A stretch of 64,000 nt of DNA from Asaia lannensis NBRC 102526 (GTDB lineage: Bacteria; Pseudomonadota; Alphaproteobacteria; Acetobacterales; Acetobacteraceae): contig NZ_JAMXQU010000002.1 in the NCBI RefSeq assembly GCF_024054035.1, positions 372,001-436,000 on the forward strand, in the 5' to 3' direction. A program made the translations under genes and the position numbers. Each line of letters starts with the position of its first letter. Position 1 is the stretch's first letter. The notes under the pieces are model-generated. The model was not told the origin of the DNA, searched no databases, and was given only the letters and a program-made list of their open reading frames with translations. Of this stretch, positions 1 to 64,000 are shown one piece after another.

Positions 1-13
1 AATCATGGCCAAA

Positions 14-742
14 TCATGCCTGATTTGTCTCAATCCCGTAGCAAAGTGCCAGATAACGCAAGGCCACGTCGATATCGTTACCGCTTTTCTCTATCTCGTG
101 CATAAGGGCTTCATCCTCGCCCCATTGTGCCATCTGATGGCGTTCTTCCACGCTCGCCATGCTCAGCGCCGATACCGGATCGACCCAGCCCTCCGCGAGC
201 CCTATCGCCAGAATCAGGCTGCCTGTGGCAGGCGCACAGATCGAGGCGCAGGTCAGCGCGGAGTCGTCCATCCGCTCCAGCGCTTTGGCAAAGACCTGTT
301 GCAGGGATGCTGTCATGACGAGCGGCAGCAGGCTTCGGGTGACTTCGGGGCAAACGCCATGTCGCTGCGCGAACGCCTCCAGCACAGGATCGAACAGCAG
401 ATCCTGTTCGCGTCCGAGCGATCCGGTTGCACGGTAACAAAGCAGATCGCTCTCACCGTAGGCCAGTAGCCCGCCAATGATCTGATCGCGGTCATTTCCG
501 ATACGTTCGAGCTGAGTACCCGCCATCTGCGTCATCGGCAGGTCGGATGTCCTGAACCCTGCAGCGGGCGGAATGGCGCGCCATTCCTCTGCAATCGCTT
601 CTGCCAGAGGCAGGGAGGTCACAACCAGAGGCGTCCCCCCCGGCAAGCGGAATGCGCGCCCGTCCAGTTCCACGGCGTAGCCCCCATCATCGACGGGGGC
701 GACCTGGACCTCTTTCCAGAAGCGTTTGATGACCTGGCTCAA
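14..742 (-). CDS. ATP12-family F1-ATPase assembly chaperone
   Basis: The 242-residue protein matches the ATP12 family, which binds the free F1 alpha subunit during F1Fo-ATP synthase assembly in the cytoplasm. The family's N-terminal KRFWK start, the GGYAVELDGR strand and the MTQMAGTQLERI region are all present, and the length is typical for alphaproteobacteria. Translation starts at a TTG codon (742-740) that overlaps the TGA of the upstream asmA-like gene as TTGA, so it is probably made by translational coupling. It is the last gene of a four-gene run (rarA, rluA-type, asmA-like, this gene). Function follows from family membership; nothing here shows a special role. Confidence 0.88.
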   Translation of the reverse strand: MSQVIKRFWKEVQVAPVDDGGYAVELDGRAFRLPGGTPLVVTSLPLAEAIAEEWRAIPPAAGFRTSDLPMTQMAGTQLERIGNDRDQIIGGLLAYGESDLLCYRATGSLGREQDLLFDPVLEAFAQRHGVCPEVTRSLLPLVMTASLQQVFAKALERMDDSALTCASICAPATGSLILAIGLAEGWVDPVSALSMASVEERHQMAQWGEDEALMHEIEKSGNDIDVALRYLALCYGIETNQA

Positions 743-3264
743 TGCAGTATTCCCAGACCGTGAAGCAGTTCAGAAGCCTGCGAGTGCTTTTTGGGCGCTG
801 CTGCGGCCTCTCCGGGTATACCTTCCCGGGAAGCGGCGAGGATATCGGGACATGTATCGGGGGCACTTCCCCCTATCGTTACCTCGAAGCGCCCACCTGC
901 GCTTGCTTCCTGATGCGCCTGGGGAGAATCGACGGTGCCGGTCACAAGAACCGGAGTCGATGCCCCCGTACCGCCAAAACCGATGCGCGGCAGAAGATGC
1001 AGATCGAGCGCGCCCTGTGCGAGCCCGTAACGCCCGTGACCGGAAAGGCTGAGTGCACCGGCTTCCATCCCGATCGTATCGAGATCGGCCTGTCCGTCAG
1101 CGAAACGGGCATGAAGCCCGAGGCAACGCACATTCAGGTCGCGATGAGACACAACGGCCCGCGCGGCGTCACCCAGATACGGACCGAGCCTGGTTGCGTC
1201 GATCGATCCACCGACCATCGAAAGGCCGAGCGTGCCCGCCAGGCTCTCGCGCAGCGCGGCGCGCGTGTCTCCACGGGCTTCGATCTGTCCCACAAGCATG
1301 ACCGGACCACGAAACAGATCGGGAATTGAAAGCAGGTTCTGTGCCAGCGTCGCAGGAACGAGCAAAGGCGAGAATGTTACCTTGACCAGAGCCGGGTCGA
1401 GTGTGCTGTCGTAAAGACCGTGACCGGCAAGGGTCAGGCCATTGCCTTCGCCCTTGATCGACTCGATGGTCACCTTACCCGCATCGACACCGATATGGCC
1501 CGATACCTGCGTATAGTCGGCACCGTTGAAGCGCAGCGTGTCGGCCGAAAGGTCGATCGCGCCGTGCCCGTTTCGCACAAATCGATGCAGATCGTTCAAC
1601 AGATAAGACGGCTGCGTCACTTCACTCTTGCGATCGACCGACGACGACGCGGCTGACGAATTCTTGTCCGTCTGGGGAGCACTCGTATGGGTGAGAGCGG
1701 CAATCGGTGACGCGACGCCGGCTGTTGGCGCAGCCGCACCGGCTTCTGCCTTCGGAGCCGAAACTGGACCGCGCCACAGACCGCTGAGCGCATCCAGATC
1801 CAGCCGGTCGAAATGAAGCCTGCCGTCGACAGATGAAAGAAGGGGGGCGGCTGCTTTTGCCTCGACCGATCCGGCAGCCTCGTGACTAGCGAACGTCATG
1901 CCACTGATCTGCACTGTGCCGGATGCATCGCGCTCAACATGCCCCTTGAGCGTGACATCGTGCAGGGCGGCCTGCAGGACCGACACGGTCTGAGCCTGCC
2001 CCTCAAGCGAGAGAGAGGATGATTTTGCGCCGATTTCGCCCGCAAGATGGGCCGTGAGCCCCGCCCCGCTCAGTCTTGCGGCATCCCGCAAATCGACTGA
2101 AACCGGGAGCGGCGTGACAAAACCGGACTGCCAGGCCGTCCCGGCCTGCGCCAGGGTACCGAACTGCCCCTGCATGGACAGCGCGATGCTGCTGCTCTGC
2201 ATCGTGGCGCTTAGTGTCAGAGCCGAGGAGAGCGTGTCGGCGTCGGCATGGATCGCGTCAAGCGTCATCCCATGCCAGGCAGGTGCATCATTTACATGAA
2301 GATGCAGATGATTCACCCCCAGGCGGGTCAGAATATGCTGCAGGCTTTCCTCCTGCAGCGAACGCACTGGCTCCGCCGAGCGTGGATCCGCGTCATATAT
2401 GCCGATTTCGCCGCCTACCCCTTCGAGTGCGGGCAGGTTGGCATTGGGAAAAAGCACATCGAGATCGGCAAGCGATGCCATTTCGCCGCGTACCACACCC
2501 GAAAAGCCACGCAGGTGGCGGGTGTCGGTGATCTGCCCGTCGATATTCATCCAGTCCTGCTGCTTGCCATCATTGCCAAGCGTCGCGCCCAGACTGATGG
2601 CCCAGGGCGGGTTCTGTCCCTGAAACAGGGTCAGCGGGCCGACATGACCGTTCACGCGAAAAGGCGTGTTGCCTCGTCGACCATGGATATCCAGATAGGG
2701 CGCTGCAGCCGAAAGACCGTCGAATTCCGCATGATCGATCATGACGGTGCCCGAGCGATGCGCATAGGTATCGTAAAGATCGAATTGCATCGCGTCGAGC
2801 TTCGCCGATCCGACCTTGAGCGCCCAGTGCGCAGTCGGTCGAGCAGGCGATCGGGACGACGAGGCAGGCATCGATGGCTGAGGGTCGAATTCCCAGCTGG
2901 CGATCCCTTCATCATCACGATGCAGGAATACGCTGCCATGCCCTATGGTCAGATTCTCGAGGCGTATTTCGCGCCACAGAAGCGGCATCAGGGCAATCGA
3001 GGCGCGAATATCGCGCGCCCTGAGTGTGGGCTCTCCCTGCATGCCGTAGCGACCGTGCAAAACCACGTTGCGCGCGCTGAAATAGGGCCAGGGCAGAATA
3101 CCGACCGAGAACCGCGCCATGGTCAGATCGCGCCCGGTCTGACGCTTGACCGCGGTAATGACCTCTTCCTTGAGATTCGAACGGTCGATCAGGATATGAG
3201 CCGAAACAGCCAGCCCGGCCCCAAGCAGAAGAATAACGATCAGTGCCGCAGTCAGACGTCTCAT
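739..3264 (-). CDS. AsmA-family envelope protein
   Basis: An 841-residue protein with one N-terminal membrane anchor (about residues 7-27) followed by a long periplasmic beta-rich region. This is the architecture of the AsmA group, now seen as bridge-like carriers of phospholipid between inner and outer membrane. The N-terminal AsmA domain (IDRSNLKEEVITAVKRQTGR) and the C-terminal AsmA-like region (about residues 560-800) are recognisable, separated by a low-complexity Ala/Ser/Pro stretch near 500-545. The start overlaps the pseudouridine synthase stop by 4 nt and the end overlaps the ATP12 gene by 4 nt. The substrate is unknown; AsmA-like is as precise as the sequence allows. Confidence 0.8.
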   Translation of the reverse strand: MRRLTAALIVILLLGAGLAVSAHILIDRSNLKEEVITAVKRQTGRDLTMARFSVGILPWPYFSARNVVLHGRYGMQGEPTLRARDIRASIALMPLLWREIRLENLTIGHGSVFLHRDDEGIASWEFDPQPSMPASSSRSPARPTAHWALKVGSAKLDAMQFDLYDTYAHRSGTVMIDHAEFDGLSAAAPYLDIHGRRGNTPFRVNGHVGPLTLFQGQNPPWAISLGATLGNDGKQQDWMNIDGQITDTRHLRGFSGVVRGEMASLADLDVLFPNANLPALEGVGGEIGIYDADPRSAEPVRSLQEESLQHILTRLGVNHLHLHVNDAPAWHGMTLDAIHADADTLSSALTLSATMQSSSIALSMQGQFGTLAQAGTAWQSGFVTPLPVSVDLRDAARLSGAGLTAHLAGEIGAKSSSLSLEGQAQTVSVLQAALHDVTLKGHVERDASGTVQISGMTFASHEAAGSVEAKAAAPLLSSVDGRLHFDRLDLDALSGLWRGPVSAPKAEAGAAAPTAGVASPIAALTHTSAPQTDKNSSAASSSVDRKSEVTQPSYLLNDLHRFVRNGHGAIDLSADTLRFNGADYTQVSGHIGVDAGKVTIESIKGEGNGLTLAGHGLYDSTLDPALVKVTFSPLLVPATLAQNLLSIPDLFRGPVMLVGQIEARGDTRAALRESLAGTLGLSMVGGSIDATRLGPYLGDAARAVVSHRDLNVRCLGLHARFADGQADLDTIGMEAGALSLSGHGRYGLAQGALDLHLLPRIGFGGTGASTPVLVTGTVDSPQAHQEASAGGRFEVTIGGSAPDTCPDILAASREGIPGEAAAAPKKHSQASELLHGLGILH

Positions 3265-4256
3265 TTCCGGCCTCCCTTGCCCCCTATACGTTCAGGCCGA
3301 GGTGTCTCGCCGGCCGTAAAGCCCAGATCCTTGAAGGTATGACGCATATGCGGCGGCAGCGGGGCCGCAACGCGCAGTCTTCCACCGGCGGGATGAGGAA
3401 AATCGAGCGCACGGGCGTGAAGATGAAGCCTGTCGGTAAAGCCCTCCAGATGCGCAGCTTTGCCGCCGTATTTCGGATCCCCGAGTATGGGGGTTCCCAG
3501 GGTCTCGCAATGGACGCGCAACTGATGCGTACGCCCCGTCAGCGGCTTGAGCGCAAGCCAAGACAGACGCTTGCCGGCCGCATCGACCACTTCGTAATCG
3601 GTCTTGGCCACGACGGCATCTTCGTCATCGCGTGTTGCGGCAATCATGAGAGCGCCATTGCCTGCCCCGAGCTTGGCAAGCGGCTGATCGATCACGCCCG
3701 AACCAGGCATGGGACGCCCGACGACAATGGCCCAGTAGGTTTTCTCGACATCGCGGCCGCGAAAGGCCGCAGCGAGCTTTGCCGCAACGCCCGGTGTACG
3801 CGCAACGAGCAGAAGCCCGGACGTATCGCGGTCTATACGATGAACGAGGCGCGGCCTGTCGGTATAATCGCCACGAAGCCCGTCGAGCATCATATCGATA
3901 TGCTTGGTAATTCCGGGGCCACCCTGCGTGGGCAGACCGGAGGGTTTATCGAGCACGATTACCTGATCGTCGCGATAGAGCACCATGCGCTGGATTTCAC
4001 GGGCAAGCTGCGGATCGAGCTGGACCGGGCGATCGGGCTGCGCTGCCATGGGCGCAGGCAAGGGCGGGATGCGAAGGCTCTGCCCGGGAGCAAGACGGCT
4101 TGCCCCTGTCGCGCGCTTGCCATCGAGGCGCACCTGTCCGGTGCGGCACAATTTCTGCAAGGCGCCCTGGGTAAGATCGGGATAATGGCGGCGAAACCAG
4201 CGATCGAGGCGCATATCGGCCTCATCTTCACTGACAATACGGGTCGTTACACTCAT
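3261..4256 (-). CDS. rluC: RluA-family 23S rRNA pseudouridine synthase (RluC-like)
   Basis: A 331-residue pseudouridine synthase. Residues about 14-70 form an S4 RNA-binding domain (MRLDRWFRRHYPDLTQGALQ). The catalytic RluA signature HRIDRDTSGLLLVART supplies the nucleophilic Asp, and GRTHQLRVHCETLGTPILGD is the second conserved family block. RluC modifies 23S rRNA at three uridines in E. coli; assignment to RluC rather than RluD rests on general resemblance and on the S4 domain, which both have, so the exact target is not certain. It overlaps rarA upstream and the asmA-like gene downstream by 4 nt each, indicating one coupled transcript. Confidence 0.85.
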   Translation of the reverse strand: MSVTTRIVSEDEADMRLDRWFRRHYPDLTQGALQKLCRTGQVRLDGKRATGASRLAPGQSLRIPPLPAPMAAQPDRPVQLDPQLAREIQRMVLYRDDQVIVLDKPSGLPTQGGPGITKHIDMMLDGLRGDYTDRPRLVHRIDRDTSGLLLVARTPGVAAKLAAAFRGRDVEKTYWAIVVGRPMPGSGVIDQPLAKLGAGNGALMIAATRDDEDAVVAKTDYEVVDAAGKRLSWLALKPLTGRTHQLRVHCETLGTPILGDPKYGGKAAHLEGFTDRLHLHARALDFPHPAGGRLRVAAPLPPHMRHTFKDLGFTAGETPRPERIGGKGGRK

Positions 4257-5677
4257 GGGCGACGGCTTGCCCGTATTGCGGCCTGCCTGTCCAGATTTTT
4301 TCTGATCTCGCGCTCCTGGCCGCGATCCGTCGGCTGATAAAGCGCAACACGTTCCATCTCATCGGGGAAGTAGTTCTGACCCGAAAATCCCTCCTCGGTG
4401 TCATGATCGTACTGGTAGCCCTTGCCGTATCCGATATCTTTCATCAGACGCGTCGGCGCATTGCGTATATGGTGCGGCGGTCCGAGGCTGCCGGTTTCAC
4501 GCGCCAGAGTACGAGCCTGTTTATAGGCGCGATAAACCGCGTTCGATTTGGGGGCGGTCGCCAGATGCACAACGAGTTGCGCCAGAGCCAGCTCCCCCTC
4601 AGGGCTGCCGAGCCGCTCATAGGTCTCCCATGCAGCGACGGCGAGAGGCAGGGCCGAGGGATCAGCCATGCCCACATCCTCGGCGGCAAATCGTGTCAGA
4701 CGACGTGCGATATAGCGCGGATCCTCGCCCCCTTCGAGCATGCGGGCAAACCAGTAAAGCCCGGCATCGGGGTCGGAACCGCGCAGCGATTTATGCAGTG
4801 CAGAAATCAGGTTGTAGTGTTCTTCGCGATCCTTGTCGTACAGGGCGGCGCGACGGGCCACGACGGTTGCAAGCTCGGTCGTATCGAGCGCCTCTCCCTC
4901 AGGCAGGGCCTGTATCTGCTCGACCAGATTGAGCAGATAGCGCCCGTCCCCATCGGCCATTGCACGAAGCGACGCACGGGCATCTTCTGTAAGAGGCAGC
5001 GGGCGCCCGCTTTCGGCCTCGGCTCGCTGGAGCAGCTTTTCGAGCCCCTCATCGTCAAGGCGGTTGAGAACGAGAACCTGACAACGTGAGAGCAGCGCCC
5101 CATTAAGCGCGAAAGACGGGTTCTCGGTTGTGGCGCCGATCAGGATAACCGTACCCCGCTCGACATAGGGCAGGAATCCGTCCTGCTGCGCGCGGTTGAA
5201 CCGGTGAATCTCATCGACGAATAACAGGGTGCCACGTCCGGTCTCCTGCTGGAAACGCGATGCCGTTTCGAACGCCTTTTTCAGATCGGCCACACCGGAG
5301 AAAACAGCGGAAATCTGCTCGAAACGCAGCTTGGCCTCACGCGCGAGCAGACGTGCAATTGTCGTCTTGCCGCATCCCGGTCCGCCCCAGAGAATAAGGC
5401 TGGGCAAGGTATTGCGCCGGAGCATCTGGCTCAGCAGACCGCGCTCCCCAAGGAGATGATCCTGCCCGACCACCTCAGACAGGGCGCGCGGTCGCAGACG
5501 GTCGGCCAGAGGCTGTGTCTGGCGCTCATGACCGAACGATGCCATGCGAGACGCTTTCTCCTGCGTCGAATCATGGCCCTGCATGGGCGCTGTCGTCGCA
5601 GGGCGGCTGCTTCTGGAGGTTGCCTGACTGCGTTCGGGCGGGCTGCCGAACAGATCTGCATTTGCATCGTGGCTCAT
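4253..5677 (-). CDS. rarA: Replication-associated recombination protein A (AAA+ ATPase)
   Basis: A 474-residue MgsA/RarA/WRNIP1-family clamp-loader-like ATPase that acts at stalled replication forks. Walker A is GGPGCGKTT at residues 98-106, Walker B LLFVDEIHRF near 151-160, and sensor GATTENPSFALN follows; the C-terminal tetramerisation region (KSLRGSDPDAGLYWFARML) is present. The first 45 residues are extra and poor in structure, but MSHDANADLFGSP resembles the short DLF-type N-terminal peptide of this family (SSB or clamp contact), and a GAAGGGCG-like ribosome site precedes this ATG, so the long start is preferred over Met45. Head of the rarA-rluC-asmA-ATP12 run. Confidence 0.92.
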   Translation of the reverse strand: MSHDANADLFGSPPERSQATSRSSRPATTAPMQGHDSTQEKASRMASFGHERQTQPLADRLRPRALSEVVGQDHLLGERGLLSQMLRRNTLPSLILWGGPGCGKTTIARLLAREAKLRFEQISAVFSGVADLKKAFETASRFQQETGRGTLLFVDEIHRFNRAQQDGFLPYVERGTVILIGATTENPSFALNGALLSRCQVLVLNRLDDEGLEKLLQRAEAESGRPLPLTEDARASLRAMADGDGRYLLNLVEQIQALPEGEALDTTELATVVARRAALYDKDREEHYNLISALHKSLRGSDPDAGLYWFARMLEGGEDPRYIARRLTRFAAEDVGMADPSALPLAVAAWETYERLGSPEGELALAQLVVHLATAPKSNAVYRAYKQARTLARETGSLGPPHHIRNAPTRLMKDIGYGKGYQYDHDTEEGFSGQNYFPDEMERVALYQPTDRGQEREIRKNLDRQAAIRASRRP

Positions 5678-5759
5678 GACCGAACGCCCTTCATCCTGTT
5701 CTTTATCCCTCTGCCATGCGTATCGACACTGAAGGTCGAGAAATGGCTGAGAGTCGTTT

Positions 5760-8700
5760 TTACTTGGCCAGCTGGCGCATCACACCCGGTAATAGCATGG
5801 CAAAGGGGTTGACCGAGAGCTCCGGATTGCCTGCATCGCCCTTGACCGTGAATGTCGCGGCCAGAACGCCCCCTCCTTTTTCGGGGGAGAACAGTTTGCC
5901 GACATTGGGCAGACGCCCCGGCGCGGCGTTCAGGCCGAAGACGGGAACGACCGTACCGCGCAGATCGAGGGTTCCCTTGTCCAGACCGATCCTGCCTTCA
6001 AGCGTCGCGCCCAGTGCAGGATTGCCAAGATGGCCCTCATGGATCGTCATGATATCGTTGCTCACCCGGACCGGCAGATAGAGATGCTGCACCTCGAACC
6101 GGTCATGGCTGGCCTGCGACCAGTTGAACACAGAAAGATGCGTGGCCGCGGTCAAGGCAGCGGGAGGCTGACGGAACGTAAAAGGCGAGACCGTTATCGT
6201 GCCTTCAAAAGGCGGCAGGCTGCCGGTTCCGCCATCACCGACACGGCCTTTGACACGCGCGGTTCCGCCGCACAGACGCGTTGTCATACCGGTTTCGGTC
6301 AGGAACGTGCCCAGATTGTCGATACGCAGATCGAGGTGACGCCCATCGACATGCGGTGACAGATCGACCACCACGCCCACCGGGCGCATGGCGGTAATAC
6401 GTGCACGATCAAGACGGTCGTTCCGATGTTCGAGATGGGCCGTCACCCGCGCGAAATATTTCTGCGGACCGTAGAACAGGCGATCCGTCGCCAGATCGAC
6501 CGACCAGTCCAGACCATGCGGGGCTTTTGCGCTTTGCCCCGGTTTGTCCCCGGCACGTGTCCGGGTCTGCCTGGCTTCCTTACCCGACAATACAGAGGCC
6601 GATGGACCGCCTTCGTGATGAAACAGGGGAGACAGGTCCAGATCCTGTGCATGAACATGCACGTTGACCGGCGCAGTCTCGCTGCTGGGCAGTTCCACCA
6701 CGGCATCGCCGCGCGAACGCCCCACCTCGAAGCCGTCGAGCACAATGGCCCTGACATGCCCGTCTGCAATCCTGCCACTGCCCATTACATGCAGATCGGG
6801 CCCCTCGGCCTCCACCGAGTCGAGGGTCACGATGCTGCCATTGCGAAGCCCTATATGCGCCGACGCCGAGGCAGGCCGGGACGCATCCTTGTGCCATACC
6901 GGAATGGTAAGGGCCGAGTCGGTCAGGTCGAGCGCGAGCCTGACATCGGCGCGGCCATTGAAACCGGCACGATAATCGGTAACCAGCTTTGCCTGCCCCT
7001 TGAACAGGCCATGATTGCTGATCTGCGCTCGATCCAGTGCGGCTTCGTCGAAATCCGAAACGGCATGAACCGTCTCGCGCACCCCGCCAGCCCGACTGAT
7101 GAAGTTCTCCTCGAAACTGGCGCGGGTCGGCACGCCGCCCAGCAGCCCTTCGCCTGTCAGGTTCAGATTCTTTTCCGTGGCCGCGAGCGTTCCCGAGGCT
7201 TCGGTCAGATCGCGGCCCAGTACAACATTGCCGAGAGTGACATGACGAAACCGTGCCGTTGCATCCACATGGATCTGATCGTTCTCGATATGCGACGAAA
7301 GCGGCAGGCTCAGCACATCGTGCACGCTCACCGCACCGGAGAGATGCGTGAATGGAAGGGGATGCCGCGACAGAAGATGCAGCCGCGGATGCGCAAGAAG
7401 ACGGGCGCAGTCACCGAGATCGCAGGAGAGATCGAGAGCGATCACACCGGTCTGGTCCTTGGCATACAGATCCTTGATCAGCATCGACCCGCCGTCCAGA
7501 TGGATCGGCCCTGCTGATGGCCTGTCTCCGCTCGGCTGGAGTCCATGCAGAAATTCTATGGCGAGCGTATCGGGTGACGGGAAACTGAACCGGGCCGAGA
7601 CGTCCTGTGCCGGCGGAACCGGGCGCAACCAGTGCACGGTTGCATGCTCCACCTGAAAAGACGCATCGACATGGGTTGGACGCACACTGTCCCACCCGGC
7701 ATCGCCACCGAGTGACGCATCGATATGAAGCCCCTCACCCGTGCCTGCCGTCATGTTATGCGTCACCCAGCGACGCGCGCCCTTCATGAGAAACTGCGGC
7801 CATATCGCCGCAAGATGCGCCACATCGAGCGTCGTGGCCGACAGCACGACATGCCCAGCGATATGCTTCGCCTTGAGTGCAGAATCGGCATCGACAGAGG
7901 CTTGCGTCGAAAAGTGCGAGGTTCTGCCCTGATCATCGATCAGCCCGATATCGGCCTCTGCCCCGGGGATCGAGAGATGCCCGTCGACCAGCCGGAACGG
8001 GACCACAAGGTGCCCGTCGGCAACGCTCAATGTTCCGGCGTTCTTCTGATCGATTTTCCCCGCCCCGAACGACAGGGCAATTCTGCCCTCACTTTGCGTC
8101 GTGAGCGATGACAGATCCGGCAGAGGATGGCGCGCCGATCCCGATGACGTGGTGAAAACGGCACCGATTCTGGCAGGGAGATGCCAGTCCCCTGCATAGG
8201 GCACCAGACCGTCGAGCCGGTCAGGAACCAAATCGTCGCCATGCAACTGCCAGGTCACTTTGCGATCGACGGTCGTGGCTGTGATACGAAACGGAATGAC
8301 CGGGGCCTGTCCCGGGATTGCATAACCGTCGATCGCGCCGTTCCACCCCAGCAGACCCGCGTTCGCAGGACGTGTCAGCGCCGCGTGCTGCACATCGACC
8401 GAAATGGCGTGCGATGACGCATTGCCATCATGCGACGGAATGGCATGTCGGAGCATGACACCGACATGATCAAGAGCAATATCGTGCAGGTGAATGAACG
8501 TGACCGGTAGCGGCTTGGAGCCACCATGTCGCGCATCGATAAAGTCGAGATCCACTGAGCCATTGCTCTGACGGCTGGTGATAATGCGTCCATCGCTGAC
8601 AGCGAGCCGTGTTGGCTCGATATGACCGCGCCATAGAGGCCCCATGCGCACACCGAGTGCGACGTGACCAAGCGCAAGCGTGGCGCTGCCATCCTGCCGC

Positions 8701-9002
8701 AGAATGCGCAGATCTCTGGCTTCAAGGCCCAGTTCGGGATGGAAATGGTTCAGCCCCGGTTGCCAGCTGAGCAGAAGTCTCTGCCAGACAAGCCGGCCCG
8801 CAGGATGGGCCTGATCGACGCCCTTCTGGATAACAACAGGAGAAAACCGGTCGGCCAGACGGGTGATGTCCAGCGGACCGAGAGAAAGACGCCAGAGCAG
8901 CCCCATTGCCGTAACCGACACCAGGGCAATGGGCGTTCCGATAACAAGCGCCCCGAGACGTAACACCCGCCAGGACGCACGATGAAAGGGATCGTGCGGC
9001 AC
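5760..9002 (-). CDS. Large AsmA/YhdP-like (DUF3971-type) envelope protein
   Basis: A 1080-residue protein with a single N-terminal membrane segment (about residues 16-38) and a very long periplasmic part made of repeated beta-strand units, ending in an AsmA-like C-terminal domain (SLPPFEGTITVSPFTFRQPP onward). This matches the YhdP/TamB/AsmA group of large inter-membrane lipid-transport bridges; E. coli YhdP is about 1266 residues. It lies 14 bp after bcp and 82 bp before rarA on the same strand, so it may be cotranscribed with both. A second, shorter AsmA-family gene sits 2.5 kb downstream. The lipid carried is not evident from sequence. Confidence 0.8.
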   Translation of the reverse strand: MPHDPFHRASWRVLRLGALVIGTPIALVSVTAMGLLWRLSLGPLDITRLADRFSPVVIQKGVDQAHPAGRLVWQRLLLSWQPGLNHFHPELGLEARDLRILRQDGSATLALGHVALGVRMGPLWRGHIEPTRLAVSDGRIITSRQSNGSVDLDFIDARHGGSKPLPVTFIHLHDIALDHVGVMLRHAIPSHDGNASSHAISVDVQHAALTRPANAGLLGWNGAIDGYAIPGQAPVIPFRITATTVDRKVTWQLHGDDLVPDRLDGLVPYAGDWHLPARIGAVFTTSSGSARHPLPDLSSLTTQSEGRIALSFGAGKIDQKNAGTLSVADGHLVVPFRLVDGHLSIPGAEADIGLIDDQGRTSHFSTQASVDADSALKAKHIAGHVVLSATTLDVAHLAAIWPQFLMKGARRWVTHNMTAGTGEGLHIDASLGGDAGWDSVRPTHVDASFQVEHATVHWLRPVPPAQDVSARFSFPSPDTLAIEFLHGLQPSGDRPSAGPIHLDGGSMLIKDLYAKDQTGVIALDLSCDLGDCARLLAHPRLHLLSRHPLPFTHLSGAVSVHDVLSLPLSSHIENDQIHVDATARFRHVTLGNVVLGRDLTEASGTLAATEKNLNLTGEGLLGGVPTRASFEENFISRAGGVRETVHAVSDFDEAALDRAQISNHGLFKGQAKLVTDYRAGFNGRADVRLALDLTDSALTIPVWHKDASRPASASAHIGLRNGSIVTLDSVEAEGPDLHVMGSGRIADGHVRAIVLDGFEVGRSRGDAVVELPSSETAPVNVHVHAQDLDLSPLFHHEGGPSASVLSGKEARQTRTRAGDKPGQSAKAPHGLDWSVDLATDRLFYGPQKYFARVTAHLEHRNDRLDRARITAMRPVGVVVDLSPHVDGRHLDLRIDNLGTFLTETGMTTRLCGGTARVKGRVGDGGTGSLPPFEGTITVSPFTFRQPPAALTAATHLSVFNWSQASHDRFEVQHLYLPVRVSNDIMTIHEGHLGNPALGATLEGRIGLDKGTLDLRGTVVPVFGLNAAPGRLPNVGKLFSPEKGGGVLAATFTVKGDAGNPELSVNPFAMLLPGVMRQLAK

Positions 9003-9016
9003 TATTCCTGCAAATT

Positions 9017-9478
9017 CTAGAGTTCCGCGGCAGCTTCAGTCACAAGCGCCACGTGATCCGCAGGTTTCACCTTGCGCCACAGCGCCCGGATTACGCCATC
9101 GGCATCCACGAGGAAAGAGCTACGCTCCATGCCGAAATAGGTTTTGCCGTACATGGATTTTTCCACCCATGTTCCATAAGCATCGGCAAGGCGATGCTCT
9201 GAATCGCTCACAAGCGTGAAGTCGAGTCCGTATTTGCGGGCAAAGCGCTCCAGCTTTTCCACCGGATCGGGGCTGACCCCGATCACGCGCAGACTCAGAG
9301 ATGCCAGCGTCTGTTTCTGGTCCCGCAGATCGCAGGCCTGCGTGGTGCAGCCCGGCGTATCTGCCTTCGGATAGAAATAAAGGAGATAGGGCTGACCCTT
9401 CAGCGCTGCACTCTCGACCAGTTCTCCATTCGAAGAGGGCAGCGAGAACGAAGGCGCCCTGTCACCTATGGCTATCAT
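9017..9478 (-). CDS. bcp: Thiol peroxidase, Bcp/PrxQ-type peroxiredoxin
   Basis: A 153-residue peroxiredoxin that reduces hydrogen peroxide and organic peroxides in the cytoplasm. The peroxidatic Cys44 lies in KADTPGCTTQACDLRD, with the resolving Cys49 five residues later, which is the atypical 2-Cys PrxQ arrangement. The ATG at 9478 is chosen because the family starts with a short MIAIGDRAPSF-type N-terminus; the frame stays open 55 codons further upstream, but that extension is Arg/Pro-rich and is antisense-like coding inside the neighbouring gene's span. It lies between the small Gly/Pro-rich gene (22 bp upstream) and the YhdP-like gene (14 bp downstream). Confidence 0.93.
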   Translation of the reverse strand: MIAIGDRAPSFSLPSSNGELVESAALKGQPYLLYFYPKADTPGCTTQACDLRDQKQTLASLSLRVIGVSPDPVEKLERFARKYGLDFTLVSDSEHRLADAYGTWVEKSMYGKTYFGMERSSFLVDADGVIRALWRKVKPADHVALVTEAAAEL

Positions 9479-9500
9479 GATGGAAACGGAACCTCTGCAA

Positions 9501-9866
9501 TCAATATGCCGGATAGGCGGGATAAGACGGATAGACTGCAACAGGTGGCGGGTAAACCACACGCGGCGGCGGCTGATACACAACCGGCGGCGGGGGGGGG
9601 GCATACACGACGGGCGGCGGGGGCGCGACATAAGGGCGTGCAATAGCGCCTATGACAGCCCCACCGACAAGGCCGCCTACCAGACCGCCGACGAAGGCAT
9701 TGCCGCCGCCACGATGCCAGCCACGATCGCCACGCCAGCCGCCGCCATGCCAGCCGGGACCACCGCCCCAGCCCGGGCCATAAGGGTGAGCCTGTGCAAG
9801 CGGTGCGCCTCCCAGAAGACCTGCAAGAGGCAGAGCCGCGAGGCCAATTTTCAGGATATGACGCAT
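9501..9866 (-). CDS. Small exported Gly/Trp/His- and Pro-rich protein with glycine zipper
   Basis: A 121-residue protein whose strong GAGGAGG ribosome site lies 6 nt before the ATG. Residues 1-26 are a clear Sec signal peptide (cleavage after AQA). A Gly/Trp/His-rich stretch (27-55) leads to a glycine-zipper helix GLVGGLVGGAVIGAIA (about 59-75), then four PPP-x-VVY repeats and a PSYPAYPAY tail. Glycine-zipper proteins of this kind are usually outer-membrane or lipid-associated, but no function can be assigned. The Pro-rich part is encoded by a run of ten C residues, which could make the frame unstable. Confidence 0.75.
   Translation of the reverse strand: MRHILKIGLAALPLAGLLGGAPLAQAHPYGPGWGGGPGWHGGGWRGDRGWHRGGGNAFVGGLVGGLVGGAVIGAIARPYVAPPPPVVYAPPPPPVVYQPPPRVVYPPPVAVYPSYPAYPAY
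9592..9601 (-). repeat. C10 homopolymer inside a coding region
   Basis: Ten consecutive G on the plus strand are ten C in the coding strand of the Gly/Pro-rich exported protein, encoding part of APPPPP near residue 90. It is the longest mononucleotide run noticed inside a gene here. Runs of this length are prone to slippage in replication and to sequencing error. Confidence 0.9.
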
Positions 9867-9979
9867 AAGAAACCTCCTCGTCGGATCGGGCTGAACAACG
9901 CAACCGATCCGATAATCAGCTTATACACGCCATATGGTGTCGATTTTGGGACGGAACAGGACGAAAAGCAGGCGGTATT

Positions 9980-10012
9980 GTAACAAAATAGCGCAGAAAA
10001 CTGCTGCGCTAT
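9980..10012 (-). terminator. Intrinsic terminator after the paired exported-protein genes
   Basis: Perfect 9-bp stem ATAGCGCAG / CTGCGCTAT (9988-9996 and 10004-10012) with a 7-nt loop. Read on the minus strand the stem is followed by TTTTGTTA, a modest U tract. It lies 56 bp beyond the stop at 10068 and would end the transcript coming from aat and the two exported-protein genes. Confidence 0.65.
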
Positions 10013-10067
10013 CCGTCACGGTTCATTCGACCTTCTGCCGTGAGGTCGGCCTGTAGGCGAAGCCGGT

Positions 10068-10670
10068 TCAGCGATCCAGCTTCAGGGCTTTCGTTTCCTT
10101 GAACCCTTCAGGCTCTCTGAAGACTTCAGGCCCCTGTGGGGTCGCTGCATAGGAAATCGCCTTGATGACCTGCGTCCCGTCATGCTGCGCCGAGAGCAAC
10201 ACGCCATTCGCATCATAGCAGAAATCACCCGTCTGCCCGTCCGTATCGGTAGTGGTCCAGTGCGTACAGGGCTGACCGGCCACAGTCTCTTCGGCACCGC
10301 GCTGCCATTGCCCCGCCGCGCGTGATCCGGGCGGCGCGAATTGCGCATCGGGCGCCCCGGAGACTGTGAATGTTCTGGCGTGGGTATCGACGACCGAAAG
10401 ACGATGCGCCCGGTAATCGGTGAGCATCATCAGCCCCGTCGTTTCCATATCGAGGCGCTGCTGCCAATGCGCGGCATTCCAGCGCATACGCTGGCGATAG
10501 AGCCGCCCATCCGGACCGGAAGCCTCATAGGTCACATCCACGTCGATACGCGGTGTCACATATGGCGTTGCGCCATCATCGGGAGGGGCTGCCTGTGCCT
10601 GTGCCGACAAGCCGGCAAGGCACAGAGCGGAAACACACAGGGAAACGCGAAAAGCAGAACCGGACATCAT
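10068..10670 (-). CDS. Exported protein of unknown function (DUF4412-like), paralogue A
   Basis: A 200-residue protein with a signal peptide (about residues 1-27, cleavage after AQA) and a beta-rich mature part. The pattern of a modified-residue readout (RQRMRWNAAHWQQRLDMETT), a Cys-x-x-Trp in GQPCTHWTTTD and a second Cys in GDFCYDANGVLL resembles the DUF4412/LolA-like fold of periplasmic proteins, but I do not recognise a named family with certainty. Its ATG overlaps the stop of the preceding paralogue by 4 nt (ATGA), and a terminator follows. The two Cys could form a disulfide. Confidence 0.7.
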   Translation of the reverse strand: MMSGSAFRVSLCVSALCLAGLSAQAQAAPPDDGATPYVTPRIDVDVTYEASGPDGRLYRQRMRWNAAHWQQRLDMETTGLMMLTDYRAHRLSVVDTHARTFTVSGAPDAQFAPPGSRAAGQWQRGAEETVAGQPCTHWTTTDTDGQTGDFCYDANGVLLSAQHDGTQVIKAISYAATPQGPEVFREPEGFKETKALKLDR

Positions 10671-11329
10671 TGGGCCGCAGGATGCGCCGGCGTCATGGAG
10701 CTTTGCGGACCGGCACCGTGGGGAATCGGCATCTGCGCCGTGATCTGCTGATAATCTGCCGGTGGCTGGAACTGGCTTTCGGCCAGCGGTCCATAGGTCA
10801 CGGTCTGGGCTTCGAGCTTGCCGTGCAGGCCGTCGGCATCTACCCCTTCCTCACTCAGGATCACGCCATCTTCGGTGACGCAGGCCGTGGCTTTTCCATG
10901 AGGCGAGGTAATCGTCCATTTATTGCAGGCGAGACCCGCAACCATGCCCGTTCCATCGGGGGCATATTGCATGGTCATGTCGAGCATGAACGGATTGCGC
11001 AGCCCGTGTTTGGGGGCGAAGCTCGTATAAACGCGCTGCTTGTGCATGATCAGCGTCACGCGCTGTGCCGGACGGTCCAGAATGGTCGATCCTGCACGAT
11101 CGGCGGCATCGATACGCAGCTTGTCGCCTTCGGCCTTGAACTGGACGGTGGCCTGAACCGGCTTGGGCAGCTTCTCGGGCTGCACGGAATAGACAACCGT
11201 TACATCGCGTGCGGGCGACAGGCGCGGATGCGGCCCGATAGAGCCCTGCGCAAGCGCCGGCAGCGCTGTGGACATGATCGTGACACCCAGCGACAGAAGC
11301 GTCGCACGTTTGATCTGGACCATCGACAT
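10667..11329 (-). CDS. Exported protein of unknown function (DUF4412-like), paralogue B
   Basis: A 220-residue protein with a signal peptide ending near ALPALAQG. The start at 11329 (MSMVQIKR) is preferred because GAGGAAAG lies about 5 nt upstream; an ATG two codons further in and one 11 codons earlier fit less well. It shares with the next gene the same order of features: signal peptide, strand-rich domain, a Cys-x-x-Trp (LACNKWTI) and a second Cys before a GVILS-type strand (TACVTEDGVILSEEG), so the two look like an old tandem duplication. It lies 51 bp downstream of aat. Function unknown. Confidence 0.7.
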   Translation of the reverse strand: MSMVQIKRATLLSLGVTIMSTALPALAQGSIGPHPRLSPARDVTVVYSVQPEKLPKPVQATVQFKAEGDKLRIDAADRAGSTILDRPAQRVTLIMHKQRVYTSFAPKHGLRNPFMLDMTMQYAPDGTGMVAGLACNKWTITSPHGKATACVTEDGVILSEEGVDADGLHGKLEAQTVTYGPLAESQFQPPADYQQITAQMPIPHGAGPQSSMTPAHPAAQ

Positions 11330-11380
11330 TGTCTTTCCTCCAATACGCCTACCGGGCACCATACCTATAGGGCAACACGC

Positions 11381-12070
11381 CTAGCTGGCATCCGCGCGGT
11401 TATGTCCCGCATTACTGCCCGTGCCGTCACGAAGCGCCATCACCTCATGACGAAGCCCGTCCAGCGAAACATCCTCGTTCCACGATGCCTCAATTTTCAG
11501 GGCCCGGTCCAGCAGCAACCTGTATGCGTCATCAGGAACGGTGAGACAGCCGAACGTTTCCAGATGCGCGGTGGGAAACTGGGCATCGAGCAGGGCGAAC
11601 CCGGCCTTGCGCAAAGCGGCCACGAGATGAACCAGCGCCGTTTTCGAGGCATCGCTGCGTAGCGAAAACATGCTCTCGCCGAAAAAGGCACCGCCGATCT
11701 GCACGCCATAAAGGCCACCCACCAGAACATTGTCATGCCATGTTTCGACCGAATGGGCATGGCCCAGCCTGTGCAGCAGGCTGTATCGCGCCTGCAGACG
11801 GCCACTGATCCATGTTTCGTTGCGCCCTGGCGTCTCGGCGCAGAAACGTATGACATCATCGAAACAGCGGTTGCTCGTTACGTCGAAATGACCGCCGAGC
11901 ACCTTTCTCGCAAATCGCTTCGCCAGATGAAACCGCGAGTCGAGTGGGATGACGCCGCGTTCGAGAGGCCGGTGCCAGGATATCTCTTCGGCCTCCCGAC
12001 CGTCGGACATCGGAAAAATACCGCGTCGATAGGCATCGAGCAGCAGATCGGGGGTTATCGGGTCGGTCAT
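11381..12070 (-). CDS. aat: Leucyl/phenylalanyl-tRNA--protein transferase
   Basis: A 229-residue enzyme that attaches Leu or Phe from aminoacyl-tRNA to proteins with N-terminal Arg or Lys, marking them for ClpAP in the bacterial N-end rule pathway. The family blocks are all present: LLDAYRRGIFPM, SWHRPLERGVIP, the TWISGRLQARYSLLHRLGHA region, SVETWHDNVLVGGLYGVQIG and GESMFS...ASKTALVHLV. Length is normal. A GGGGGGA ribosome site precedes the ATG. It is first in a run with the two exported-protein genes downstream, with no obvious functional link. Confidence 0.95.
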   Translation of the reverse strand: MTDPITPDLLLDAYRRGIFPMSDGREAEEISWHRPLERGVIPLDSRFHLAKRFARKVLGGHFDVTSNRCFDDVIRFCAETPGRNETWISGRLQARYSLLHRLGHAHSVETWHDNVLVGGLYGVQIGGAFFGESMFSLRSDASKTALVHLVAALRKAGFALLDAQFPTAHLETFGCLTVPDDAYRLLLDRALKIEASWNEDVSLDGLRHEVMALRDGTGSNAGHNRADAS

Positions 12071-12291
12071 GCGAGTCCCCCCGACAACAATACGCCCTGC
12101 GATTCTATCGCCGCTCTTCCCGAAACGGCTTCCGGCATTCCGGTATCAAGCCGCTTCATGCTCCGAGGCGCGGAATGTCCATGGAACGAAAGCTGTTCGG
12201 GCACGGACGGTCGAACCCCTGTTTCCGAGACTGCCACGCCACGCGCCACGTGATAGGCTTGTCTCCCAGATATCAGACCCGGAACGAATTC

Positions 12292-12456
12292 ATGCCCCTG
12301 ACCTTTGTCTATGTGATCGGTATTGCCCTGAGCGGCATTCTGGCAATCATGGCGCCCCATTACCGGGTTCTTTCCTTTGTCATGACGGCGATCTTCTCGT
12401 TGCAGATCATCCCCGTCGGCATTCTGGAAGCCTTTAGCGCGTCCCGCTCGCGATAG
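12292..12456 (+). CDS. Possible small two-helix membrane protein
   Basis: A 54-codon frame, MPLTFVYVIGIALSGILAIM onward, encodes two hydrophobic helices (about residues 4-21 and 27-45) joined by a short HYR loop and ends in Ser/Arg residues. The composition is that of a real small membrane protein rather than antisense noise, but the ribosome site is weak (CGGAACG) and the frame stays open upstream to 12175. The flanks 12071-12291 and 12457-12581 hold nothing else I can support. No function is assigned. Confidence 0.42.
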   Translation: MPLTFVYVIGIALSGILAIMAPHYRVLSFVMTAIFSLQIIPVGILEAFSASRSR

Positions 12457-12581
12457 GCCTGAACGACACCGGATCGTATCGCCTCGCGCCGCCGCATATC
12501 GATGCACCAGTGCGAGGCATGCGGTGACGCCCGACTGCGTGCGGGCATCACGGGATCGGGTAACGGACGCGTATGAAACGC

Positions 12582-13421
12582 TCAGTGCGCGGCTGCATCC
12601 GTCGCGCCCGTCCGGCGCATATGCTGTGCCGTATCGCGCACGATCGGGCCGTGCTGACGCTCCAGACGACGTATGGTGAAGTGAGCGCGCGCCAGAGCGC
12701 GATAATGCGACAGGAAGGCCGCATTCAGCGAAGCGCCGCAAAGAGCCCCGGCGACAGGCACCATCTGCAGGGCAAACTTGCGCGACAGACCGATACCGTA
12801 ATGCGACGCGACCTCGGCAATCAGCAGAACGATCGGCTTGCCGCGCATCAGGGCACGGGCCGAGAAAAAGCCGAGTTCGCTTTCTTCACCGGTCTGCCCG
12901 GCAAGGAAGCTGCGCAGCGCAAAGACCTCCAGACAGGCACGACGCGTTTCCTCGTCGTTGAGGTCCTCGCCCTCCTCGCGAGCAACGCGGGCAATTTCAC
13001 GCATGATGGTGAGCGTGGTGAACCCGATATCGGGCATAAGTCCGACGACACCGCCGAAACCGCCCAGAGCCCCCGAGACTGCCACGGCGGCCTGCGCCGC
13101 AGGATCGCGCCATTTGGGCGCCTTGGACGGTGTGCCATGTGTCATACCGAGAATGGCAATGTCGAATGCACGTGCGATGGATGCTTCGGCGAGCCCCTGA
13201 ATCTTGGACTGGATGTTGGGGGCCATTCCCAGCCCCTGCAGACCGAGGCGCGTAGCCTGCCCCACGGCACCGCCCATGAGATCGGCAAGACGGACAAGCA
13301 CGCCCTTGCCATGCTCGACCTTGGCGAGCGCAGCCTGAAGTTGTGCAAGCGACTCGCTATCGAGTGCAAGTGGTGCGATCTCGCCGATTCCGGGGATCGT
13401 CGATCCGTTTGCGGTAGCCAT
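12582..13421 (-). CDS. EcsC-family protein
   Basis: A 279-residue protein with the EcsC-type core: an alpha-helical, Gly/Ala-rich region (ALGGFGGVVGLMPDIGFTTL) and the following EIARVAREEGEDLNDEETRR block typical of the family. EcsC in Bacillus accompanies the EcsAB transporter, but most proteobacterial members stand alone and have no known role. The ATG at 13421 is chosen because AGGGAG lies 9 nt upstream; the frame extends to 13490 without ribosome site. It is monocistronic and divergent from the exported-protein gene at 13619. Confidence 0.8.
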   Translation of the reverse strand: MATANGSTIPGIGEIAPLALDSESLAQLQAALAKVEHGKGVLVRLADLMGGAVGQATRLGLQGLGMAPNIQSKIQGLAEASIARAFDIAILGMTHGTPSKAPKWRDPAAQAAVAVSGALGGFGGVVGLMPDIGFTTLTIMREIARVAREEGEDLNDEETRRACLEVFALRSFLAGQTGEESELGFFSARALMRGKPIVLLIAEVASHYGIGLSRKFALQMVPVAGALCGASLNAAFLSHYRALARAHFTIRRLERQHGPIVRDTAQHMRRTGATDAAAH

Positions 13422-13618
13422 TGAAATGCTCTCCCTGCATTGGGGGCTCCTCGCAAGAAGCCTGAAACGCGTAAGTGTCAGCGGATGCAACGCCCGATGC
13501 TGACGGCAGTCACCAATTATTGTGACAAAGCCTGTTTTTTTACATCCTACAGGTTCATAGGAAAACGAAACAGACGCGGCCCTGTTAGGAACGCACAGAT
13601 GCAGGCGGGAGCCCCAAT

Positions 13619-14107
13619 ATGCCTTTCATACGCTTTTCCGACATGACCGCTTTACGCAATGTCGCGCTGGTTGCCGGGCTTGCGCTCGGTCTCGGTGCCC
13701 AGACGGCCAAGGCCGATCCGGCATCGCAGATGAAAACCATCGATCGTCCTCTCACACCGGTCGAGAAAGTGGCTCTGCCCGATGGCGGTGCACCGCCGCC
13801 GCCGCACGGCTATACCGTGACCGAGGATTTCGACACCTCGCTGCGCGGCTATTCCTACAAGGTGCGGGCGCATCCCGCGCTCGGCCTTCCCAATTCGGAA
13901 GCGCATCAGAGCACCCAGCTTCCCAACGATGCGCCTTCTCATTTCACGTTTCTCGGCTGGCCGGTAAAATTCAACGCACCGGTGCGACCGCCTTATGAGA
14001 ATTCGGCCTACCATAATTATGCAGGCTCCCCCGGCAACGGCCAGACAGATGTCGTGGCCCAGTCCGACGCGGCGGGTACCGCCCAGTGGAACAATAACCA
14101 GCGGTAA
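13619..14107 (+). CDS. Small exported protein of unknown function
   Basis: A 162-residue protein with a signal peptide (about residues 1-32, cleavage after AKA) and a Pro-rich, weakly structured mature region (GGAPPPPHGYTVTEDFDTSL, FLGWPVKFNAPVRPPYENSA). The ATG at 13619 has GGCGGGA 8 nt upstream; Met9 is an alternative that would still leave a signal peptide. It ends 17 nt before the aldehyde dehydrogenase start and is probably cotranscribed with it. No family recognised. Confidence 0.65.
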   Translation: MPFIRFSDMTALRNVALVAGLALGLGAQTAKADPASQMKTIDRPLTPVEKVALPDGGAPPPPHGYTVTEDFDTSLRGYSYKVRAHPALGLPNSEAHQSTQLPNDAPSHFTFLGWPVKFNAPVRPPYENSAYHNYAGSPGNGQTDVVAQSDAAGTAQWNNNQR

Positions 14108-14124
14108 AACCCGGAGGTAAGACG

Positions 14125-15507
14125 ATGACCAGGCTTTCTTCAGACAACGGTGTCACCACGGTCAATCCGGCGACGGGTGAGGATCTGGCAGCCTATCCTT
14201 TCCAGACCGATCAGGAGGTAACGGAGCTGCTCGATCGCGCCGAGCGGGGTTTCCTTGCCTGGAGAGCCACGCCATTGGCCGAGAGGCTGGACCGGCTGCG
14301 TCGTTTCGGCGCGCAGCTTCGCGCGCGCAAGGAGGAGCTTGCCCGTCTCGCCGTAATGGAAATGGGCAAGACCATTACCTCTGCACGGGCCGAGGTCGAA
14401 AAATGCGCCTCGGTCATCGACTGGTACGGCATCAATGCCCCGGCCCTGCTGCGCGATCGCCCTATGGAAACCCCGCAGGGCAAGGCTCATCTGAGCTACG
14501 ATCCGACTGGAACGGTTCTGGCTGTCATGCCTTGGAATTTCCCCTACTGGCAGATCATCCGCGCCGCAGCACCGATCCTGACGGGCGGCAACGGATTTAT
14601 TGTCAAACCGGCAGAAAACACGATCGGCTGCGGTCTGCTGCTCAATGAAATTGCGAGCGAAGCCGGGCTGGACGACGTGTTCATCAGCGCCAATCTGGCA
14701 CGTGAACAGACTGCGCGCCTGATTGCCGCTCCCGCAATTACTGGCGTTACGGTGACAGGCAGCGTGCGTGTCGGGCGTATTCTGGCAGGCAAGGCTGGCG
14801 AGAACGGGAAGAAGACCGTTCTCGAACTTGGCGGCTCGGACCCGTTCATCGTTCTGGCCGATGCCGACATCGACAAGGCCGTCGATGCTGCGGTGACAGC
14901 ACGTTTCGCGAATTGCGGTCAGGTCTGCATTGCTGCCAAGCGGATTATTCTCGAAGCGCCGATTGCCGAGGCCTTTACGGAGAAATTCCTCGGAAAAGTG
15001 CGTGCGCTCCGACTTGAGGACCCGATGAATGAATCGTCGTTCATCGGTCCCATGGCCCGTTCGGATCTGCGCGACGGGCTGCACAATCAGGTGCAGAAAA
15101 GCATTGCGGAAGGCGCGCGCCTTGTTGTGGGGGGCGAGCCGGTAGACCGCCCCGGCGCCTGGTATGAGCCGACTGTCCTGCTGGATGTCACACCCGAGAT
15201 GACGGCTTTTCGCGAGGAGCTGTTCGGCCCCGTGGCATGCCTGATTACAGCGCGCGATGTCGATCATGCCATCGCGCTGGCCAATGACAGCGAATACGGT
15301 CTGGGTGCGAGCTTGTGGACGAACGACAGAACGCTTGCCAACGTGCTTTCCAGAAAAATCGAGTCGGGCGGAGTTTTCATCAACCGCATCACGGCTTCCG
15401 ACCCTGCCCTCCCCATCGGGGGCGTAAAAGCCAGTGGCTATGGCCGTGAGCTGACCGAGCTCGGCCTTTATGAGTTCATGAATATCAAGACCGTCTGGGC
15501 ATCCTGA
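14125..15507 (+). CDS. NAD(P)-dependent aldehyde dehydrogenase, succinate-semialdehyde type
   Basis: A 460-residue class 3-like ALDH. The cofactor and catalytic motifs are complete: PWNFPYWQIIR (oxyanion Asn), the VTVTGSVRVGR turn, the general base Glu in LELGGSDPF and the nucleophile Cys in NCGQVCIAAKR, followed by EELFGPVACL. Overall it most resembles the short succinate-semialdehyde dehydrogenases (Sad/GabD-like), which feed succinate into the TCA cycle, but the true substrate is uncertain because acetic acid bacteria carry many ALDHs. A GGAGGT ribosome site lies 6 nt before the ATG. Confidence 0.85.
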   Translation: MTRLSSDNGVTTVNPATGEDLAAYPFQTDQEVTELLDRAERGFLAWRATPLAERLDRLRRFGAQLRARKEELARLAVMEMGKTITSARAEVEKCASVIDWYGINAPALLRDRPMETPQGKAHLSYDPTGTVLAVMPWNFPYWQIIRAAAPILTGGNGFIVKPAENTIGCGLLLNEIASEAGLDDVFISANLAREQTARLIAAPAITGVTVTGSVRVGRILAGKAGENGKKTVLELGGSDPFIVLADADIDKAVDAAVTARFANCGQVCIAAKRIILEAPIAEAFTEKFLGKVRALRLEDPMNESSFIGPMARSDLRDGLHNQVQKSIAEGARLVVGGEPVDRPGAWYEPTVLLDVTPEMTAFREELFGPVACLITARDVDHAIALANDSEYGLGASLWTNDRTLANVLSRKIESGGVFINRITASDPALPIGGVKASGYGRELTELGLYEFMNIKTVWAS

Positions 15508-15952
15508 TCCTCAGATCGCCTCAATACACCTGGCGAACAGAGATATCGCTTGCGAACACCTCCGTGTTCTCAGGCGATATTGCTCTGCCCGACGACCCAC
15601 GGTGACCGGATGCCGGATCGACCCGTGTCGAACCCGGAGACGAGTCCATTGCTCTCTGCTCGCAGATGCCGCTCAAATCCGCTGCGAGATACATCCCTGA
15701 TCGCTACAGAACCGGGCTATGCCACGGGAAGGTCATGCAGGGGCGCGCCGCCTCATTCTACCCTTGCTGCAGGCTGAAAGTTCAAGTGTCCCTCGGGCGC
15801 AATCAGCCACGCTCGATAGGCAGAATCTTCGGGCAATAAAGATCCTGCCCAGCGGTCTCCAACCCGATGCACGCCCTTGCGCACAAGACGCGACAGCCGG
15901 CTGGGACACGGGTCCAATTCCCCATCAAGAAAGCTCAAACGAAATAGCTTGC
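15508..15952 (+). other. Intergenic stretch without a supported gene
   Basis: About 445 bp between the ALDH gene and the PadR operator. It begins with a hairpin (listed separately). A 61-codon minus-strand frame (15753-15938, TTG start) has plausible residues (DSAYRAWLIAPEGHLNFQP) but no ribosome site and no recognised relatives, and it may be a decayed fragment. I see nothing else in it. Confidence 0.6.
15543..15580 (+). terminator. Hairpin downstream of the aldehyde dehydrogenase gene
   Basis: Two-part stem: ATATCGC pairs with GCGATAT and, after a 4x4 internal loop, GAACAC pairs with GTGTTC around a CTCC loop. It lies 36 bp after the ALDH stop. No U tract follows, so it may be a processing or Rho-dependent 3' end rather than a classical terminator. 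Confidence 0.4.
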
Positions 15953-15988
15953 GTTATATCTTAAGATAGAACACTCTTAAGATATAAC
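15953..15988 (+). promoter_or_regulatory. Perfect inverted repeat, candidate PadR operator
   Basis: GTTATATCTTAAGA (15953-15966) and TCTTAAGATATAAC (15975-15988) are perfect 14-nt arms with an 8-nt spacer. The right arm abuts the AGGAGA ribosome site of the PadR gene, so a bound dimer would block both transcription start and translation entry. The AT-rich arms stand out in GC-rich DNA. PadR proteins bind dyads of this kind near their own promoters; binding by this PadR is inferred. Confidence 0.8.
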
Positions 15989-16001
15989 AGGAGATACAAG
16001 A

Positions 16002-16610
16002 ATGTTTCGTCATCATCTGCGTCATGTGTTCAACCGTCATGACGGATTCGGTCATGGCGGCGGCCATCGGTTTGGCGGTCGTTTCGGGAGGCATCGTGGG
16101 AACGATATTCCCGGTGGCCGCAAGCTGAGCGCCGAGGAATTGCAGCTTGTCATACTGGCGCTTCTGGCTGAGGCGCCCGCGCATGGGTATGAGATCATCC
16201 GCCGCCTTGAGGAGCGCTCGAACGGCTTCTACAAACCAAGCCCCGGCATGGTTTACCCGGCCCTTACCTATCTTGAGGAAATCGGCCAGGCAGAAGTTAC
16301 TCCGGTCGGCACACGCAAGCTCTATACCCTTACCGAACCGGGCCAGGCCCATCTGGCCGCCAACCGTGCCGAAGCGGAGCGCATTCTGGATATCCTCATG
16401 CGCATCGGCAGCCGCATGAGCGAAGTACGCGAGGCTTTTGCCGGGTTGAACGATCTGGACCCCGAGGCTGTGGACGGCCTGCACAAAGCGCGTCATCTAC
16501 TCAAGACCGCACTTTACCGCATGCGCGGTTGCGGGCCCGATGAGGCGCGACGCATCGCAGCCATTCTCCAGCGTGCCGCTGCTGAAATCGCGAAAAAGGA
16601 TCCCGCATGA
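16002..16610 (+). CDS. PadR-family regulator with His-rich N-terminus (YqjI-like)
   Basis: A 202-residue winged-helix regulator. Residues 1-35 are rich in His and Gly (seven His in the first 31), followed by the PadR wHTH (about 41-115: LSAEELQLVILALLAEAPAH, GYEIIRRLEERSNG, SPGMVYPALTYLEEIG) and a C-terminal helical dimerisation region. A His-rich N-tail ahead of a PadR domain next to a siderophore reductase is exactly the E. coli YqjI/YqjH pair, where YqjI senses nickel and iron. Here the two genes are co-directional and overlap by 4 nt instead of being divergent. AGGAGA precedes the ATG. Metal sensing is inferred from the tail and the partner. Confidence 0.85.
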   Translation: MFRHHLRHVFNRHDGFGHGGGHRFGGRFGRHRGNDIPGGRKLSAEELQLVILALLAEAPAHGYEIIRRLEERSNGFYKPSPGMVYPALTYLEEIGQAEVTPVGTRKLYTLTEPGQAHLAANRAEAERILDILMRIGSRMSEVREAFAGLNDLDPEAVDGLHKARHLLKTALYRMRGCGPDEARRIAAILQRAAAEIAKKDPA

Positions 16611-17398
16611 CGCAGCCTCATCATGCCCCGACCAAGATACGTCATGCATTGAAACTGCGTCGGATCGAGGTTGCGCAGGTCATTCCCCTTTCCGCCACGA
16701 TGCAGCGCGTTATCTTCACCGGTGCCGACCTGCATGATTTCGTCACGTCAGGGCCGGACGATCATGTGAAGCTCTTCTTCCCCAGGCCGGGCAGCACAGA
16801 ACCTGTTCTTCCGGATCTCGATGCCGACCGTTCAGCCCCCCGCAATCCCGATCTTATCGCCCGGGATTACACGCCGCGTCGCTTCGATGAGGAAACAGGC
16901 GAGCTGACCATCGATTTCGTGCTGCACGAGACCGGGCCTGCAACACAATGGGCAGCGCAGGCCCGACCCGGGCAATCTCTCGGCATGGGCGGTCCCAAAG
17001 CCTCGCATCGCCCTTCTGATTTCTTTACCCGTCACCTTCTCATCGGTGACGATACGGCCCTGCCCGCCATCGGCCGGATACTGGAGGAATTACCGCCCCA
17101 TCACAGGGCTGTCGTCGTGCTCGACACACGCGAGACAGACAAGACCTACACATTGCAAAGCCATGGTCGGGTCGACATTTTTCGCTGCGCGCCGGAGCAG
17201 GATCTGACGGGGCTGCTGCGTCTGGTCGTGCTGCCCGCAGCTGAGAAGCTCAATGTATGGATTGCTGCCGAGATCGATCAGGTCCGTGCGCTGCGCGACC
17301 ATCTGATAAACGAGGAAGCAATCCCCCGCACCCGGATCCGCGCGGCCGGTTACTGGCGTCGGGGTGCCGCAGCCGGTGGTACGCGGATCGAGGACTGA
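16607..17398 (+). CDS. Siderophore-interacting protein, ferric-chelate reductase (YqjH/ViuB-like)
   Basis: A 263-residue cytoplasmic flavoprotein reductase of the siderophore-interacting family, which frees iron from ferric siderophores using NAD(P)H. The FAD-binding motif RDYTPRRF, a GPATQWAAQARPGQSLGMGG segment and the NAD-binding HLLIGDDTALPAIGRILEEL block are in the expected order; the C-terminus (RIRAAGYWRRGAA) is also typical. The start overlaps the PadR stop as ATGA, so both are under the inverted-repeat operator. No siderophore synthesis or uptake genes are nearby. Confidence 0.9.
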   Translation: MTQPHHAPTKIRHALKLRRIEVAQVIPLSATMQRVIFTGADLHDFVTSGPDDHVKLFFPRPGSTEPVLPDLDADRSAPRNPDLIARDYTPRRFDEETGELTIDFVLHETGPATQWAAQARPGQSLGMGGPKASHRPSDFFTRHLLIGDDTALPAIGRILEELPPHHRAVVVLDTRETDKTYTLQSHGRVDIFRCAPEQDLTGLLRLVVLPAAEKLNVWIAAEIDQVRALRDHLINEEAIPRTRIRAAGYWRRGAAAGGTRIED

Positions 17399-17462
17399 GC
17401 ATACGCCATCGTGCCGCAACCGGGTGCCAAGGTGTTTTTCCGGCAGCCCGGCTCACCCGGCA

Positions 17463-17503
17463 TTCTGGCTTTCCTGGCACTCTGGCTTTCTTGGCAGTCT
17501 GGC
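17463..17503 (+). repeat. Short imperfect tandem repeat
   Basis: A 17-nt unit, TTCTGGCTTTCCTGGCA then CTCTGGCTTTCTTGGCA, followed by a 7-nt partial third copy, in the gap between the convergent siderophore-reductase and phytanoyl dioxygenase genes. No gene or terminator is associated with it. Confidence 0.6.
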
Positions 17504-17528
17504 GGTTCGAAAGCCCTTATGGGTGCTT

Positions 17529-18725
17529 TCAGGTCTGCATGCAGCGCACACGCTCGTTCAGCAGCGCGATGAATCGGGCCTCATCGAGGTTCTCATCGAG
17601 CGCCTGACGCATGAGCGCCTGCTGGTTCTGGGGCGCAAGACCGCCCAGAGGCGGATCGCGGTCCAGATTTGTAGGGAAAGCATACCCTTCAGCGCAGGCT
17701 GCAATCACCCGGTCGATTGCCGAAGAGGCCATGGTGTTCTCCTGCATCAGACGAAGCAGAACCGGATACACAGAACGTGCCATGCGTGCCCGGTCCATGC
17801 TTTCCATAGCTCTGCCGAATGCCGAGGAAACCTGAAGAAGATTGGCCATGCGCCGGATGGAAGTCGAGCGGTTCTGTCCTGCTGCATGAAAGAGAGCAGG
17901 GCTGAAAAACACCGCATCGCCCTTTTGCAGAGGCAGTTGCACGGCATTTGCTGCAAACCACTCCCGTATCGACTCATCCTGCGTAGCGAGATAGCCCGGC
18001 CCATAGGATTGCGTGAAAGGCATATAAAGGGTGGGTCCGCTTTCTATGGGCATATCGCAATGGGCCACGGCCCCCTGCAATGTCAGCATGGGCGAAAGTG
18101 CGTGAACATGCACCGGATACCGGCTCACCTGCTCCACGGACTGAAAACCGAGATGATAATCGCGATGGACGATCTGCGCCTGACCGCCCGGATTGACCAC
18201 ATTGACCTGTGACGTGATCTGATAGGCCGGCCCGAGCCACGCCTCACTGACGAGCGCGATCATTTCGTTGCTGTAGTATCGCGCAAACCCGTCCGGATCG
18301 AGCAGGCACAGTTTCTCCAGAGCATTCCAGACACGGTCATTCGCCCCGGCTTTGGCGAAGTGATCGCCCGACTCCATGCCGTTGCGCTTCTGGTTGCTGA
18401 TAAGCTTTTCGAACTGGACCGTGACATGATCGAGCGCGTCGAGATCATCGAAAGCCTGTTTCAGAACAATGATCCCGGGGCCATTCTTCAGGGCCTCGAC
18501 CCATTCGGCCATGATCGCGCGACGTCCGTCCTGCTCTTTCGACAACTTGCGCAGGGTATCGCAGTGATAAAGCGGCACCTGACCTGCCCCTATATCTGCA
18601 GCAAGCGGGTAATCGCTCAGCGCAATACGCTGGCTTGCGCGTTTCTTCAGGTCTTCGAGAGATGAAGACGCCGATCCGTACCAGTTTCTGGCCGCCCTTG
18701 AGGCGCAAAGAGTGTCGTTTTTCAC
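17529..18725 (-). CDS. Phytanoyl-CoA dioxygenase (PhyH)-family protein
   Basis: A 398-residue Fe(II)/2-oxoglutarate dioxygenase-like protein. The iron facial triad can be placed at His187 and Asp189 (IVHRDYHLGFQ) and His280 (SPALFHAAGQNRST), with a basic residue after it suited to bind 2-oxoglutarate. Members hydroxylate varied small molecules and secondary metabolites; the substrate here cannot be named. It starts with GTG and has CGGAG 8 nt upstream. It is divergent from a LacI-type regulator, which is the obvious candidate to control it, suggesting a carbon- or metabolite-induced enzyme. Confidence 0.8.
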   Translation of the reverse strand: MKNDTLCASRAARNWYGSASSSLEDLKKRASQRIALSDYPLAADIGAGQVPLYHCDTLRKLSKEQDGRRAIMAEWVEALKNGPGIIVLKQAFDDLDALDHVTVQFEKLISNQKRNGMESGDHFAKAGANDRVWNALEKLCLLDPDGFARYYSNEMIALVSEAWLGPAYQITSQVNVVNPGGQAQIVHRDYHLGFQSVEQVSRYPVHVHALSPMLTLQGAVAHCDMPIESGPTLYMPFTQSYGPGYLATQDESIREWFAANAVQLPLQKGDAVFFSPALFHAAGQNRSTSIRRMANLLQVSSAFGRAMESMDRARMARSVYPVLLRLMQENTMASSAIDRVIAACAEGYAFPTNLDRDPPLGGLAPQNQQALMRQALDENLDEARFIALLNERVRCMQT

Positions 18726-18802
18726 GTGTCGATCTCCGTCAAAACGGTCGCCTCGGCTCCCTCGACGTCCCTTCGGGGGCTATCCAGCGACACCCTGCGG
18801 AG

Positions 18803-18855
18803 ATTACGGTTATGTAATTCCTCAAACAGGTATCAAACACCTCAAAAACACCTCA
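18803..18855 (+). promoter_or_regulatory. Candidate control sites in the phyH/lacI divergent region
   Basis: In the 141-bp gap, ATTAC-N6-GTAAT (18803-18818) is a small dyad. AAACACCTCA occurs twice (18835-18844 and 18846-18855) with 11-bp spacing, and a weaker AAACAGGTAT lies one more period upstream (18824). Helical phasing and position just before the regulator's start suggest a binding site. Which protein binds is not shown. Confidence 0.4.
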
Positions 18856-18866
18856 GGACGAACCGC

Positions 18867-19910
18867 ATGGCGTTTCAGCACCCGATGAAGGATATCGCCC
18901 GTCAGGCGGGTGTCGGTCTGGCAACGGTCGATCGCGTGCTGCATGACAGGCCGGGCGTGCGTGCGGGGACAAGACGACGCGTGCTTCAGGCGATAGACGA
19001 GCTGTCACGTCAGACCCTCGAACTCTCCCTGAATGGGAGCCGCCTCGTCATCGATCTTGTGATGGAAGCCCCCGAGCGCTTTTCTTCAGCCGTAAAGAGC
19101 GCTCTCGAAGCCCAGCTGCCCTCTCTCATGCCAATTGCCCTGCGCGTCCGTTTCCACCTTGGAGAGACTGCAACAGGCGAGGAAATCGCTGCCATTATCG
19201 CGCGTATCCGTCAGCGCGGGTCGAATGGCATTCTCCTCAAGGCTCCCGATCACCCTGCGGTCAGGGCAGAAATTCTGGCCTGTGTTGCATCGCGTATTCC
19301 GGTGATCACCCTTGTGACCGATCTGCCGGAAAGCGGGCGCCTGACCTATGTGGGAATGGACAATCATGCCGCCGGGGGTACCGCTGCCTGGCTCACCGCA
19401 GGCTGGATGCCGGCACAGACCCATAAGGACAAGGCGGTCCTCGTTGTCATATCGAGCTACCGTTTTGTCGGGGAAGAAGAGCGCGAGGCCGGATTTCGCG
19501 CGCTGCTTGCACAACACGCCTCCCATCTGTCGATCGTCTCGCTCGGAGAAGGGCGCGGGCTGGACTGGCAGACCTATAATCTGGTCGAACATGCCTTGCT
19601 TGCTCACCCCGAAATCGAGGGGATTTATTCCATCGGCGGCGGCAACAGGGCCATTGCAAGGGCCTTGCGCCAGTGCGGACGACAGCCACGGATCTTCATC
19701 GCGCACGATCTCGATCACGATAATCGCGGCCTTCTTGCCGACCATACCCTGACCGCCGTGCTGCATCACGATCTGGGAGCGGACATGCTTCTGGCCTGCC
19801 AGCTTTTCATACAGGCCAACCGGCTTCGCCCGGCGACCCTGGTCGCCCAGCCGAGCCCGGCCCAGATCATCACCCCCATGAATATGCCCCATAGCAACAG
19901 GCATGACTGA
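18867..19910 (+). CDS. LacI-family transcriptional regulator
   Basis: A 347-residue repressor. Residues about 5-55 are the LacI HTH and hinge (MKDIARQAGVGLATVDRVLH, RAGTRRRVLQAIDEL), and the rest is a periplasmic-binding-protein-like sensor domain (LLKAPDHPAVRAEI, TYVGMDNHAAGGTAAWL, GIYSIGGGNRAIARAL, FIAHDLDHDNRGLL) of the type that binds sugars or polyols. The ATG at 18867 is chosen because the HTH begins six residues later and AGGAC lies upstream; the frame is open to 18726 without support. Divergent from the PhyH-family gene. The ligand is unknown. Confidence 0.9.
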   Translation: MAFQHPMKDIARQAGVGLATVDRVLHDRPGVRAGTRRRVLQAIDELSRQTLELSLNGSRLVIDLVMEAPERFSSAVKSALEAQLPSLMPIALRVRFHLGETATGEEIAAIIARIRQRGSNGILLKAPDHPAVRAEILACVASRIPVITLVTDLPESGRLTYVGMDNHAAGGTAAWLTAGWMPAQTHKDKAVLVVISSYRFVGEEEREAGFRALLAQHASHLSIVSLGEGRGLDWQTYNLVEHALLAHPEIEGIYSIGGGNRAIARALRQCGRQPRIFIAHDLDHDNRGLLADHTLTAVLHHDLGADMLLACQLFIQANRLRPATLVAQPSPAQIITPMNMPHSNRHD

Positions 19911-19992
19911 GACGAGCCGTACAGCCGGACCGATGCCCGGAACAGATTCGCTGCGTCAGGCATGTCCGTCATTGCGCGCGCCATGAACGACG

Positions 19993-20631
19993 TCAGGCGA
20001 GAAATTTCATCTGGGCCTTGCGCAGGGAAGCCGGTGCAGCCGTATTGTCCGGCGTGTGTCCGTCCTGCACGCCGGTGCCGAGTGCGGTCACCACGGGCAC
20101 GACCCCGCCCCATGATGTCGAAGGCAGATCGGCCGCGTCATCGACCGGTGGGCCTGTCCGTATCTTGGCGCTGGCAGCCTCGATTTCGATGGCAATGACA
20201 CCCGTCGCCTTGAGCTCCTGAGAAGTCATGGGTCTTACCTCTGCACTTCTGCCGGGCAGAAGATGATCGGTAATCGCATCGAGTGCCTCTGCGTGCTCGT
20301 TATCGCGCAGTTTTCGCGCATAACCATGCACGATTGCGCATCGGTAATTGACCGAGTGATGAAATGACGACCGCGCGACGACAATGCCGGTCAGCTGTGT
20401 AACGGTCAGGCAGAGTTTCTGACCATCGAGCCCCATGATCCGCGTCTTGGACGCCCCGTGCAGATAAAGCGTCGACCCGACACGGGCATAGGCCATCGGG
20501 ATCACCATGGGTCGCGCATCGGCCACGAATCCGACATGCCCGACAAGCCCTGAATCGAGAATCGCATGAATGGTCGCCTCATCGTACGCGGCGCGTTTTC
20601 CCTGACGGGCTCTGGCATAATCCGGAACCAT
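19993..20631 (-). CDS. Pyridoxamine 5'-phosphate oxidase-family FMN-binding protein
   Basis: A 212-residue protein of the split-barrel flavin-binding type (GHVGFVADARPMVIPMAYAR, STLYLHGASKTRIMGL, SVNYRCAIVHGYARKL). Members of this subgroup are often annotated as nitroreductase/PPOX-like and bind FMN, F420 or haem; true PNP oxidase activity is not implied. GGGGGAGTGAG precedes the ATG. It is divergent from a MocR/PdxR-type regulator with 95 bp between them, a common pairing in which the regulator controls the PPOX-like gene. Confidence 0.82.
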   Translation of the reverse strand: MVPDYARARQGKRAAYDEATIHAILDSGLVGHVGFVADARPMVIPMAYARVGSTLYLHGASKTRIMGLDGQKLCLTVTQLTGIVVARSSFHHSVNYRCAIVHGYARKLRDNEHAEALDAITDHLLPGRSAEVRPMTSQELKATGVIAIEIEAASAKIRTGPPVDDAADLPSTSWGGVVPVVTALGTGVQDGHTPDNTAAPASLRKAQMKFLA

Positions 20632-20726
20632 GATCTCACTCCCCCAGCCGGTTCATTCCGCTTGACGTCCTGACCGATAGCGCCTGAACTGGACTGGGCC
20701 GAGATCCGGTTTTTCGGGAATATTCC

Positions 20727-22196
20727 ATGCCAGTTTTCCTCCCAGCGTTTTTCCCATCCGACCGCGACAGTCCCGGGAAGCGACATCCCGGAGCCGAACG
20801 CAACGATCCTCTTCCAACGCGCCTGTTTGCCGCCCTGGGGGCGGCGATACGCGACGGGAAAATACGTGAGGGAGAGACACTGCCATCCACACGCCAGGCG
20901 GCAGAACTGCTTGGCCTGTCACGCAGCACTGTGACGATCGCCTACGATCTGCTTCGGGCAGAGGGGCTGATTGTCATGCAGCCCGGCAAACGCCCCTCCA
21001 TCTGCCTGCCCGTCGCGCGCCCCTCCCCCGAACGCTCATCGGCAGCGCCTACACTCTCGCGCAGAGGCGATCAGCTCTCACGCGATCTTCGTGCGCAGAG
21101 CTATGTGACTCCACAGGGCAGGCTGTCGCCCGGTGTGCCGGACGAAACGCGCTTTCCTGCCGATCTATGGGCACAGACCCTGCGCCGTCATGCAAGGCAG
21201 GCCCATGGCGATGAGGCAGGCTATGGCGCCTATCACGGGACACGCGCCCTGCGTGAGGCCCTGAGCGAAAGGCTGGCGCAGGATCGCGGGTGCCGGATCG
21301 ACCCGGACCAGATCGTGATCACACCCGGCACGCAGGCATCTCTTTCCCTGATTGCACAGGTCATGACCGACCCGGGCGATTACGTGGCAATGGAAGACCC
21401 CGGTTATCTCGGCGCACGGACCAGCTTCATCGCTGCCGGCAATCGTATCCTACCCGTTCCCATCGATCATGAAGGCATGATGGTCGAGCATCTGCCCGAC
21501 CATGCGCGCCTTGTTTACATCACGCCCTCGAACCAGTTCCCTGTGGGTGGCCGTATGGGTCTCAGCCGTCGCCTCGCCCTTCTGGAGCAGGCCCGCGCAC
21601 AGAACGCACTCATTCTGGAAGACGATTATGACAGCGAATTCCTGTGGCATGGCCGTGAAATCGCGTCACTCGCAGCACATAGCCGTGGGACGGAATGCCT
21701 CTATCTGGGCTCCGCTTCGAAAACCCTGATACCGGGGCTCAGACTGGGCTGGATCGCTGCCCCTGCCTCTCTCGTGGCTCCTTTGCAGGCGGCCCATCGC
21801 ACATTTGGCTATGCCGCCAACCTGCATGCCCAGCTGGCGCTCGCTTCGCTGATGCGATCGGGCCAGTATCGCATTCATCTGCGACGGATCGCACGTATCT
21901 ATCAGCAGCGCGGTCTGGCGCTATACGAGGCGCTTCGGTGCGTGGACGGGGTACGTGTGACGCCACCTTATGGCGGCGTCCAGCTCGGACTTTCACTGAC
22001 ACGCACGGGATATGAACGAGCCTGCCTGAATGCACTTGCCATGGCCGGATATCGTGCGGGAGGTCTCTCGGCACTCTGTCTCAAGACCTCCCGGGAGGGG
22101 CTGATCATAGGGTTTGCAACCCTGCGACCTGACGACCCCGGACGGATTGCCGGTATTCTCGCCAACTGCCTTCGGGGCCCCATGAGAAAGACGTGA
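20727..22196 (+). CDS. MocR/PdxR-family regulator (GntR HTH fused to aminotransferase domain)
   Basis: A 489-residue regulator. A GntR winged helix (about residues 28-95: LPTRLFAALGAAIRDGKI, TLPSTRQAAELLGLSRSTVT) is followed by a fold-type I aminotransferase domain with the PLP Lys332 in GSASKTLIPGLRLGW and the cofactor-contacting LEDDYDSEF motif. MocR proteins sense PLP or amino-acid adducts rather than catalyse transamination. The divergent PPOX-family gene makes a vitamin B6-linked role likely, as for PdxR, but the effector is inferred. It ends convergently with the EVE gene. Confidence 0.9.
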   Translation: MPVFLPAFFPSDRDSPGKRHPGAERNDPLPTRLFAALGAAIRDGKIREGETLPSTRQAAELLGLSRSTVTIAYDLLRAEGLIVMQPGKRPSICLPVARPSPERSSAAPTLSRRGDQLSRDLRAQSYVTPQGRLSPGVPDETRFPADLWAQTLRRHARQAHGDEAGYGAYHGTRALREALSERLAQDRGCRIDPDQIVITPGTQASLSLIAQVMTDPGDYVAMEDPGYLGARTSFIAAGNRILPVPIDHEGMMVEHLPDHARLVYITPSNQFPVGGRMGLSRRLALLEQARAQNALILEDDYDSEFLWHGREIASLAAHSRGTECLYLGSASKTLIPGLRLGWIAAPASLVAPLQAAHRTFGYAANLHAQLALASLMRSGQYRIHLRRIARIYQQRGLALYEALRCVDGVRVTPPYGGVQLGLSLTRTGYERACLNALAMAGYRAGGLSALCLKTSREGLIIGFATLRPDDPGRIAGILANCLRGPMRKT

Positions 22197-22270
22197 GGGC
22201 GAAATAAAAGAGGCAGGAGAGAATGACGGGACGAACGCCACTCATGAATAAAATGAATAAAAGGACCGTT

Positions 22271-22687
22271 TCAGGGTTTCTGCCAGTGACCCATTTTACA
22301 CAGATGCGTCCATTCGGCCTCGGTGACGGGTGCAACCGACAGGCGTGACTGTTTGAGAAGCGCCATATCTGCCAGCGCTGGATCGGCCTTGATCGTCGCC
22401 AGGGAAACCGGACTTGCAAAGGCACCCTGTGCCTCGACATCGACACAGACCCATTTGCCGCTCTCGGCTGTCGGGTCGGGATAGGCCTCACGCACGACCT
22501 TGACGACGCCGACGATCTCCTTGTCCGAAACGGAGTGGTAAAAGAAAGCGAGGTCGCCGCAGCGCATGGCAGAGAGGTTGTTGCGTGCCTGATAGTTGCG
22601 CACACCCGTCCAGGGCTCGACCCTGTTATGGACCTGTTGTTGCCAGGAAAAACTCTCCGGCTCGGATTTGATCAACCAGTACTGCAT
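22271..22687 (-). CDS. EVE-domain protein
   Basis: A 138-residue protein consisting of a single EVE domain: MQYWLIKSEPESFSW, the VEPWTGVRNYQARNNL motif, MRCGDLAFFYHSVSDKEIVG and a closing HLCKMGHW block. EVE domains are PUA-related and are thought to bind modified bases in RNA or DNA. The ATG at 22687 fits the family start and has AAGAGGTG upstream; 67 codons open beyond it are not supported. Divergent from the ccm operon, 199 bp away, with no evident functional link. Confidence 0.9.
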   Translation of the reverse strand: MQYWLIKSEPESFSWQQQVHNRVEPWTGVRNYQARNNLSAMRCGDLAFFYHSVSDKEIVGVVKVVREAYPDPTAESGKWVCVDVEAQGAFASPVSLATIKADPALADMALLKQSRLSVAPVTEAEWTHLCKMGHWQKP

Positions 22688-22886
22688 CGTCACCTCTTGC
22701 TTACTGGCTTTGCCTGTCACGTTAATCGGCAAAAACAGCGCTTTGCTGCCTCCCTTCTCCATCGGGATTGTCGTATCAGGACGGCTTTCGATCAAAACCC
22801 GCATTGGATGGAGGCAGGACCGGGCTATATCATGCCCGCACGCCGAAGGAGAGAGGCACAGAGTGTCCATAGTCGCAGGAGAAAAC

Positions 22887-23669
22887 ATGCCCGACCCCGC
22901 AAGGCCAGGTCAGCCACCGATGCGCGGTGCTCTGCTGCATCGCTTTGCCAATCCCGGCCGCTTCCTGCGTCTGTCGCGCTGGCTCCTGCCCCTGCTCGGG
23001 GGAAGTGCCTTTGTCTTTCTCGCGATCGGGCTCGTCTGGGCGCTGTTCTTTTCGCCTGCAGACTGGCAGCAGGGCGATGCCGTCAGGATCATGTATCTGC
23101 ATGTTCCCATGGCTATCCTTGCCTCTGCGGGATATGCGGCTCTCGCTGTGTGCGGTGTGCTTTCGCTTGTCTGGAAACATCCTCTGGCCGATCTGGCAGC
23201 TGTCGAGATCGGACCCGTAGGGGCTGTCGTTACCGCGCTCTGCCTTGTGACGGGATCGCTCTGGGGCAAGCCCATGTGGGGCACATGGTGGGTGTGGGAT
23301 GCCCGGCTGACATCGGTGCTCGTGCTGTTTTTTCTCTATCTTGGGCATATTGCCCTGATCCATGCTTTCGACGATCCGCAGCGCGGCTATCGCGCCGCCG
23401 CAGTTCTGGCCATCGCCGGCGTGATCGATCTTCCGATCATCAAGTTCAGCGTCAGCTGGTGGAATACGCTTCATCAACCCGACAGCATCACCCTGACCCA
23501 TGCGCCAGCCATGCCCCCTTCCATGCTTCTCCCGCTGATGATGTGCATGGCCGGTTTCACGCTGGGCTTTGCCGCGCTGGTTACGGGACGACTCAAAGCC
23601 GCCATACTGGAGGCAAGAGCAAGACAGATCCTGACGCGCACGCCGCGCAATGCCGGAAGCGCCTTATGA
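22887..23669 (+). CDS. ccmC: Haem exporter permease CcmC
   Basis: A 260-residue inner-membrane protein with six membrane helices and the periplasmic Trp-rich haem-handling motif WGTWWVWDARLTS. CcmC loads haem onto CcmE in System I cytochrome c maturation. His residues flanking the Trp motif (LHVPMA and LTHAPAMPP) are in the expected positions. AGGAG lies 6 nt before the chosen ATG. It heads a seven-gene run in which every junction overlaps; the transporter genes ccmA and ccmB, which usually precede it, are absent here. Confidence 0.95.
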   Translation: MPDPARPGQPPMRGALLHRFANPGRFLRLSRWLLPLLGGSAFVFLAIGLVWALFFSPADWQQGDAVRIMYLHVPMAILASAGYAALAVCGVLSLVWKHPLADLAAVEIGPVGAVVTALCLVTGSLWGKPMWGTWWVWDARLTSVLVLFFLYLGHIALIHAFDDPQRGYRAAAVLAIAGVIDLPIIKFSVSWWNTLHQPDSITLTHAPAMPPSMLLPLMMCMAGFTLGFAALVTGRLKAAILEARARQILTRTPRNAGSAL

Positions 23670-23818
23670 CCCACCTCCCCTACGTTGCCGCGTCCTATCT
23701 GCTCGTTCTTGCGGCGATCCTGATCCTGACCGGGCAGCTCGTTCTGCGCCTGCGCAAGGCCAATGCCCGCCTCGCCCTTCTCGAACGGCGCACCCCCATA
23801 CGGGGGAACGGCTCTTGA
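23666..23818 (+). CDS. ccmD: Haem exporter protein CcmD
   Basis: A 50-residue single-helix membrane protein (MTHLPYVAASYLLVLAAILI) with a basic cytoplasmic tail (RLRKANARLALLERR). Size, N-terminal Tyr before the helix and location between ccmC and ccmE identify CcmD, which stabilises the CcmABCE complex and helps release holo-CcmE. It overlaps ccmC by ATGA and ccmE by TTGA. Confidence 0.88.
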   Translation: MTHLPYVAASYLLVLAAILILTGQLVLRLRKANARLALLERRTPIRGNGS

Positions 23819-24462
23819 GCACGACACGCCTTGCTCCGCAGCCGAAACGACGCATGACACGCAAGACCCGTCGTCTGTGGCTGGTGCTCAGCTGTCTTGC
23901 CTGTTTCGCGGTCGCGACGATGCTGGTCCTGAACGCATTTTCGTCGAGCATCGTCTTTTTCATGGCGCCGTCGCAGATGCTCAAGACACCGCCCGCACCG
24001 GACAGAACGATCCGTCTTGGCGGCATGGTCGTGGCCGGGTCGTTGCATCGCACCGTGGACGGGCGCGTGCCGGTCAATCTGTTCCAGATTACCGACGGTC
24101 AGGCCGCTGTCGATGTCCGGTTCGAGGGCATTCTTCCCGATCTGTTTCGCGAGGGGCAGAGCGTGGTGGCACTCGGCACCTATCGCAGGGGGCAGGCCTT
24201 CATGGCGTCTGAAGTGCTCGCCAAACATGACGAGACCTATATGCCCAAGGAGGTTGCCGAGGCGCTGCAGAAAAGCGGCCAATGGGATCCGCGCTTTGGC
24301 AAACCGCCCTCATCCGCCAGCTGGAACAGCATGATACGGGGCGATGGCACCACGCATGCACCGGGTGAGCGGGCTGGCTCATCAAAGACAGATACGATGC
24401 CGACGGCCCCTGTGCAGGCCCAGACTCCGGACGTGCAGGTTGGAAAGCGGACAGAGCCATGA
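23815..24462 (+). CDS. ccmE: Haem chaperone CcmE
   Basis: A 215-residue periplasmic haem carrier anchored by one N-terminal helix (about 21-40) and an OB-fold domain. The covalent haem-binding His138 and Tyr142 are in AKHDETYMP, the HxxxY form of the family. A TTG start at 23815 is preferred because GGGGGAA lies 6 nt upstream and it overlaps the ccmD stop; the ATG at 23854 has no ribosome site but would leave the membrane segment intact. The C-terminal 60 residues beyond the OB fold are Gly/Thr/Ala-rich, longer than in E. coli. Confidence 0.93.
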   Translation: MSTTRLAPQPKRRMTRKTRRLWLVLSCLACFAVATMLVLNAFSSSIVFFMAPSQMLKTPPAPDRTIRLGGMVVAGSLHRTVDGRVPVNLFQITDGQAAVDVRFEGILPDLFREGQSVVALGTYRRGQAFMASEVLAKHDETYMPKEVAEALQKSGQWDPRFGKPPSSASWNSMIRGDGTTHAPGERAGSSKTDTMPTAPVQAQTPDVQVGKRTEP

Positions 24463-26462
24463 TGCTGATCTTTGGCGCAGAAGAAGGGCATTACGCTCTG
24501 GCTCTGGCCTGCGTGCTTGCTCTTGCGCAGTTTGTGCTTCCCCTCTGGGGAGCGGCGCGTCACCGGCGCTTCCTGCTCGATCTTGCCCCGCGTCTGGCCT
24601 GTGCACAGCTTGTTGCCTTGGTCTTTTCGTTTCTCAGCCTGATCGTCTGCGCCATAGAAGATGATTTCTCTGTGCAGAATGTGGCGGCCAATTCGGCACT
24701 CAGCAAACCGCTGCTTTATAAAATCACGGGCGTATGGGGCAATCACGAAGGATCGGTCCTGCTCTGGGCGCTCATACTCGCCCTGTGCGGCGGTGCCGTC
24801 GCCCTGTTCGGGCGGAGGTTGCCGCTCCTGCTCAAGGCACGTGTTCTGGCTATTCTCGGCGGTGTCTCGACAGGGTTTCAGCTGTTCTGCCTGCTGACCT
24901 CGAACCCGTTCGACAGGGTCTGGCCCGCCCCCGAAGACGGTCAGGGCATGAACCCGCTTCTGCAGGATCCCGGCCTCGCCTTTCATCCGCCCGTTCTCTA
25001 CACGGGCTATGTCGGCTTCGCCGTTCCCTTCGCCTTTGCTGTCGCAGCGCTGATCGAGGGGCGTGTCGATGCGGCCTGGGGGCGCTGGGTCAGGCCATGG
25101 GCTGTTGCCGCCTGGTGCTTTCTGACATGCGGCATCGCCATGGGATCATGGTGGTCGTACTACGTGCTGGGCTGGGGCGGCTACTGGTTCTGGGATCCTG
25201 TGGAAAATGCCTCGCTCATTCCATGGCTGACGGGCACGGCACTCGTGCATTCCGCCATCGTGGTCGAAAAACGCGATTCACTGCGCATCTGGACCGTACT
25301 TCTGGCCATCGCCAGCTTCTCGTTTTCCCTCTCCGGCACGTTTCTGGTGCGCTCGGGCATTCTCAATTCGGTGCATGCCTTTGCCAATGATCCGGCGCGC
25401 GGTGTGTTCATTCTGGCGCTTCTGGCGCTCGTCATCGGCGGGTCGCTTCTGCTGTTTGCATGGCGCGCACCCTCTCTGACATCGGGAGGCGTTTTCGCCC
25501 CTGTATCGCGCGAGGGCGGCCTGGTGCTGAACAATATCCTGCTCTGCGCCCTGTGCGCTGTGGTCGTGACCGGCACGATGTACCCGCCTTTCATGCAGAT
25601 CCTGACCGGGCGTACGCTTTCGGTCGGCAAGCCGTTCTTCGATGCTACAACTATTCCGCTTGCCTTGCCTCTTCTTATCGCCATGGGGATCGGGCCGCTT
25701 CTGCCTTGGAAACGGGCCCGTCTGGCACCTGTCCTGCGCCGCCTGAAACCGGCCCTGTTCGCTGCATTGCTGACGCTCGGTGCGGGAGCCTACGCAACCG
25801 GGAGCCTTCTGCCTGTGTTGTGTGCTGCCGCGGCAGTATGGGTCATCGCCGCAAGCCTTACCGATCTGGCATCGCGCCTCGGTGCCGGTCAGGGTATGGC
25901 CGTTCTGCGCCAGCGTATGCGCGGCCTGCCACGCGCAGTCTGGGGAAGCGCCATCGCCCATATAGGCGTCGGGATAACCGTTCTTGGCATCACGGGCATG
26001 TCTCAGGCCAGTCATGCCGTTGTGGAACTGGGGATCGGTGAGACGGTGCCGCAGGGCGCTCTGACCTGGACGCTTATATCAGTCCATGAAGCGAACGGGC
26101 CGAATTACCATGCCGTAATCGCCGATCTGACCGTCTCGCGCGATGGCCGTGTCATTGCCACCCTCCATCCCTCACGCCGCGATTTTGCAAGCCAGCATCA
26201 GGTCACCACCGATGTGGCGATACGTACGAACCTGATGCGCGATCTCTATGCCGCCCTTGGCGAAAGCCATGGAGAAGGCGGAACAGCGCGCTATGTCCTG
26301 CGTCTGCACAATAATCCGCTCGCCCCGTGGATCTGGCTCGGCGGTCTGGTGATGGCATTTGGCGGCGCCCTGTCGCTGAGCGACCGACGTCATCGTATGG
26401 GAGCGCCGCGAAAAGCACACACTGCCACTGCCCCCGATATAGCCAAGGGAGCCGCCTCATGA
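24459..26462 (+). CDS. ccmF: Cytochrome c haem lyase subunit CcmF
   Basis: A 667-residue polytopic membrane protein that, with CcmH, attaches haem to apocytochrome c. The WWD-type motif GSWWSYYVLGWGGYWFWDP and the preceding NPLLQDPGLAFHPPVLYTGY and following SLIPWLTGTALVHSA segments are near-invariant family blocks. Length is normal. The start overlaps the ccmE stop by 4 nt and the end overlaps ccmG by 4 nt. Confidence 0.96.
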   Translation: MMLIFGAEEGHYALALACVLALAQFVLPLWGAARHRRFLLDLAPRLACAQLVALVFSFLSLIVCAIEDDFSVQNVAANSALSKPLLYKITGVWGNHEGSVLLWALILALCGGAVALFGRRLPLLLKARVLAILGGVSTGFQLFCLLTSNPFDRVWPAPEDGQGMNPLLQDPGLAFHPPVLYTGYVGFAVPFAFAVAALIEGRVDAAWGRWVRPWAVAAWCFLTCGIAMGSWWSYYVLGWGGYWFWDPVENASLIPWLTGTALVHSAIVVEKRDSLRIWTVLLAIASFSFSLSGTFLVRSGILNSVHAFANDPARGVFILALLALVIGGSLLLFAWRAPSLTSGGVFAPVSREGGLVLNNILLCALCAVVVTGTMYPPFMQILTGRTLSVGKPFFDATTIPLALPLLIAMGIGPLLPWKRARLAPVLRRLKPALFAALLTLGAGAYATGSLLPVLCAAAAVWVIAASLTDLASRLGAGQGMAVLRQRMRGLPRAVWGSAIAHIGVGITVLGITGMSQASHAVVELGIGETVPQGALTWTLISVHEANGPNYHAVIADLTVSRDGRVIATLHPSRRDFASQHQVTTDVAIRTNLMRDLYAALGESHGEGGTARYVLRLHNNPLAPWIWLGGLVMAFGGALSLSDRRHRMGAPRKAHTATAPDIAKGAAS

Positions 26463-27022
26463 ACCTCATGACCAGACGTCGCCTGCTTATGGCCCTTCCT
26501 GTCGCCGGCGCCGGAATTGCTGGCTTTGGATGCTGGAAAATGCTGTCGGCCATGCAGGACGGTTCGTTCGATCCGCGCGCCATACGCAACGATCAGGCAA
26601 GCACGATCATTCCGGATTTCTCCCTCCCCGGATTGCCGGGCGACGAAGCCCAGGGCGTCTCCTCGGACATTCTGCGTGGCACGACTTATCCCGTTCTCGT
26701 CAATTTCTTTGCCTCATGGTGCATTCCCTGCGTCGCAGAAATGGCTGCGCTGAGACAGATCGGAACGAAAATCGCGCTTTGGGGAATTGCTTACAAAGAC
26801 AAGCCTGAAGACGCGCAGCGCTTCGTCACGAGAGATGGATCGCCCTATGCCCGCATTGGCCTCGACCATTCGGGCATGACTGCCATCGACTGGGGGGTGA
26901 GCGGTGTGCCTGAGAGTTTTCTGGTCATGCCCGGCGGGCACATTGTCTGGCATGGTGCCTCGGCACTCGATGAGGCCACTTTCCGGCGCGATATCGCGCC
27001 TCGTCTGGAGCACGCATCGTGA
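26459..27022 (+). CDS. ccmG: Thiol:disulfide interchange protein CcmG/DsbE
   Basis: A 187-residue membrane-anchored thioredoxin-fold protein that reduces the haem-binding Cys of apocytochromes in the periplasm. Active site Cys88 and Cys91 in NFFASWCIPC; the cis-Pro loop is GVSGVPESFLV, as in other DsbE proteins. The N-terminus has an Arg-rich start then a signal anchor. It overlaps ccmF and ccmH by 4 nt each. Confidence 0.94.
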   Translation: MNLMTRRRLLMALPVAGAGIAGFGCWKMLSAMQDGSFDPRAIRNDQASTIIPDFSLPGLPGDEAQGVSSDILRGTTYPVLVNFFASWCIPCVAEMAALRQIGTKIALWGIAYKDKPEDAQRFVTRDGSPYARIGLDHSGMTAIDWGVSGVPESFLVMPGGHIVWHGASALDEATFRRDIAPRLEHAS

Positions 27023-27492
27023 GGCGCCTGCTCCCTGTGCTGGCCGCTTTCTGCTGGCTGGGCCTGTCGATCGTCCCGGCACTGGCCCTGGACGATCCGT
27101 CGGAAATGCTCCCCGATCCTGCTCAGGAGAAACGTGCGGCTGCCATAGGCGCACAGCTGCGCTGTCTCGTCTGTCAGAACGAGTCGATTGAGGATAGCAG
27201 CGCCGGTCTGGCCCGCGACCTGCGTCACGTCGTGCGTGAACATGTCGCCAGAGGCGAGAGCGATACACAGATCATGCAGTGGATGACCCAACGCTATGGC
27301 GAGTTCATCCGTCTGAAGCCACGCCTGTCGCTTTCTACCGTTTTTCTCTGGTCCATGCCGGTTCTGGCCCTGATCCTCGGCTTTGGTGCGGCATGGGGCA
27401 TGATGCGCAAACGCCCGTCCCTCACCCCGCTGGACAGTGATGACGCGGAACGTCTGGCCCGTCTGCTGCATGAAGGAGAGGATGCACGATGA
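27019..27492 (+). CDS. ccmH: Cytochrome c maturation protein CcmH (Ccl2/CycL)
   Basis: A 157-residue membrane-anchored protein with a signal peptide, the redox motif LRCLVCQNESI (Cys49 and Cys52) and a C-terminal helix (about 104-124). It holds or reduces the apocytochrome CXXCH motif for CcmF. The start is GTG in a GTGA overlap with the ccmG stop. Confidence 0.94.
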   Translation: MRRLLPVLAAFCWLGLSIVPALALDDPSEMLPDPAQEKRAAAIGAQLRCLVCQNESIEDSSAGLARDLRHVVREHVARGESDTQIMQWMTQRYGEFIRLKPRLSLSTVFLWSMPVLALILGFGAAWGMMRKRPSLTPLDSDDAERLARLLHEGEDAR

Positions 27493-28223
27493 GCTGGATC
27501 GGTTTTCTGGTCGTGACTTTCATGGCCGCCCTTCCGCTTCTGACAATGCTGCGGCGTGGAACACTAACAGCTCTTCCGGCTGTCACTGCGCGCCAGTCCG
27601 CCATCGCCCTCTACCGACGCCAGCTCGACGATCTGGACCGGGACGGTGAGGTCGGCCTGCTGCCTCCGCAGGAACGCGAGGCCGCCCGTCTGGAAATCCA
27701 GCGCCGTCTCCTGCTTGCAGACAAGCTGGAAGAACCCGTTCCGGTATCGAAGGGCAGACACCTGCTAGGGCTGTTCGCTCTGATTTTCTGCCTGACGGTT
27801 TGCGGCTTTGGTCTCTATCTCACCAACGGACATCCGTCCCTTCCTCCCCAGCCGCACCATGACGTGCACAAGGCAATCAGCCCGGAAATGCGCGCCCTGT
27901 TCGAAAAGCTGGAAAAACAGGTCGCGACTCTTTCGCCGCAGGACCCGAACTACGTCAGCCAGTCCATATTGCTGGGTCAGGTCGACGAGGCCACAGGCCG
28001 CACAGACGATGCGCTGCGCGCCTATCGTCAGGCCCTTGCCGTGCGTTTCATTCCTGAGCTTGCCGTTCAGATTGCAGAACTACAGGTCAGGCGCGACGGC
28101 CATATCTCGCCGGATAGTCTGGCGCTGTATCGCAAGGCGCTCGACGCCGCACCGGCAGATGCCCCCTGGCGCCTTGCCGTCGAAGCACGCATTGCGACAG
28201 GCGAACACGAAGGAACGCCTTGA
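27489..28223 (+). CDS. ccmI: Cytochrome c biogenesis protein CcmI, TPR type
   Basis: A 244-residue protein with two N-terminal membrane helices (about 2-20 and 92-112), an intervening cytoplasmic loop (RQSAIALYRRQLDDLDRDGE, typical of CcmI) and a C-terminal periplasmic TPR-like region (about 125-240) that binds apocytochromes. The CcmI/CycH split from CcmH is the alphaproteobacterial pattern. Last gene of the operon; it faces the convergent lipoprotein gene. Confidence 0.9.
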   Translation: MSWIGFLVVTFMAALPLLTMLRRGTLTALPAVTARQSAIALYRRQLDDLDRDGEVGLLPPQEREAARLEIQRRLLLADKLEEPVPVSKGRHLLGLFALIFCLTVCGFGLYLTNGHPSLPPQPHHDVHKAISPEMRALFEKLEKQVATLSPQDPNYVSQSILLGQVDEATGRTDDALRAYRQALAVRFIPELAVQIAELQVRRDGHISPDSLALYRKALDAAPADAPWRLAVEARIATGEHEGTP

Positions 28224-28256
28224 AGCCAGGTCCATCAACCGCTTTGAGGGGCGCGA

Positions 28257-30452
28257 TCAGAGGTGACGTGCGATCATGCCCCGCAAATGCGCCCATGACC
28301 TGCGCAGCCGGTAAAAACGTGTCGCTTCGAAATCGGGTTTGACCGTACAGTCATTGCCGAACCTGACTGCAAAATCGACCAGAGCCCCGTCATGAACGTA
28401 GCGTCGATAAAGCGCTTCGGTCTGGTCGGTCTGCCATCCCGCCGCCTGACACAGGACCGCGGCAAAGGCCTGCGAACGAGGCGGTAGAAGATCGGCAGCC
28501 TTCGACGCATAGCTCACTGCAAGCCAGCGATAATGATAGCGTTCATTGGGGGTTACGGCACTGCTCTGAAAGCGCGCGACTTCCTGCGCCTGAATGAAAG
28601 GTCGTGAGGCCGCAGCCAGCTCTCCTGAGATCGTCCCTTCAGCACCGGATTTTGCTGCTGTCGGATCGATGTCCGCTCCACCCGCGTAGGTCCCTCCCCA
28701 GATATAATAATCCGGGGCGAGCTCCGTACCGGTCAACTCCATACCGTAAAGTCTGGCGATACGCGCTGCCGCGAACCAGGCTTTGGCCCGGCCCGTTCGG
28801 GTCCAGCGTGTCTTCGCCTCCGAGAGGGCTGTGGCATAGGCGTGGATAAGCTGATCATAGGTCAGCGTTGTCACCTGGCCACTCTCAAGTTCCAGCTCAA
28901 AGGCTGCGTTCGGGTTGTGGTTCGTATAGGCCAGCGCCTCACTGAAGCGATTGTCGCGAATGAGACGACGCACCAGAAGATGGCGCATGACATCGGACAT
29001 CGTCTCGGGCGGGACCTGATCGGAAGTATCTTCCTGTCCTGCGTTCTGCCCATTTCCACTCTGCAGACGCTTTTCGCGTTTCGGTGGAGGCGGCTCGGCT
29101 GGAACATGGGCATCGACGAAGCCCTTGAGTTCATCGACAGTCAGAACGCGCTCGGCAATATAAGAGGCATCGATGGCCACATCGCTTTGCGGTCCGTTCT
29201 GCTGTGCAGCGGAATAAAGCCAAACGAGCGCCTGAACATACTCGCCGCGCGATAGCGCCAACACGCCCTGCTCGCCACGCATACGCGCGGCAATAACAGG
29301 ATCCTGCGTCACGGAGAGGGTGGGAAATCCCTTTGTCGCCTCGGCATAAGCCTGTGCGGCGGCCGGCATGTCGCCTGCGCGTACGGCAAGCTTCGCCCTT
29401 ACCCAGGCGGCCAACGGCGATTGCGTGTTTGCGGCGAAATCCCGAGCCAGATCGAACTGACCCTGACGATAGGCGGCGGCGGCAAGAAGATCGGTGCCGT
29501 CATCGGGTCTGGTACCCTGCTGACGCACCGCAAGGGCCAGGCTTCTGAGAGCCGAATGCGCAAGCGCTTCATCGTAATCGTATGACAGCGCATAAAGGCT
29601 GAGCAGTTTACGCGAGAACGGATCTGCGGCCAATGCCGTGACCAGATCGGGGCGCTGGGACAGCCAGCCCAGAACATAACGCAGGGAATCCTCACCCGCG
29701 TAAGACCCTGCTTCCATCTGATGCAGATAAAGCGTCAGTGCCTTACCTGCGAGATCGACCATGAATGTGTTCGTGCAGAGCGCATGGCTCTCCATTTCCC
29801 GCCAGCCGCACAGCCCGTCCGCCCCTCTCAGATAGAGTCGGGCTTCCTCACCCCATGAGGCCTGACTCAGGAAATCCGGATCGTATCCGCCAGCATTGAC
29901 CACAGAGCGCGTCAGGGCAAAGGCTCGCGCAGCTTCGGCAAGGTCGTGATCGGGCCCGGCAGCCGCTTCATAAGCCGAAGCCATGTGGGCCTTACCCAGC
30001 ATAAACGCCGCAGCGGTTTTTTCATGGGCATTGGCGTTATCGGGAAGCGCAATGACCGCTGCGAAAAAGGCGCTTCCATGATCGGTGCTATTGGGGTCGC
30101 CGTAGGCCTGCACGCCACTCTGATAGAGCTGCCGTGCCTGCGCTTCCGCCGGGTCGTTCTCTTCTTCCGATGTGTTGGCGGATGTTCCTGTGTTCAGGTC
30201 GGGCGCAATATGCTGTCCGGGATAGAGGTGCCTGATGGCGTAGGAAAAAGAGAACACGGGCAGCTTGTCGAGCGTCTGGGTCCGGTCGGCCAGCAAGGGC
30301 TCAGGAAAAAACGGTCCGCAGGCCATGACTCCCGCAAAGCTCACGGGCGCAAGAATGAGCACGCCCAGTAAAACCTTTCTTTTCACGCTAAAGCGTGGCC
30401 GGAGGATCACCTTTGCTCTATCGGCGTGTTGTGGCGTTCTGCGCTGAGACAT
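28257..30452 (-). CDS. Large putative lipoprotein with TPR-like helices, partner of DUF3142-like gene
   Basis: A 731-residue protein. A basic N-terminus and hydrophobic helix (about 27-44) end in GVMACGPFFP, a plausible lipoprotein cleavage site with Cys45. The rest is Ala-rich helical, with TPR-like pairs (AFFAAVIALPDNANAHEKTA, AAAYRQGQFDLARDFAANTQ, GVLALSRGEYVQALVWLYSA). A low-complexity linker lies near 455-490. Proteins beginning with an ACGPFF-type motif are found next to DUF3142 genes in other proteobacteria, as here. The start overlaps the upstream gene by 35 nt and no later Met leaves the signal intact. No function known. Confidence 0.72.
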   Translation of the reverse strand: MSQRRTPQHADRAKVILRPRFSVKRKVLLGVLILAPVSFAGVMACGPFFPEPLLADRTQTLDKLPVFSFSYAIRHLYPGQHIAPDLNTGTSANTSEEENDPAEAQARQLYQSGVQAYGDPNSTDHGSAFFAAVIALPDNANAHEKTAAAFMLGKAHMASAYEAAAGPDHDLAEAARAFALTRSVVNAGGYDPDFLSQASWGEEARLYLRGADGLCGWREMESHALCTNTFMVDLAGKALTLYLHQMEAGSYAGEDSLRYVLGWLSQRPDLVTALAADPFSRKLLSLYALSYDYDEALAHSALRSLALAVRQQGTRPDDGTDLLAAAAYRQGQFDLARDFAANTQSPLAAWVRAKLAVRAGDMPAAAQAYAEATKGFPTLSVTQDPVIAARMRGEQGVLALSRGEYVQALVWLYSAAQQNGPQSDVAIDASYIAERVLTVDELKGFVDAHVPAEPPPPKREKRLQSGNGQNAGQEDTSDQVPPETMSDVMRHLLVRRLIRDNRFSEALAYTNHNPNAAFELELESGQVTTLTYDQLIHAYATALSEAKTRWTRTGRAKAWFAAARIARLYGMELTGTELAPDYYIWGGTYAGGADIDPTAAKSGAEGTISGELAAASRPFIQAQEVARFQSSAVTPNERYHYRWLAVSYASKAADLLPPRSQAFAAVLCQAAGWQTDQTEALYRRYVHDGALVDFAVRFGNDCTVKPDFEATRFYRLRRSWAHLRGMIARHL

Positions 30453-31692
30453 CGATCTGGTCTTTCTTTTTCTGGCATGTCAGCCAGCCCGCAACGATTT
30501 GCTGCCCGACCGGCAGCAGGGCCTCTGCCGTTCTGACCAGAACCGGCCCTTGCGCGTCGTAATCGAGACGATAGGGCGACTGGGCCCCGATCCCGGCGCA
30601 TTGCCTGTCGCCATGAATGACAAGGGGCAGCGCTGCGTCAATCGTTCCGGTATTGCGCAACACGATATGATACAAAACCGGGCTCTGAGGCGTCAGCGTC
30701 AGGTCCATGGAGGTCGATAAAGGCTCATGCCTGACCAGAGTGAGCCAGGATGACAGGCTCCAGGCACGCCGGTCGCCATCGACAGGCAGACGAAACCAGA
30801 TCCACCCGGTGAGCCCTGCCGGTGGCGCATGATCGATGCGTTTCATGTACCCGGCAATTTCCACAGGCGAAACGGTCAGTTCCTGTCCCGCACTTTGCGA
30901 AAAGCCTCGCGCCATTTCGCTTTCGACGTTTGCAGGACGACCATCCGGGCCCCAGACGATTCTCGTGCCATAGCTTGGCAGCGCAATCTGCCAGGGAACG
31001 GGCGACAGGGCCCCAAATCTTGCCGCCGCACGTAACGCCTCGGCGGGTTTGAACAGCCCCCCGGCCGGATTGGTGACGGCATGAAGCTGAAGCACGACGC
31101 CCTGCACATGCGACAGCACCGCAGTAAGACCGGCAGCGCCGATCCACGTCGGCAGAGCGGTGACGATCAGCGGGTACTGTCCATGCAGCCCGGTATGGAT
31201 CGTCTCGAGCAGCGATGCATATTCGGCAAGGCGGGCGGTCGGGCAATCGTGATCGATCTCGATGGCTTCAGGAGCGATACCGAGACGATGCCAGTCAGCC
31301 AGAACCCGATCGATATGCGCAGCAATCTGGCGCGCATCCAGGCTTCCGAGTCTGCCGCTCAGCCGAAACACGGCGATGACCCGATGAGAGGCGAGGCTCC
31401 GGGGACCATCGGCCAGAAGCGCAATCTGCCATTGTCCTGCCTGATCGAGCTCAGCCGCCAGAACATGCCAGATGCGTATGGCGGCAGACGCCTTGTCGAG
31501 CGATTGGACAACCGACGCGTTCCACTGCCTTTGCCAGATATAGGCATCGGACGGGAGGGGAAGGTTCGGCCGGCTTCGGGACTGCCATAAGGCGATCCCG
31601 AGACCGCTCCCGAGACAGATCGAAACGGCGCAGATCGCCAGCAAAAGTGCATGCCTGTGCCCGTGCCTCACTTTGCGTAGCGTCATCTTCAT
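30418..31692 (-). CDS. DUF3142-like membrane-anchored protein
   Basis: A 424-residue protein with one N-terminal helix (about 15-35, HALLLAICAVSICLGSGLGI) and a periplasmic domain resembling DUF3142: AYIWQRQWNASVV, LGIAPEAIEIDHDCPTARL, VQGVVLQLHAV and GLTGWIWFRLP. The IEIDHDC stretch and repeated Trp/His residues suggest a TIM-barrel-like, possibly glycosidase-related fold, but no activity is known. The ATG at 31692 is chosen since it begins just before the membrane helix; AGGAGG lies 14 nt upstream, which is long, and Met at 31686 is an alternative. Overlaps the putative lipoprotein gene by 35 nt. Confidence 0.68.
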   Translation of the reverse strand: MKMTLRKVRHGHRHALLLAICAVSICLGSGLGIALWQSRSRPNLPLPSDAYIWQRQWNASVVQSLDKASAAIRIWHVLAAELDQAGQWQIALLADGPRSLASHRVIAVFRLSGRLGSLDARQIAAHIDRVLADWHRLGIAPEAIEIDHDCPTARLAEYASLLETIHTGLHGQYPLIVTALPTWIGAAGLTAVLSHVQGVVLQLHAVTNPAGGLFKPAEALRAAARFGALSPVPWQIALPSYGTRIVWGPDGRPANVESEMARGFSQSAGQELTVSPVEIAGYMKRIDHAPPAGLTGWIWFRLPVDGDRRAWSLSSWLTLVRHEPLSTSMDLTLTPQSPVLYHIVLRNTGTIDAALPLVIHGDRQCAGIGAQSPYRLDYDAQGPVLVRTAEALLPVGQQIVAGWLTCQKKKDQIDVSAQNATTRR

Positions 31693-31937
31693 GAAACCGG
31701 CTTTTGCCTCCTGCCTTGCCTCTCGGATATCTGCCGCATAGCGGGTACGATCGGTAGACCCGTAGCGCACGCGCAACGCGAAGCACGCCCTCTCCGAGCT
31801 GGCCGTTACGGGGGCGGATGGCCTGACCGGGCCGCCTTCCAGCACATGGAGACCCAGCTTCGCTATCCGTGAGGCAGATTCTACACAGCATGTTTTTCAT
31901 GTTGCGCTTGGCACAGGCTTCAAGGCATGTGCAGCGC

Positions 31938-32291
31938 ATGGTGCGTCTTTCTCCCCAGCCCCGGCAACGCTCTGTCCTGACCGGCAATTATCTGCCTGTT
32001 CCGCGCCCTCCGGCGCAGGACTCGGTCGTGCTATGCCCAGTCTGTCACGGCAAGATGCAACGCACGGACGAACAATGCCCGCACTGCCATGCCGAGCGCC
32101 ATTTCGGGCCGACTCTGACCGAAACCGTACTCAGCACCGTTATCGGTCTCGTGGCGGCTCCGGCGCTGTCCCTGCTTCTCATCCGTCCTTCCTGGTGGAC
32201 GGGAGCCTTCGCCGTGGCGGGTTTGCTGGCCGGGTTTTTCGTGGCGCATAGCCGCCATACCGGCGACCGCTGGCTGCGCAATCCGCGCTAG
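31938..32291 (+). CDS. Small membrane protein with N-terminal zinc ribbon
   Basis: A 117-residue protein. CPVCHGKMQRTDEQCPHC gives two CxxC pairs spaced as in a zinc ribbon (about residues 33-50), followed by two hydrophobic helices (about 62-80 and 85-102) and a basic tail (HSRHTGDRWLRNPR). The start is uncertain: frames at 31869 and 31890 are also open, and none has a strong ribosome site. Function unknown. It lies 64 bp upstream of lptF on the same strand but has no known link to it. Confidence 0.6.
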   Translation: MVRLSPQPRQRSVLTGNYLPVPRPPAQDSVVLCPVCHGKMQRTDEQCPHCHAERHFGPTLTETVLSTVIGLVAAPALSLLLIRPSWWTGAFAVAGLLAGFFVAHSRHTGDRWLRNPR

Positions 32292-32355
32292 GGACTGAAC
32301 TTCGTAACAAGATGCAGCTTTCGGCAAGTCTGGCGAAACGCTAAAGGCAGTACTT

Positions 32356-33507
32356 ATGTCTGCTTCGGCGCCACGCCCAAAACATCGTTCGTTTCTGCTC
32401 CTGCGCGAGCATTACATCCTGCGCCAGCTTTTTCTGGGGCTGGTTGGAATCACGAGCGGTGCGATCGCCCTGATCTGGCTTATGCAATCGCTGCGCTTCG
32501 TTTCTCTGGTGGTAGATCGTGGGCTGTCACTCAGGGTATTCCTGCAGCTTACATCGCTGATGATCCCTTCCTTTCTGGCTGTGATCCTGCCGATCACGAC
32601 CTTTCTGGTCATCCTGTTCGGCTATCAGCGCATGTCCGGCGATCGGGAGCTGACCGTCATGCAGGCTGCAGGACTGTCGCCGTTCCAGCTTGCCCGACCG
32701 GCCATGGCCTGCGCCCTGATCACGGCCATACTGGGCTATATCCTCAATCTGTGGCTCGTCCCGGTCTCCTATCACGCCTTCAGGCGTTATGAATTCGAGA
32801 TCCGAAACCGCATGGCCGCCTTCCTTCTTCAGGACGGTGTTTTCGCCCAGCTGTCGAAAGACATGACCGTCTATGTGCGCAAACGCGATCGCGACGGCCA
32901 GATGCATGGCGTGTTCGTCGAGGACGATCGCCAGCCGACAGCGCGCGCCACGATCATCGCCGAACGCGGAACGATGGTCGTTGTCGATAATCAGCCACGC
33001 GTGGTGTTGTTCAACGGGTCGCGTCAGGAAATCGATCACCACACGGGGCGCCTCAATGTCCTGACGTTCGACCGCAACTCGATCGATCTGTCGAGCAGCA
33101 AACAGGCGGATACCGAAGTGCGCGATGCCTCGGAAATGTCACTCTCGGAGTTGTTTCATCCCGACCCACGTCTCGTCTCGCAACGCGACTGGGGAAAATT
33201 CGCCGTCGAGGGATGGCGACGCCTGACATCACCACTCACAACGCTGTCTTTTTCCATGATCGCCCTTGTGGCTGTGCTGAGCGGTGCCTTTTCGCGTCAC
33301 GGCAATATCAAACGACCGATGGCCGCCATTCTCTCCGTAGTCGGGTTGATGGCCATGTCACTCATGCTCCAGAATCTGGCAGGACGTAATCTCGCCCTTG
33401 TTCCGCTGCTCTGGGCAGTCGCCATTCTGCCCGCCATAGGCTGTGCAGTCTGGCTGTTCCTGCCCAGAGGGCGGTTTGCAGGACGAAAGACCAATCATGG
33501 CGCGTAA
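32356..33507 (+). CDS. lptF: LPS export ABC transporter permease LptF
   Basis: A 383-residue inner-membrane permease of the LptB2FG exporter that pulls lipopolysaccharide from the inner membrane. Three helices precede and three follow a periplasmic beta-jellyroll (about 150-265). Family motifs include PSFLAVILPITTFLVILFGY and the coupling-helix region RMSGDRELTVMQAAGLSPFQ. The C-terminus overlaps lptG by 11 nt. First gene of the lptF-lptG-lptD-surA-rsmA run. Confidence 0.93.
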   Translation: MSASAPRPKHRSFLLLREHYILRQLFLGLVGITSGAIALIWLMQSLRFVSLVVDRGLSLRVFLQLTSLMIPSFLAVILPITTFLVILFGYQRMSGDRELTVMQAAGLSPFQLARPAMACALITAILGYILNLWLVPVSYHAFRRYEFEIRNRMAAFLLQDGVFAQLSKDMTVYVRKRDRDGQMHGVFVEDDRQPTARATIIAERGTMVVVDNQPRVVLFNGSRQEIDHHTGRLNVLTFDRNSIDLSSSKQADTEVRDASEMSLSELFHPDPRLVSQRDWGKFAVEGWRRLTSPLTTLSFSMIALVAVLSGAFSRHGNIKRPMAAILSVVGLMAMSLMLQNLAGRNLALVPLLWAVAILPAIGCAVWLFLPRGRFAGRKTNHGA

Positions 33508-34648
33508 AGCTCTCTCCCTGTTCAAGGGATCGTCAGCAGGGGTCTCCGTCACGCTGTCGCTCTATATCTCGCGTATCTTCACCCTGTTTTCGCTCGCGAT
33601 GATCGCGGCACTGACCGGCCTCGTCTCGCTTTTCGATTTCATCGATCTGCTGAGACGCGTTGCAACAAAACCGGATGTACCGACCAGCCTTGTGACGGAA
33701 ATTGCAGGGCTTCATGTGCCGTATTTCATGATCATGATCATGCCGTTCGGCATATTGCTTGGCGGCATTGTCTGTTTCTGGCGGCTCACGCGTTCCTCCG
33801 AGCTGATCGTCGCGCGCGCGGCGGGTATTTCGGCATGGCAGTTCCTGGCTGCGCCACTGGCCTGCGCCCTTCTGATGGGGGCGTTCGGCACCATGGCGCT
33901 GTCGCCTCTGTCGTCCTCCATGTTCCGCAAAGCCGAGTTGCTGGACGAGGCCTATCTCAAGACAGGCGGCGGTCCGCTCTCACTCAATGGGGGGGCCCTG
34001 TGGCTGCGACAGCTCGATGACGAGGGCGGCGGACAAGGCGTTGCCATTCTCCATGCCCGTCATGTCTTTCTGAAAGAAGGCCATCTGCGCATCAACGACA
34101 TCAGCATTTTCCGTCTGGATGCGCATGATCAGCTCGTGGTGCGTATCGAAGCGCCAAAAGGCGAACTGGTCGAGGGCGCATGGAAGCTCGAAGACGCGGC
34201 AACAGTGCGGCCCAATCATCTGCCCTTGCATATCGGTGATTATCTTCTGCCGACCAATCTTTCGCTTCGTCGTGTCGAACAGAGCTTTGCTTCGCCCGAT
34301 ACGCTGTCGATCTGGTCCCTGCCCGGGTTCATTCATCTTCTCGAACGTTCCGGTTTTTCCTCCATACGGCATCGACTGCACTTCCAGACTCTGTTAGCTC
34401 TTCCGATCCTGTGCGGTACGATGGCACTCGTCTCGGCCGGCTTCTCGATGCGTCCTTCGCGACGCGGTGGCGTGGCGCGAATGCTGGGCTCGGGAATCGC
34501 CGCGGGCTTCGCGCTATTCACCATCTCGAAGGTGGCGGCGCAATTTGGTGAATCTGGTGCGTTGCCGCCTGTCATGGCGGCATGGGCACCGACTGGCGCG
34601 GGTCTTTGCTTGGCGGTAGCCTTGCTTCTGCATCTGGAGGATGGTTGA
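33497..34648 (+). CDS. lptG: LPS export ABC transporter permease LptG
   Basis: A 383-residue permease, partner of LptF. Six membrane helices flank a jellyroll domain (about residues 130-270). The coupling helix block RLTRSSELIVARAAGISAWQ matches the LptG pattern. The ATG at 33497 lies within the end of lptF. Its TGA shares one base with the ATG of lptD (TGATG), so lptD is probably translated by re-initiation. Confidence 0.93.
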   Translation: MARKALSLFKGSSAGVSVTLSLYISRIFTLFSLAMIAALTGLVSLFDFIDLLRRVATKPDVPTSLVTEIAGLHVPYFMIMIMPFGILLGGIVCFWRLTRSSELIVARAAGISAWQFLAAPLACALLMGAFGTMALSPLSSSMFRKAELLDEAYLKTGGGPLSLNGGALWLRQLDDEGGGQGVAILHARHVFLKEGHLRINDISIFRLDAHDQLVVRIEAPKGELVEGAWKLEDAATVRPNHLPLHIGDYLLPTNLSLRRVEQSFASPDTLSIWSLPGFIHLLERSGFSSIRHRLHFQTLLALPILCGTMALVSAGFSMRPSRRGGVARMLGSGIAAGFALFTISKVAAQFGESGALPPVMAAWAPTGAGLCLAVALLLHLEDG

Positions 34649-36960
34649 TGTCGAAACGGCGCGTGGCGCATCAAAGGCGCAGGTCCTGGCTTGCCGCCTC
34701 CATGCTGGCAGGCAGTGCGACGTTCGGCGCTATGCCCGAGGCCGATGCAACGATGCAGCGCCAGACGGGCCCGAAAGTTGCCGTGGGCAAGCCTTCATCG
34801 CAATCCGACCCCGTCACCTATCTGGCCGATAACGAGAGCTATACCAGGAGCGGCGTCGCGACCTGGACGGGCAATGTGCAGGTCTGGCAGGGCGAACATG
34901 CTCTGCGCGCCGACAAGATCGTATTCGACCGCAATACCGGCGTCATGACGGCTTCGGGTCATGTCGCCATGGTCGAGCCCGATGGCAGCACGAGCTTTGC
35001 CGATTACGTCGAACTCAGCAATGGCATGCATGACGGCATTGCGCGCGGCATTTTCGTGCGCATGGAAGACAATGCCAAGCTTGCGGCCAACGGCATGAGA
35101 CGCACGAACGGCAAGATCAATGACATGACCAAGGCCGTGTATACGGCCTGCGAGATCTGCGCCAAGGACCCGTCGCGCCCACCCTTCTGGCAACTGCGCG
35201 CCTATAACGCGACGCAGGATGCCGAACACAAGCGTATCGAGTTCAGTCATGCCTACCTCGACATGCTCGGTCTGCCGATCGTGTATCTCCCGATCTTCTC
35301 GATGACCGATCCGAGCGTGAAGCGTCAGAGCGGTTTTCTTATGCCGGGCATCAACCCGCATGACCGCTATCTCGGCACGTATTTCACCATCCCCTATTTC
35401 TGGGCCATCGACGATCAGCAGGATCTGACGGTCCAGGGGCTCGTCTCGACCCGTACCGGCCCGCAGATCAGCGGCCAGTACAGAAACCAGCTCAATTTCG
35501 GCAAGATCAACTTCACCGGAGGCGTGGCATACAGCACACGCAAGGAAGGCAGTTACGTCAACACCTTCGGTAATACGGTGAGTGGCACGAACGATAACGG
35601 CATACAGGGTTATGTACGTGGCGGCGCTGTGTTCGATCTTGACGACCACTGGCGTGCGGGCGCGAATGTGAACCTGGCCTCATCGGCCAACTACATGCGC
35701 GACTACCGCATTACCGGTTACGGTAACGAAACGCTGGCGTCGAACGCCTATATCGATGGGTTCGGTGTCGGGTCGTACACACGTCTTGACGGGCAGTTCT
35801 ATCAGGGCCTCAACCAGGGCGTTATCCGCAACTCGAACCTGCCGTTCGTCCTGCCGCGCTTTACCTATGCCTTTCAGGGCGAGACCGATCCGCTGGGCGG
35901 CACGTTCTCCCTGAGCACGAACGACTTCAACGTCTATCGTCCCGAAGGCACGCGCGACCAGCGTGGACAGATCCAGATGAACTGGAACCGCCCGTTCCAT
36001 AACGTTCTGGGCCAGATCTGGCTTCTGACGGCGCGTCTGGATGCCACGGTCTATCAGGCGAGCCATCTGACGGAACAGCCGACCTACTATACCGATACAG
36101 GCACGCACACGACCGGATGGGTACTGCCGACCGTTGCGTTGAAAATGAACTGGCCGTTCATGCGCAGCTTTGCCCATGGCCATGGTTCGCAGATTCTCGA
36201 ACCCATCGTGCAGGCAATTGCTGCACCCAATATGGGCAACAGCGCCACACGCATGATCCCGAATGAAGACTCGCTTCAGTACGAGTTTACCGACAGCACG
36301 CTGTTCTCGCTCAACCGCTATACCGGCACAGATCGTCTGGATGGCGGCTTACGCGGCAATGTGGGTGTTCACGGCAACTGGACCTGGCGCGGCCATGTGG
36401 TCGATTTTCTGGTGGGTGAGAGCATCCAGCAGCACGTTACCCAGAACCGCATCGCCTATTCGGGGCTGTCGCATCACCTCTCCTCGCCTGTCGCGCGTGT
36501 GCGCGTCAGCCCCAACCAGTATCTCGATCTGACTGCGCGCGGCCGCTACGATCCCTGGCGCAAGAAATTCGACTACGGTGAAGGTCTGGTCAGCGTCGGT
36601 GTTCCGGTATTTCATGTAAATGCAGGCTATATCTACGAGCCGGTCACCCCCTATTACTTCTATGCCACGAATTATCGTCTGAACGGGCCGACGCAGGTTT
36701 ATTATACCCCGACGAACGAAGTGACTGCAGGCGTTTCGACCGCCTACAAGCAGTATCACGCATCGGTCTATGGGCGTCGTTCGCTGTCACGTCATGAATT
36801 CGTCAGTCTCGGTGGCGATATCGGCTATTCGAATGACTGCTTCGGCTTGGACATCCTTGCGATCAAGCAATATACCTCGATCGGTGGGCAGCAGCGTAAT
36901 ACGACTGTGCTGTTCAACCTCACTTTCAAGACGATCGGTACCTTCGGAATCAATGGCTGA
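34648..36960 (+). CDS. lptD: LPS assembly outer-membrane protein LptD
   Basis: A 770-residue outer-membrane beta-barrel that inserts lipopolysaccharide in the outer leaflet with LptE. A basic signal peptide (about 1-35) leads to the OstA-like jellyroll (about 55-170: ALRADKIVFDRNTGVMTASG, NGMHDGIARGIFVRMEDNAK) and a C-terminal barrel with aromatic strand ends. Cysteines in TACEICAKD and NDCFGLD probably form the disulfide that couples the two parts in E. coli. The adjacent surA is its known folding factor. Confidence 0.93.
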   Translation: MSKRRVAHQRRRSWLAASMLAGSATFGAMPEADATMQRQTGPKVAVGKPSSQSDPVTYLADNESYTRSGVATWTGNVQVWQGEHALRADKIVFDRNTGVMTASGHVAMVEPDGSTSFADYVELSNGMHDGIARGIFVRMEDNAKLAANGMRRTNGKINDMTKAVYTACEICAKDPSRPPFWQLRAYNATQDAEHKRIEFSHAYLDMLGLPIVYLPIFSMTDPSVKRQSGFLMPGINPHDRYLGTYFTIPYFWAIDDQQDLTVQGLVSTRTGPQISGQYRNQLNFGKINFTGGVAYSTRKEGSYVNTFGNTVSGTNDNGIQGYVRGGAVFDLDDHWRAGANVNLASSANYMRDYRITGYGNETLASNAYIDGFGVGSYTRLDGQFYQGLNQGVIRNSNLPFVLPRFTYAFQGETDPLGGTFSLSTNDFNVYRPEGTRDQRGQIQMNWNRPFHNVLGQIWLLTARLDATVYQASHLTEQPTYYTDTGTHTTGWVLPTVALKMNWPFMRSFAHGHGSQILEPIVQAIAAPNMGNSATRMIPNEDSLQYEFTDSTLFSLNRYTGTDRLDGGLRGNVGVHGNWTWRGHVVDFLVGESIQQHVTQNRIAYSGLSHHLSSPVARVRVSPNQYLDLTARGRYDPWRKKFDYGEGLVSVGVPVFHVNAGYIYEPVTPYYFYATNYRLNGPTQVYYTPTNEVTAGVSTAYKQYHASVYGRRSLSRHEFVSLGGDIGYSNDCFGLDILAIKQYTSIGGQQRNTTVLFNLTFKTIGTFGING

Positions 36961-38479
36961 CGGACGCGCAATGACCCTTTCCGCCCCCTTCCTTCGGGCT
37001 GCCCCGCAGGCCGGCTCCTCCCGGTCCTTGCGTGCGATGCTTCTGGGCTTTGCAACCTGCCTCGCCTTGCCCGCGCTTGCCGCTCAGGCAGCGCCTGCGC
37101 ATCATGCCCAGCGCGCGCATCCCGGTCATGGCAGCGTCGCTCCGGCCGCCATTCCGCCAGAGGATGCCATTCTCGGCACCATCAACGGTCAGGTTCTGAC
37201 CGAGCGCGATGTCGATAACCGCGGCAAGCTGTTCGCCCTGTCGACCGGGCTCAATATCAGCCCCGATCTGATGCAGCGCCTGCGTCCGCAGATCATTCGC
37301 CAGCTGGTCGATGAGCGCATCAAGACGCAGGAAATCCTCAAGCGTCACATCAATGTCGAGCCACAGCAGATTGCGCAGGCGATCAACAACATCGAAGCGC
37401 GCAATGGCATGCCCAAGAATGCCCTGCGCGACCGCCTGGCTCAGGATGGCGTGTCCCTCACGACGCTGATCGACCAGATACGCGTGCAGATCGGCTGGAT
37501 GCAGGTGCTTCGCGAAGAGATTTCCGGACGTGGACGTATCACGGCACGCGAGATCGCCCAGCGCGAGGAGGCACTACGCGCCGAAGAAGGCCGCCCGCAG
37601 TATAATGTGAGCGAGATCTTCATTCCCGTGGCCGATCCGCGCCACTCGGAGGCAGAGCTCGAATTTACCAAGACAATCATCACCCAGCTGCGCAACGGGG
37701 CACCCTTCCCGATCGTGGCAGCCCAGTTCTCGCAGGCACAGACAGCGCTCGACGGCGGTACGATGGGCTGGGTGCAGGAAGACAGCCTCGACCCGCCCGT
37801 GGTCGATATCGTGCGCCAGATGCCGATCGGAGCCATTTCGAACCCGGTCAAGGTGGCAGGCGGTTATGTCATCGTCACGGTGAACGGCAAGCGTACCATC
37901 GGTCATCAGAACGTCACCATGGTGAGCGTGCGTCAGGCCTTTTTCCCGTTCTCGTCGCCGCTTAACCCGCAGGCACCGACCGATCAGCAGAAGCTCACCC
38001 TGCAAAAAGCCACCGCTGCGGCCCAGTCGATCCATGGTTGCGATGCCATGGAGGCGCTCAATCATTCCCTAGGCGAGAAGCATCCATCCGATCCGGGTGG
38101 TCAGCTGGTTCTGGAACGCCTGAACCCGCAGATGCGGCAGGTGCTGTCCGAACTGCCGATCGGTCAGTCAAGCCGACCGCTCGTTTCGGCTGACGGTATC
38201 GCCCTTCTGGTCGTCTGCACAAAGGGACAGAAGAATATCGCCCAGCAGAGCCCGAGCGAGATTGCGGACAGCCTGATGAATGAACGCGTCGAACAGGCGT
38301 CACGTCAGCTCGAACGCGACCTCGAACGCCGTTCGGTCATCGAGATGCGCAAGGACGACAAGGCTGCGCCCGTCAAGACGACAGCAGATGACAGCGACGA
38401 AGACGCGCCTGCTGGCAAGACCGTGAACAAAAAGCCCCAGGGCAAGTCGCACGACAAAGCGGCATCCGATCAGGGATGA
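36953..38479 (+). CDS. surA: Periplasmic chaperone and peptidyl-prolyl isomerase SurA
   Basis: A 508-residue exported protein: signal peptide ending near ALAAQA, SurA N-terminal chaperone domain (about 70-215: ILGTINGQVLTERDVDNRGK, RPQIIRQLVDERIKTQEILK), then a parvulin domain (about 220-320: NVSEIFIPVADPRHSEAELE, GGTMGWVQEDSLDP) and a second weaker parvulin-like region. A Lys/Asp-rich C-terminal tail is extra. SurA escorts outer-membrane proteins such as LptD. Two starts are possible; 36953 overlaps lptD by 8 nt, 36971 lies 10 nt after its stop, and neither has a strong ribosome site. Confidence 0.9.
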   Translation: MADGRAMTLSAPFLRAAPQAGSSRSLRAMLLGFATCLALPALAAQAAPAHHAQRAHPGHGSVAPAAIPPEDAILGTINGQVLTERDVDNRGKLFALSTGLNISPDLMQRLRPQIIRQLVDERIKTQEILKRHINVEPQQIAQAINNIEARNGMPKNALRDRLAQDGVSLTTLIDQIRVQIGWMQVLREEISGRGRITAREIAQREEALRAEEGRPQYNVSEIFIPVADPRHSEAELEFTKTIITQLRNGAPFPIVAAQFSQAQTALDGGTMGWVQEDSLDPPVVDIVRQMPIGAISNPVKVAGGYVIVTVNGKRTIGHQNVTMVSVRQAFFPFSSPLNPQAPTDQQKLTLQKATAAAQSIHGCDAMEALNHSLGEKHPSDPGGQLVLERLNPQMRQVLSELPIGQSSRPLVSADGIALLVVCTKGQKNIAQQSPSEIADSLMNERVEQASRQLERDLERRSVIEMRKDDKAAPVKTTADDSDEDAPAGKTVNKKPQGKSHDKAASDQG

Positions 38480-39294
38480 CGCTTCCTTCCCTGCGCGATG
38501 CGATACGCATCCACGGTCTCGACGCCAAAAAATCTTTCGGGCAGCATTTCCTTCTCGATCCGGGCATTGTGGCCCGGATCGCCTCACTCGCCGGCGATAT
38601 GACCGGCCGTCATGTGGTTGAAATCGGTCCCGGACCGGGGGGACTGACGCGCGCACTCCTCGATACCAAGGCAGAATCGGTCTACGCGGTCGAGATCGAT
38701 CAGCGCGCCTGGCCGCTACTCGACGAGCTCGTGGCCCATGCCGGGGGCAGACTGCATCTGGTCAAGGCCGACGCAACGACTCTCGACTGTGCCACGCTGA
38801 CCCCGGCACCGCGCAAGATCGTCGCCAATCTTCCGTATAATGTCGGCACGCCTCTTCTGATCGCATGGCTGCGTCAGGCGGCATCGTGGGAACGTCTGAC
38901 GCTCATGTTCCAGCTTGAGGTAGCAGAACGTATCTGTGCGGCACCTGACACTTCTGCCTATGGACGGCTTGGCGTGCTGGCCCAGTGGTGTGCGAGCTGC
39001 AATGTGGTCATGAAAGTGCCTGCGGGCGCGTTCTCTCCTCCGCCCAAGGTCGAGTCGGCTGTGGTCGACCTCGTACCCAGGGCTGATCAGCCCTCCCCTG
39101 CGCTGTTCAAGGCCATGGAACATGTGACGCATCTTGCCTTCGGGCAGAGGCGTAAAATGCTTCGTGCCTCACTGCGACCCATCGGTGGTGAAGCTCTGCT
39201 TGAAAAAGCCGGTATTGTCGCGACGCGCCGTGCCGAAACGCTGACGGTTGAAGAATTTGCAACCTTGGCTTCGCTGGTTTGTCGTCAGAACTGA
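38476..39294 (+). CDS. rsmA: 16S rRNA dimethyladenosine transferase RsmA (KsgA)
   Basis: A 272-residue methyltransferase that dimethylates two adjacent adenosines in helix 45 of 16S rRNA. SAM motif I is VVEIGPGPGGLTRAL, motif IV is NLPYNVGTPLLI, and the N-terminal KKSFGQHFLLDPGI block is diagnostic. It overlaps surA by 4 nt. In many proteobacteria pdxA separates these two genes; it is missing here. Confidence 0.95.
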   Translation: MTLPSLRDAIRIHGLDAKKSFGQHFLLDPGIVARIASLAGDMTGRHVVEIGPGPGGLTRALLDTKAESVYAVEIDQRAWPLLDELVAHAGGRLHLVKADATTLDCATLTPAPRKIVANLPYNVGTPLLIAWLRQAASWERLTLMFQLEVAERICAAPDTSAYGRLGVLAQWCASCNVVMKVPAGAFSPPPKVESAVVDLVPRADQPSPALFKAMEHVTHLAFGQRRKMLRASLRPIGGEALLEKAGIVATRRAETLTVEEFATLASLVCRQN

Positions 39295-39457
39295 GGGCAG
39301 CCACCCTTGCAACGGACAGAACAAAGGCCCATATAGGACCCAGGCAGGTGCTTTTACCTGGGACTGATGGCGCATGTGGCGTCTTATCCAGCTTGGTAAA
39401 AGCATGTTGCACGCATAATTCTTCTGCGTGACTGCCGTACTATCAAGGAGCCTCGTT
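39295..39457 (+). promoter_or_regulatory. Leader region of the cold-shock gene
   Basis: The 163-bp gap holds a possible promoter (TTGCAA at 39307, CATATA at 39330, 17-bp spacing) and then a hairpin CCCAGG (39339-39344) / CCTGGG (39357-39362). If the promoter is right, the leader is about 115 nt long, as in cspA-type genes whose leaders fold differently at low temperature. This is suggestive only. Confidence 0.35.
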
Positions 39458-39664
39458 ATGGCAACAGGCACCGTCAAGTGGTTCAACTCAACAAAGGGTT
39501 TCGGCTTCATCAAGCCGGATGCCGGTGGCGACGATGTGTTCGTGCACATTTCAGCTGTTGAAAAGGCCAATCTCCCCACCCTGAACGATGGCCAGGCCGT
39601 TTCCTACGAAACGGAAGTTGGACGCAATGGCAAGACTTCAGCGGTTTCGCTCAAGGTCTCCTGA
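39458..39664 (+). CDS. Cold-shock-domain protein (CspA-like)
   Basis: A 68-residue single cold-shock domain that binds single-stranded RNA or DNA. RNP1 is KGFGFIKP and RNP2 is DVFVHISAV, both intact, with the KWFNSTKG start typical of the family. AAGGAG lies 7 nt before the ATG. It is monocistronic, with its own long leader and a strong terminator. Whether it is cold-induced or constitutive cannot be told from the protein. Confidence 0.95.
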
Positions 39665-39697
39665 GCCTGCTGGCGCGATAAGCTCCTAAGCAAGCTG

Positions 39698-39729
39698 AAA
39701 AAGCTGCCCCAACCGGGCAGCTTTTTTTT
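39698..39729 (+). terminator. Intrinsic terminator of the cold-shock gene
   Basis: AAAAAGCTGCCC and GGGCAGCTTTTT form a 12-bp stem around a 5-nt loop, followed by further T residues. It starts 34 bp after the cold-shock stop and, because of the flanking A and T tracts, may also serve the convergent cfa gene. Confidence 0.92.
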
Positions 39730-39759
39730 ATGTCTGCTCCCCGGCATAGCGGGCCGGAG

Positions 39760-40962
39760 CTACCCCTCCCGGCAGAGATAGTCACGCGTCAGTGGCACGG
39801 CGTTGATATCCGGCGTCAGCTGAAGCTGGAAATTCATATGTCCCTGCAGGCGGAATGAAAGCTCGGCACCCACAAGATAGAATTCGAACATCCTGCAGAA
39901 GCGCTCATCGTATAGCGCCTTGATCTTTTCGCGATTGGCAGCGAAACGCTCGCGCCACAGCTTGATCGTCTTGGCATAATGCAGTCTGAGGATCTCGCAA
40001 TCGGCCACCCATAGCCCCGCACGTTCGACGGAGGGAATGACCTCGCTCAGGGCCGGAGAATAACCACCGGGGAAGATATATTTGTTGATCCACGGATTGG
40101 TCGATCCCGGGCCGTCCATGCGTCCGATCGAATGGATCAGGGCCACACCATCCGGCTTGAGCACACGCCGTACCGTACGGAAAAACGTGTCGTACTGACC
40201 GATTCCGACATGCTCGAACATGCCAACGGATACGATACGGTCGAATGAACGGTTCAGCTTGCGGTAATCCAGCAGCTGGAACTGTACCTGTCCCTCCAGA
40301 CCGGCAGCTCTGGCACGCTCGCGAGCGACCTGCAGCTGCTCCTGCGACAAGGTGATACCGGTGACCTTCGCCCCATATTCCTTCGCCAGTGTGAGGGCCA
40401 TACCACCCCAGCCGCAGCCTATGTCGAGCACTTCGAGTCCCGGACGATCAAGCAGGAGCTTGGCGGCGATATGGTGTTTCTTGGCCCGTTGCGCTTCCTC
40501 CAGGCTCATGTCATCCGAGGTGAAATAAGCGCAGGAATACTGGCGATCCTCATCCAGAAAGAGGTCGTAAAGAGCGCCATTGAGGTCGTAATGGTGAGCC
40601 ACATTGCGGCGCGAGCGCCTTTGGCTGTTCCATTGGCGGAAAAACCGTGTGACGAAACGCGCCTTTTCCTCGATCCGGTTGAGAAGGTGGTGATTGTCCT
40701 GAATGTTGAGCATGAGCACGCCCAGCACGTCCTCAAGCGTACAATCGACGGCGACGATATCGCCATCCATCCATCCCTCGCCAAAAGCGAGTCCGGAGTT
40801 CAGCATGAGCGCCTTGAGCGCCTTATCGGTCCGGACATGGATCGTGGCGCTGGGGCCGGGCTGCCTGCCTTTGTAATGACGCTTGGATCCGTCAGGGAGA
40901 ATGACATCGAGTGCACCGGCACTGATGAAATGTTTCAGGATCCGGTCCAACAGGAAAATCAT
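39760..40962 (-). CDS. cfa: Cyclopropane-fatty-acyl-phospholipid synthase
   Basis: A 400-residue SAM-dependent enzyme that adds a methylene across unsaturated acyl chains of membrane lipids, a common response to acid stress and stationary phase. SAM motif LDIGCGWGGMALTLAKEYGA, the downstream VSVGMFEHVGIGQYDTFF block with the bicarbonate/active-site Glu, and the C-terminal FYLVGAELSFRLQGHMNFQL segment are all typical. The ATG at 40962 is chosen (GGGACG upstream); a TTG 16 codons earlier is possible. Confidence 0.93.
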   Translation of the reverse strand: MIFLLDRILKHFISAGALDVILPDGSKRHYKGRQPGPSATIHVRTDKALKALMLNSGLAFGEGWMDGDIVAVDCTLEDVLGVLMLNIQDNHHLLNRIEEKARFVTRFFRQWNSQRRSRRNVAHHYDLNGALYDLFLDEDRQYSCAYFTSDDMSLEEAQRAKKHHIAAKLLLDRPGLEVLDIGCGWGGMALTLAKEYGAKVTGITLSQEQLQVARERARAAGLEGQVQFQLLDYRKLNRSFDRIVSVGMFEHVGIGQYDTFFRTVRRVLKPDGVALIHSIGRMDGPGSTNPWINKYIFPGGYSPALSEVIPSVERAGLWVADCEILRLHYAKTIKLWRERFAANREKIKALYDERFCRMFEFYLVGAELSFRLQGHMNFQLQLTPDINAVPLTRDYLCREG

Positions 40963-41038
40963 GGTTCGTCCCAGTCTTTTGTCTTTAAGTTCAGGTATTT
41001 GAACGTCCAAAAGAGCGGGCCGTCAACCGGCGCAGGCA

Positions 41039-41073
41039 AAACAAAACCCGGCAGTCAGAGACTGCCGGGTTTT
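41039..41073 (-). terminator. Intrinsic terminator after rplI
   Basis: AAAACCCGGCAGT and ACTGCCGGGTTTT form a 13-bp stem with a 5-nt loop (41043-41055 and 41061-41073). On the minus strand TTTTGTTTTGC follows. It closes the rpsF-rpsR-rplI transcript 28 bp beyond the rplI stop, ahead of cfa. Confidence 0.92.
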
Positions 41074-41101
41074 GCATTCAATCGCAGGGCGATGCGTCTT
41101 T

Positions 41102-41680
41102 TCAGACAGCGGCGCCTTCGACTTCACCTGCGGTCTCGGACTCTTCGCCCTCGACTTCGGTTTCGAGAACGTACTCGTCCTCTTCAGCGACGATGGCTTC
41201 GCCACGTGCCTGACGCTCGGCTTCTTCTTCCGAACGGGCGACGTTGACTGTCACCGGGATCGACACTTCCGGGTGGAGAGCCACGCGGGCCTCGACCAGA
41301 CCCAGCAGCTTGATCGGCTCAGCCAGAACGACCTGGTTGCGGCTGACGGTCAGGCCAGCAGCCGTTACGGCCATGGCGATGTCGCGTGTCGTCACGGAGC
41401 CGTACAGGCTGCCGCTGTCACCAGCCTGACGGATGATGACGACGCTCAGGCCATGCATACGCTCGGCAAGGCGCTCGGCCTCTTCACGACGCTTGAGGTT
41501 CTGGGCCTCAAGCTGCGCACGCTCGGTCTCGAAGCGCTGACGGTTCTGGGCGTTGGCGCGGAGCGCCTTGCCCTGCGGCAGCAGGAAGTTACGGGCATAG
41601 CCGGGCTTGACGCGGACGATATCGCCCATCTGGCCCAGATGCTCAACGCGCTGCAGCAGGATGACTTCAGTCTGTGACAT
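41102..41680 (-). CDS. rplI: 50S ribosomal protein L9
   Basis: A 192-residue L9. The N-terminal rRNA-binding domain ([33 protein letters not shown]), the long connecting helix and the C-terminal domain (about 80-150) are complete. The last 40 residues form a very acidic, Glu-rich tail absent from E. coli L9 (149 residues) but common in alphaproteobacteria. Third gene of rpsF-rpsR-rplI, 10 bp after rpsR. Confidence 0.97.
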
Positions 41681-41690
41681 GCCTGTCTCC

Positions 41691-41972
41691 TCAGTTCATC
41701 ACGTAGGGGAGCAGGGCAAGGAAACGGGCGCGCTTGATCGCCTGTGCCAGCTCACGCTGCTTCTTGGCCGAAACCGCCGTGATGCGGCTCGGAACGATCT
41801 TGCCGCGCTCGGAGAGGAAGCGGCTCAGCAGACGCACGTCCTTGTAGTCGATCTTCGGCGCGTTGGGGCCGGAGAACGGGCAGGACTTGCGGCGGCGATA
41901 GAACGGACGACGGGCGCCGACGGCAATGCGACGGGCGGCCGGGTTGATTTCGTTGGTGTTCTCGTCAGACAT
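41691..41972 (-). CDS. rpsR: 30S ribosomal protein S18
   Basis: A 93-residue S18 with the conserved core [38 protein letters not shown] and [12 protein letters not shown]. The N-terminal 25 residues are longer than in E. coli (75 residues). S18 pairs with S6 on the platform of the 30S subunit, consistent with rpsF lying 5 bp upstream. No priB or ssb gene is inserted between them. Confidence 0.97.
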
Positions 41973-41977
41973 CGCGA

Positions 41978-42442
41978 TTACTCCGCATCCATCTCTGCGC
42001 CCTCACGGGCGCGGTATTCTTCACGGTCATCGCTACGACGGCCGCCACGTCCGCTGTCGAAACGACCAGCAGGCTTGGAGTTGCCACCACGGAAATTGCC
42101 GCGATCGCCACGATCGTCGCCCTTGCGGGACAGGATCGGAGACGGGTCCTGGGTGATTTCCTCAACGCGCAGCGTGAGAACGCGCAGAACGTCTTCGTTC
42201 AGGCTCAGCTGACGCTCCAGTTCGCGGATCTGGTCCGGACGGGCATTCAGACCGAGAAGGACGTAATGGCCCTTGCGGTTCTTCTTGATGCGGTATGCGA
42301 GTGAACGCAGACCCCAGAATTCGCGCTTCTCGATGGAACCGCCATCCTGGGTGAGGAGGGTTTCGATCTGCTCGACGATGGTTTCGACCTGCGCCTGCGA
42401 GATATCGTTACGTGCAATGAGCACGCTTTCGTACAACGGCAT
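41978..42442 (-). CDS. rpsF: 30S ribosomal protein S6
   Basis: A 154-residue S6. Residues 1-100 are the normal fold ([55 protein letters not shown]). The last 50 residues are a disordered Arg/Gly/Asp-rich tail ([27 protein letters not shown]) that may bind RNA. In E. coli the S6 tail is modified by RimK; that tail is poly-Glu and is different here. Head of the operon. Confidence 0.97.
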
Positions 42443-42662
42443 ATGAGCTCCCTTCGGATTGCTTCAACCCAACCATCCAACCGGGACCGGTCGGATCAGC
42501 GCCTCTTCCACAAGGCTCGGGTATAGCCGGGACGATGCCTTCGTCCGGCAGGGAAAGGCGGGGTAAAGCACATACGTCCATGCAGGGGCAAGAGTTTTCC
42601 CGTATTTTCGTGCTCGGCTTGCCAAAAGAACGACCTCGTATCTCGCGACCCCGCTCCGGAGC

Positions 42663-43253
42663 TCAGTCTTTCGACGCCATCAGGTGTGCAGGAAAGACCA
42701 GGCCAAGATCGTTCGGCACGGCCCAGTGTTCCTGCTCCACCATGACCGGCACGAAGCCCGCAGCCTTGTAGGTGGGCAGCGCATTGGGATGATCGGCGGT
42801 GCAGGTATTGACGCGCAGCACGCGCGTTTCTTTCTGCCAGGCATAACGAATGGCCTGTTCGAGCAGCTTTCGCCCGAGCCCCTTGCCCTGCGCAGCGGGT
42901 ACGAGGCCCAGATAGGACAGGTAAGGCGTTTCAGGCTTGTGCAGGTCGAGTTCGAAAAAACCGGCGACGCCATCCGGCCCCATGAGGCGCCAGATCTGGG
43001 TACGTGACGAACCGATGATATGCTGCAGCGACTCTGCCGACATCATATAGCGCATCCACCAGCAATGCGGCGCACCGACGAGGCGATAGAGCGCAAGATA
43101 CGCGGCACTGTCGGGATACCAGCGAGACAGGCTGTACCCCTCGGGCCAGAATACGCGGCCCGGCGGCGGTGGCCTGAGGCGTTCGAGGAACGTCACGTCA
43201 ACCGTTATCCCGGTTGTCGGACGCTCCGGAACGACCTTGAGCCACCTGTCCAT
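42663..43253 (-). CDS. GNAT-family N-acetyltransferase
   Basis: A 196-residue acetyltransferase. Motif A is GLVPAAQGKGLGRKLLEQAI, which binds acetyl-CoA, preceded by the YLSYLGL strand; NTCTADHPNALPTYKAAGFV is the usual C-terminal block. The substrate is not predictable. It starts 16 bp after the rpoD stop on the same strand and is probably read through from rpoD. The 220-bp gap to rpsF downstream holds the rpsF start region. Confidence 0.88.
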   Translation of the reverse strand: MDRWLKVVPERPTTGITVDVTFLERLRPPPPGRVFWPEGYSLSRWYPDSAAYLALYRLVGAPHCWWMRYMMSAESLQHIIGSSRTQIWRLMGPDGVAGFFELDLHKPETPYLSYLGLVPAAQGKGLGRKLLEQAIRYAWQKETRVLRVNTCTADHPNALPTYKAAGFVPVMVEQEHWAVPNDLGLVFPAHLMASKD

Positions 43254-43269
43254 GATCGGGTAACGCCGA

Positions 43270-45219
<1,950 letters not shown>

Positions 45220-45466
45220 ACCCTACTCCCTGCATCCGCACGCCCTATCGAACGCCACGCTTAAAACCAGCCATGGAAGAAACGCGCATACCCAGCGCTC
45301 TGCACACACAGAGCGCCGACCGGCCCGTCAGCCTGTGGGCTGACCTTTCTTCCAACTGCGATCCACCAGCGCTCGCGCCAGCAATTTCGGCATCGTGCAG
45401 GTGGGCGATCCAGGACACGAAGTCAAGGGCGACAGCCTTTCTTTTCGATTCGTTAAGCGCAGAGCA

Positions 45467-47320
45467 TCACTCTGCGTCATCTCCGGCTTCACCCCGTTTC
45501 AGACGCTCCAGCGTATTGAGTCGCACCAGCAATGCCTCAGGCAGGCCCTCGAGCGCGGGATTGGCGAGAGCCGCCTGCATATCCTGCTCGACCTCACGCT
45601 TGAAGGCAGGAAAATTCACCAGCCCGAAGAAGTGCCACCATTGATGAATGGGGTCGAGACTGAACAGACCGCCTTTTTCCGACTGCGCAGGAGGAACGAG
45701 ATTGTGGGCCAGCAAGAGCCGCACTTCTTCCCCCAACCCCTCATTCTCGAGTGCCGCAAGACATGCCTCCTCCGTAAGTGCGTCCGAGGAGGAAAGGTCT
45801 GCAAACCAGTCCAGCACGCCATCGCGTATATCATCGAGCGGGTGCGGCAATTCCAGTCGGCCGAACGGATCCTCGATCTCGGGCAGAAGTGCCGGATAAC
45901 GCAGCACCAGCACCGTCAGCAGACGCAAACGCTCGATGGCGCCCGTCTCCACAGTCCCGCCCCGATTGACGGAGTTCGCGCCCGCTTGCGGGAAACGCCC
46001 GGCCTCGCTGCGCCCCAGCCCGCCACGCCCGAAACCACCGCGCCCTTTGGCCGCCCCACGACGGGACGACGCAAAGAAGCGATCCATCAGGGCACGGCGA
46101 TATTCCGATGCCAGATCCTTGTCGGCAATCAGGGCTGCCGAGGCTTCGAGGCGCTTTTTCAGGGCCGCGCGCTGCTCCGGCACATCATGCTGCACCCCGG
46201 ACTGCATGAGCTGGAAAAGCTCTTCCGCAAGCGAGGTCGCACCATCGAGCACGCGATTCATGGCCGAGGGGCCATCACGACGGATCAGACTATCGGGATC
46301 GTCTTTAGGGTCGAGCCTGCAGAATTTCAGACTGCGCTCAGGGGTGAGAAGCGGCAGGGCGATCTCTGCCACACGCAACGCTGCGCGCGCGCCTGCCGCA
46401 TCGCCGTCGAGACATAATATGGGGTGGGATGCCTCCCGCCACAGCAATTCGAGCTGTTCGACCCCCATTGCCGTTCCAAGCGGCGCGACAGCGGCTTCGA
46501 ACCCGGCCTGAGCGAGCGCGATCACGTCCATATAGCCTTCGGCCACAACCAGACGCTGCGCAGGATCCCTGAGGGCTGCACGTGCCTGATCGAGATTGTA
46601 AAGAGCGCGACGCTTGGAGAACAGGGCCGTCTCAGGACCGTTGACATATTTGGGCTGGGCGTCGCCAAGCGTACGCCCACCGAAGGAAATCAGGCGACCG
46701 CGACGATCGCGTATGGGGAACATCACACGCGAAAAGAACAGCTCGCCCTTGGGCATGCCGCGCTCATCGACGCGCATGAGCCCAGCCTGCACCAGCTGCT
46801 CGGTCTCGATCCCCTTGCCGCGCAAGGCTTCGACAAGCGCCCCCCGCCCCTCACCTGCCCAACCGAGACCGAAACGCTCGATCGTGGCATCGGTCAGACC
46901 GCGCCGCCTCAGATAGGCCAGGGCCTGACGGCCCTCAGATGCATAGAGAGCCTGACGATACACGGTCTGAACGGCTTCGAGCACATCGCCAAGCGAGCGC
47001 GCCTCCTGGGCACGTGCCTCCTGACGCGGGTCCTGGCGCGGCATATCGAGCCCGGCTTCATTGGCCAGCTGCTCGACCGCCTCGGGAAAGCTGCGCCCCT
47101 CGCTTTGCATGACGAAGGAAATGACATCGCCATGCACACCGCAACCGAAGCAGTGGAAGTGATCGTCATAGACATAGAAAGATGGCGTCTTTTCCCCATG
47201 GAAGGGGCAGCATGCCTTCCAGTTGCGGCCTGAACGGCTGAGCTTGGTCCGTCGCCCGATAACCGCCGCTATGGGAGTACGGGCACGCAGCTCATCCAGA
47301 AAACCGGGGTCTAACGCCAT
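45467..47320 (-). CDS. dnaG: DNA primase
   Basis: A 617-residue primase that makes RNA primers at the replication fork. The CHC2 zinc finger is Cys38-His41-Cys57-Cys60 (CCPFHGEKTPSF, HFHCFGC); the TOPRIM core (about 255-340) contains VVAEGYMDVIALAQAG with the catalytic Glu and CLDGDAAGARAALR with the metal-binding DGD. The C-terminal DnaB-interaction region follows a Gly/Arg-rich linker near 430-450. It starts 14 bp after yqeY, in the macromolecular-synthesis order yqeY-dnaG-rpoD common in alphaproteobacteria. Confidence 0.97.
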   Translation of the reverse strand: MALDPGFLDELRARTPIAAVIGRRTKLSRSGRNWKACCPFHGEKTPSFYVYDDHFHCFGCGVHGDVISFVMQSEGRSFPEAVEQLANEAGLDMPRQDPRQEARAQEARSLGDVLEAVQTVYRQALYASEGRQALAYLRRRGLTDATIERFGLGWAGEGRGALVEALRGKGIETEQLVQAGLMRVDERGMPKGELFFSRVMFPIRDRRGRLISFGGRTLGDAQPKYVNGPETALFSKRRALYNLDQARAALRDPAQRLVVAEGYMDVIALAQAGFEAAVAPLGTAMGVEQLELLWREASHPILCLDGDAAGARAALRVAEIALPLLTPERSLKFCRLDPKDDPDSLIRRDGPSAMNRVLDGATSLAEELFQLMQSGVQHDVPEQRAALKKRLEASAALIADKDLASEYRRALMDRFFASSRRGAAKGRGGFGRGGLGRSEAGRFPQAGANSVNRGGTVETGAIERLRLLTVLVLRYPALLPEIEDPFGRLELPHPLDDIRDGVLDWFADLSSSDALTEEACLAALENEGLGEEVRLLLAHNLVPPAQSEKGGLFSLDPIHQWWHFFGLVNFPAFKREVEQDMQAALANPALEGLPEALLVRLNTLERLKRGEAGDDAE

Positions 47321-47334
47321 CTTCAGAGCTTACC

Positions 47335-47787
47335 TCAGGACAGGCGCGCTTTGACGACAGGGTTCACGCGCCCCATGTCGAGGGCTGAGCCGAACTTCGC
47401 CTTGAGCACACCCATCACCTTGCCCATTTCCTTCATGCTGGTCGCGCCCGCCTCTGCTATGGCAGCGTCGATTTCGGCATTGAGTGTGGCGTCGTCCATT
47501 TCGGGCGGGAGATAGGCCCTGATTGTCTCGATCTCGGCCTCTTCCTTTTCCGCCAGCTCGGGACGGCCACCCTCGCGATACATGGTGGCAGATTCGGTGC
47601 GCGACTTGATCATGCTGCGCAGCATGGGAAGGATATCCTCGTCACCGATTTCCTTGCCATTGGCGCGCGCCGCCACATCCAGATCCTTGATTCGGGCCGT
47701 AATGCCGCGGATCTGGGCCACGCGATCCATTTCCTTCGCCTTCATGGCCGTCTTCAGATCGTTCGAGATCGTCTCTCTCAGGGACAT
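47335..47787 (-). CDS. GatB/YqeY-domain protein
   Basis: A 150-residue protein made of one YqeY domain, related to the C-terminal tRNA-binding domain of GatB (LKTAMKAKEMDRVAQIRGIT, ESATMYREGGRPELAEKEEA, EMGKVMGVLKAKF). YqeY may bind tRNA but its job is unproven. The ATG at 47787 has AGAGGAAAAG upstream; 31 further open codons run into the dyad region and are not supported. Divergent from carA, sharing the control region with it. Confidence 0.9.
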   Translation of the reverse strand: MSLRETISNDLKTAMKAKEMDRVAQIRGITARIKDLDVAARANGKEIGDEDILPMLRSMIKSRTESATMYREGGRPELAEKEEAEIETIRAYLPPEMDDATLNAEIDAAIAEAGATSMKEMGKVMGVLKAKFGSALDMGRVNPVVKARLS

Positions 47788-47821
47788 TGCTTTTCCTCTC
47801 TGTGGCTCGCCCGCCCCGAAA

Positions 47822-47880
47822 TTGGGAATGTTTTTCCCACTCTCAGAACAGTTCTCAGGGAGTGGGAAAAAACTTCCCAA
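47822..47880 (+). promoter_or_regulatory. Twin dyad operators between yqeY and carA
   Basis: TGGGAA-N5-TTCCCA occurs twice, at 47823-47839 and 47863-47879, centres 40 bp apart. Between them AGAAC-A-GTTCT (47845-47855) is a third small dyad, and the whole 59 bp is one imperfect palindrome. It lies 35 bp from the yqeY start and 69 bp from the long carA start. A weak promoter, TTCCCA (47874) and TATCTA (47897) with 17-bp spacing, would place the second site on the -35 box. As RNA the palindrome could also fold into a long hairpin. Binding protein unknown. Confidence 0.75.
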
Positions 47881-47948
47881 TCCTTTCTCAAACGCCTATC
47901 TAGCATCAAGACCACGAGCGTCCGAGAGAAAAGGACGGGAGGATACGC

Positions 47949-49301
47949 ATGGACATCGAAGAGATCATCGAGAAGGCAGGCGGTGCAGAGGCACTGGCCA
48001 GCCTTACCGGCGTCGGCACCGAGGCCATCCGCAAATGGCGGCAGTCGCGCGCCATTCCCGGCAAGCACTGGGCGGCGCTGCTGCGCCTGCCCGGCATTTC
48101 CCTTTCGGACCTCGATCCGCAGACGCCTCAGGAGGAAAATCCGACCATGATAGAGACCTGCCCTGAAGGTGCCAACGCGGCCCTTGTTCTTGCCGACGGT
48201 ACCGTCTTGTGGGGTGTCGGCTTCGGCGCGCACACCGATGGTGCCGCCATTGGCGAGCTTTGCTTCAATACCGGCATGACCGGCTATCAGGAAACGCTCA
48301 CCGATCCGTCTTTTGCCGGTCAGATCGTAACCTTCACTTTTCCCCATATCGGCAATGTCGGCACGAATGCCGAGGATGACGAGGCCCAGCGCGTGGCCGC
48401 ACGCGGTGTGGTGGTCAAGGAAGACGTGACACTGCCTGCCAACTGGCGCGCCACCGAAAAGCTGGCACAGTGGATGATCGGCCATAATCTGCCGGGCATT
48501 GCAGGCATCGATACACGCCTGATCACCCGTCGCCTGCGCGATGGCGGCCCCCAGACGGCTGTTCTTGCTTTCCCGAAAGATCGCCAGTTCGATCTCGCCG
48601 CCCTGCGTGCCCAGGCCGTTTCATGGCCGGGGCTGGAAGGCATGGATCTGGCCAAGGACGTGACCTGCAGCCAGAGCTTCACCTGGGATCTGGGCGTTTG
48701 GCAGAAGCCTGCCGTAGAGCGCAGCACGCGCCGTCGTGTGGTGGCGGTCGATTACGGCGCCAAGCGCAACATCCTGCGCTGCCTTGTCACCGCAGGCTGC
48801 GACGTGACCGTGGTGCCTGCGACCGCAACGGCGGAAGAGATCCTGCGCCACAACCCGGAAGGCGTGTTCCTTTCCAACGGTCCCGGCGATCCGGCTGCAA
48901 CCGGCGTTTATGCCGTGCCTGCCATCAAGGGCGTGCTGGATGCGAATATTCCCGTTTTCGGGATCTGCCTCGGCCATCAGCTTCTGGCGCAGGCACTGGG
49001 AGCAAAAACCTACAAGCTCGAGCGCGGCCATCGCGGCGCCAACCAGCCGGTCAAGGATCTCGCTTCGGGTCGCGTGGAAATCACCAGCCAGAATCACGGC
49101 TTTGCAGTCGATGACAAATCCCTGCCTGAAGACGTGATCATCACCCATACCAGCCTGTTCGACGGCTCGAACGAGGGCATACGCAGCACGAAGCTGGACG
49201 CCTTCTCGGTTCAGTATCACCCCGAGGCCAGCCCTGGCCCGTCGGATTCATTCTATCTTTTCGAGCGTTTCGTCGCGCTCATGGACAAGAAGGCAGCCTG
49301 A
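47949..49301 (+). CDS. carA: Carbamoyl-phosphate synthase small subunit with extra N-terminal HTH-like domain
   Basis: From the internal ATG at 48147 the product is a normal 384-residue CarA: swivelling N-domain, class I glutamine amidotransferase with nucleophile Cys (FGICLGHQLL, residue 340 of the long form) and the His/Glu pair in QYHPEA. It makes ammonia for CarB. The open frame begins 66 codons earlier with a small helix-turn-helix-like sequence (GGAEALASLTGVGTEAIRKW, RAIPGKHWAALLRL). Both starts have ribosome sites: GGGAGGA 5 nt before 47949 and AGGAGG 11 nt before 48147. A +1 shift would end the HTH frame at TGA overlapping the internal ATG, so an indel joining two genes is possible. 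Confidence 0.92.
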   Translation: MDIEEIIEKAGGAEALASLTGVGTEAIRKWRQSRAIPGKHWAALLRLPGISLSDLDPQTPQEENPTMIETCPEGANAALVLADGTVLWGVGFGAHTDGAAIGELCFNTGMTGYQETLTDPSFAGQIVTFTFPHIGNVGTNAEDDEAQRVAARGVVVKEDVTLPANWRATEKLAQWMIGHNLPGIAGIDTRLITRRLRDGGPQTAVLAFPKDRQFDLAALRAQAVSWPGLEGMDLAKDVTCSQSFTWDLGVWQKPAVERSTRRRVVAVDYGAKRNILRCLVTAGCDVTVVPATATAEEILRHNPEGVFLSNGPGDPAATGVYAVPAIKGVLDANIPVFGICLGHQLLAQALGAKTYKLERGHRGANQPVKDLASGRVEITSQNHGFAVDDKSLPEDVIITHTSLFDGSNEGIRSTKLDAFSVQYHPEASPGPSDSFYLFERFVALMDKKAA

Positions 49302-49304
49302 TCC

Positions 49305-52559
<3,255 letters not shown>

Positions 52560-52572
52560 CGCGAAGAGCTTT

Positions 52573-52605
52573 CCCCCACCCGGCCGTCATAGCCGGGCGG
52601 GGGTT
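52573..52605 (+). terminator. GC-rich hairpin after carB
   Basis: CCCCCACCCGGC and GCCGGGCGGGGG form a near-perfect 12-bp stem with a 7-nt loop, starting 14 bp after the carB stop. Only two T follow, so termination efficiency is doubtful. Confidence 0.55.
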
Positions 52606-52808
52606 CGCTGCGGCTCTGCCACCACGCCGGGACAAAGTTTACCCTTTTCATCCATACGTCCATGGTCTCATGCGCTCGCACCCATTACGTCGGAATAATG
52701 GGTTACCGGAGAGCGACCGTTCTTTGGCGGGTCACCGGGCAGAGCCCTGAAACCCCCGTTCAATACGATCAACTCTGCATAAATCAGGCTCGCCTTTTCA
52801 GGCCTGCC

Positions 52809-52837
52809 TTGAATTCACCCCACGGAAGACCTAGTTT
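52809..52837 (+). promoter_or_regulatory. Candidate greA promoter
   Basis: TTGAAT (52809-52814), 17-bp spacer, TAGTTT (52832-52837). The spacing is ideal and the boxes match sigma-70 consensus moderately. It would give a leader of about 110 nt to the GTG start. Confidence 0.35.
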
Positions 52838-52954
52838 ATCTGATCGAATTGCGGGCTGGGATTGTCCCATGTCCGGCTTTGCCCCGTGCAGGGCCCCGGG
52901 ATGATGTGTCCCGAGGCTCTGCGCGTGGGCCAAACTCGTTTTGGGGAATGCGCT

Positions 52955-53428
52955 GTGCAGAAGATTCCGATGACCGGTGAAGGTTTGACCCGTCTAGAAG
53001 ATGAACTGCGTCGGCTGAAAAGCGAAGATCGTCCGGCCGTCATCCGTGCGATTGCCGAAGCACGCGCACATGGCGATCTTTCGGAAAATGCCGAGTATCA
53101 CGCGGCACGCGACCGTCAGTCCTTCATCGAGGGGCGCGTTCTCGAGCTCGAAGAGCTGATTTCAACTGCGGAAGTCATCGATCCTTCGCAGCTTTCAGGC
53201 GATACCGTGAAATTCGGCGCCCATGTCGAACTCGTGGATGAGGAAACAGACAAGGAAAGCAGCTATCAGATCGTGGGTGTCCATGAAGCCGATATCAAGC
53301 TTGGCCGTCTTTCCGTTTCCTCTCCGCTCGCCAAGGCCCTTATCGGCAAGTCGGTGGGAGACAGCGTGACCGTGCCGACGCCCGGTGGCGACAAGAGCTA
53401 CGAAATCCTGACCGTCACTTTCAAGTAA
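52955..53428 (+). CDS. greA: Transcription elongation factor GreA
   Basis: A 157-residue factor that rescues backtracked RNA polymerase by stimulating transcript cleavage. The N-terminal coiled coil (about 1-75: [40 protein letters not shown]) holds the catalytic acidic tip, and the C-terminal FKBP-like domain ([14 protein letters not shown]-type block) is intact. A GTG start at 52955 is chosen since family members begin QKIPMTxEG, and GGGGAA lies 6 nt upstream. Confidence 0.95.
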
Positions 53429-53499
53429 GCGGAACAGATTCGGGACAGGCTGGCTCAGGCCTTTTCGGTCATCCAGCCCTCAAGCAAGAAAAGAAGACC

Positions 53500-54711
53500 G
53501 TGTCCGACAGCCTCATACTCTCCTTCGCCGATATCCTTGCCGCTCATGAGCGGATTGCCCCTCATATCGTGCGCACGCCGAGCATTCGCTGTGCAGCACT
53601 ATCGAAAATGACGGGTGCAGATATCTGGCTGAAGCTGGAGAATTTGCAGGCTGTCGCCTCGTTCAAGGAGCGTGGCGCCGCGAATAAGCTGGCACTGCTG
53701 AGTGACGAGGAGAAGAGGCGCGGTGTGATTGCCGTTTCGGCAGGCAATCACTCGCAGGGTGTCGCGCGTCATGCCAGCCTGCTCGGCATTGACGCGACCA
53801 TCGTCATGCCGCGCCATACGCCCTCGGCCAAGGTCGAACGCACGCGTGGCTGGGGTGCGCATGTCGTTACAGAAGGAGAGGACTTTGCTGAAGCCTCTCT
53901 GGTTGCGGAAGAAATCCGCAAGAAAAACGGTCTTGTACTCGTCCATCCCTTCAACGACGTCGCCGTGATGGCCGGTCAGGGCACGTTCGCCATTGAGCTG
54001 ATCGAGGATGCACCGCCCCTCGATTATCTGGTGCTTCCCATCGGTGGCGGCGGTCTGATCAGCGGCTCTGCCATCGCGGCTGCAGCGCTCAGCCCGAATA
54101 CGAAAATCATCGGTGTGCAGGTCGAGAGCCATGCCTCGCTCTCTGCCTTTCCCGAAGCCGCCGTTCAGGCGCGTGGGGGCTCGACCATTGCCGAAGGGAT
54201 CGCCGTCATGCAGATCGGCAATACCTGTCTGGAAACAGTACGACCGCTCCTCGATCGTGTTCTGGTGGTGACCGAGTTGCAGGTTGAATCGGCCATCGCG
54301 CATCTGGCTGAGCAGGCCAAACAGGTATCCGAAGGTGCCGGTGCGGCAGCTCTGGCAGCAGTCATGGCCTATCCCGAAATTTTCGGGGGCAAGCGTGTGG
54401 CTCTCCCGATCACAGGCGGGAACATCGGCACACGCATTTTCGCCAATACCCTGCTACGCGCCCTGCGTCGCGATGGACGCCTGTTGTCGCTTACCTTGCA
54501 GATACCCGATCGCCCCGGCGTTCTTGCCGATATTTCAACGCGCATCGGCAATGCAGGCGGCAATATCATCGAAGTATCGCATCAGCGCCTGTTTGCAGCG
54601 CCCTCGGTCCAGACGGCAGAGCTGGAAATCATGATCGAAGCCCGTGATGGCGCCCATGCAGACCAGATCGAAGCCGATCTGCGCAGCCATTATCATCTGA
54701 CGCGCGGCTGA
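53500..54711 (+). CDS. ilvA: Threonine ammonia-lyase with C-terminal ACT domain
   Basis: A 403-residue PLP enzyme converting threonine to 2-oxobutyrate, the first step of isoleucine synthesis. The PLP Lys is in VASFKERGAANK, with the SAGNHSQGVA phosphate loop and the LPIGGGGLISG glycine loop. One ACT domain (about 325-403: LQIPDRPGVLADISTRIGNA) follows, shorter than the double ACT-like domain of E. coli IlvA, so regulation may differ. It starts with GTG, 71 bp after greA, and might be cotranscribed with it. Confidence 0.92.
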   Translation: MSDSLILSFADILAAHERIAPHIVRTPSIRCAALSKMTGADIWLKLENLQAVASFKERGAANKLALLSDEEKRRGVIAVSAGNHSQGVARHASLLGIDATIVMPRHTPSAKVERTRGWGAHVVTEGEDFAEASLVAEEIRKKNGLVLVHPFNDVAVMAGQGTFAIELIEDAPPLDYLVLPIGGGGLISGSAIAAAALSPNTKIIGVQVESHASLSAFPEAAVQARGGSTIAEGIAVMQIGNTCLETVRPLLDRVLVVTELQVESAIAHLAEQAKQVSEGAGAAALAAVMAYPEIFGGKRVALPITGGNIGTRIFANTLLRALRRDGRLLSLTLQIPDRPGVLADISTRIGNAGGNIIEVSHQRLFAAPSVQTAELEIMIEARDGAHADQIEADLRSHYHLTRG

Positions 54712-54724
54712 ACCTGCTGCCCGA

Positions 54725-55627
54725 TCAGTGCGAGCGGGCCTCGGGGGAGAAATGACTGGCCATCCAATTCAGGCCATCTGACTGGTCGTAGTCGTCCGGG
54801 AGGGCATAAAGCGTTGCCAGAACGGCTCTGTCATAGGGGAGCATCTCGCCGGTCGGCCCTTCAAGGATCTCGGCTTGCGTGTATCTGAGCAGGCTCCGGT
54901 CGTCGTAACCGTCGCGGAGATGCGGCGCTGCAAAAGCAACGAGCGAGAGCAGATCACCCAGCATGCCCCAGGATTCATTTCTGAGGCGGTTTATGTCGAT
55001 GATAATCAGAACAATCGTCAGGTCCCGCCGGGTTGTCACATTCCCCAGAGCGCTATCCCCTACCGGCGCAGCATATCGAACCGGAAAGCCCGATGGCATG
55101 ATGATCGGGGGCATATCGCTCTTGTTGCGCATGGACGACGATGCAAGCCACCTGACAGCACGTGGCTTGAGAAACTGTCTGACCTCATCGCGGGTCGCTT
55201 CGACCTTGCTCTCCTGATATTCCTGCGCATTATCCAGACCGACGAACAGATCGGGGTTCAGTTTGTGTATTCCGGCAGCCAGCGCATCGGACTGATCGGT
55301 AAAGAAGACGAAAAGCTGCTTCGCCCTGCAATCACGCGACAGAGACAGCCCCAGACTACGCCCTGTATTCCTGAGGTGAGCGAACAGCATTTTGTCGAAC
55401 TGCTCCTGCACGCCATGAATATCGACGCAGACCTGCTGATGCCATCGTGGCAGCGTGTCGAACTGACGTTCCCCCAGTTCGAAAATCAGATGATCCTCAA
55501 GAGCGTCGTGGGTCATGCCATGCACGGTCAGATGCTCCTGACAAAGAGCAGGATTTGCGGCCGGCAGCCCCGTCAACCCGAAGACGGCCAGGATAGCAAA
55601 GCGACGTAACAGGCTGGCAGTACGCAT
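54725..55627 (-). CDS. Exported protein of unknown function, alphaproteobacterial family
   Basis: A 300-residue protein with a signal peptide (about 1-29). The mature part contains LPRWHQQVCVDIHGVQEQFD, DCRAKQLFVFFTDQSDAL and NESWGMLGDLLSLVAFAAPH, a pattern I recognise from uncharacterised exported proteins of caulobacters and relatives. Two Cys (QVCVD and RDCRA) may pair. It ends convergently with ilvA, 13 bp apart, and lies 185 bp downstream of the glycosyltransferase cluster on the same strand. No function is known. Confidence 0.65.
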   Translation of the reverse strand: MRTASLLRRFAILAVFGLTGLPAANPALCQEHLTVHGMTHDALEDHLIFELGERQFDTLPRWHQQVCVDIHGVQEQFDKMLFAHLRNTGRSLGLSLSRDCRAKQLFVFFTDQSDALAAGIHKLNPDLFVGLDNAQEYQESKVEATRDEVRQFLKPRAVRWLASSSMRNKSDMPPIIMPSGFPVRYAAPVGDSALGNVTTRRDLTIVLIIIDINRLRNESWGMLGDLLSLVAFAAPHLRDGYDDRSLLRYTQAEILEGPTGEMLPYDRAVLATLYALPDDYDQSDGLNWMASHFSPEARSH

Positions 55628-55755
55628 AAACCCTCCCGGAAAACGGACGTGACAAACTGTATCATCCGTTTCGAGGAGGAAAAGACGCTGACGTACTCAA
55701 GTGCAATCACATATCGATTATTTCAATAGCGCGAGCGGGCCTGCCGCATCGTGCC

Positions 55756-55787
55756 ATCCGGCCTGCTTCGATCTGAACAGGCCGGAT
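55756..55787 (-). terminator. Hairpin after the glycosyltransferase cluster
   Basis: ATCCGGCCTG and CAGGCCGGAT form a perfect 10-bp stem around a 12-nt loop, 26 bp beyond the stop of the last glycosyltransferase gene. No U tract is present on the minus strand, so it may be a stabilising 3' structure rather than a full terminator. Confidence 0.45.
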
Positions 55788-55812
55788 CGATCGCCGGCTA
55801 TTGCGCAGGATT

Positions 55813-56826
55813 TCAGTCCTGCATGAAGCCCTCGCGCTTCAGCACTTCAATGGCGGCACGAATGCGATGGCCGTATGTATGCTCGTTCATGGTGCGTGCC
55901 TGGGCGCGACGGGCCATCTCGATACAAAGCGACGTGTCGTCGATATAGCGGGAAACAAGATTGTCGAAATCGATCTTGTTCGAGAACGTCGGAATTTCTT
56001 CCGGCGTGAAGTAACGACGCAGCTCATATGTATCTTCATGGAAGACCTGGAAAGCGCCGGCTGCAGCAGCCTCGAAGGTACGCGGTCCGGGCGTCGAAGG
56101 CGCAATCATGAAGCGCTTGTTCTCGAAATGGAGCGAACGACCGAGATTGAGCACCAGCTTCGACCGGCGATAAAGCTCGATCAGCTGCGCCTTTTCGATA
56201 CGCGCGTCGGAGAAGCCGATGCCGAACTCGCCCCAGCCCGGACCGATGATCTTGACGTTCAGGTTTCGCAGGGTGGGCATCAGGTTGCGCACGATATCCT
56301 TGCGGCTCGTAAAGGCCACACCGCAGAAAAGGACATCGATCGATTTTTCGACGGTCTCTTCGATCGGCGCGTAATGCAACTTGCGGCTGGCAGCCAGCGG
56401 AAGATGATAGACACGCTCACGCTGATAGAAATTATGCCCCCAGCGGTCGCAGGAGAAAATCACGTCGAAATCATCGGTGATCCGGTAATTCGCATCCTGC
56501 TCGTAGGGATCTTCCGTTGCCCAGAAAACGGTCGTGGCACCGATTTTCCTAGCTTCGCGGCAGACCTCGCCAAAATAGGTACTCTCGGGCAGATAGGAAC
56601 CGATGGCGAAAACGATGGTCGGTTGCAGGCGTGCAATGGAGGCTGCAGCACCGCTGATATGGACGGCAATCACGTTTTCCTCGCCGAAGCACTCGGCCCA
56701 GCCGTCCATGATCGACTCACGAATCTGGGCATTGGCCTGGGATTCGTAGCGACCGCCACTGCAAATGAGGACACGCTGCGTCCTGCCAGCAGCCTGTGAT
56801 CCCGTGATGTTCTTCTCTGCTGACAT
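55813..56826 (-). CDS. CgeB-like glycosyltransferase
   Basis: A 337-residue GT-B-type protein of the CgeB/DUF3880 group: FWATEDPYEQDANYRITDDF, VYHLPLAASRKLHY, SIDVLFCGVAFTSR and the C-terminal GPRTFEAAAAGAFQVFHEDT with FTPEEIPTF after it. CgeB-type enzymes glycosylate spore or cell-surface proteins; the acceptor here is unknown. The ATG at 56826 is chosen (ACGGAAAAG upstream); a TTG at 56889 overlapping the previous stop is an alternative with no ribosome site. Its sequence is clearly related to the N-terminal domain of the large protein two genes upstream. Confidence 0.82.
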   Translation of the reverse strand: MSAEKNITGSQAAGRTQRVLICSGGRYESQANAQIRESIMDGWAECFGEENVIAVHISGAAASIARLQPTIVFAIGSYLPESTYFGEVCREARKIGATTVFWATEDPYEQDANYRITDDFDVIFSCDRWGHNFYQRERVYHLPLAASRKLHYAPIEETVEKSIDVLFCGVAFTSRKDIVRNLMPTLRNLNVKIIGPGWGEFGIGFSDARIEKAQLIELYRRSKLVLNLGRSLHFENKRFMIAPSTPGPRTFEAAAAGAFQVFHEDTYELRRYFTPEEIPTFSNKIDFDNLVSRYIDDTSLCIEMARRAQARTMNEHTYGHRIRAAIEVLKREGFMQD

Positions 56827-56885
56827 GGTCTTTTCCGTCCATCTCTTGTTTTCTCTCCCGGCATTTGCGTGCCGGGGAGCGTTGT

Positions 56886-59852
56886 TCAAACGTGGCTGCC
56901 GACAGGCGCCACACTTGCCTCAATGATATCGCCAAGGGCAGCGGTAAACCGTGCCGGGTTGCAATCGCGCTCGACAGCACGCAGGGCACCGGAGCGGATC
57001 ATGGTCCATTTCTCCTCATTGCCGTACAGCTCGGCCATTGCGAAGGCGAAGGTGATCGGGTCTTCGCTTGAGGCGCTGACGATCTCCAGCCCATCCTCCC
57101 AGCCCATCTGCTGGCATAGCAGTCGGGTTGCCACGACAGGCAGTCCGTGAGCGGCAGCCTCATGGATCTTGTAGGGCAATCCTCCCGCATAGCGCGTCGG
57201 CGCAATGAACAGTCGGTGCGATCTGTAAAGGGCGTCGAGATCGTCGACAGCGCCGATCCAGTTCACCCGGTTGGCCCCGCGCAGGGATGACACATCCACC
57301 GAAGGATGAACGAAACCGGCCACCGTAATGCGCACATCAGGCGGGAGGTGTTCATCGAGTTCGGGCAGGACATCGTGGATCAGCCAGAACAGGCTATCGT
57401 AATTGGGTGCATCGACATCGTGAAGCGCACCCACGAACAGCATGTCCCGACGCTCTGCAAAACCGGCACGATCGGGACGCAGAGACAGGGCATGGCCGAG
57501 AACGGAAACGTTGTCGTACCCTGCCTTGCGCACCAGTGCAGCATCGTGTTCCGAAACAACGATGATCTGCTGACAGTAATGCGCGGCTTCCAGTTCGTTC
57601 GCGACCATCTCATCCAGCGAGGCAAGCTTCTTCTGGGGTGGATGAAAGCGCGCCTTCTCGATCGTCCGAGGTGCTGCAATGACTTCCGTGTCGAGAATGA
57701 CGCTGTCGACCGGCAGATGACGGCTCTGCTCTGTCAGGACCGGGAGCAGACGCGTCAGATTATGCGTGCGACCGATCCAGATCGCATCGTAATATCCTGC
57801 GCGTTCTTCGATAAACGCGTTGAGCTGACTGAGGTCGCTATGCGCCATCAACTCGATATCGTCGGGAAAGTCATTGGCGAGATCGAGGGGGCCGGTCGGT
57901 CGTGGCAAAACCGGAAACACCGTAACCTGATAATCGAGCGCGCTCATGGCCCAGAGCAGATCGTTGGACCGCACATAGCCCGAACCGAGAGCACGCACGG
58001 GAATACGGTCCTCGATAAACAGGATCCTGCGTTTCGTGCCGCGTTGCGAACGGGCAAGCACCGCATTACGCACATGAGCGGGAAGCTGCTGGCGCAGATA
58101 ATCCTGATGCTGACGCCCGAACACGCGATGATTGATCTTGATCTGGGCCTGCGACCCGATCGTTCCGGAACTGCCGAACTCCAGATGCTCGACCACGACG
58201 CTTGGATCGTAGACGATACGCTTGCCCGAACGCACGATGCGCAGACAGAAATCCGTATCCTCGAAATAGGCAGGCCGATAAAGCGTGTCGAACCCGCCAA
58301 GTGCTCTGGCCACGGCGCTACGCACCATGAGAAAAGCAGCCGAACAGTAATCGACGTCGCGTACGAAATTCGCTTCCGGTATCGTGGGATTGTCCTGACG
58401 GCGATAGCCGTAGGTCGCACCGTCACGCCAGATGATCGAGCCCGCTTCCTGAAGCCACATATTGCTGCGGATCAGCTTGGCGCCGACCGCAGCTACGTCT
58501 GGTGCACTATGCAACCGGCTTAACGCATTGCGTATTGCATGAGGATAGAGGCGCAGATCGTTGTTCAGATAAAGAACCGATGAGGCACGCACTTTTTCGA
58601 GTGCCGCATTACACCCATCGAGATAGCCGATATTATAGCGGTATCTCAGAACCTCAGCGCCACGTACGACCTGCTCGATATGTCTGGTTTCGTCATTCGA
58701 CGCAGAGTCGACAAGAACAAGCTGTATTGCGCCCGAATAATTCCCCCTCAACGAGGCAAGCGCCTGGAGCGTCAGCGCGAATTTATCGTGCAGTACCATG
58801 ATGACGGAGAGCTCGGGTTCACCCTCATAGGTAAAATCCGGTCCGCGTCGTGCGGTAATACGGCTCTGTATTCTGGCTTCGGCCTCGAAGAGACGACGGG
58901 TCTGATCTTCATCGGGAGGGGGCGCGTCGCCTCCCTCGCCATAACGTATTCTGCGCGCTACCCAACAAGTATAAAGGTTGTCATATATTCCGGCGTCGAG
59001 AAGCGCACGCGTCTGCGGCCTTTCTGCAAAAAGCCGCAGATTGACTCCCTCGGCGGGGCTACGCCCTTCGGAAGCGCCACACAGCACGAAATGCGCATAA
59101 CCATTACGAAATGCCCCGTTTTCAATGCTCGGAAGCACATCGCCGTTCACCCGCAGATAATACTGCTCGTCGAACCATTCCTGCGGATTGAACTGACGCG
59201 GGGTCTGGTTGGTAAGATAGTGATGCAGGCAGGAAACATAGCGCCCCGCCTCGATCTCACGCGCGACTTCAGGATAGATGGCACGATACCAGACAGGATC
59301 GAAATACCATGAAATCCTGTAGTGATCGGCGAGATCGGGTCGATCGAACACGATAGTGCCGAACAGACCTTTTTCACCAAACAGCGCGACTATATCGTCG
59401 GGGCAGGTGAAGGAAAGGGTCGAGGGATCGGCAAACCAGTGGCCGGCCAATCCCTGCAGATCTCCCGTCTCGAGAAAATGGTCGTACCCGTTCTCGTAAA
59501 GACCGTCTGCAATAGCCTCGCTTACGATCTCGGCGTAGCGGGTGCGATAATAGCTCTCGCTGAACAGCCAATGCGGTGCTCGCGTGCGATATCCTGTTTC
59601 GCAGTAATGATCGAATCCCGAAGCCAGTTCGCCACGGCAGATTTCGGCGTAGATTTCTGGAAAAGCCTGCCTGTACCAGGTTTCATCGAAATAGCGGTTG
59701 GGAGAAAAACCAAAGGATTTTCCGATCGTCTCATAATGCTCGGCGGCATCGCGCAGGCCATTGTCAGCGATTTCCGCTGCTGCCTCAGGATGCTGGTCGA
59801 GATACCAGGTCTCGTCGACCAGGCGCCATTTCGCGATGCGCGCTTGTTCCAT
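56886..59852 (-). CDS. Large multidomain glycosyltransferase (repeat region + GT2 + GT4-like)
   Basis: A 988-residue cytoplasmic protein. Residues 13-270 hold five copies of a 43-residue unit built on (D/S)E-x-(W/Y)Y...PE...HY...G...F. A GT2 domain (about 347-585) has ELSVIMVLHDKFALTLQALA, LYLNNDLRLYPHA in place of a DxD motif and YFEDTDFCLRIVRSG. A GT-B domain (about 608-980) ends in RYAGGLPYKIHEAAAHGLPV, the GT4 nucleotide-sugar signature. Two catalytic domains in one chain suggest a processive or sequential surface-glycan enzyme. No polymerase, flippase or nucleotide-sugar genes are nearby. Confidence 0.85.
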   Translation of the reverse strand: MEQARIAKWRLVDETWYLDQHPEAAAEIADNGLRDAAEHYETIGKSFGFSPNRYFDETWYRQAFPEIYAEICRGELASGFDHYCETGYRTRAPHWLFSESYYRTRYAEIVSEAIADGLYENGYDHFLETGDLQGLAGHWFADPSTLSFTCPDDIVALFGEKGLFGTIVFDRPDLADHYRISWYFDPVWYRAIYPEVAREIEAGRYVSCLHHYLTNQTPRQFNPQEWFDEQYYLRVNGDVLPSIENGAFRNGYAHFVLCGASEGRSPAEGVNLRLFAERPQTRALLDAGIYDNLYTCWVARRIRYGEGGDAPPPDEDQTRRLFEAEARIQSRITARRGPDFTYEGEPELSVIMVLHDKFALTLQALASLRGNYSGAIQLVLVDSASNDETRHIEQVVRGAEVLRYRYNIGYLDGCNAALEKVRASSVLYLNNDLRLYPHAIRNALSRLHSAPDVAAVGAKLIRSNMWLQEAGSIIWRDGATYGYRRQDNPTIPEANFVRDVDYCSAAFLMVRSAVARALGGFDTLYRPAYFEDTDFCLRIVRSGKRIVYDPSVVVEHLEFGSSGTIGSQAQIKINHRVFGRQHQDYLRQQLPAHVRNAVLARSQRGTKRRILFIEDRIPVRALGSGYVRSNDLLWAMSALDYQVTVFPVLPRPTGPLDLANDFPDDIELMAHSDLSQLNAFIEERAGYYDAIWIGRTHNLTRLLPVLTEQSRHLPVDSVILDTEVIAAPRTIEKARFHPPQKKLASLDEMVANELEAAHYCQQIIVVSEHDAALVRKAGYDNVSVLGHALSLRPDRAGFAERRDMLFVGALHDVDAPNYDSLFWLIHDVLPELDEHLPPDVRITVAGFVHPSVDVSSLRGANRVNWIGAVDDLDALYRSHRLFIAPTRYAGGLPYKIHEAAAHGLPVVATRLLCQQMGWEDGLEIVSASSEDPITFAFAMAELYGNEEKWTMIRSGALRAVERDCNPARFTAALGDIIEASVAPVGSHV

Positions 59853-59872
59853 GAGAAGCTCTCTCGCTCGCG

Positions 59873-62800
59873 TCAGGCTACCGGTTCGGCGGTATAGCTC
59901 GCCTCTACAGCCGCATAGGCATGCTGCACGACAGCCTCGGTGACCGCCTCATGTCGGACGGCCGTAATGATCCCGTCCTTGACACTCACGACCACATCCA
60001 GCGGCTTGATGCCAACCAGCTCGCCGACCGTATTGACCAGACACAGACGGTACGCCCCTTCCATCTCGGCCGCATAACCGGAGGTAATGGAAAGCCATCC
60101 TTCGAACCCGACACAGAGGGGGGCATCGTCAAAGATCGTTTTCACATCATGACGCAGGAAACGGCTGAGCGCGAAGAAAAACGCGTCGTTGGTCCCCTCG
60201 CCCACCAGAGCGACCGACATGCTACCCGCACGCTCGAGATGACGCAGGAAACCCCATCCACGGATGAAAAGATTTCCATCGTCGGTCAGCAAAGGCGCCG
60301 GATCGCCGATCAGGCCGCTCAGGGAGTCGATGTAATGCTGGAAATCGTTGTCGGCACGATGCACGGATCCGGCACGATGCAGACGATCGCGCTTGATACC
60401 GCGCAAATGACCGTCGGCGTGGGAGACGCGAACGAAGTCGCGCATGATCTGATCGTTCGACGGGCGCCCGACCTGGATTTCGTCGATCTTGCCACCCTCG
60501 ACCGAGATCTCGACCGAGGTCACCATGAAGGCACCCGCCCCATTGACGATATTGACGAGCGCCACACGGAACCGGCCTTCGCACCATTTGCCACGCAGAG
60601 CCGCCTGGCCTGCAAAACCCGACCGACGCGGCGCATTGGGGTAGCTCGAAAGCACATCACCACGTGCTTCGCGGACGCATGGCAGGAAAATCATCGGCGT
60701 GTTGTCGTCGCCGATAAGCACGGCATACATCGATCCCGCCGAACTCACCCCCGGCAGCACATGCCAGCCGCGGATATGGAATTCGTACGATCCGGCGAAA
60801 TCCTCAGGCTCGTTTTCAGCGAATACGAAGTGACAGACGTCGTCGATATAATATTCGGCGCCCTGGATCGCGTACCAGTCCGATACCGGTTCGGGCAATT
60901 CTACCGAGAGATCGCGGATGGTCGGCGGATCGAAGATATGACGCGGCGGCGCCTGATGGCGCCATGAAGCATGCGGCAGAAGGTGAACCTGACCGGCATC
61001 GATCTGCATCTCTGCCGTACCGAGCTCGCGTACAGGCGCAGCCTCGCGATAGACGTCGCGCATGTCATTGGCGTAGGCATCGGCCTGGGTCCACAGAGCG
61101 GGCGAGATATTGCCCATGATTTCGCGCCGGATACCTTCGGAAGACCGAAGCAGCTCGAGACGTTCAAGCACCATATTGGCGCGGCCGATCGGCACCTTGA
61201 ATCCGTTGACGCCATCCCTGACGCGGTCGCCCAGCGCACCGACATCGGTCACGATAGGAATAAGGCCGTTCTGCCAGGCTTCGGACAGCGAGATGCAATA
61301 GGTTTCGGGCCAGATGGACAGATTGAGCGCCACATCGGCCACCTGGAGGGCCGCAATGTCGCCCGCGGAATAGCGTCCGTAAACCTTCACATTAGGCCGC
61401 GGCTTGCCGTTGATGACCGCGTCGTATTCCGGGTGGATATAGCCGAAGATATGAAACTCGAAATGATCGGGATGCGCGATCTCGATCAGATTGAGAATGG
61501 TATCGGCCCCCTTCGTGCGCAGGAAATTGCCGACAATCGCGACCTTGAGCGGCCGCTCACCGAGCGGCTCATAGGCTTTCGGCACGATGGGAATGGTGTT
61601 CTCAGGCGAAGGAATACCGAGGATCAGGCTGCTTTTCTGATCCAGGATCGGATAGATCTCATGGGTCAGATTGCGCGAATGCTCCGTGCCGAACAGGATC
61701 AGATCCACCGAATGCAACATCTTGGCAATGAAGGCGCGACGCGTCTGTTCGCCACCATATTCGATATTCTCGGCAACCTTGAGAATGATGTCGCTGGCAA
61801 CCACCGACTTCACTTCATCTTCGATATAACGAAGGTCCTGGTTAAGCAGGTTGTAGCGCGAAGAAATCAGCCAGAAATCATGGGCAGAGAAAACGACACC
61901 CGCACCGCAGGCCTTTGCGATGATCGGCAGCGACAGCGCGTGATGGCCGAGATGCTGGAAATGGACGATATCGAAATTGTACTGGCTGATCGCATTCGAG
62001 AATGCCATTTCCTCCGGGCCGTCGCACATCGCGTCCATCCAGCCCACTTCCGGCACATCGTAACGTTCGACTTCCTGCCCGTTGGCGGTGGTGAGACGGC
62101 AATGCGGACCACGACGCAACCAGTAGAAAAATTCGATCTCGCGCCCCAGCATCGAGCACAAGGTCTGCTGATAGACTTCGACCCCGCCCCATGCAGCTTC
62201 GTGAATGGTCGAATGCGTGCACATCAGAACGCGCAGACGACGGCGACGCGGGGCCAGTTCGGTCCCCGGACGGGTGCGTCCGAAATTGGCCTTGGTCACT
62301 TCAGCCATATAGCGCAGGCGATGTTCGTAAAGATGGCCTTCCAGAACGGATCCCTGCCCGGCGAGCGCCGCATTGCGACGCAGCTCACGATCGCTCAGAA
62401 GAGCGGCGACGGCACTGACGACACCATCGACATCCCGCGCAAGAAATGTACCTTCGATCTCGGCGAAATATTTGGTGTCCATGCTTTCAGGCGCTTCGAC
62501 CACCTGCGCCGCACCGGCCAGGGCCAGTTCGTAGAAACGCGGCCCCGGCGCTGTCGCCTGACTGACATCGCCATGGCTGGCATAATCGCGGAACATGGTA
62601 AGCGTCACGGCGCTGGCATTAGCGAAATCGATGAACGCCTCATGGCTCACAGGGCGCTGTATGGCCAGTTCTGCCAGATCGGCAGGAAGCGGCGGCAGAT
62701 ATTCGTTACCCGGGCAGATCAGCTTGAGACGGGCCTTGGGGAAAGCTGCGATGATACGACGCAGCGTTTCAACACGATTGGGCCACATCGTGCCGGCAAA

Positions 62801-63229
62801 GAAGATATCGTAATCGAGATCTTCGCTATCTTTCACGTCGCGCTGGTGGATCGTCCGGCTCGCCGCGAGCGGGAGGTAGAAACCCTTGCCACGATAATAT
62901 TCGGCGCAGGACGGATCGTTAGTAAAGACGTAGTCGAAAAGGCTGGAATTATCGACATTGAAGTCACGCATGAACGGATCTTCGAACGTCCAGAGGATCA
63001 TCGTCTTGAAGGCGGGGCGTATACGGCGCATCAACTGCGTGTTGATGCGCTGACCATCGATGCAGATCAGCGTATCATGCTCACCTGAAGCCGCTGCTGC
63101 CGCAAGGGTCATGTTATCGGCAAGCAGAACCTGATCATGCCCGAACAGCGCGCGTGCAGCACGCTCAACCGCAAGCGTCAGATACGAATTCGGGTTATGG
63201 GTGTAGTTCGTATTGTAAATAACAGCCAT
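59873..63229 (-). CDS. Very large multidomain glycosyltransferase (CgeB-like + GT4 + duplicated C-terminal domain)
   Basis: A 1118-residue protein. Residues 1-315 resemble CgeB (LWTFEDPFMRDFN, FYLPLAASRTIHQ, FAGTMWPNRVETLR, ATAPGPRFYELALAG). Residues about 332-735 are a GT4 glycosyltransferase (THSTIHEAAWGGVEVYQ, VFSAHDFWLISSRY, KVAIVGNFLRTKGADTI, WPETYCISLSEAWQNGLIPI). The C-terminus has two related beta-rich units (about 812-920 and 980-1090), each with FxIRGW, AGSM and RxxLVN motifs. The ATG at 63229 has GGCGGGAAC upstream. First gene of the cluster; the upstream 63230-63361 is AT-rich. Confidence 0.85.
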   Translation of the reverse strand: MAVIYNTNYTHNPNSYLTLAVERAARALFGHDQVLLADNMTLAAAAASGEHDTLICIDGQRINTQLMRRIRPAFKTMILWTFEDPFMRDFNVDNSSLFDYVFTNDPSCAEYYRGKGFYLPLAASRTIHQRDVKDSEDLDYDIFFAGTMWPNRVETLRRIIAAFPKARLKLICPGNEYLPPLPADLAELAIQRPVSHEAFIDFANASAVTLTMFRDYASHGDVSQATAPGPRFYELALAGAAQVVEAPESMDTKYFAEIEGTFLARDVDGVVSAVAALLSDRELRRNAALAGQGSVLEGHLYEHRLRYMAEVTKANFGRTRPGTELAPRRRRLRVLMCTHSTIHEAAWGGVEVYQQTLCSMLGREIEFFYWLRRGPHCRLTTANGQEVERYDVPEVGWMDAMCDGPEEMAFSNAISQYNFDIVHFQHLGHHALSLPIIAKACGAGVVFSAHDFWLISSRYNLLNQDLRYIEDEVKSVVASDIILKVAENIEYGGEQTRRAFIAKMLHSVDLILFGTEHSRNLTHEIYPILDQKSSLILGIPSPENTIPIVPKAYEPLGERPLKVAIVGNFLRTKGADTILNLIEIAHPDHFEFHIFGYIHPEYDAVINGKPRPNVKVYGRYSAGDIAALQVADVALNLSIWPETYCISLSEAWQNGLIPIVTDVGALGDRVRDGVNGFKVPIGRANMVLERLELLRSSEGIRREIMGNISPALWTQADAYANDMRDVYREAAPVRELGTAEMQIDAGQVHLLPHASWRHQAPPRHIFDPPTIRDLSVELPEPVSDWYAIQGAEYYIDDVCHFVFAENEPEDFAGSYEFHIRGWHVLPGVSSAGSMYAVLIGDDNTPMIFLPCVREARGDVLSSYPNAPRRSGFAGQAALRGKWCEGRFRVALVNIVNGAGAFMVTSVEISVEGGKIDEIQVGRPSNDQIMRDFVRVSHADGHLRGIKRDRLHRAGSVHRADNDFQHYIDSLSGLIGDPAPLLTDDGNLFIRGWGFLRHLERAGSMSVALVGEGTNDAFFFALSRFLRHDVKTIFDDAPLCVGFEGWLSITSGYAAEMEGAYRLCLVNTVGELVGIKPLDVVVSVKDGIITAVRHEAVTEAVVQHAYAAVEASYTAEPVA

Positions 63230-63361
63230 GAAGTTCCCGCCTGCGCATCTCACCAACAAACGGGCAACCCCCGTCCGTCCATTGATCTGCCTTTAGCCTA
63301 ATCGCCTGTCGGGAAAAAGTGTTCAGGTGTGATTTTATAATTAAGTTGAATGTCAATTTAA

Positions 63362-63398
63362 CAAGAAAAAATAAAAGGGCTGCCGAAGCAGCCCTTTC
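63362..63398 (-). terminator. Intrinsic terminator of rpsA
   Basis: AAAGGGCTGC and GCAGCCCTTT form a perfect 10-bp stem with a CGAA tetraloop (63374-63397); on the minus strand TTTTATTTTTTC follows. It lies 28 bp beyond the rpsA stop. Confidence 0.95.
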
Positions 63399-63425
63399 AT
63401 AGTGTTTCTACGTTTTAACCGCAGA

Positions 63426-64000
63426 TTACACTTCGGTATTACGACGACGAATGGCAGCGCCGAGGATGTCACCGAGCGATGCACCGCTATCGGACGAACC
63501 GTATTCGTTGATAGCAGCCTTGTCTTCCTCGACCTCACGGCCGCGGATGGTCAGAGCCAGCTTGCGCGAAGCACGATCGACGGAAACGACCTTCGCATCC
63601 ACCTTTTCGCCGACCGCGAAGCGCTCGGGGCGCTGCTCGGCCTTGTCACGAGCCAGTTCGGCACGACGGATGAAGCCGGTCAGGACGTCGTCCACCTTCA
63701 CTTCGATGCCGTTGGTCTGAACCGAGGTCACGAGGCAGGTCACGATGTCGCCCTTGTGAACGCGCGACAGGGTATCGGCTGCAGGATCTTCCTGAAGCTG
63801 CTTGATACCGAGCGAGATGCGCTCCTTCTCGGGATCCACATCGAGCACCTTGGCCTGAACGACCTGACCCTTCTCGAACTTCGCCATGGCTGCTTCGCCA
63901 GCTTCGTCCCAGGAAAGATCGGACATGTGCACCATGCCGTCGATATCGGCAGAGAGACCCACGAACAGACCGAACTCGGTGATGTTGCGGATTTCACCTT
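63426..64000 (-). CDS. rpsA: 30S ribosomal protein S1, 3' part (runs off the window)
   Basis: The last 191 codons of S1; the 5' part lies beyond position 64000. Two S1 (OB-fold) motifs are visible: the end of one with VGLSADIDGMVHMSDLSWDE, FEKGQVVQAKVLDVDPEKER and a last one with VHKGDIVTCLVTSVQTNGIE, GFIRRAELARDKAEQRPERF. The C-terminal tail (LGDILGAAIRRRN) is typical for alphaproteobacteria. S1 binds mRNA leaders on the 30S subunit. Coding continues without a stop to the window edge, so a Met at 63962 is internal, not the start. Confidence 0.95.
   Translation of the reverse strand, partial: GEIRNITEFGLFVGLSADIDGMVHMSDLSWDEAGEAAMAKFEKGQVVQAKVLDVDPEKERISLGIKQLQEDPAADTLSRVHKGDIVTCLVTSVQTNGIEVKVDDVLTGFIRRAELARDKAEQRPERFAVGEKVDAKVVSVDRASRKLALTIRGREVEEDKAAINEYGSSDSGASLGDILGAAIRRRNTEV

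Follow-up and report, generated by a model that had tools for sequence, protein, structure and literature searches.

Several enzymes, among them BirA and NadR, repress the genes that encode them. PutA is described in PMC5293562 as a metabolic enzyme whose N-terminal DNA-binding domain represses its own gene. HTH-CarA, the protein considered here, carries a helix-turn-helix (HTH) domain in front of the small subunit of carbamoyl-phosphate synthase, and it resembles PutA in having an enzyme-borne N-terminal domain and, probably, in repressing itself. The two differ in that PutA, the trifunctional proline utilization A protein, is catabolic with a ribbon-helix-helix domain, whereas in HTH-CarA a Cro-like HTH is joined to a glutamine amidotransferase subunit of a biosynthetic enzyme, and its promoter contains twin operators at a near-fixed spacing. 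Phage Cro proteins use palindromic operators, and the CarA HTH is predicted to share the fold of the Xfaso 1, N15 and P22 type of Cro. Cro is a stand-alone phage switch, however, whereas the CarA domain is enzyme-borne and accompanied by GGGAA half-sites.

To our knowledge, little has been established about how carbamoyl phosphate synthesis is controlled beyond the well-studied models. In E. coli, ArgR takes part in the control of carAB. Control there is also described for the trigger enzymes PepA and PyrH and for PurR and RutR (PMC6245113), such that enzymes participate in that system too, but in E. coli the promoter is the target of proteins other than CarA, whereas here CarA itself bears a DNA-binding-type domain. 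The CarA N-terminal domain lies well above the cut-off of model NF046037 "carph-isopro", a model that names the domain but, in the output obtained, states no function for it; searches of open-access papers turned up neither that name nor any description of an HTH-CarA fusion. Self-repressing enzymes are already known, and HTH-CarA may be the earliest recognized example of a broad class. With a compact and predictable operator, an entire bacterial family appears to build the regulator into the enzyme.

Twin dyads upstream of carA in Asaia lannensis

The window, meaning the whole 64,000-nucleotide stretch of Asaia lannensis NBRC 102526 that was analyzed, contains two TGGGAA-N5-TTCCCA dyads, at 47823-47839 (TGGGAATGTTTTTCCCA) and 47863-47879 (TGGGAAAAAACTTCCCA), 40 bp apart from start to start. 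The initial annotation had described twin identical 17-bp dyads at this spacing, and only its range was off, by at most one base at each end. The following features were assigned.

47335..47787, minus strand: yqeY, divergent neighbor of carA
47823..47839, no strand: predicted carA-distal operator, TGGGAA-N5-TTCCCA; genome-unique motif, conserved twin site
47863..47879, no strand: predicted carA-proximal operator, TGGGAA-N5-TTCCCA; its right half-site, TTCCCA, probably serves as the -35
47874..47879, plus strand: predicted carA -35, TTCCCA, within the proximal operator; TTCCCA-N17-TATCTA is kept in the Asaia group
47897..47902, plus strand: predicted carA -10, TATCTA; TATCTAGCA is conserved across the Asaia group
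47937..47943, plus strand: Shine-Dalgarno-like GGGAGGA for the HTH-CarA start, from the sequence; SD-like in 54/65 long-leader-class promoters
47949..49301, plus strand: HTH-CarA fusion, 450 aa, Cro-like HTH and carbamoyl-phosphate synthase small subunit
47949..48116, plus strand: Cro-like HTH domain, residues 1-56, from profile matches, predicted structure and NF046037 (65.6 bits)
48130..48149, plus strand: internal AGGAGGA and ATG (48147-48149), possible second start; pattern kept in the genus
49305..52559, plus strand: presumed carB, large subunit, 1084-aa ORF, downstream of carA in the same direction

The last of these, 49305..52559, we take to be carB from its own sequence and position. 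Among the matches listed, the closest named relative was Asaia prunellae, with 96% across the HTH and the start of CarA.

Exact TGGGAA-N5-TTCCCA occurs in the whole 3.22-Mb genome as these two copies only, against about 0.15 matches per 3.22 Mb expected from the base composition of the window, and the same composition gives a chance expectation of about 4e-7 for pairs no more than 60 bp apart. With up to two mismatches the window holds 4 matches versus 2.0 expected, and such loose matches are therefore uninformative by themselves. Single one-mismatch copies also lie at window positions 16097-16113 and 61588-61604. The pair also makes up the two arms of an extended, imperfect inverted repeat (47821-47847 and 47855-47881, 85% complementary). 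A third small dyad reported in the initial annotation, AGAAC-A-GTTCT (47845-47855), is present but unconserved in 11 aligned related promoters; it was rejected as a functional site on that ground and is most likely due to chance.

The internal AGGAGGA-ATG, judged by its sequence, could possibly yield an HTH-less CarA product. An internal ATG or GTG with an SD-like sequence is kept in loci of the genus and is absent or weak in several other genera, in a survey whose search pattern missed the core in five loci. The internal start was accordingly rejected as a family-wide device.

CarA carries a predicted Cro-like domain

The enzyme portion of the fusion contains PF00988 and PF00117 domains, scores 448.8 bits against TIGR01368 (cut-off 307.35) and matches E. 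coli CarA structures at E 2e-119. Residues C340, H424 and E426, which we take to be the class-I amidotransferase catalytic residues, are invariant in 35 aligned sequences, and the CarA core is intact. The N-terminal 56-residue domain exceeds the cut-off of NCBIfam NF046037 "carph-isopro" (65.6 bits versus 38). It falls outside the Cro-type HTH families by the curated Pfam sequence cut-offs, matching YdaS_toxin at 21.8 bits (gathering cut-off 30) and P22_Cro at 17.2 bits (30.2), and all 24 members of the A1 set match both models at E <=0.1.

A profile search of the PDB with the HTH domain gave four best matches that were all Cro-type. Modeled alone, the domain has five helices at a pLDDT of 91.5 and falls into the Cro fold, with a predicted recognition helix at residues 24-33 (TEAIRKWRQS); the full HTH-CarA model has a low-confidence linker around residues 56-70. 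Foldseek rows 1-8 were N15 Cro, Xfaso 1 Cro and one Xfaso 1 hybrid (E 0.015-0.06, probability 1.00), the top match being the N15 Cro-operator complex, and no match reached E 0.001 or better. VIA-align ranked Xfaso 1 Cro first (Z 9.3, 1.8 A, 60 residues) and the enzyme MPnS second and third (Z 7.2); HppE also shares the fold. The CarA HTH is thus predicted from the models to have a phage Cro fold. By itself the domain proves nothing, because MPnS and HppE share the fold and the membrane-type loci described below mostly lack twin sites.

A phage origin of the domain was considered and set aside: no match to the HTH domain was found by tblastn at E 0.1 in 50,697 phage records, and PHROG repressor matches were weak. 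The initial annotation had proposed a dimeric repressor, with autoregulation either by the long form of CarA or by a small regulator from which it derived; conservation and co-loss (below) support the former, and a small regulator that might be its ancestor was not found in these phage and PHROG searches. Elsewhere in the genome of the window, the HTH profile matches weakly once more (E 1.4e-4) on contig C9, in a phage-like stretch (L400, 85-964) that holds a small, distant, phage-like Cro-type protein and a 272-aa frame, the end of which matches the profile weakly.

The motif tracks with HTH-carA

The exact motif was scanned in 60 genomes, comprising the window genome, 8 of the same genus, 27 further members of the family and 24 genomes of the class outside the family. 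It was found in the window genome, in 8/8 of the genus, in 20/27 of the further family genomes (in one of which, G023, it lies away from carA) and in 3/24 of the class genomes outside the family. The concern raised in the initial annotation that the motif might be common genome-wide did not materialize: both exact copies in the window genome are at carA, and a reversed-motif control matched in 1/60 genomes. Among loci L001-L031, the motif lies just upstream of an HTH-carA frame in all but L013 and L031, which have the motif without HTH or carA and were set aside; the motif loci of G036 and G038 lay outside this comparison. Sites are retained in L015, L021 and L026 though yqeY is at least 600 bp away. 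Follow-up of G023 and of the seven family genomes in which no exact motif was seen showed one-mismatch sites at the equivalent carA position in G009, G010, G021, G023 and G033. The site of G031 has diverged to GCGGAA...TTCCGG, the G034 contig breaks off within carA, and no carA was found in G027.

A named set was made from the best 80 carA loci of a longer list, 36 with the HTH and 44 without. The 44 HTH-less loci include many sphingomonads, Ruegeria and other MAGs, a few with a short upstream stretch. A site with at most two mismatches was present within 300 bp in 33/36 HTH-carA loci versus 0/44 HTH-less loci (Fisher p ~2e-19, relatedness ignored). The three exceptions, L109 (Acidocella aquatica), L112 and L113, have diverged palindromes with C/G-rich edges at similar positions. 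One locus, L079, was counted as HTH (98.2 bits, exact site) despite a frameshift. In the draft sequences L079, L008, L009 and L237 the reading frame of carA is interrupted past the HTH, either through sequencing error or because the gene is a pseudogene.

The HTH profile matched 207/220 family genomes at E 1e-6, 205 of them with a single copy of the domain (E <=1e-6). The 13 family genomes without a match comprise 3 with HTH-less carA, 6 with no carA match and 4 in which carA is cut by a contig end. No site within two mismatches remains in the three HTH losses, G421 and G504 of one genus and G595 of another. We conclude that two lineages lost the operator along with the HTH.

Removal of duplicates by sequence reduced 239 HTH promoters to 210 distinct ones. 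CarA is in frame with the HTH in 208/210 of these loci, the others being L185, which ends at a contig edge, and L237, which has an apparent frameshift. The best site had 0 mismatches in 139 promoters, 1 in 49, 2 in 9, 3 in 6 and 4 in 7; a control motif, AAGGGT-N5-ACCCTT, was never found with fewer than 3 mismatches across the 210. Scoring with a symmetric weight matrix that had been derived from these 210 promoters themselves placed a first site above the 99% shuffled-promoter null in 210/210 and a second in 204/210, leaving 6/210 HTH promoters without a second site above that level. The two sites were 37-40 bp apart in 164 of the 204, 43-44 bp in 14, 48-50 bp in 11, 82 bp in one and at other spacings in 14. 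The initial annotation had staked its proposal on conservation of the motif before carA in HTH-bearing relatives. Such conservation was observed in 33/36 named HTH-carA loci and, by weight matrix, in all 210 distinct HTH promoters, and the absence of the motif from the 44 HTH-less carA loci indicates that it tracks with HTH-carA.

Strong A1 profile matches (E <=3e-24) occurred in 5 of 385 class genomes, all of them family members, and HTH-CarA was not found among these genomes outside the family; the next-best A1 match was at E 2e-10. Among 29 loci (L041-L069) drawn from 50 listed class matches, 20 of which were left out, four were family members and the other 25 had no CarA match. One-mismatch motif matches numbered 65 in 11 genomes, carA sites included, versus 32 for the reversed control, and 8 versus 0 in the genome of the window. 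HTH-CarA may have a small regulon beyond carA. As a candidate, such a regulon was unsupported, the one-mismatch matches elsewhere being not far above the reversed control.

A recognition-helix residue covaries with the half-site

Residues R28, K29, W30 and R31 of the HTH are invariant in 35 sequences; in a larger set R31 is replaced by K in four and R28 by K in one, and residue 32 is mostly Q. Position 2 of the half-site is C in 8/9 promoters with S or A at residue 32 versus 6/199 with other residues (Fisher p 3e-10, relatedness ignored). The counter-cases are the S32 genome L208, which keeps TGGGAA, and the six genomes that are C-type without S/A32. We conclude that the change of residue 32 from Q to S/A goes with a change from G to C at position 2, a covariation that lies partly in one clade and for which the underlying tree is weak. 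Such natural pairs of half-site and recognition helix could be used for studying how Cro-type specificity evolves.

The predicted proximal operator overlaps the predicted core promoter

In 91/210 promoters the proximal operator starts at -29 from the ATG. In this class the -35 region has T in 100% at -35, T in 93% at -34 and G in 95% at -33, and the -10 region has T in 63% at -12, A in 100% at -11 and T in 68% at -10, followed by C in 90% at -1. This base conservation places the 17-bp operator exactly over the 17-bp spacer of a predicted promoter, flanked by a TTG -35 on one side and a TAT-like -10 on the other, and transcription would start near the ATG. Where the proximal site starts at -32 to -27, TTG is found exactly at the corresponding place in 126/141. 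Moreover, an SD-like stretch is missing in 131/145 promoters with a proximal site at -32 to -27 and present in 54/65 others. Initiation in the -29 class may therefore be leaderless, as judged by these sequence features.

A second, long-leader class includes Asaia, Gluconobacter, Acetobacter and Komagataeibacter. By eye, many of its promoters have TTCCCA of the proximal operator, about 17 bp and then a TATCTAG-like element. The overlap of one site with a possible carA -35, suggested in the initial annotation, fits this arrangement, as TTCCCA (47874-47879), 17 bp and TATCTA (47897-47902) follow one another in the window and are kept in the genus. The main text of a Gluconobacter start-site paper (PMC5756330) does not name carA.

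HTH-CarA as a probable autogenous repressor of carAB

The sites, their conservation, their co-occurrence and joint loss with the HTH, the promoter geometry and the predicted Cro fold were computed directly. A DNA-binding-type domain, as its predicted fold suggests, and the enzyme lie in one polypeptide (an open frame in the window and in 208/210 loci), and a predicted operator lies in the promoter of the enzyme itself. These sequences and models make it very probable that HTH-CarA is an autogenous repressor of carAB and that the twin 17-bp dyads are its operators. The dimerized HTH of CarA, either alone or as part of the CarA-CarB holoenzyme, would bind the proximal operator. In most sampled family promoters that operator occupies the -35/-10 spacer, and in Asaia and other acetic acid bacteria it is at the -35. 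A second HTH pair would occupy the distal operator, usually 37-40 bp upstream, probably cooperatively. Bound HTH would exclude RNA polymerase from the carAB promoter, such that the level of the enzyme would feed back on its own synthesis, and ligands or the oligomeric state might adjust this feedback.

The spacing of the sites hints at cooperative binding or looping. Since the preferred distance of 38-39 bp corresponds to about 3.7 turns, simple contact on the same face of the helix would not be required. A carbamoyl-phosphate synthase oligomer presenting two HTH pairs would fit the spacing, as a speculation. According to PMC6245113, the E. coli enzyme is found mostly as alpha-beta heterodimers when UMP is present, whereas with ornithine it is tetrameric. 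Because these oligomer states give no obvious sign to a feedback signal, plain control by the amount of enzyme is the simplest guess.

The sites could instead be bound by a stand-alone regulator, with the HTH of CarA having a structural or protein-contact role. Some other proteins with a domain of this family lack twin sites, folds of the kind are embedded in other enzymes and small Cro-type proteins are present in the genome. We nonetheless consider a separate regulator unlikely, as HTH and operator were lost jointly in two lineages, no HTH-less carA locus (0/44) has the sites, the half-site goes with a residue of the recognition helix, and 205/207 family genomes have one copy of the domain (E <=1e-6). 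An equivalent layout with other half-sites at HisZ and ArgB fusions (below) also speaks against it.

Two readings concern the action of the sites. The position of the proximal site, covering the spacer or the -35, is that of a repressor, and sites are kept where yqeY is at least 600 bp away (L015, L021, L026); both points make it very improbable that HTH-CarA binds but activates, or that it switches both yqeY and carA, even though the sites lie between the divergent genes in most of loci L001-L031 and the distal site of the window occupies the stretch 36-52 bp ahead of the start of yqeY. The initial annotation had itself raised the prospect that the palindrome acts only as an RNA hairpin, as in an attenuator or terminator, and the long inverted repeat that spans both sites in this genome would suit one. 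A hairpin is scarcely credible, because the sites overlap or precede the predicted core promoter and would thus be missing from the carA transcript; furthermore, the sequence between the sites is unconserved, whereas the half-site sequence is conserved beyond mere pairing. We conclude that repression of carAB by HTH-CarA best accounts for the twin sites.

Related domains head other biosynthetic enzymes

Autogenous repression of the kind proposed for HTH-CarA may extend to other proteins with the domain. NF046037 matched 91/385 class genomes at E 1e-5 and was above its cut-off in 73. In the fetched loci, by NCBIfam, the domain heads HisZ-like, ArgB, PyrB, SerA, GlmU and CoaBC proteins, as well as NAD(P)H-hydrate epimerase/dehydratase and crotonyl-CoA carboxylase/reductase, and it also heads a dehydrogenase E1 protein, identified separately; the NF046037 match is below the cut-off in some fusions, and the HisZ models pass in L359 and fail in L361 and L365. 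By eye, many NF046037 matches outside the family of the window, in loci L323-L349 (minus L346), head membrane-anchored-looking proteins, mostly without twin sites, and one membrane-type locus that was scanned, L328, gave a Mitofilin match.

HTH-HisZ fusions occur in 15/18 genomes of one alphaproteobacterial family. Two TTCAT-N5-ATGAA sites exactly 39 bp apart are present in 15/15 of these loci (L371-L385) within the 250 bp upstream that were searched; 29/30 sites are exact, several of the 15 genomes being close relatives. In another family, 4/4 genomes with HTH-ArgB (L396-L399) show a pair of sites, one at -58 and one at -24, with TTACT-type half-sites at 0 or 1 mismatch in three and, by eye, TTGCG-type half-sites at both places in L399.

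A twin-site statistic was calculated for 22 loci (L351-L370, L346 and L350, seven of them membrane-type) and for 25 further membrane-type loci, with p values per locus and uncorrected for the number of tests. The statistic missed the known Asaia sites because only 120 bp was examined. It gave p values of 0.035 and 0.010 for HisZ (L360 and L361), 0.005 and 0.015 for ArgB (L362 and L363) and 0.010 for L370. It was not significant for HisZ L359 and L365 (0.65 and 0.16), NnrD (0.27 and 0.25), SerA (0.51), PDH E1 (0.12), CoaBC (0.83), PyrB (0.43), GlmU (0.97) and CCR (0.99). The seven membrane-type loci gave 0.065 to 0.87, and among the 25 further ones a single locus was at 0.005 and none else was below 0.05.

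A twin-operator layout at the HisZ and ArgB fusions thus has good support from the upstream sequences, and its recurrence there suggests a general class of self-repressing biosynthetic proteins. We think it fairly probable that Alphaproteobacteria use an undescribed general design in which a Cro-like HTH fronts CarA, HisZ, ArgB and perhaps PyrB, SerA, NAD(P)H-hydrate repair and other proteins, each with a twin operator (34-40 bp) in its own promoter and each repressing itself without a separate regulator, the domain having been repeatedly captured and re-specified. If true for the histidine and arginine genes of other alphaproteobacterial families, this would be a new and testable mode of metabolic feedback.

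Further palindromes were seen near related fusions. Upstream of the HTH-NAD(P)H-hydrate epimerase/dehydratase gene of L346, a perfect 17-bp GTACGT-N5-ACGTAC lies at -29 from the ATG, the position of the carA operator in many genomes, and the relative L351 has a partial palindrome. TTGCG-N5-CGCAA-like palindromes lie upstream of HTH-PyrB (aspartate carbamoyltransferase) in L367, L386 and L387. Finally, L370 encodes an 80-aa protein with an HTH-like domain and no enzyme, preceded by two CGCAAA-type palindromes, and is a possible stand-alone member.
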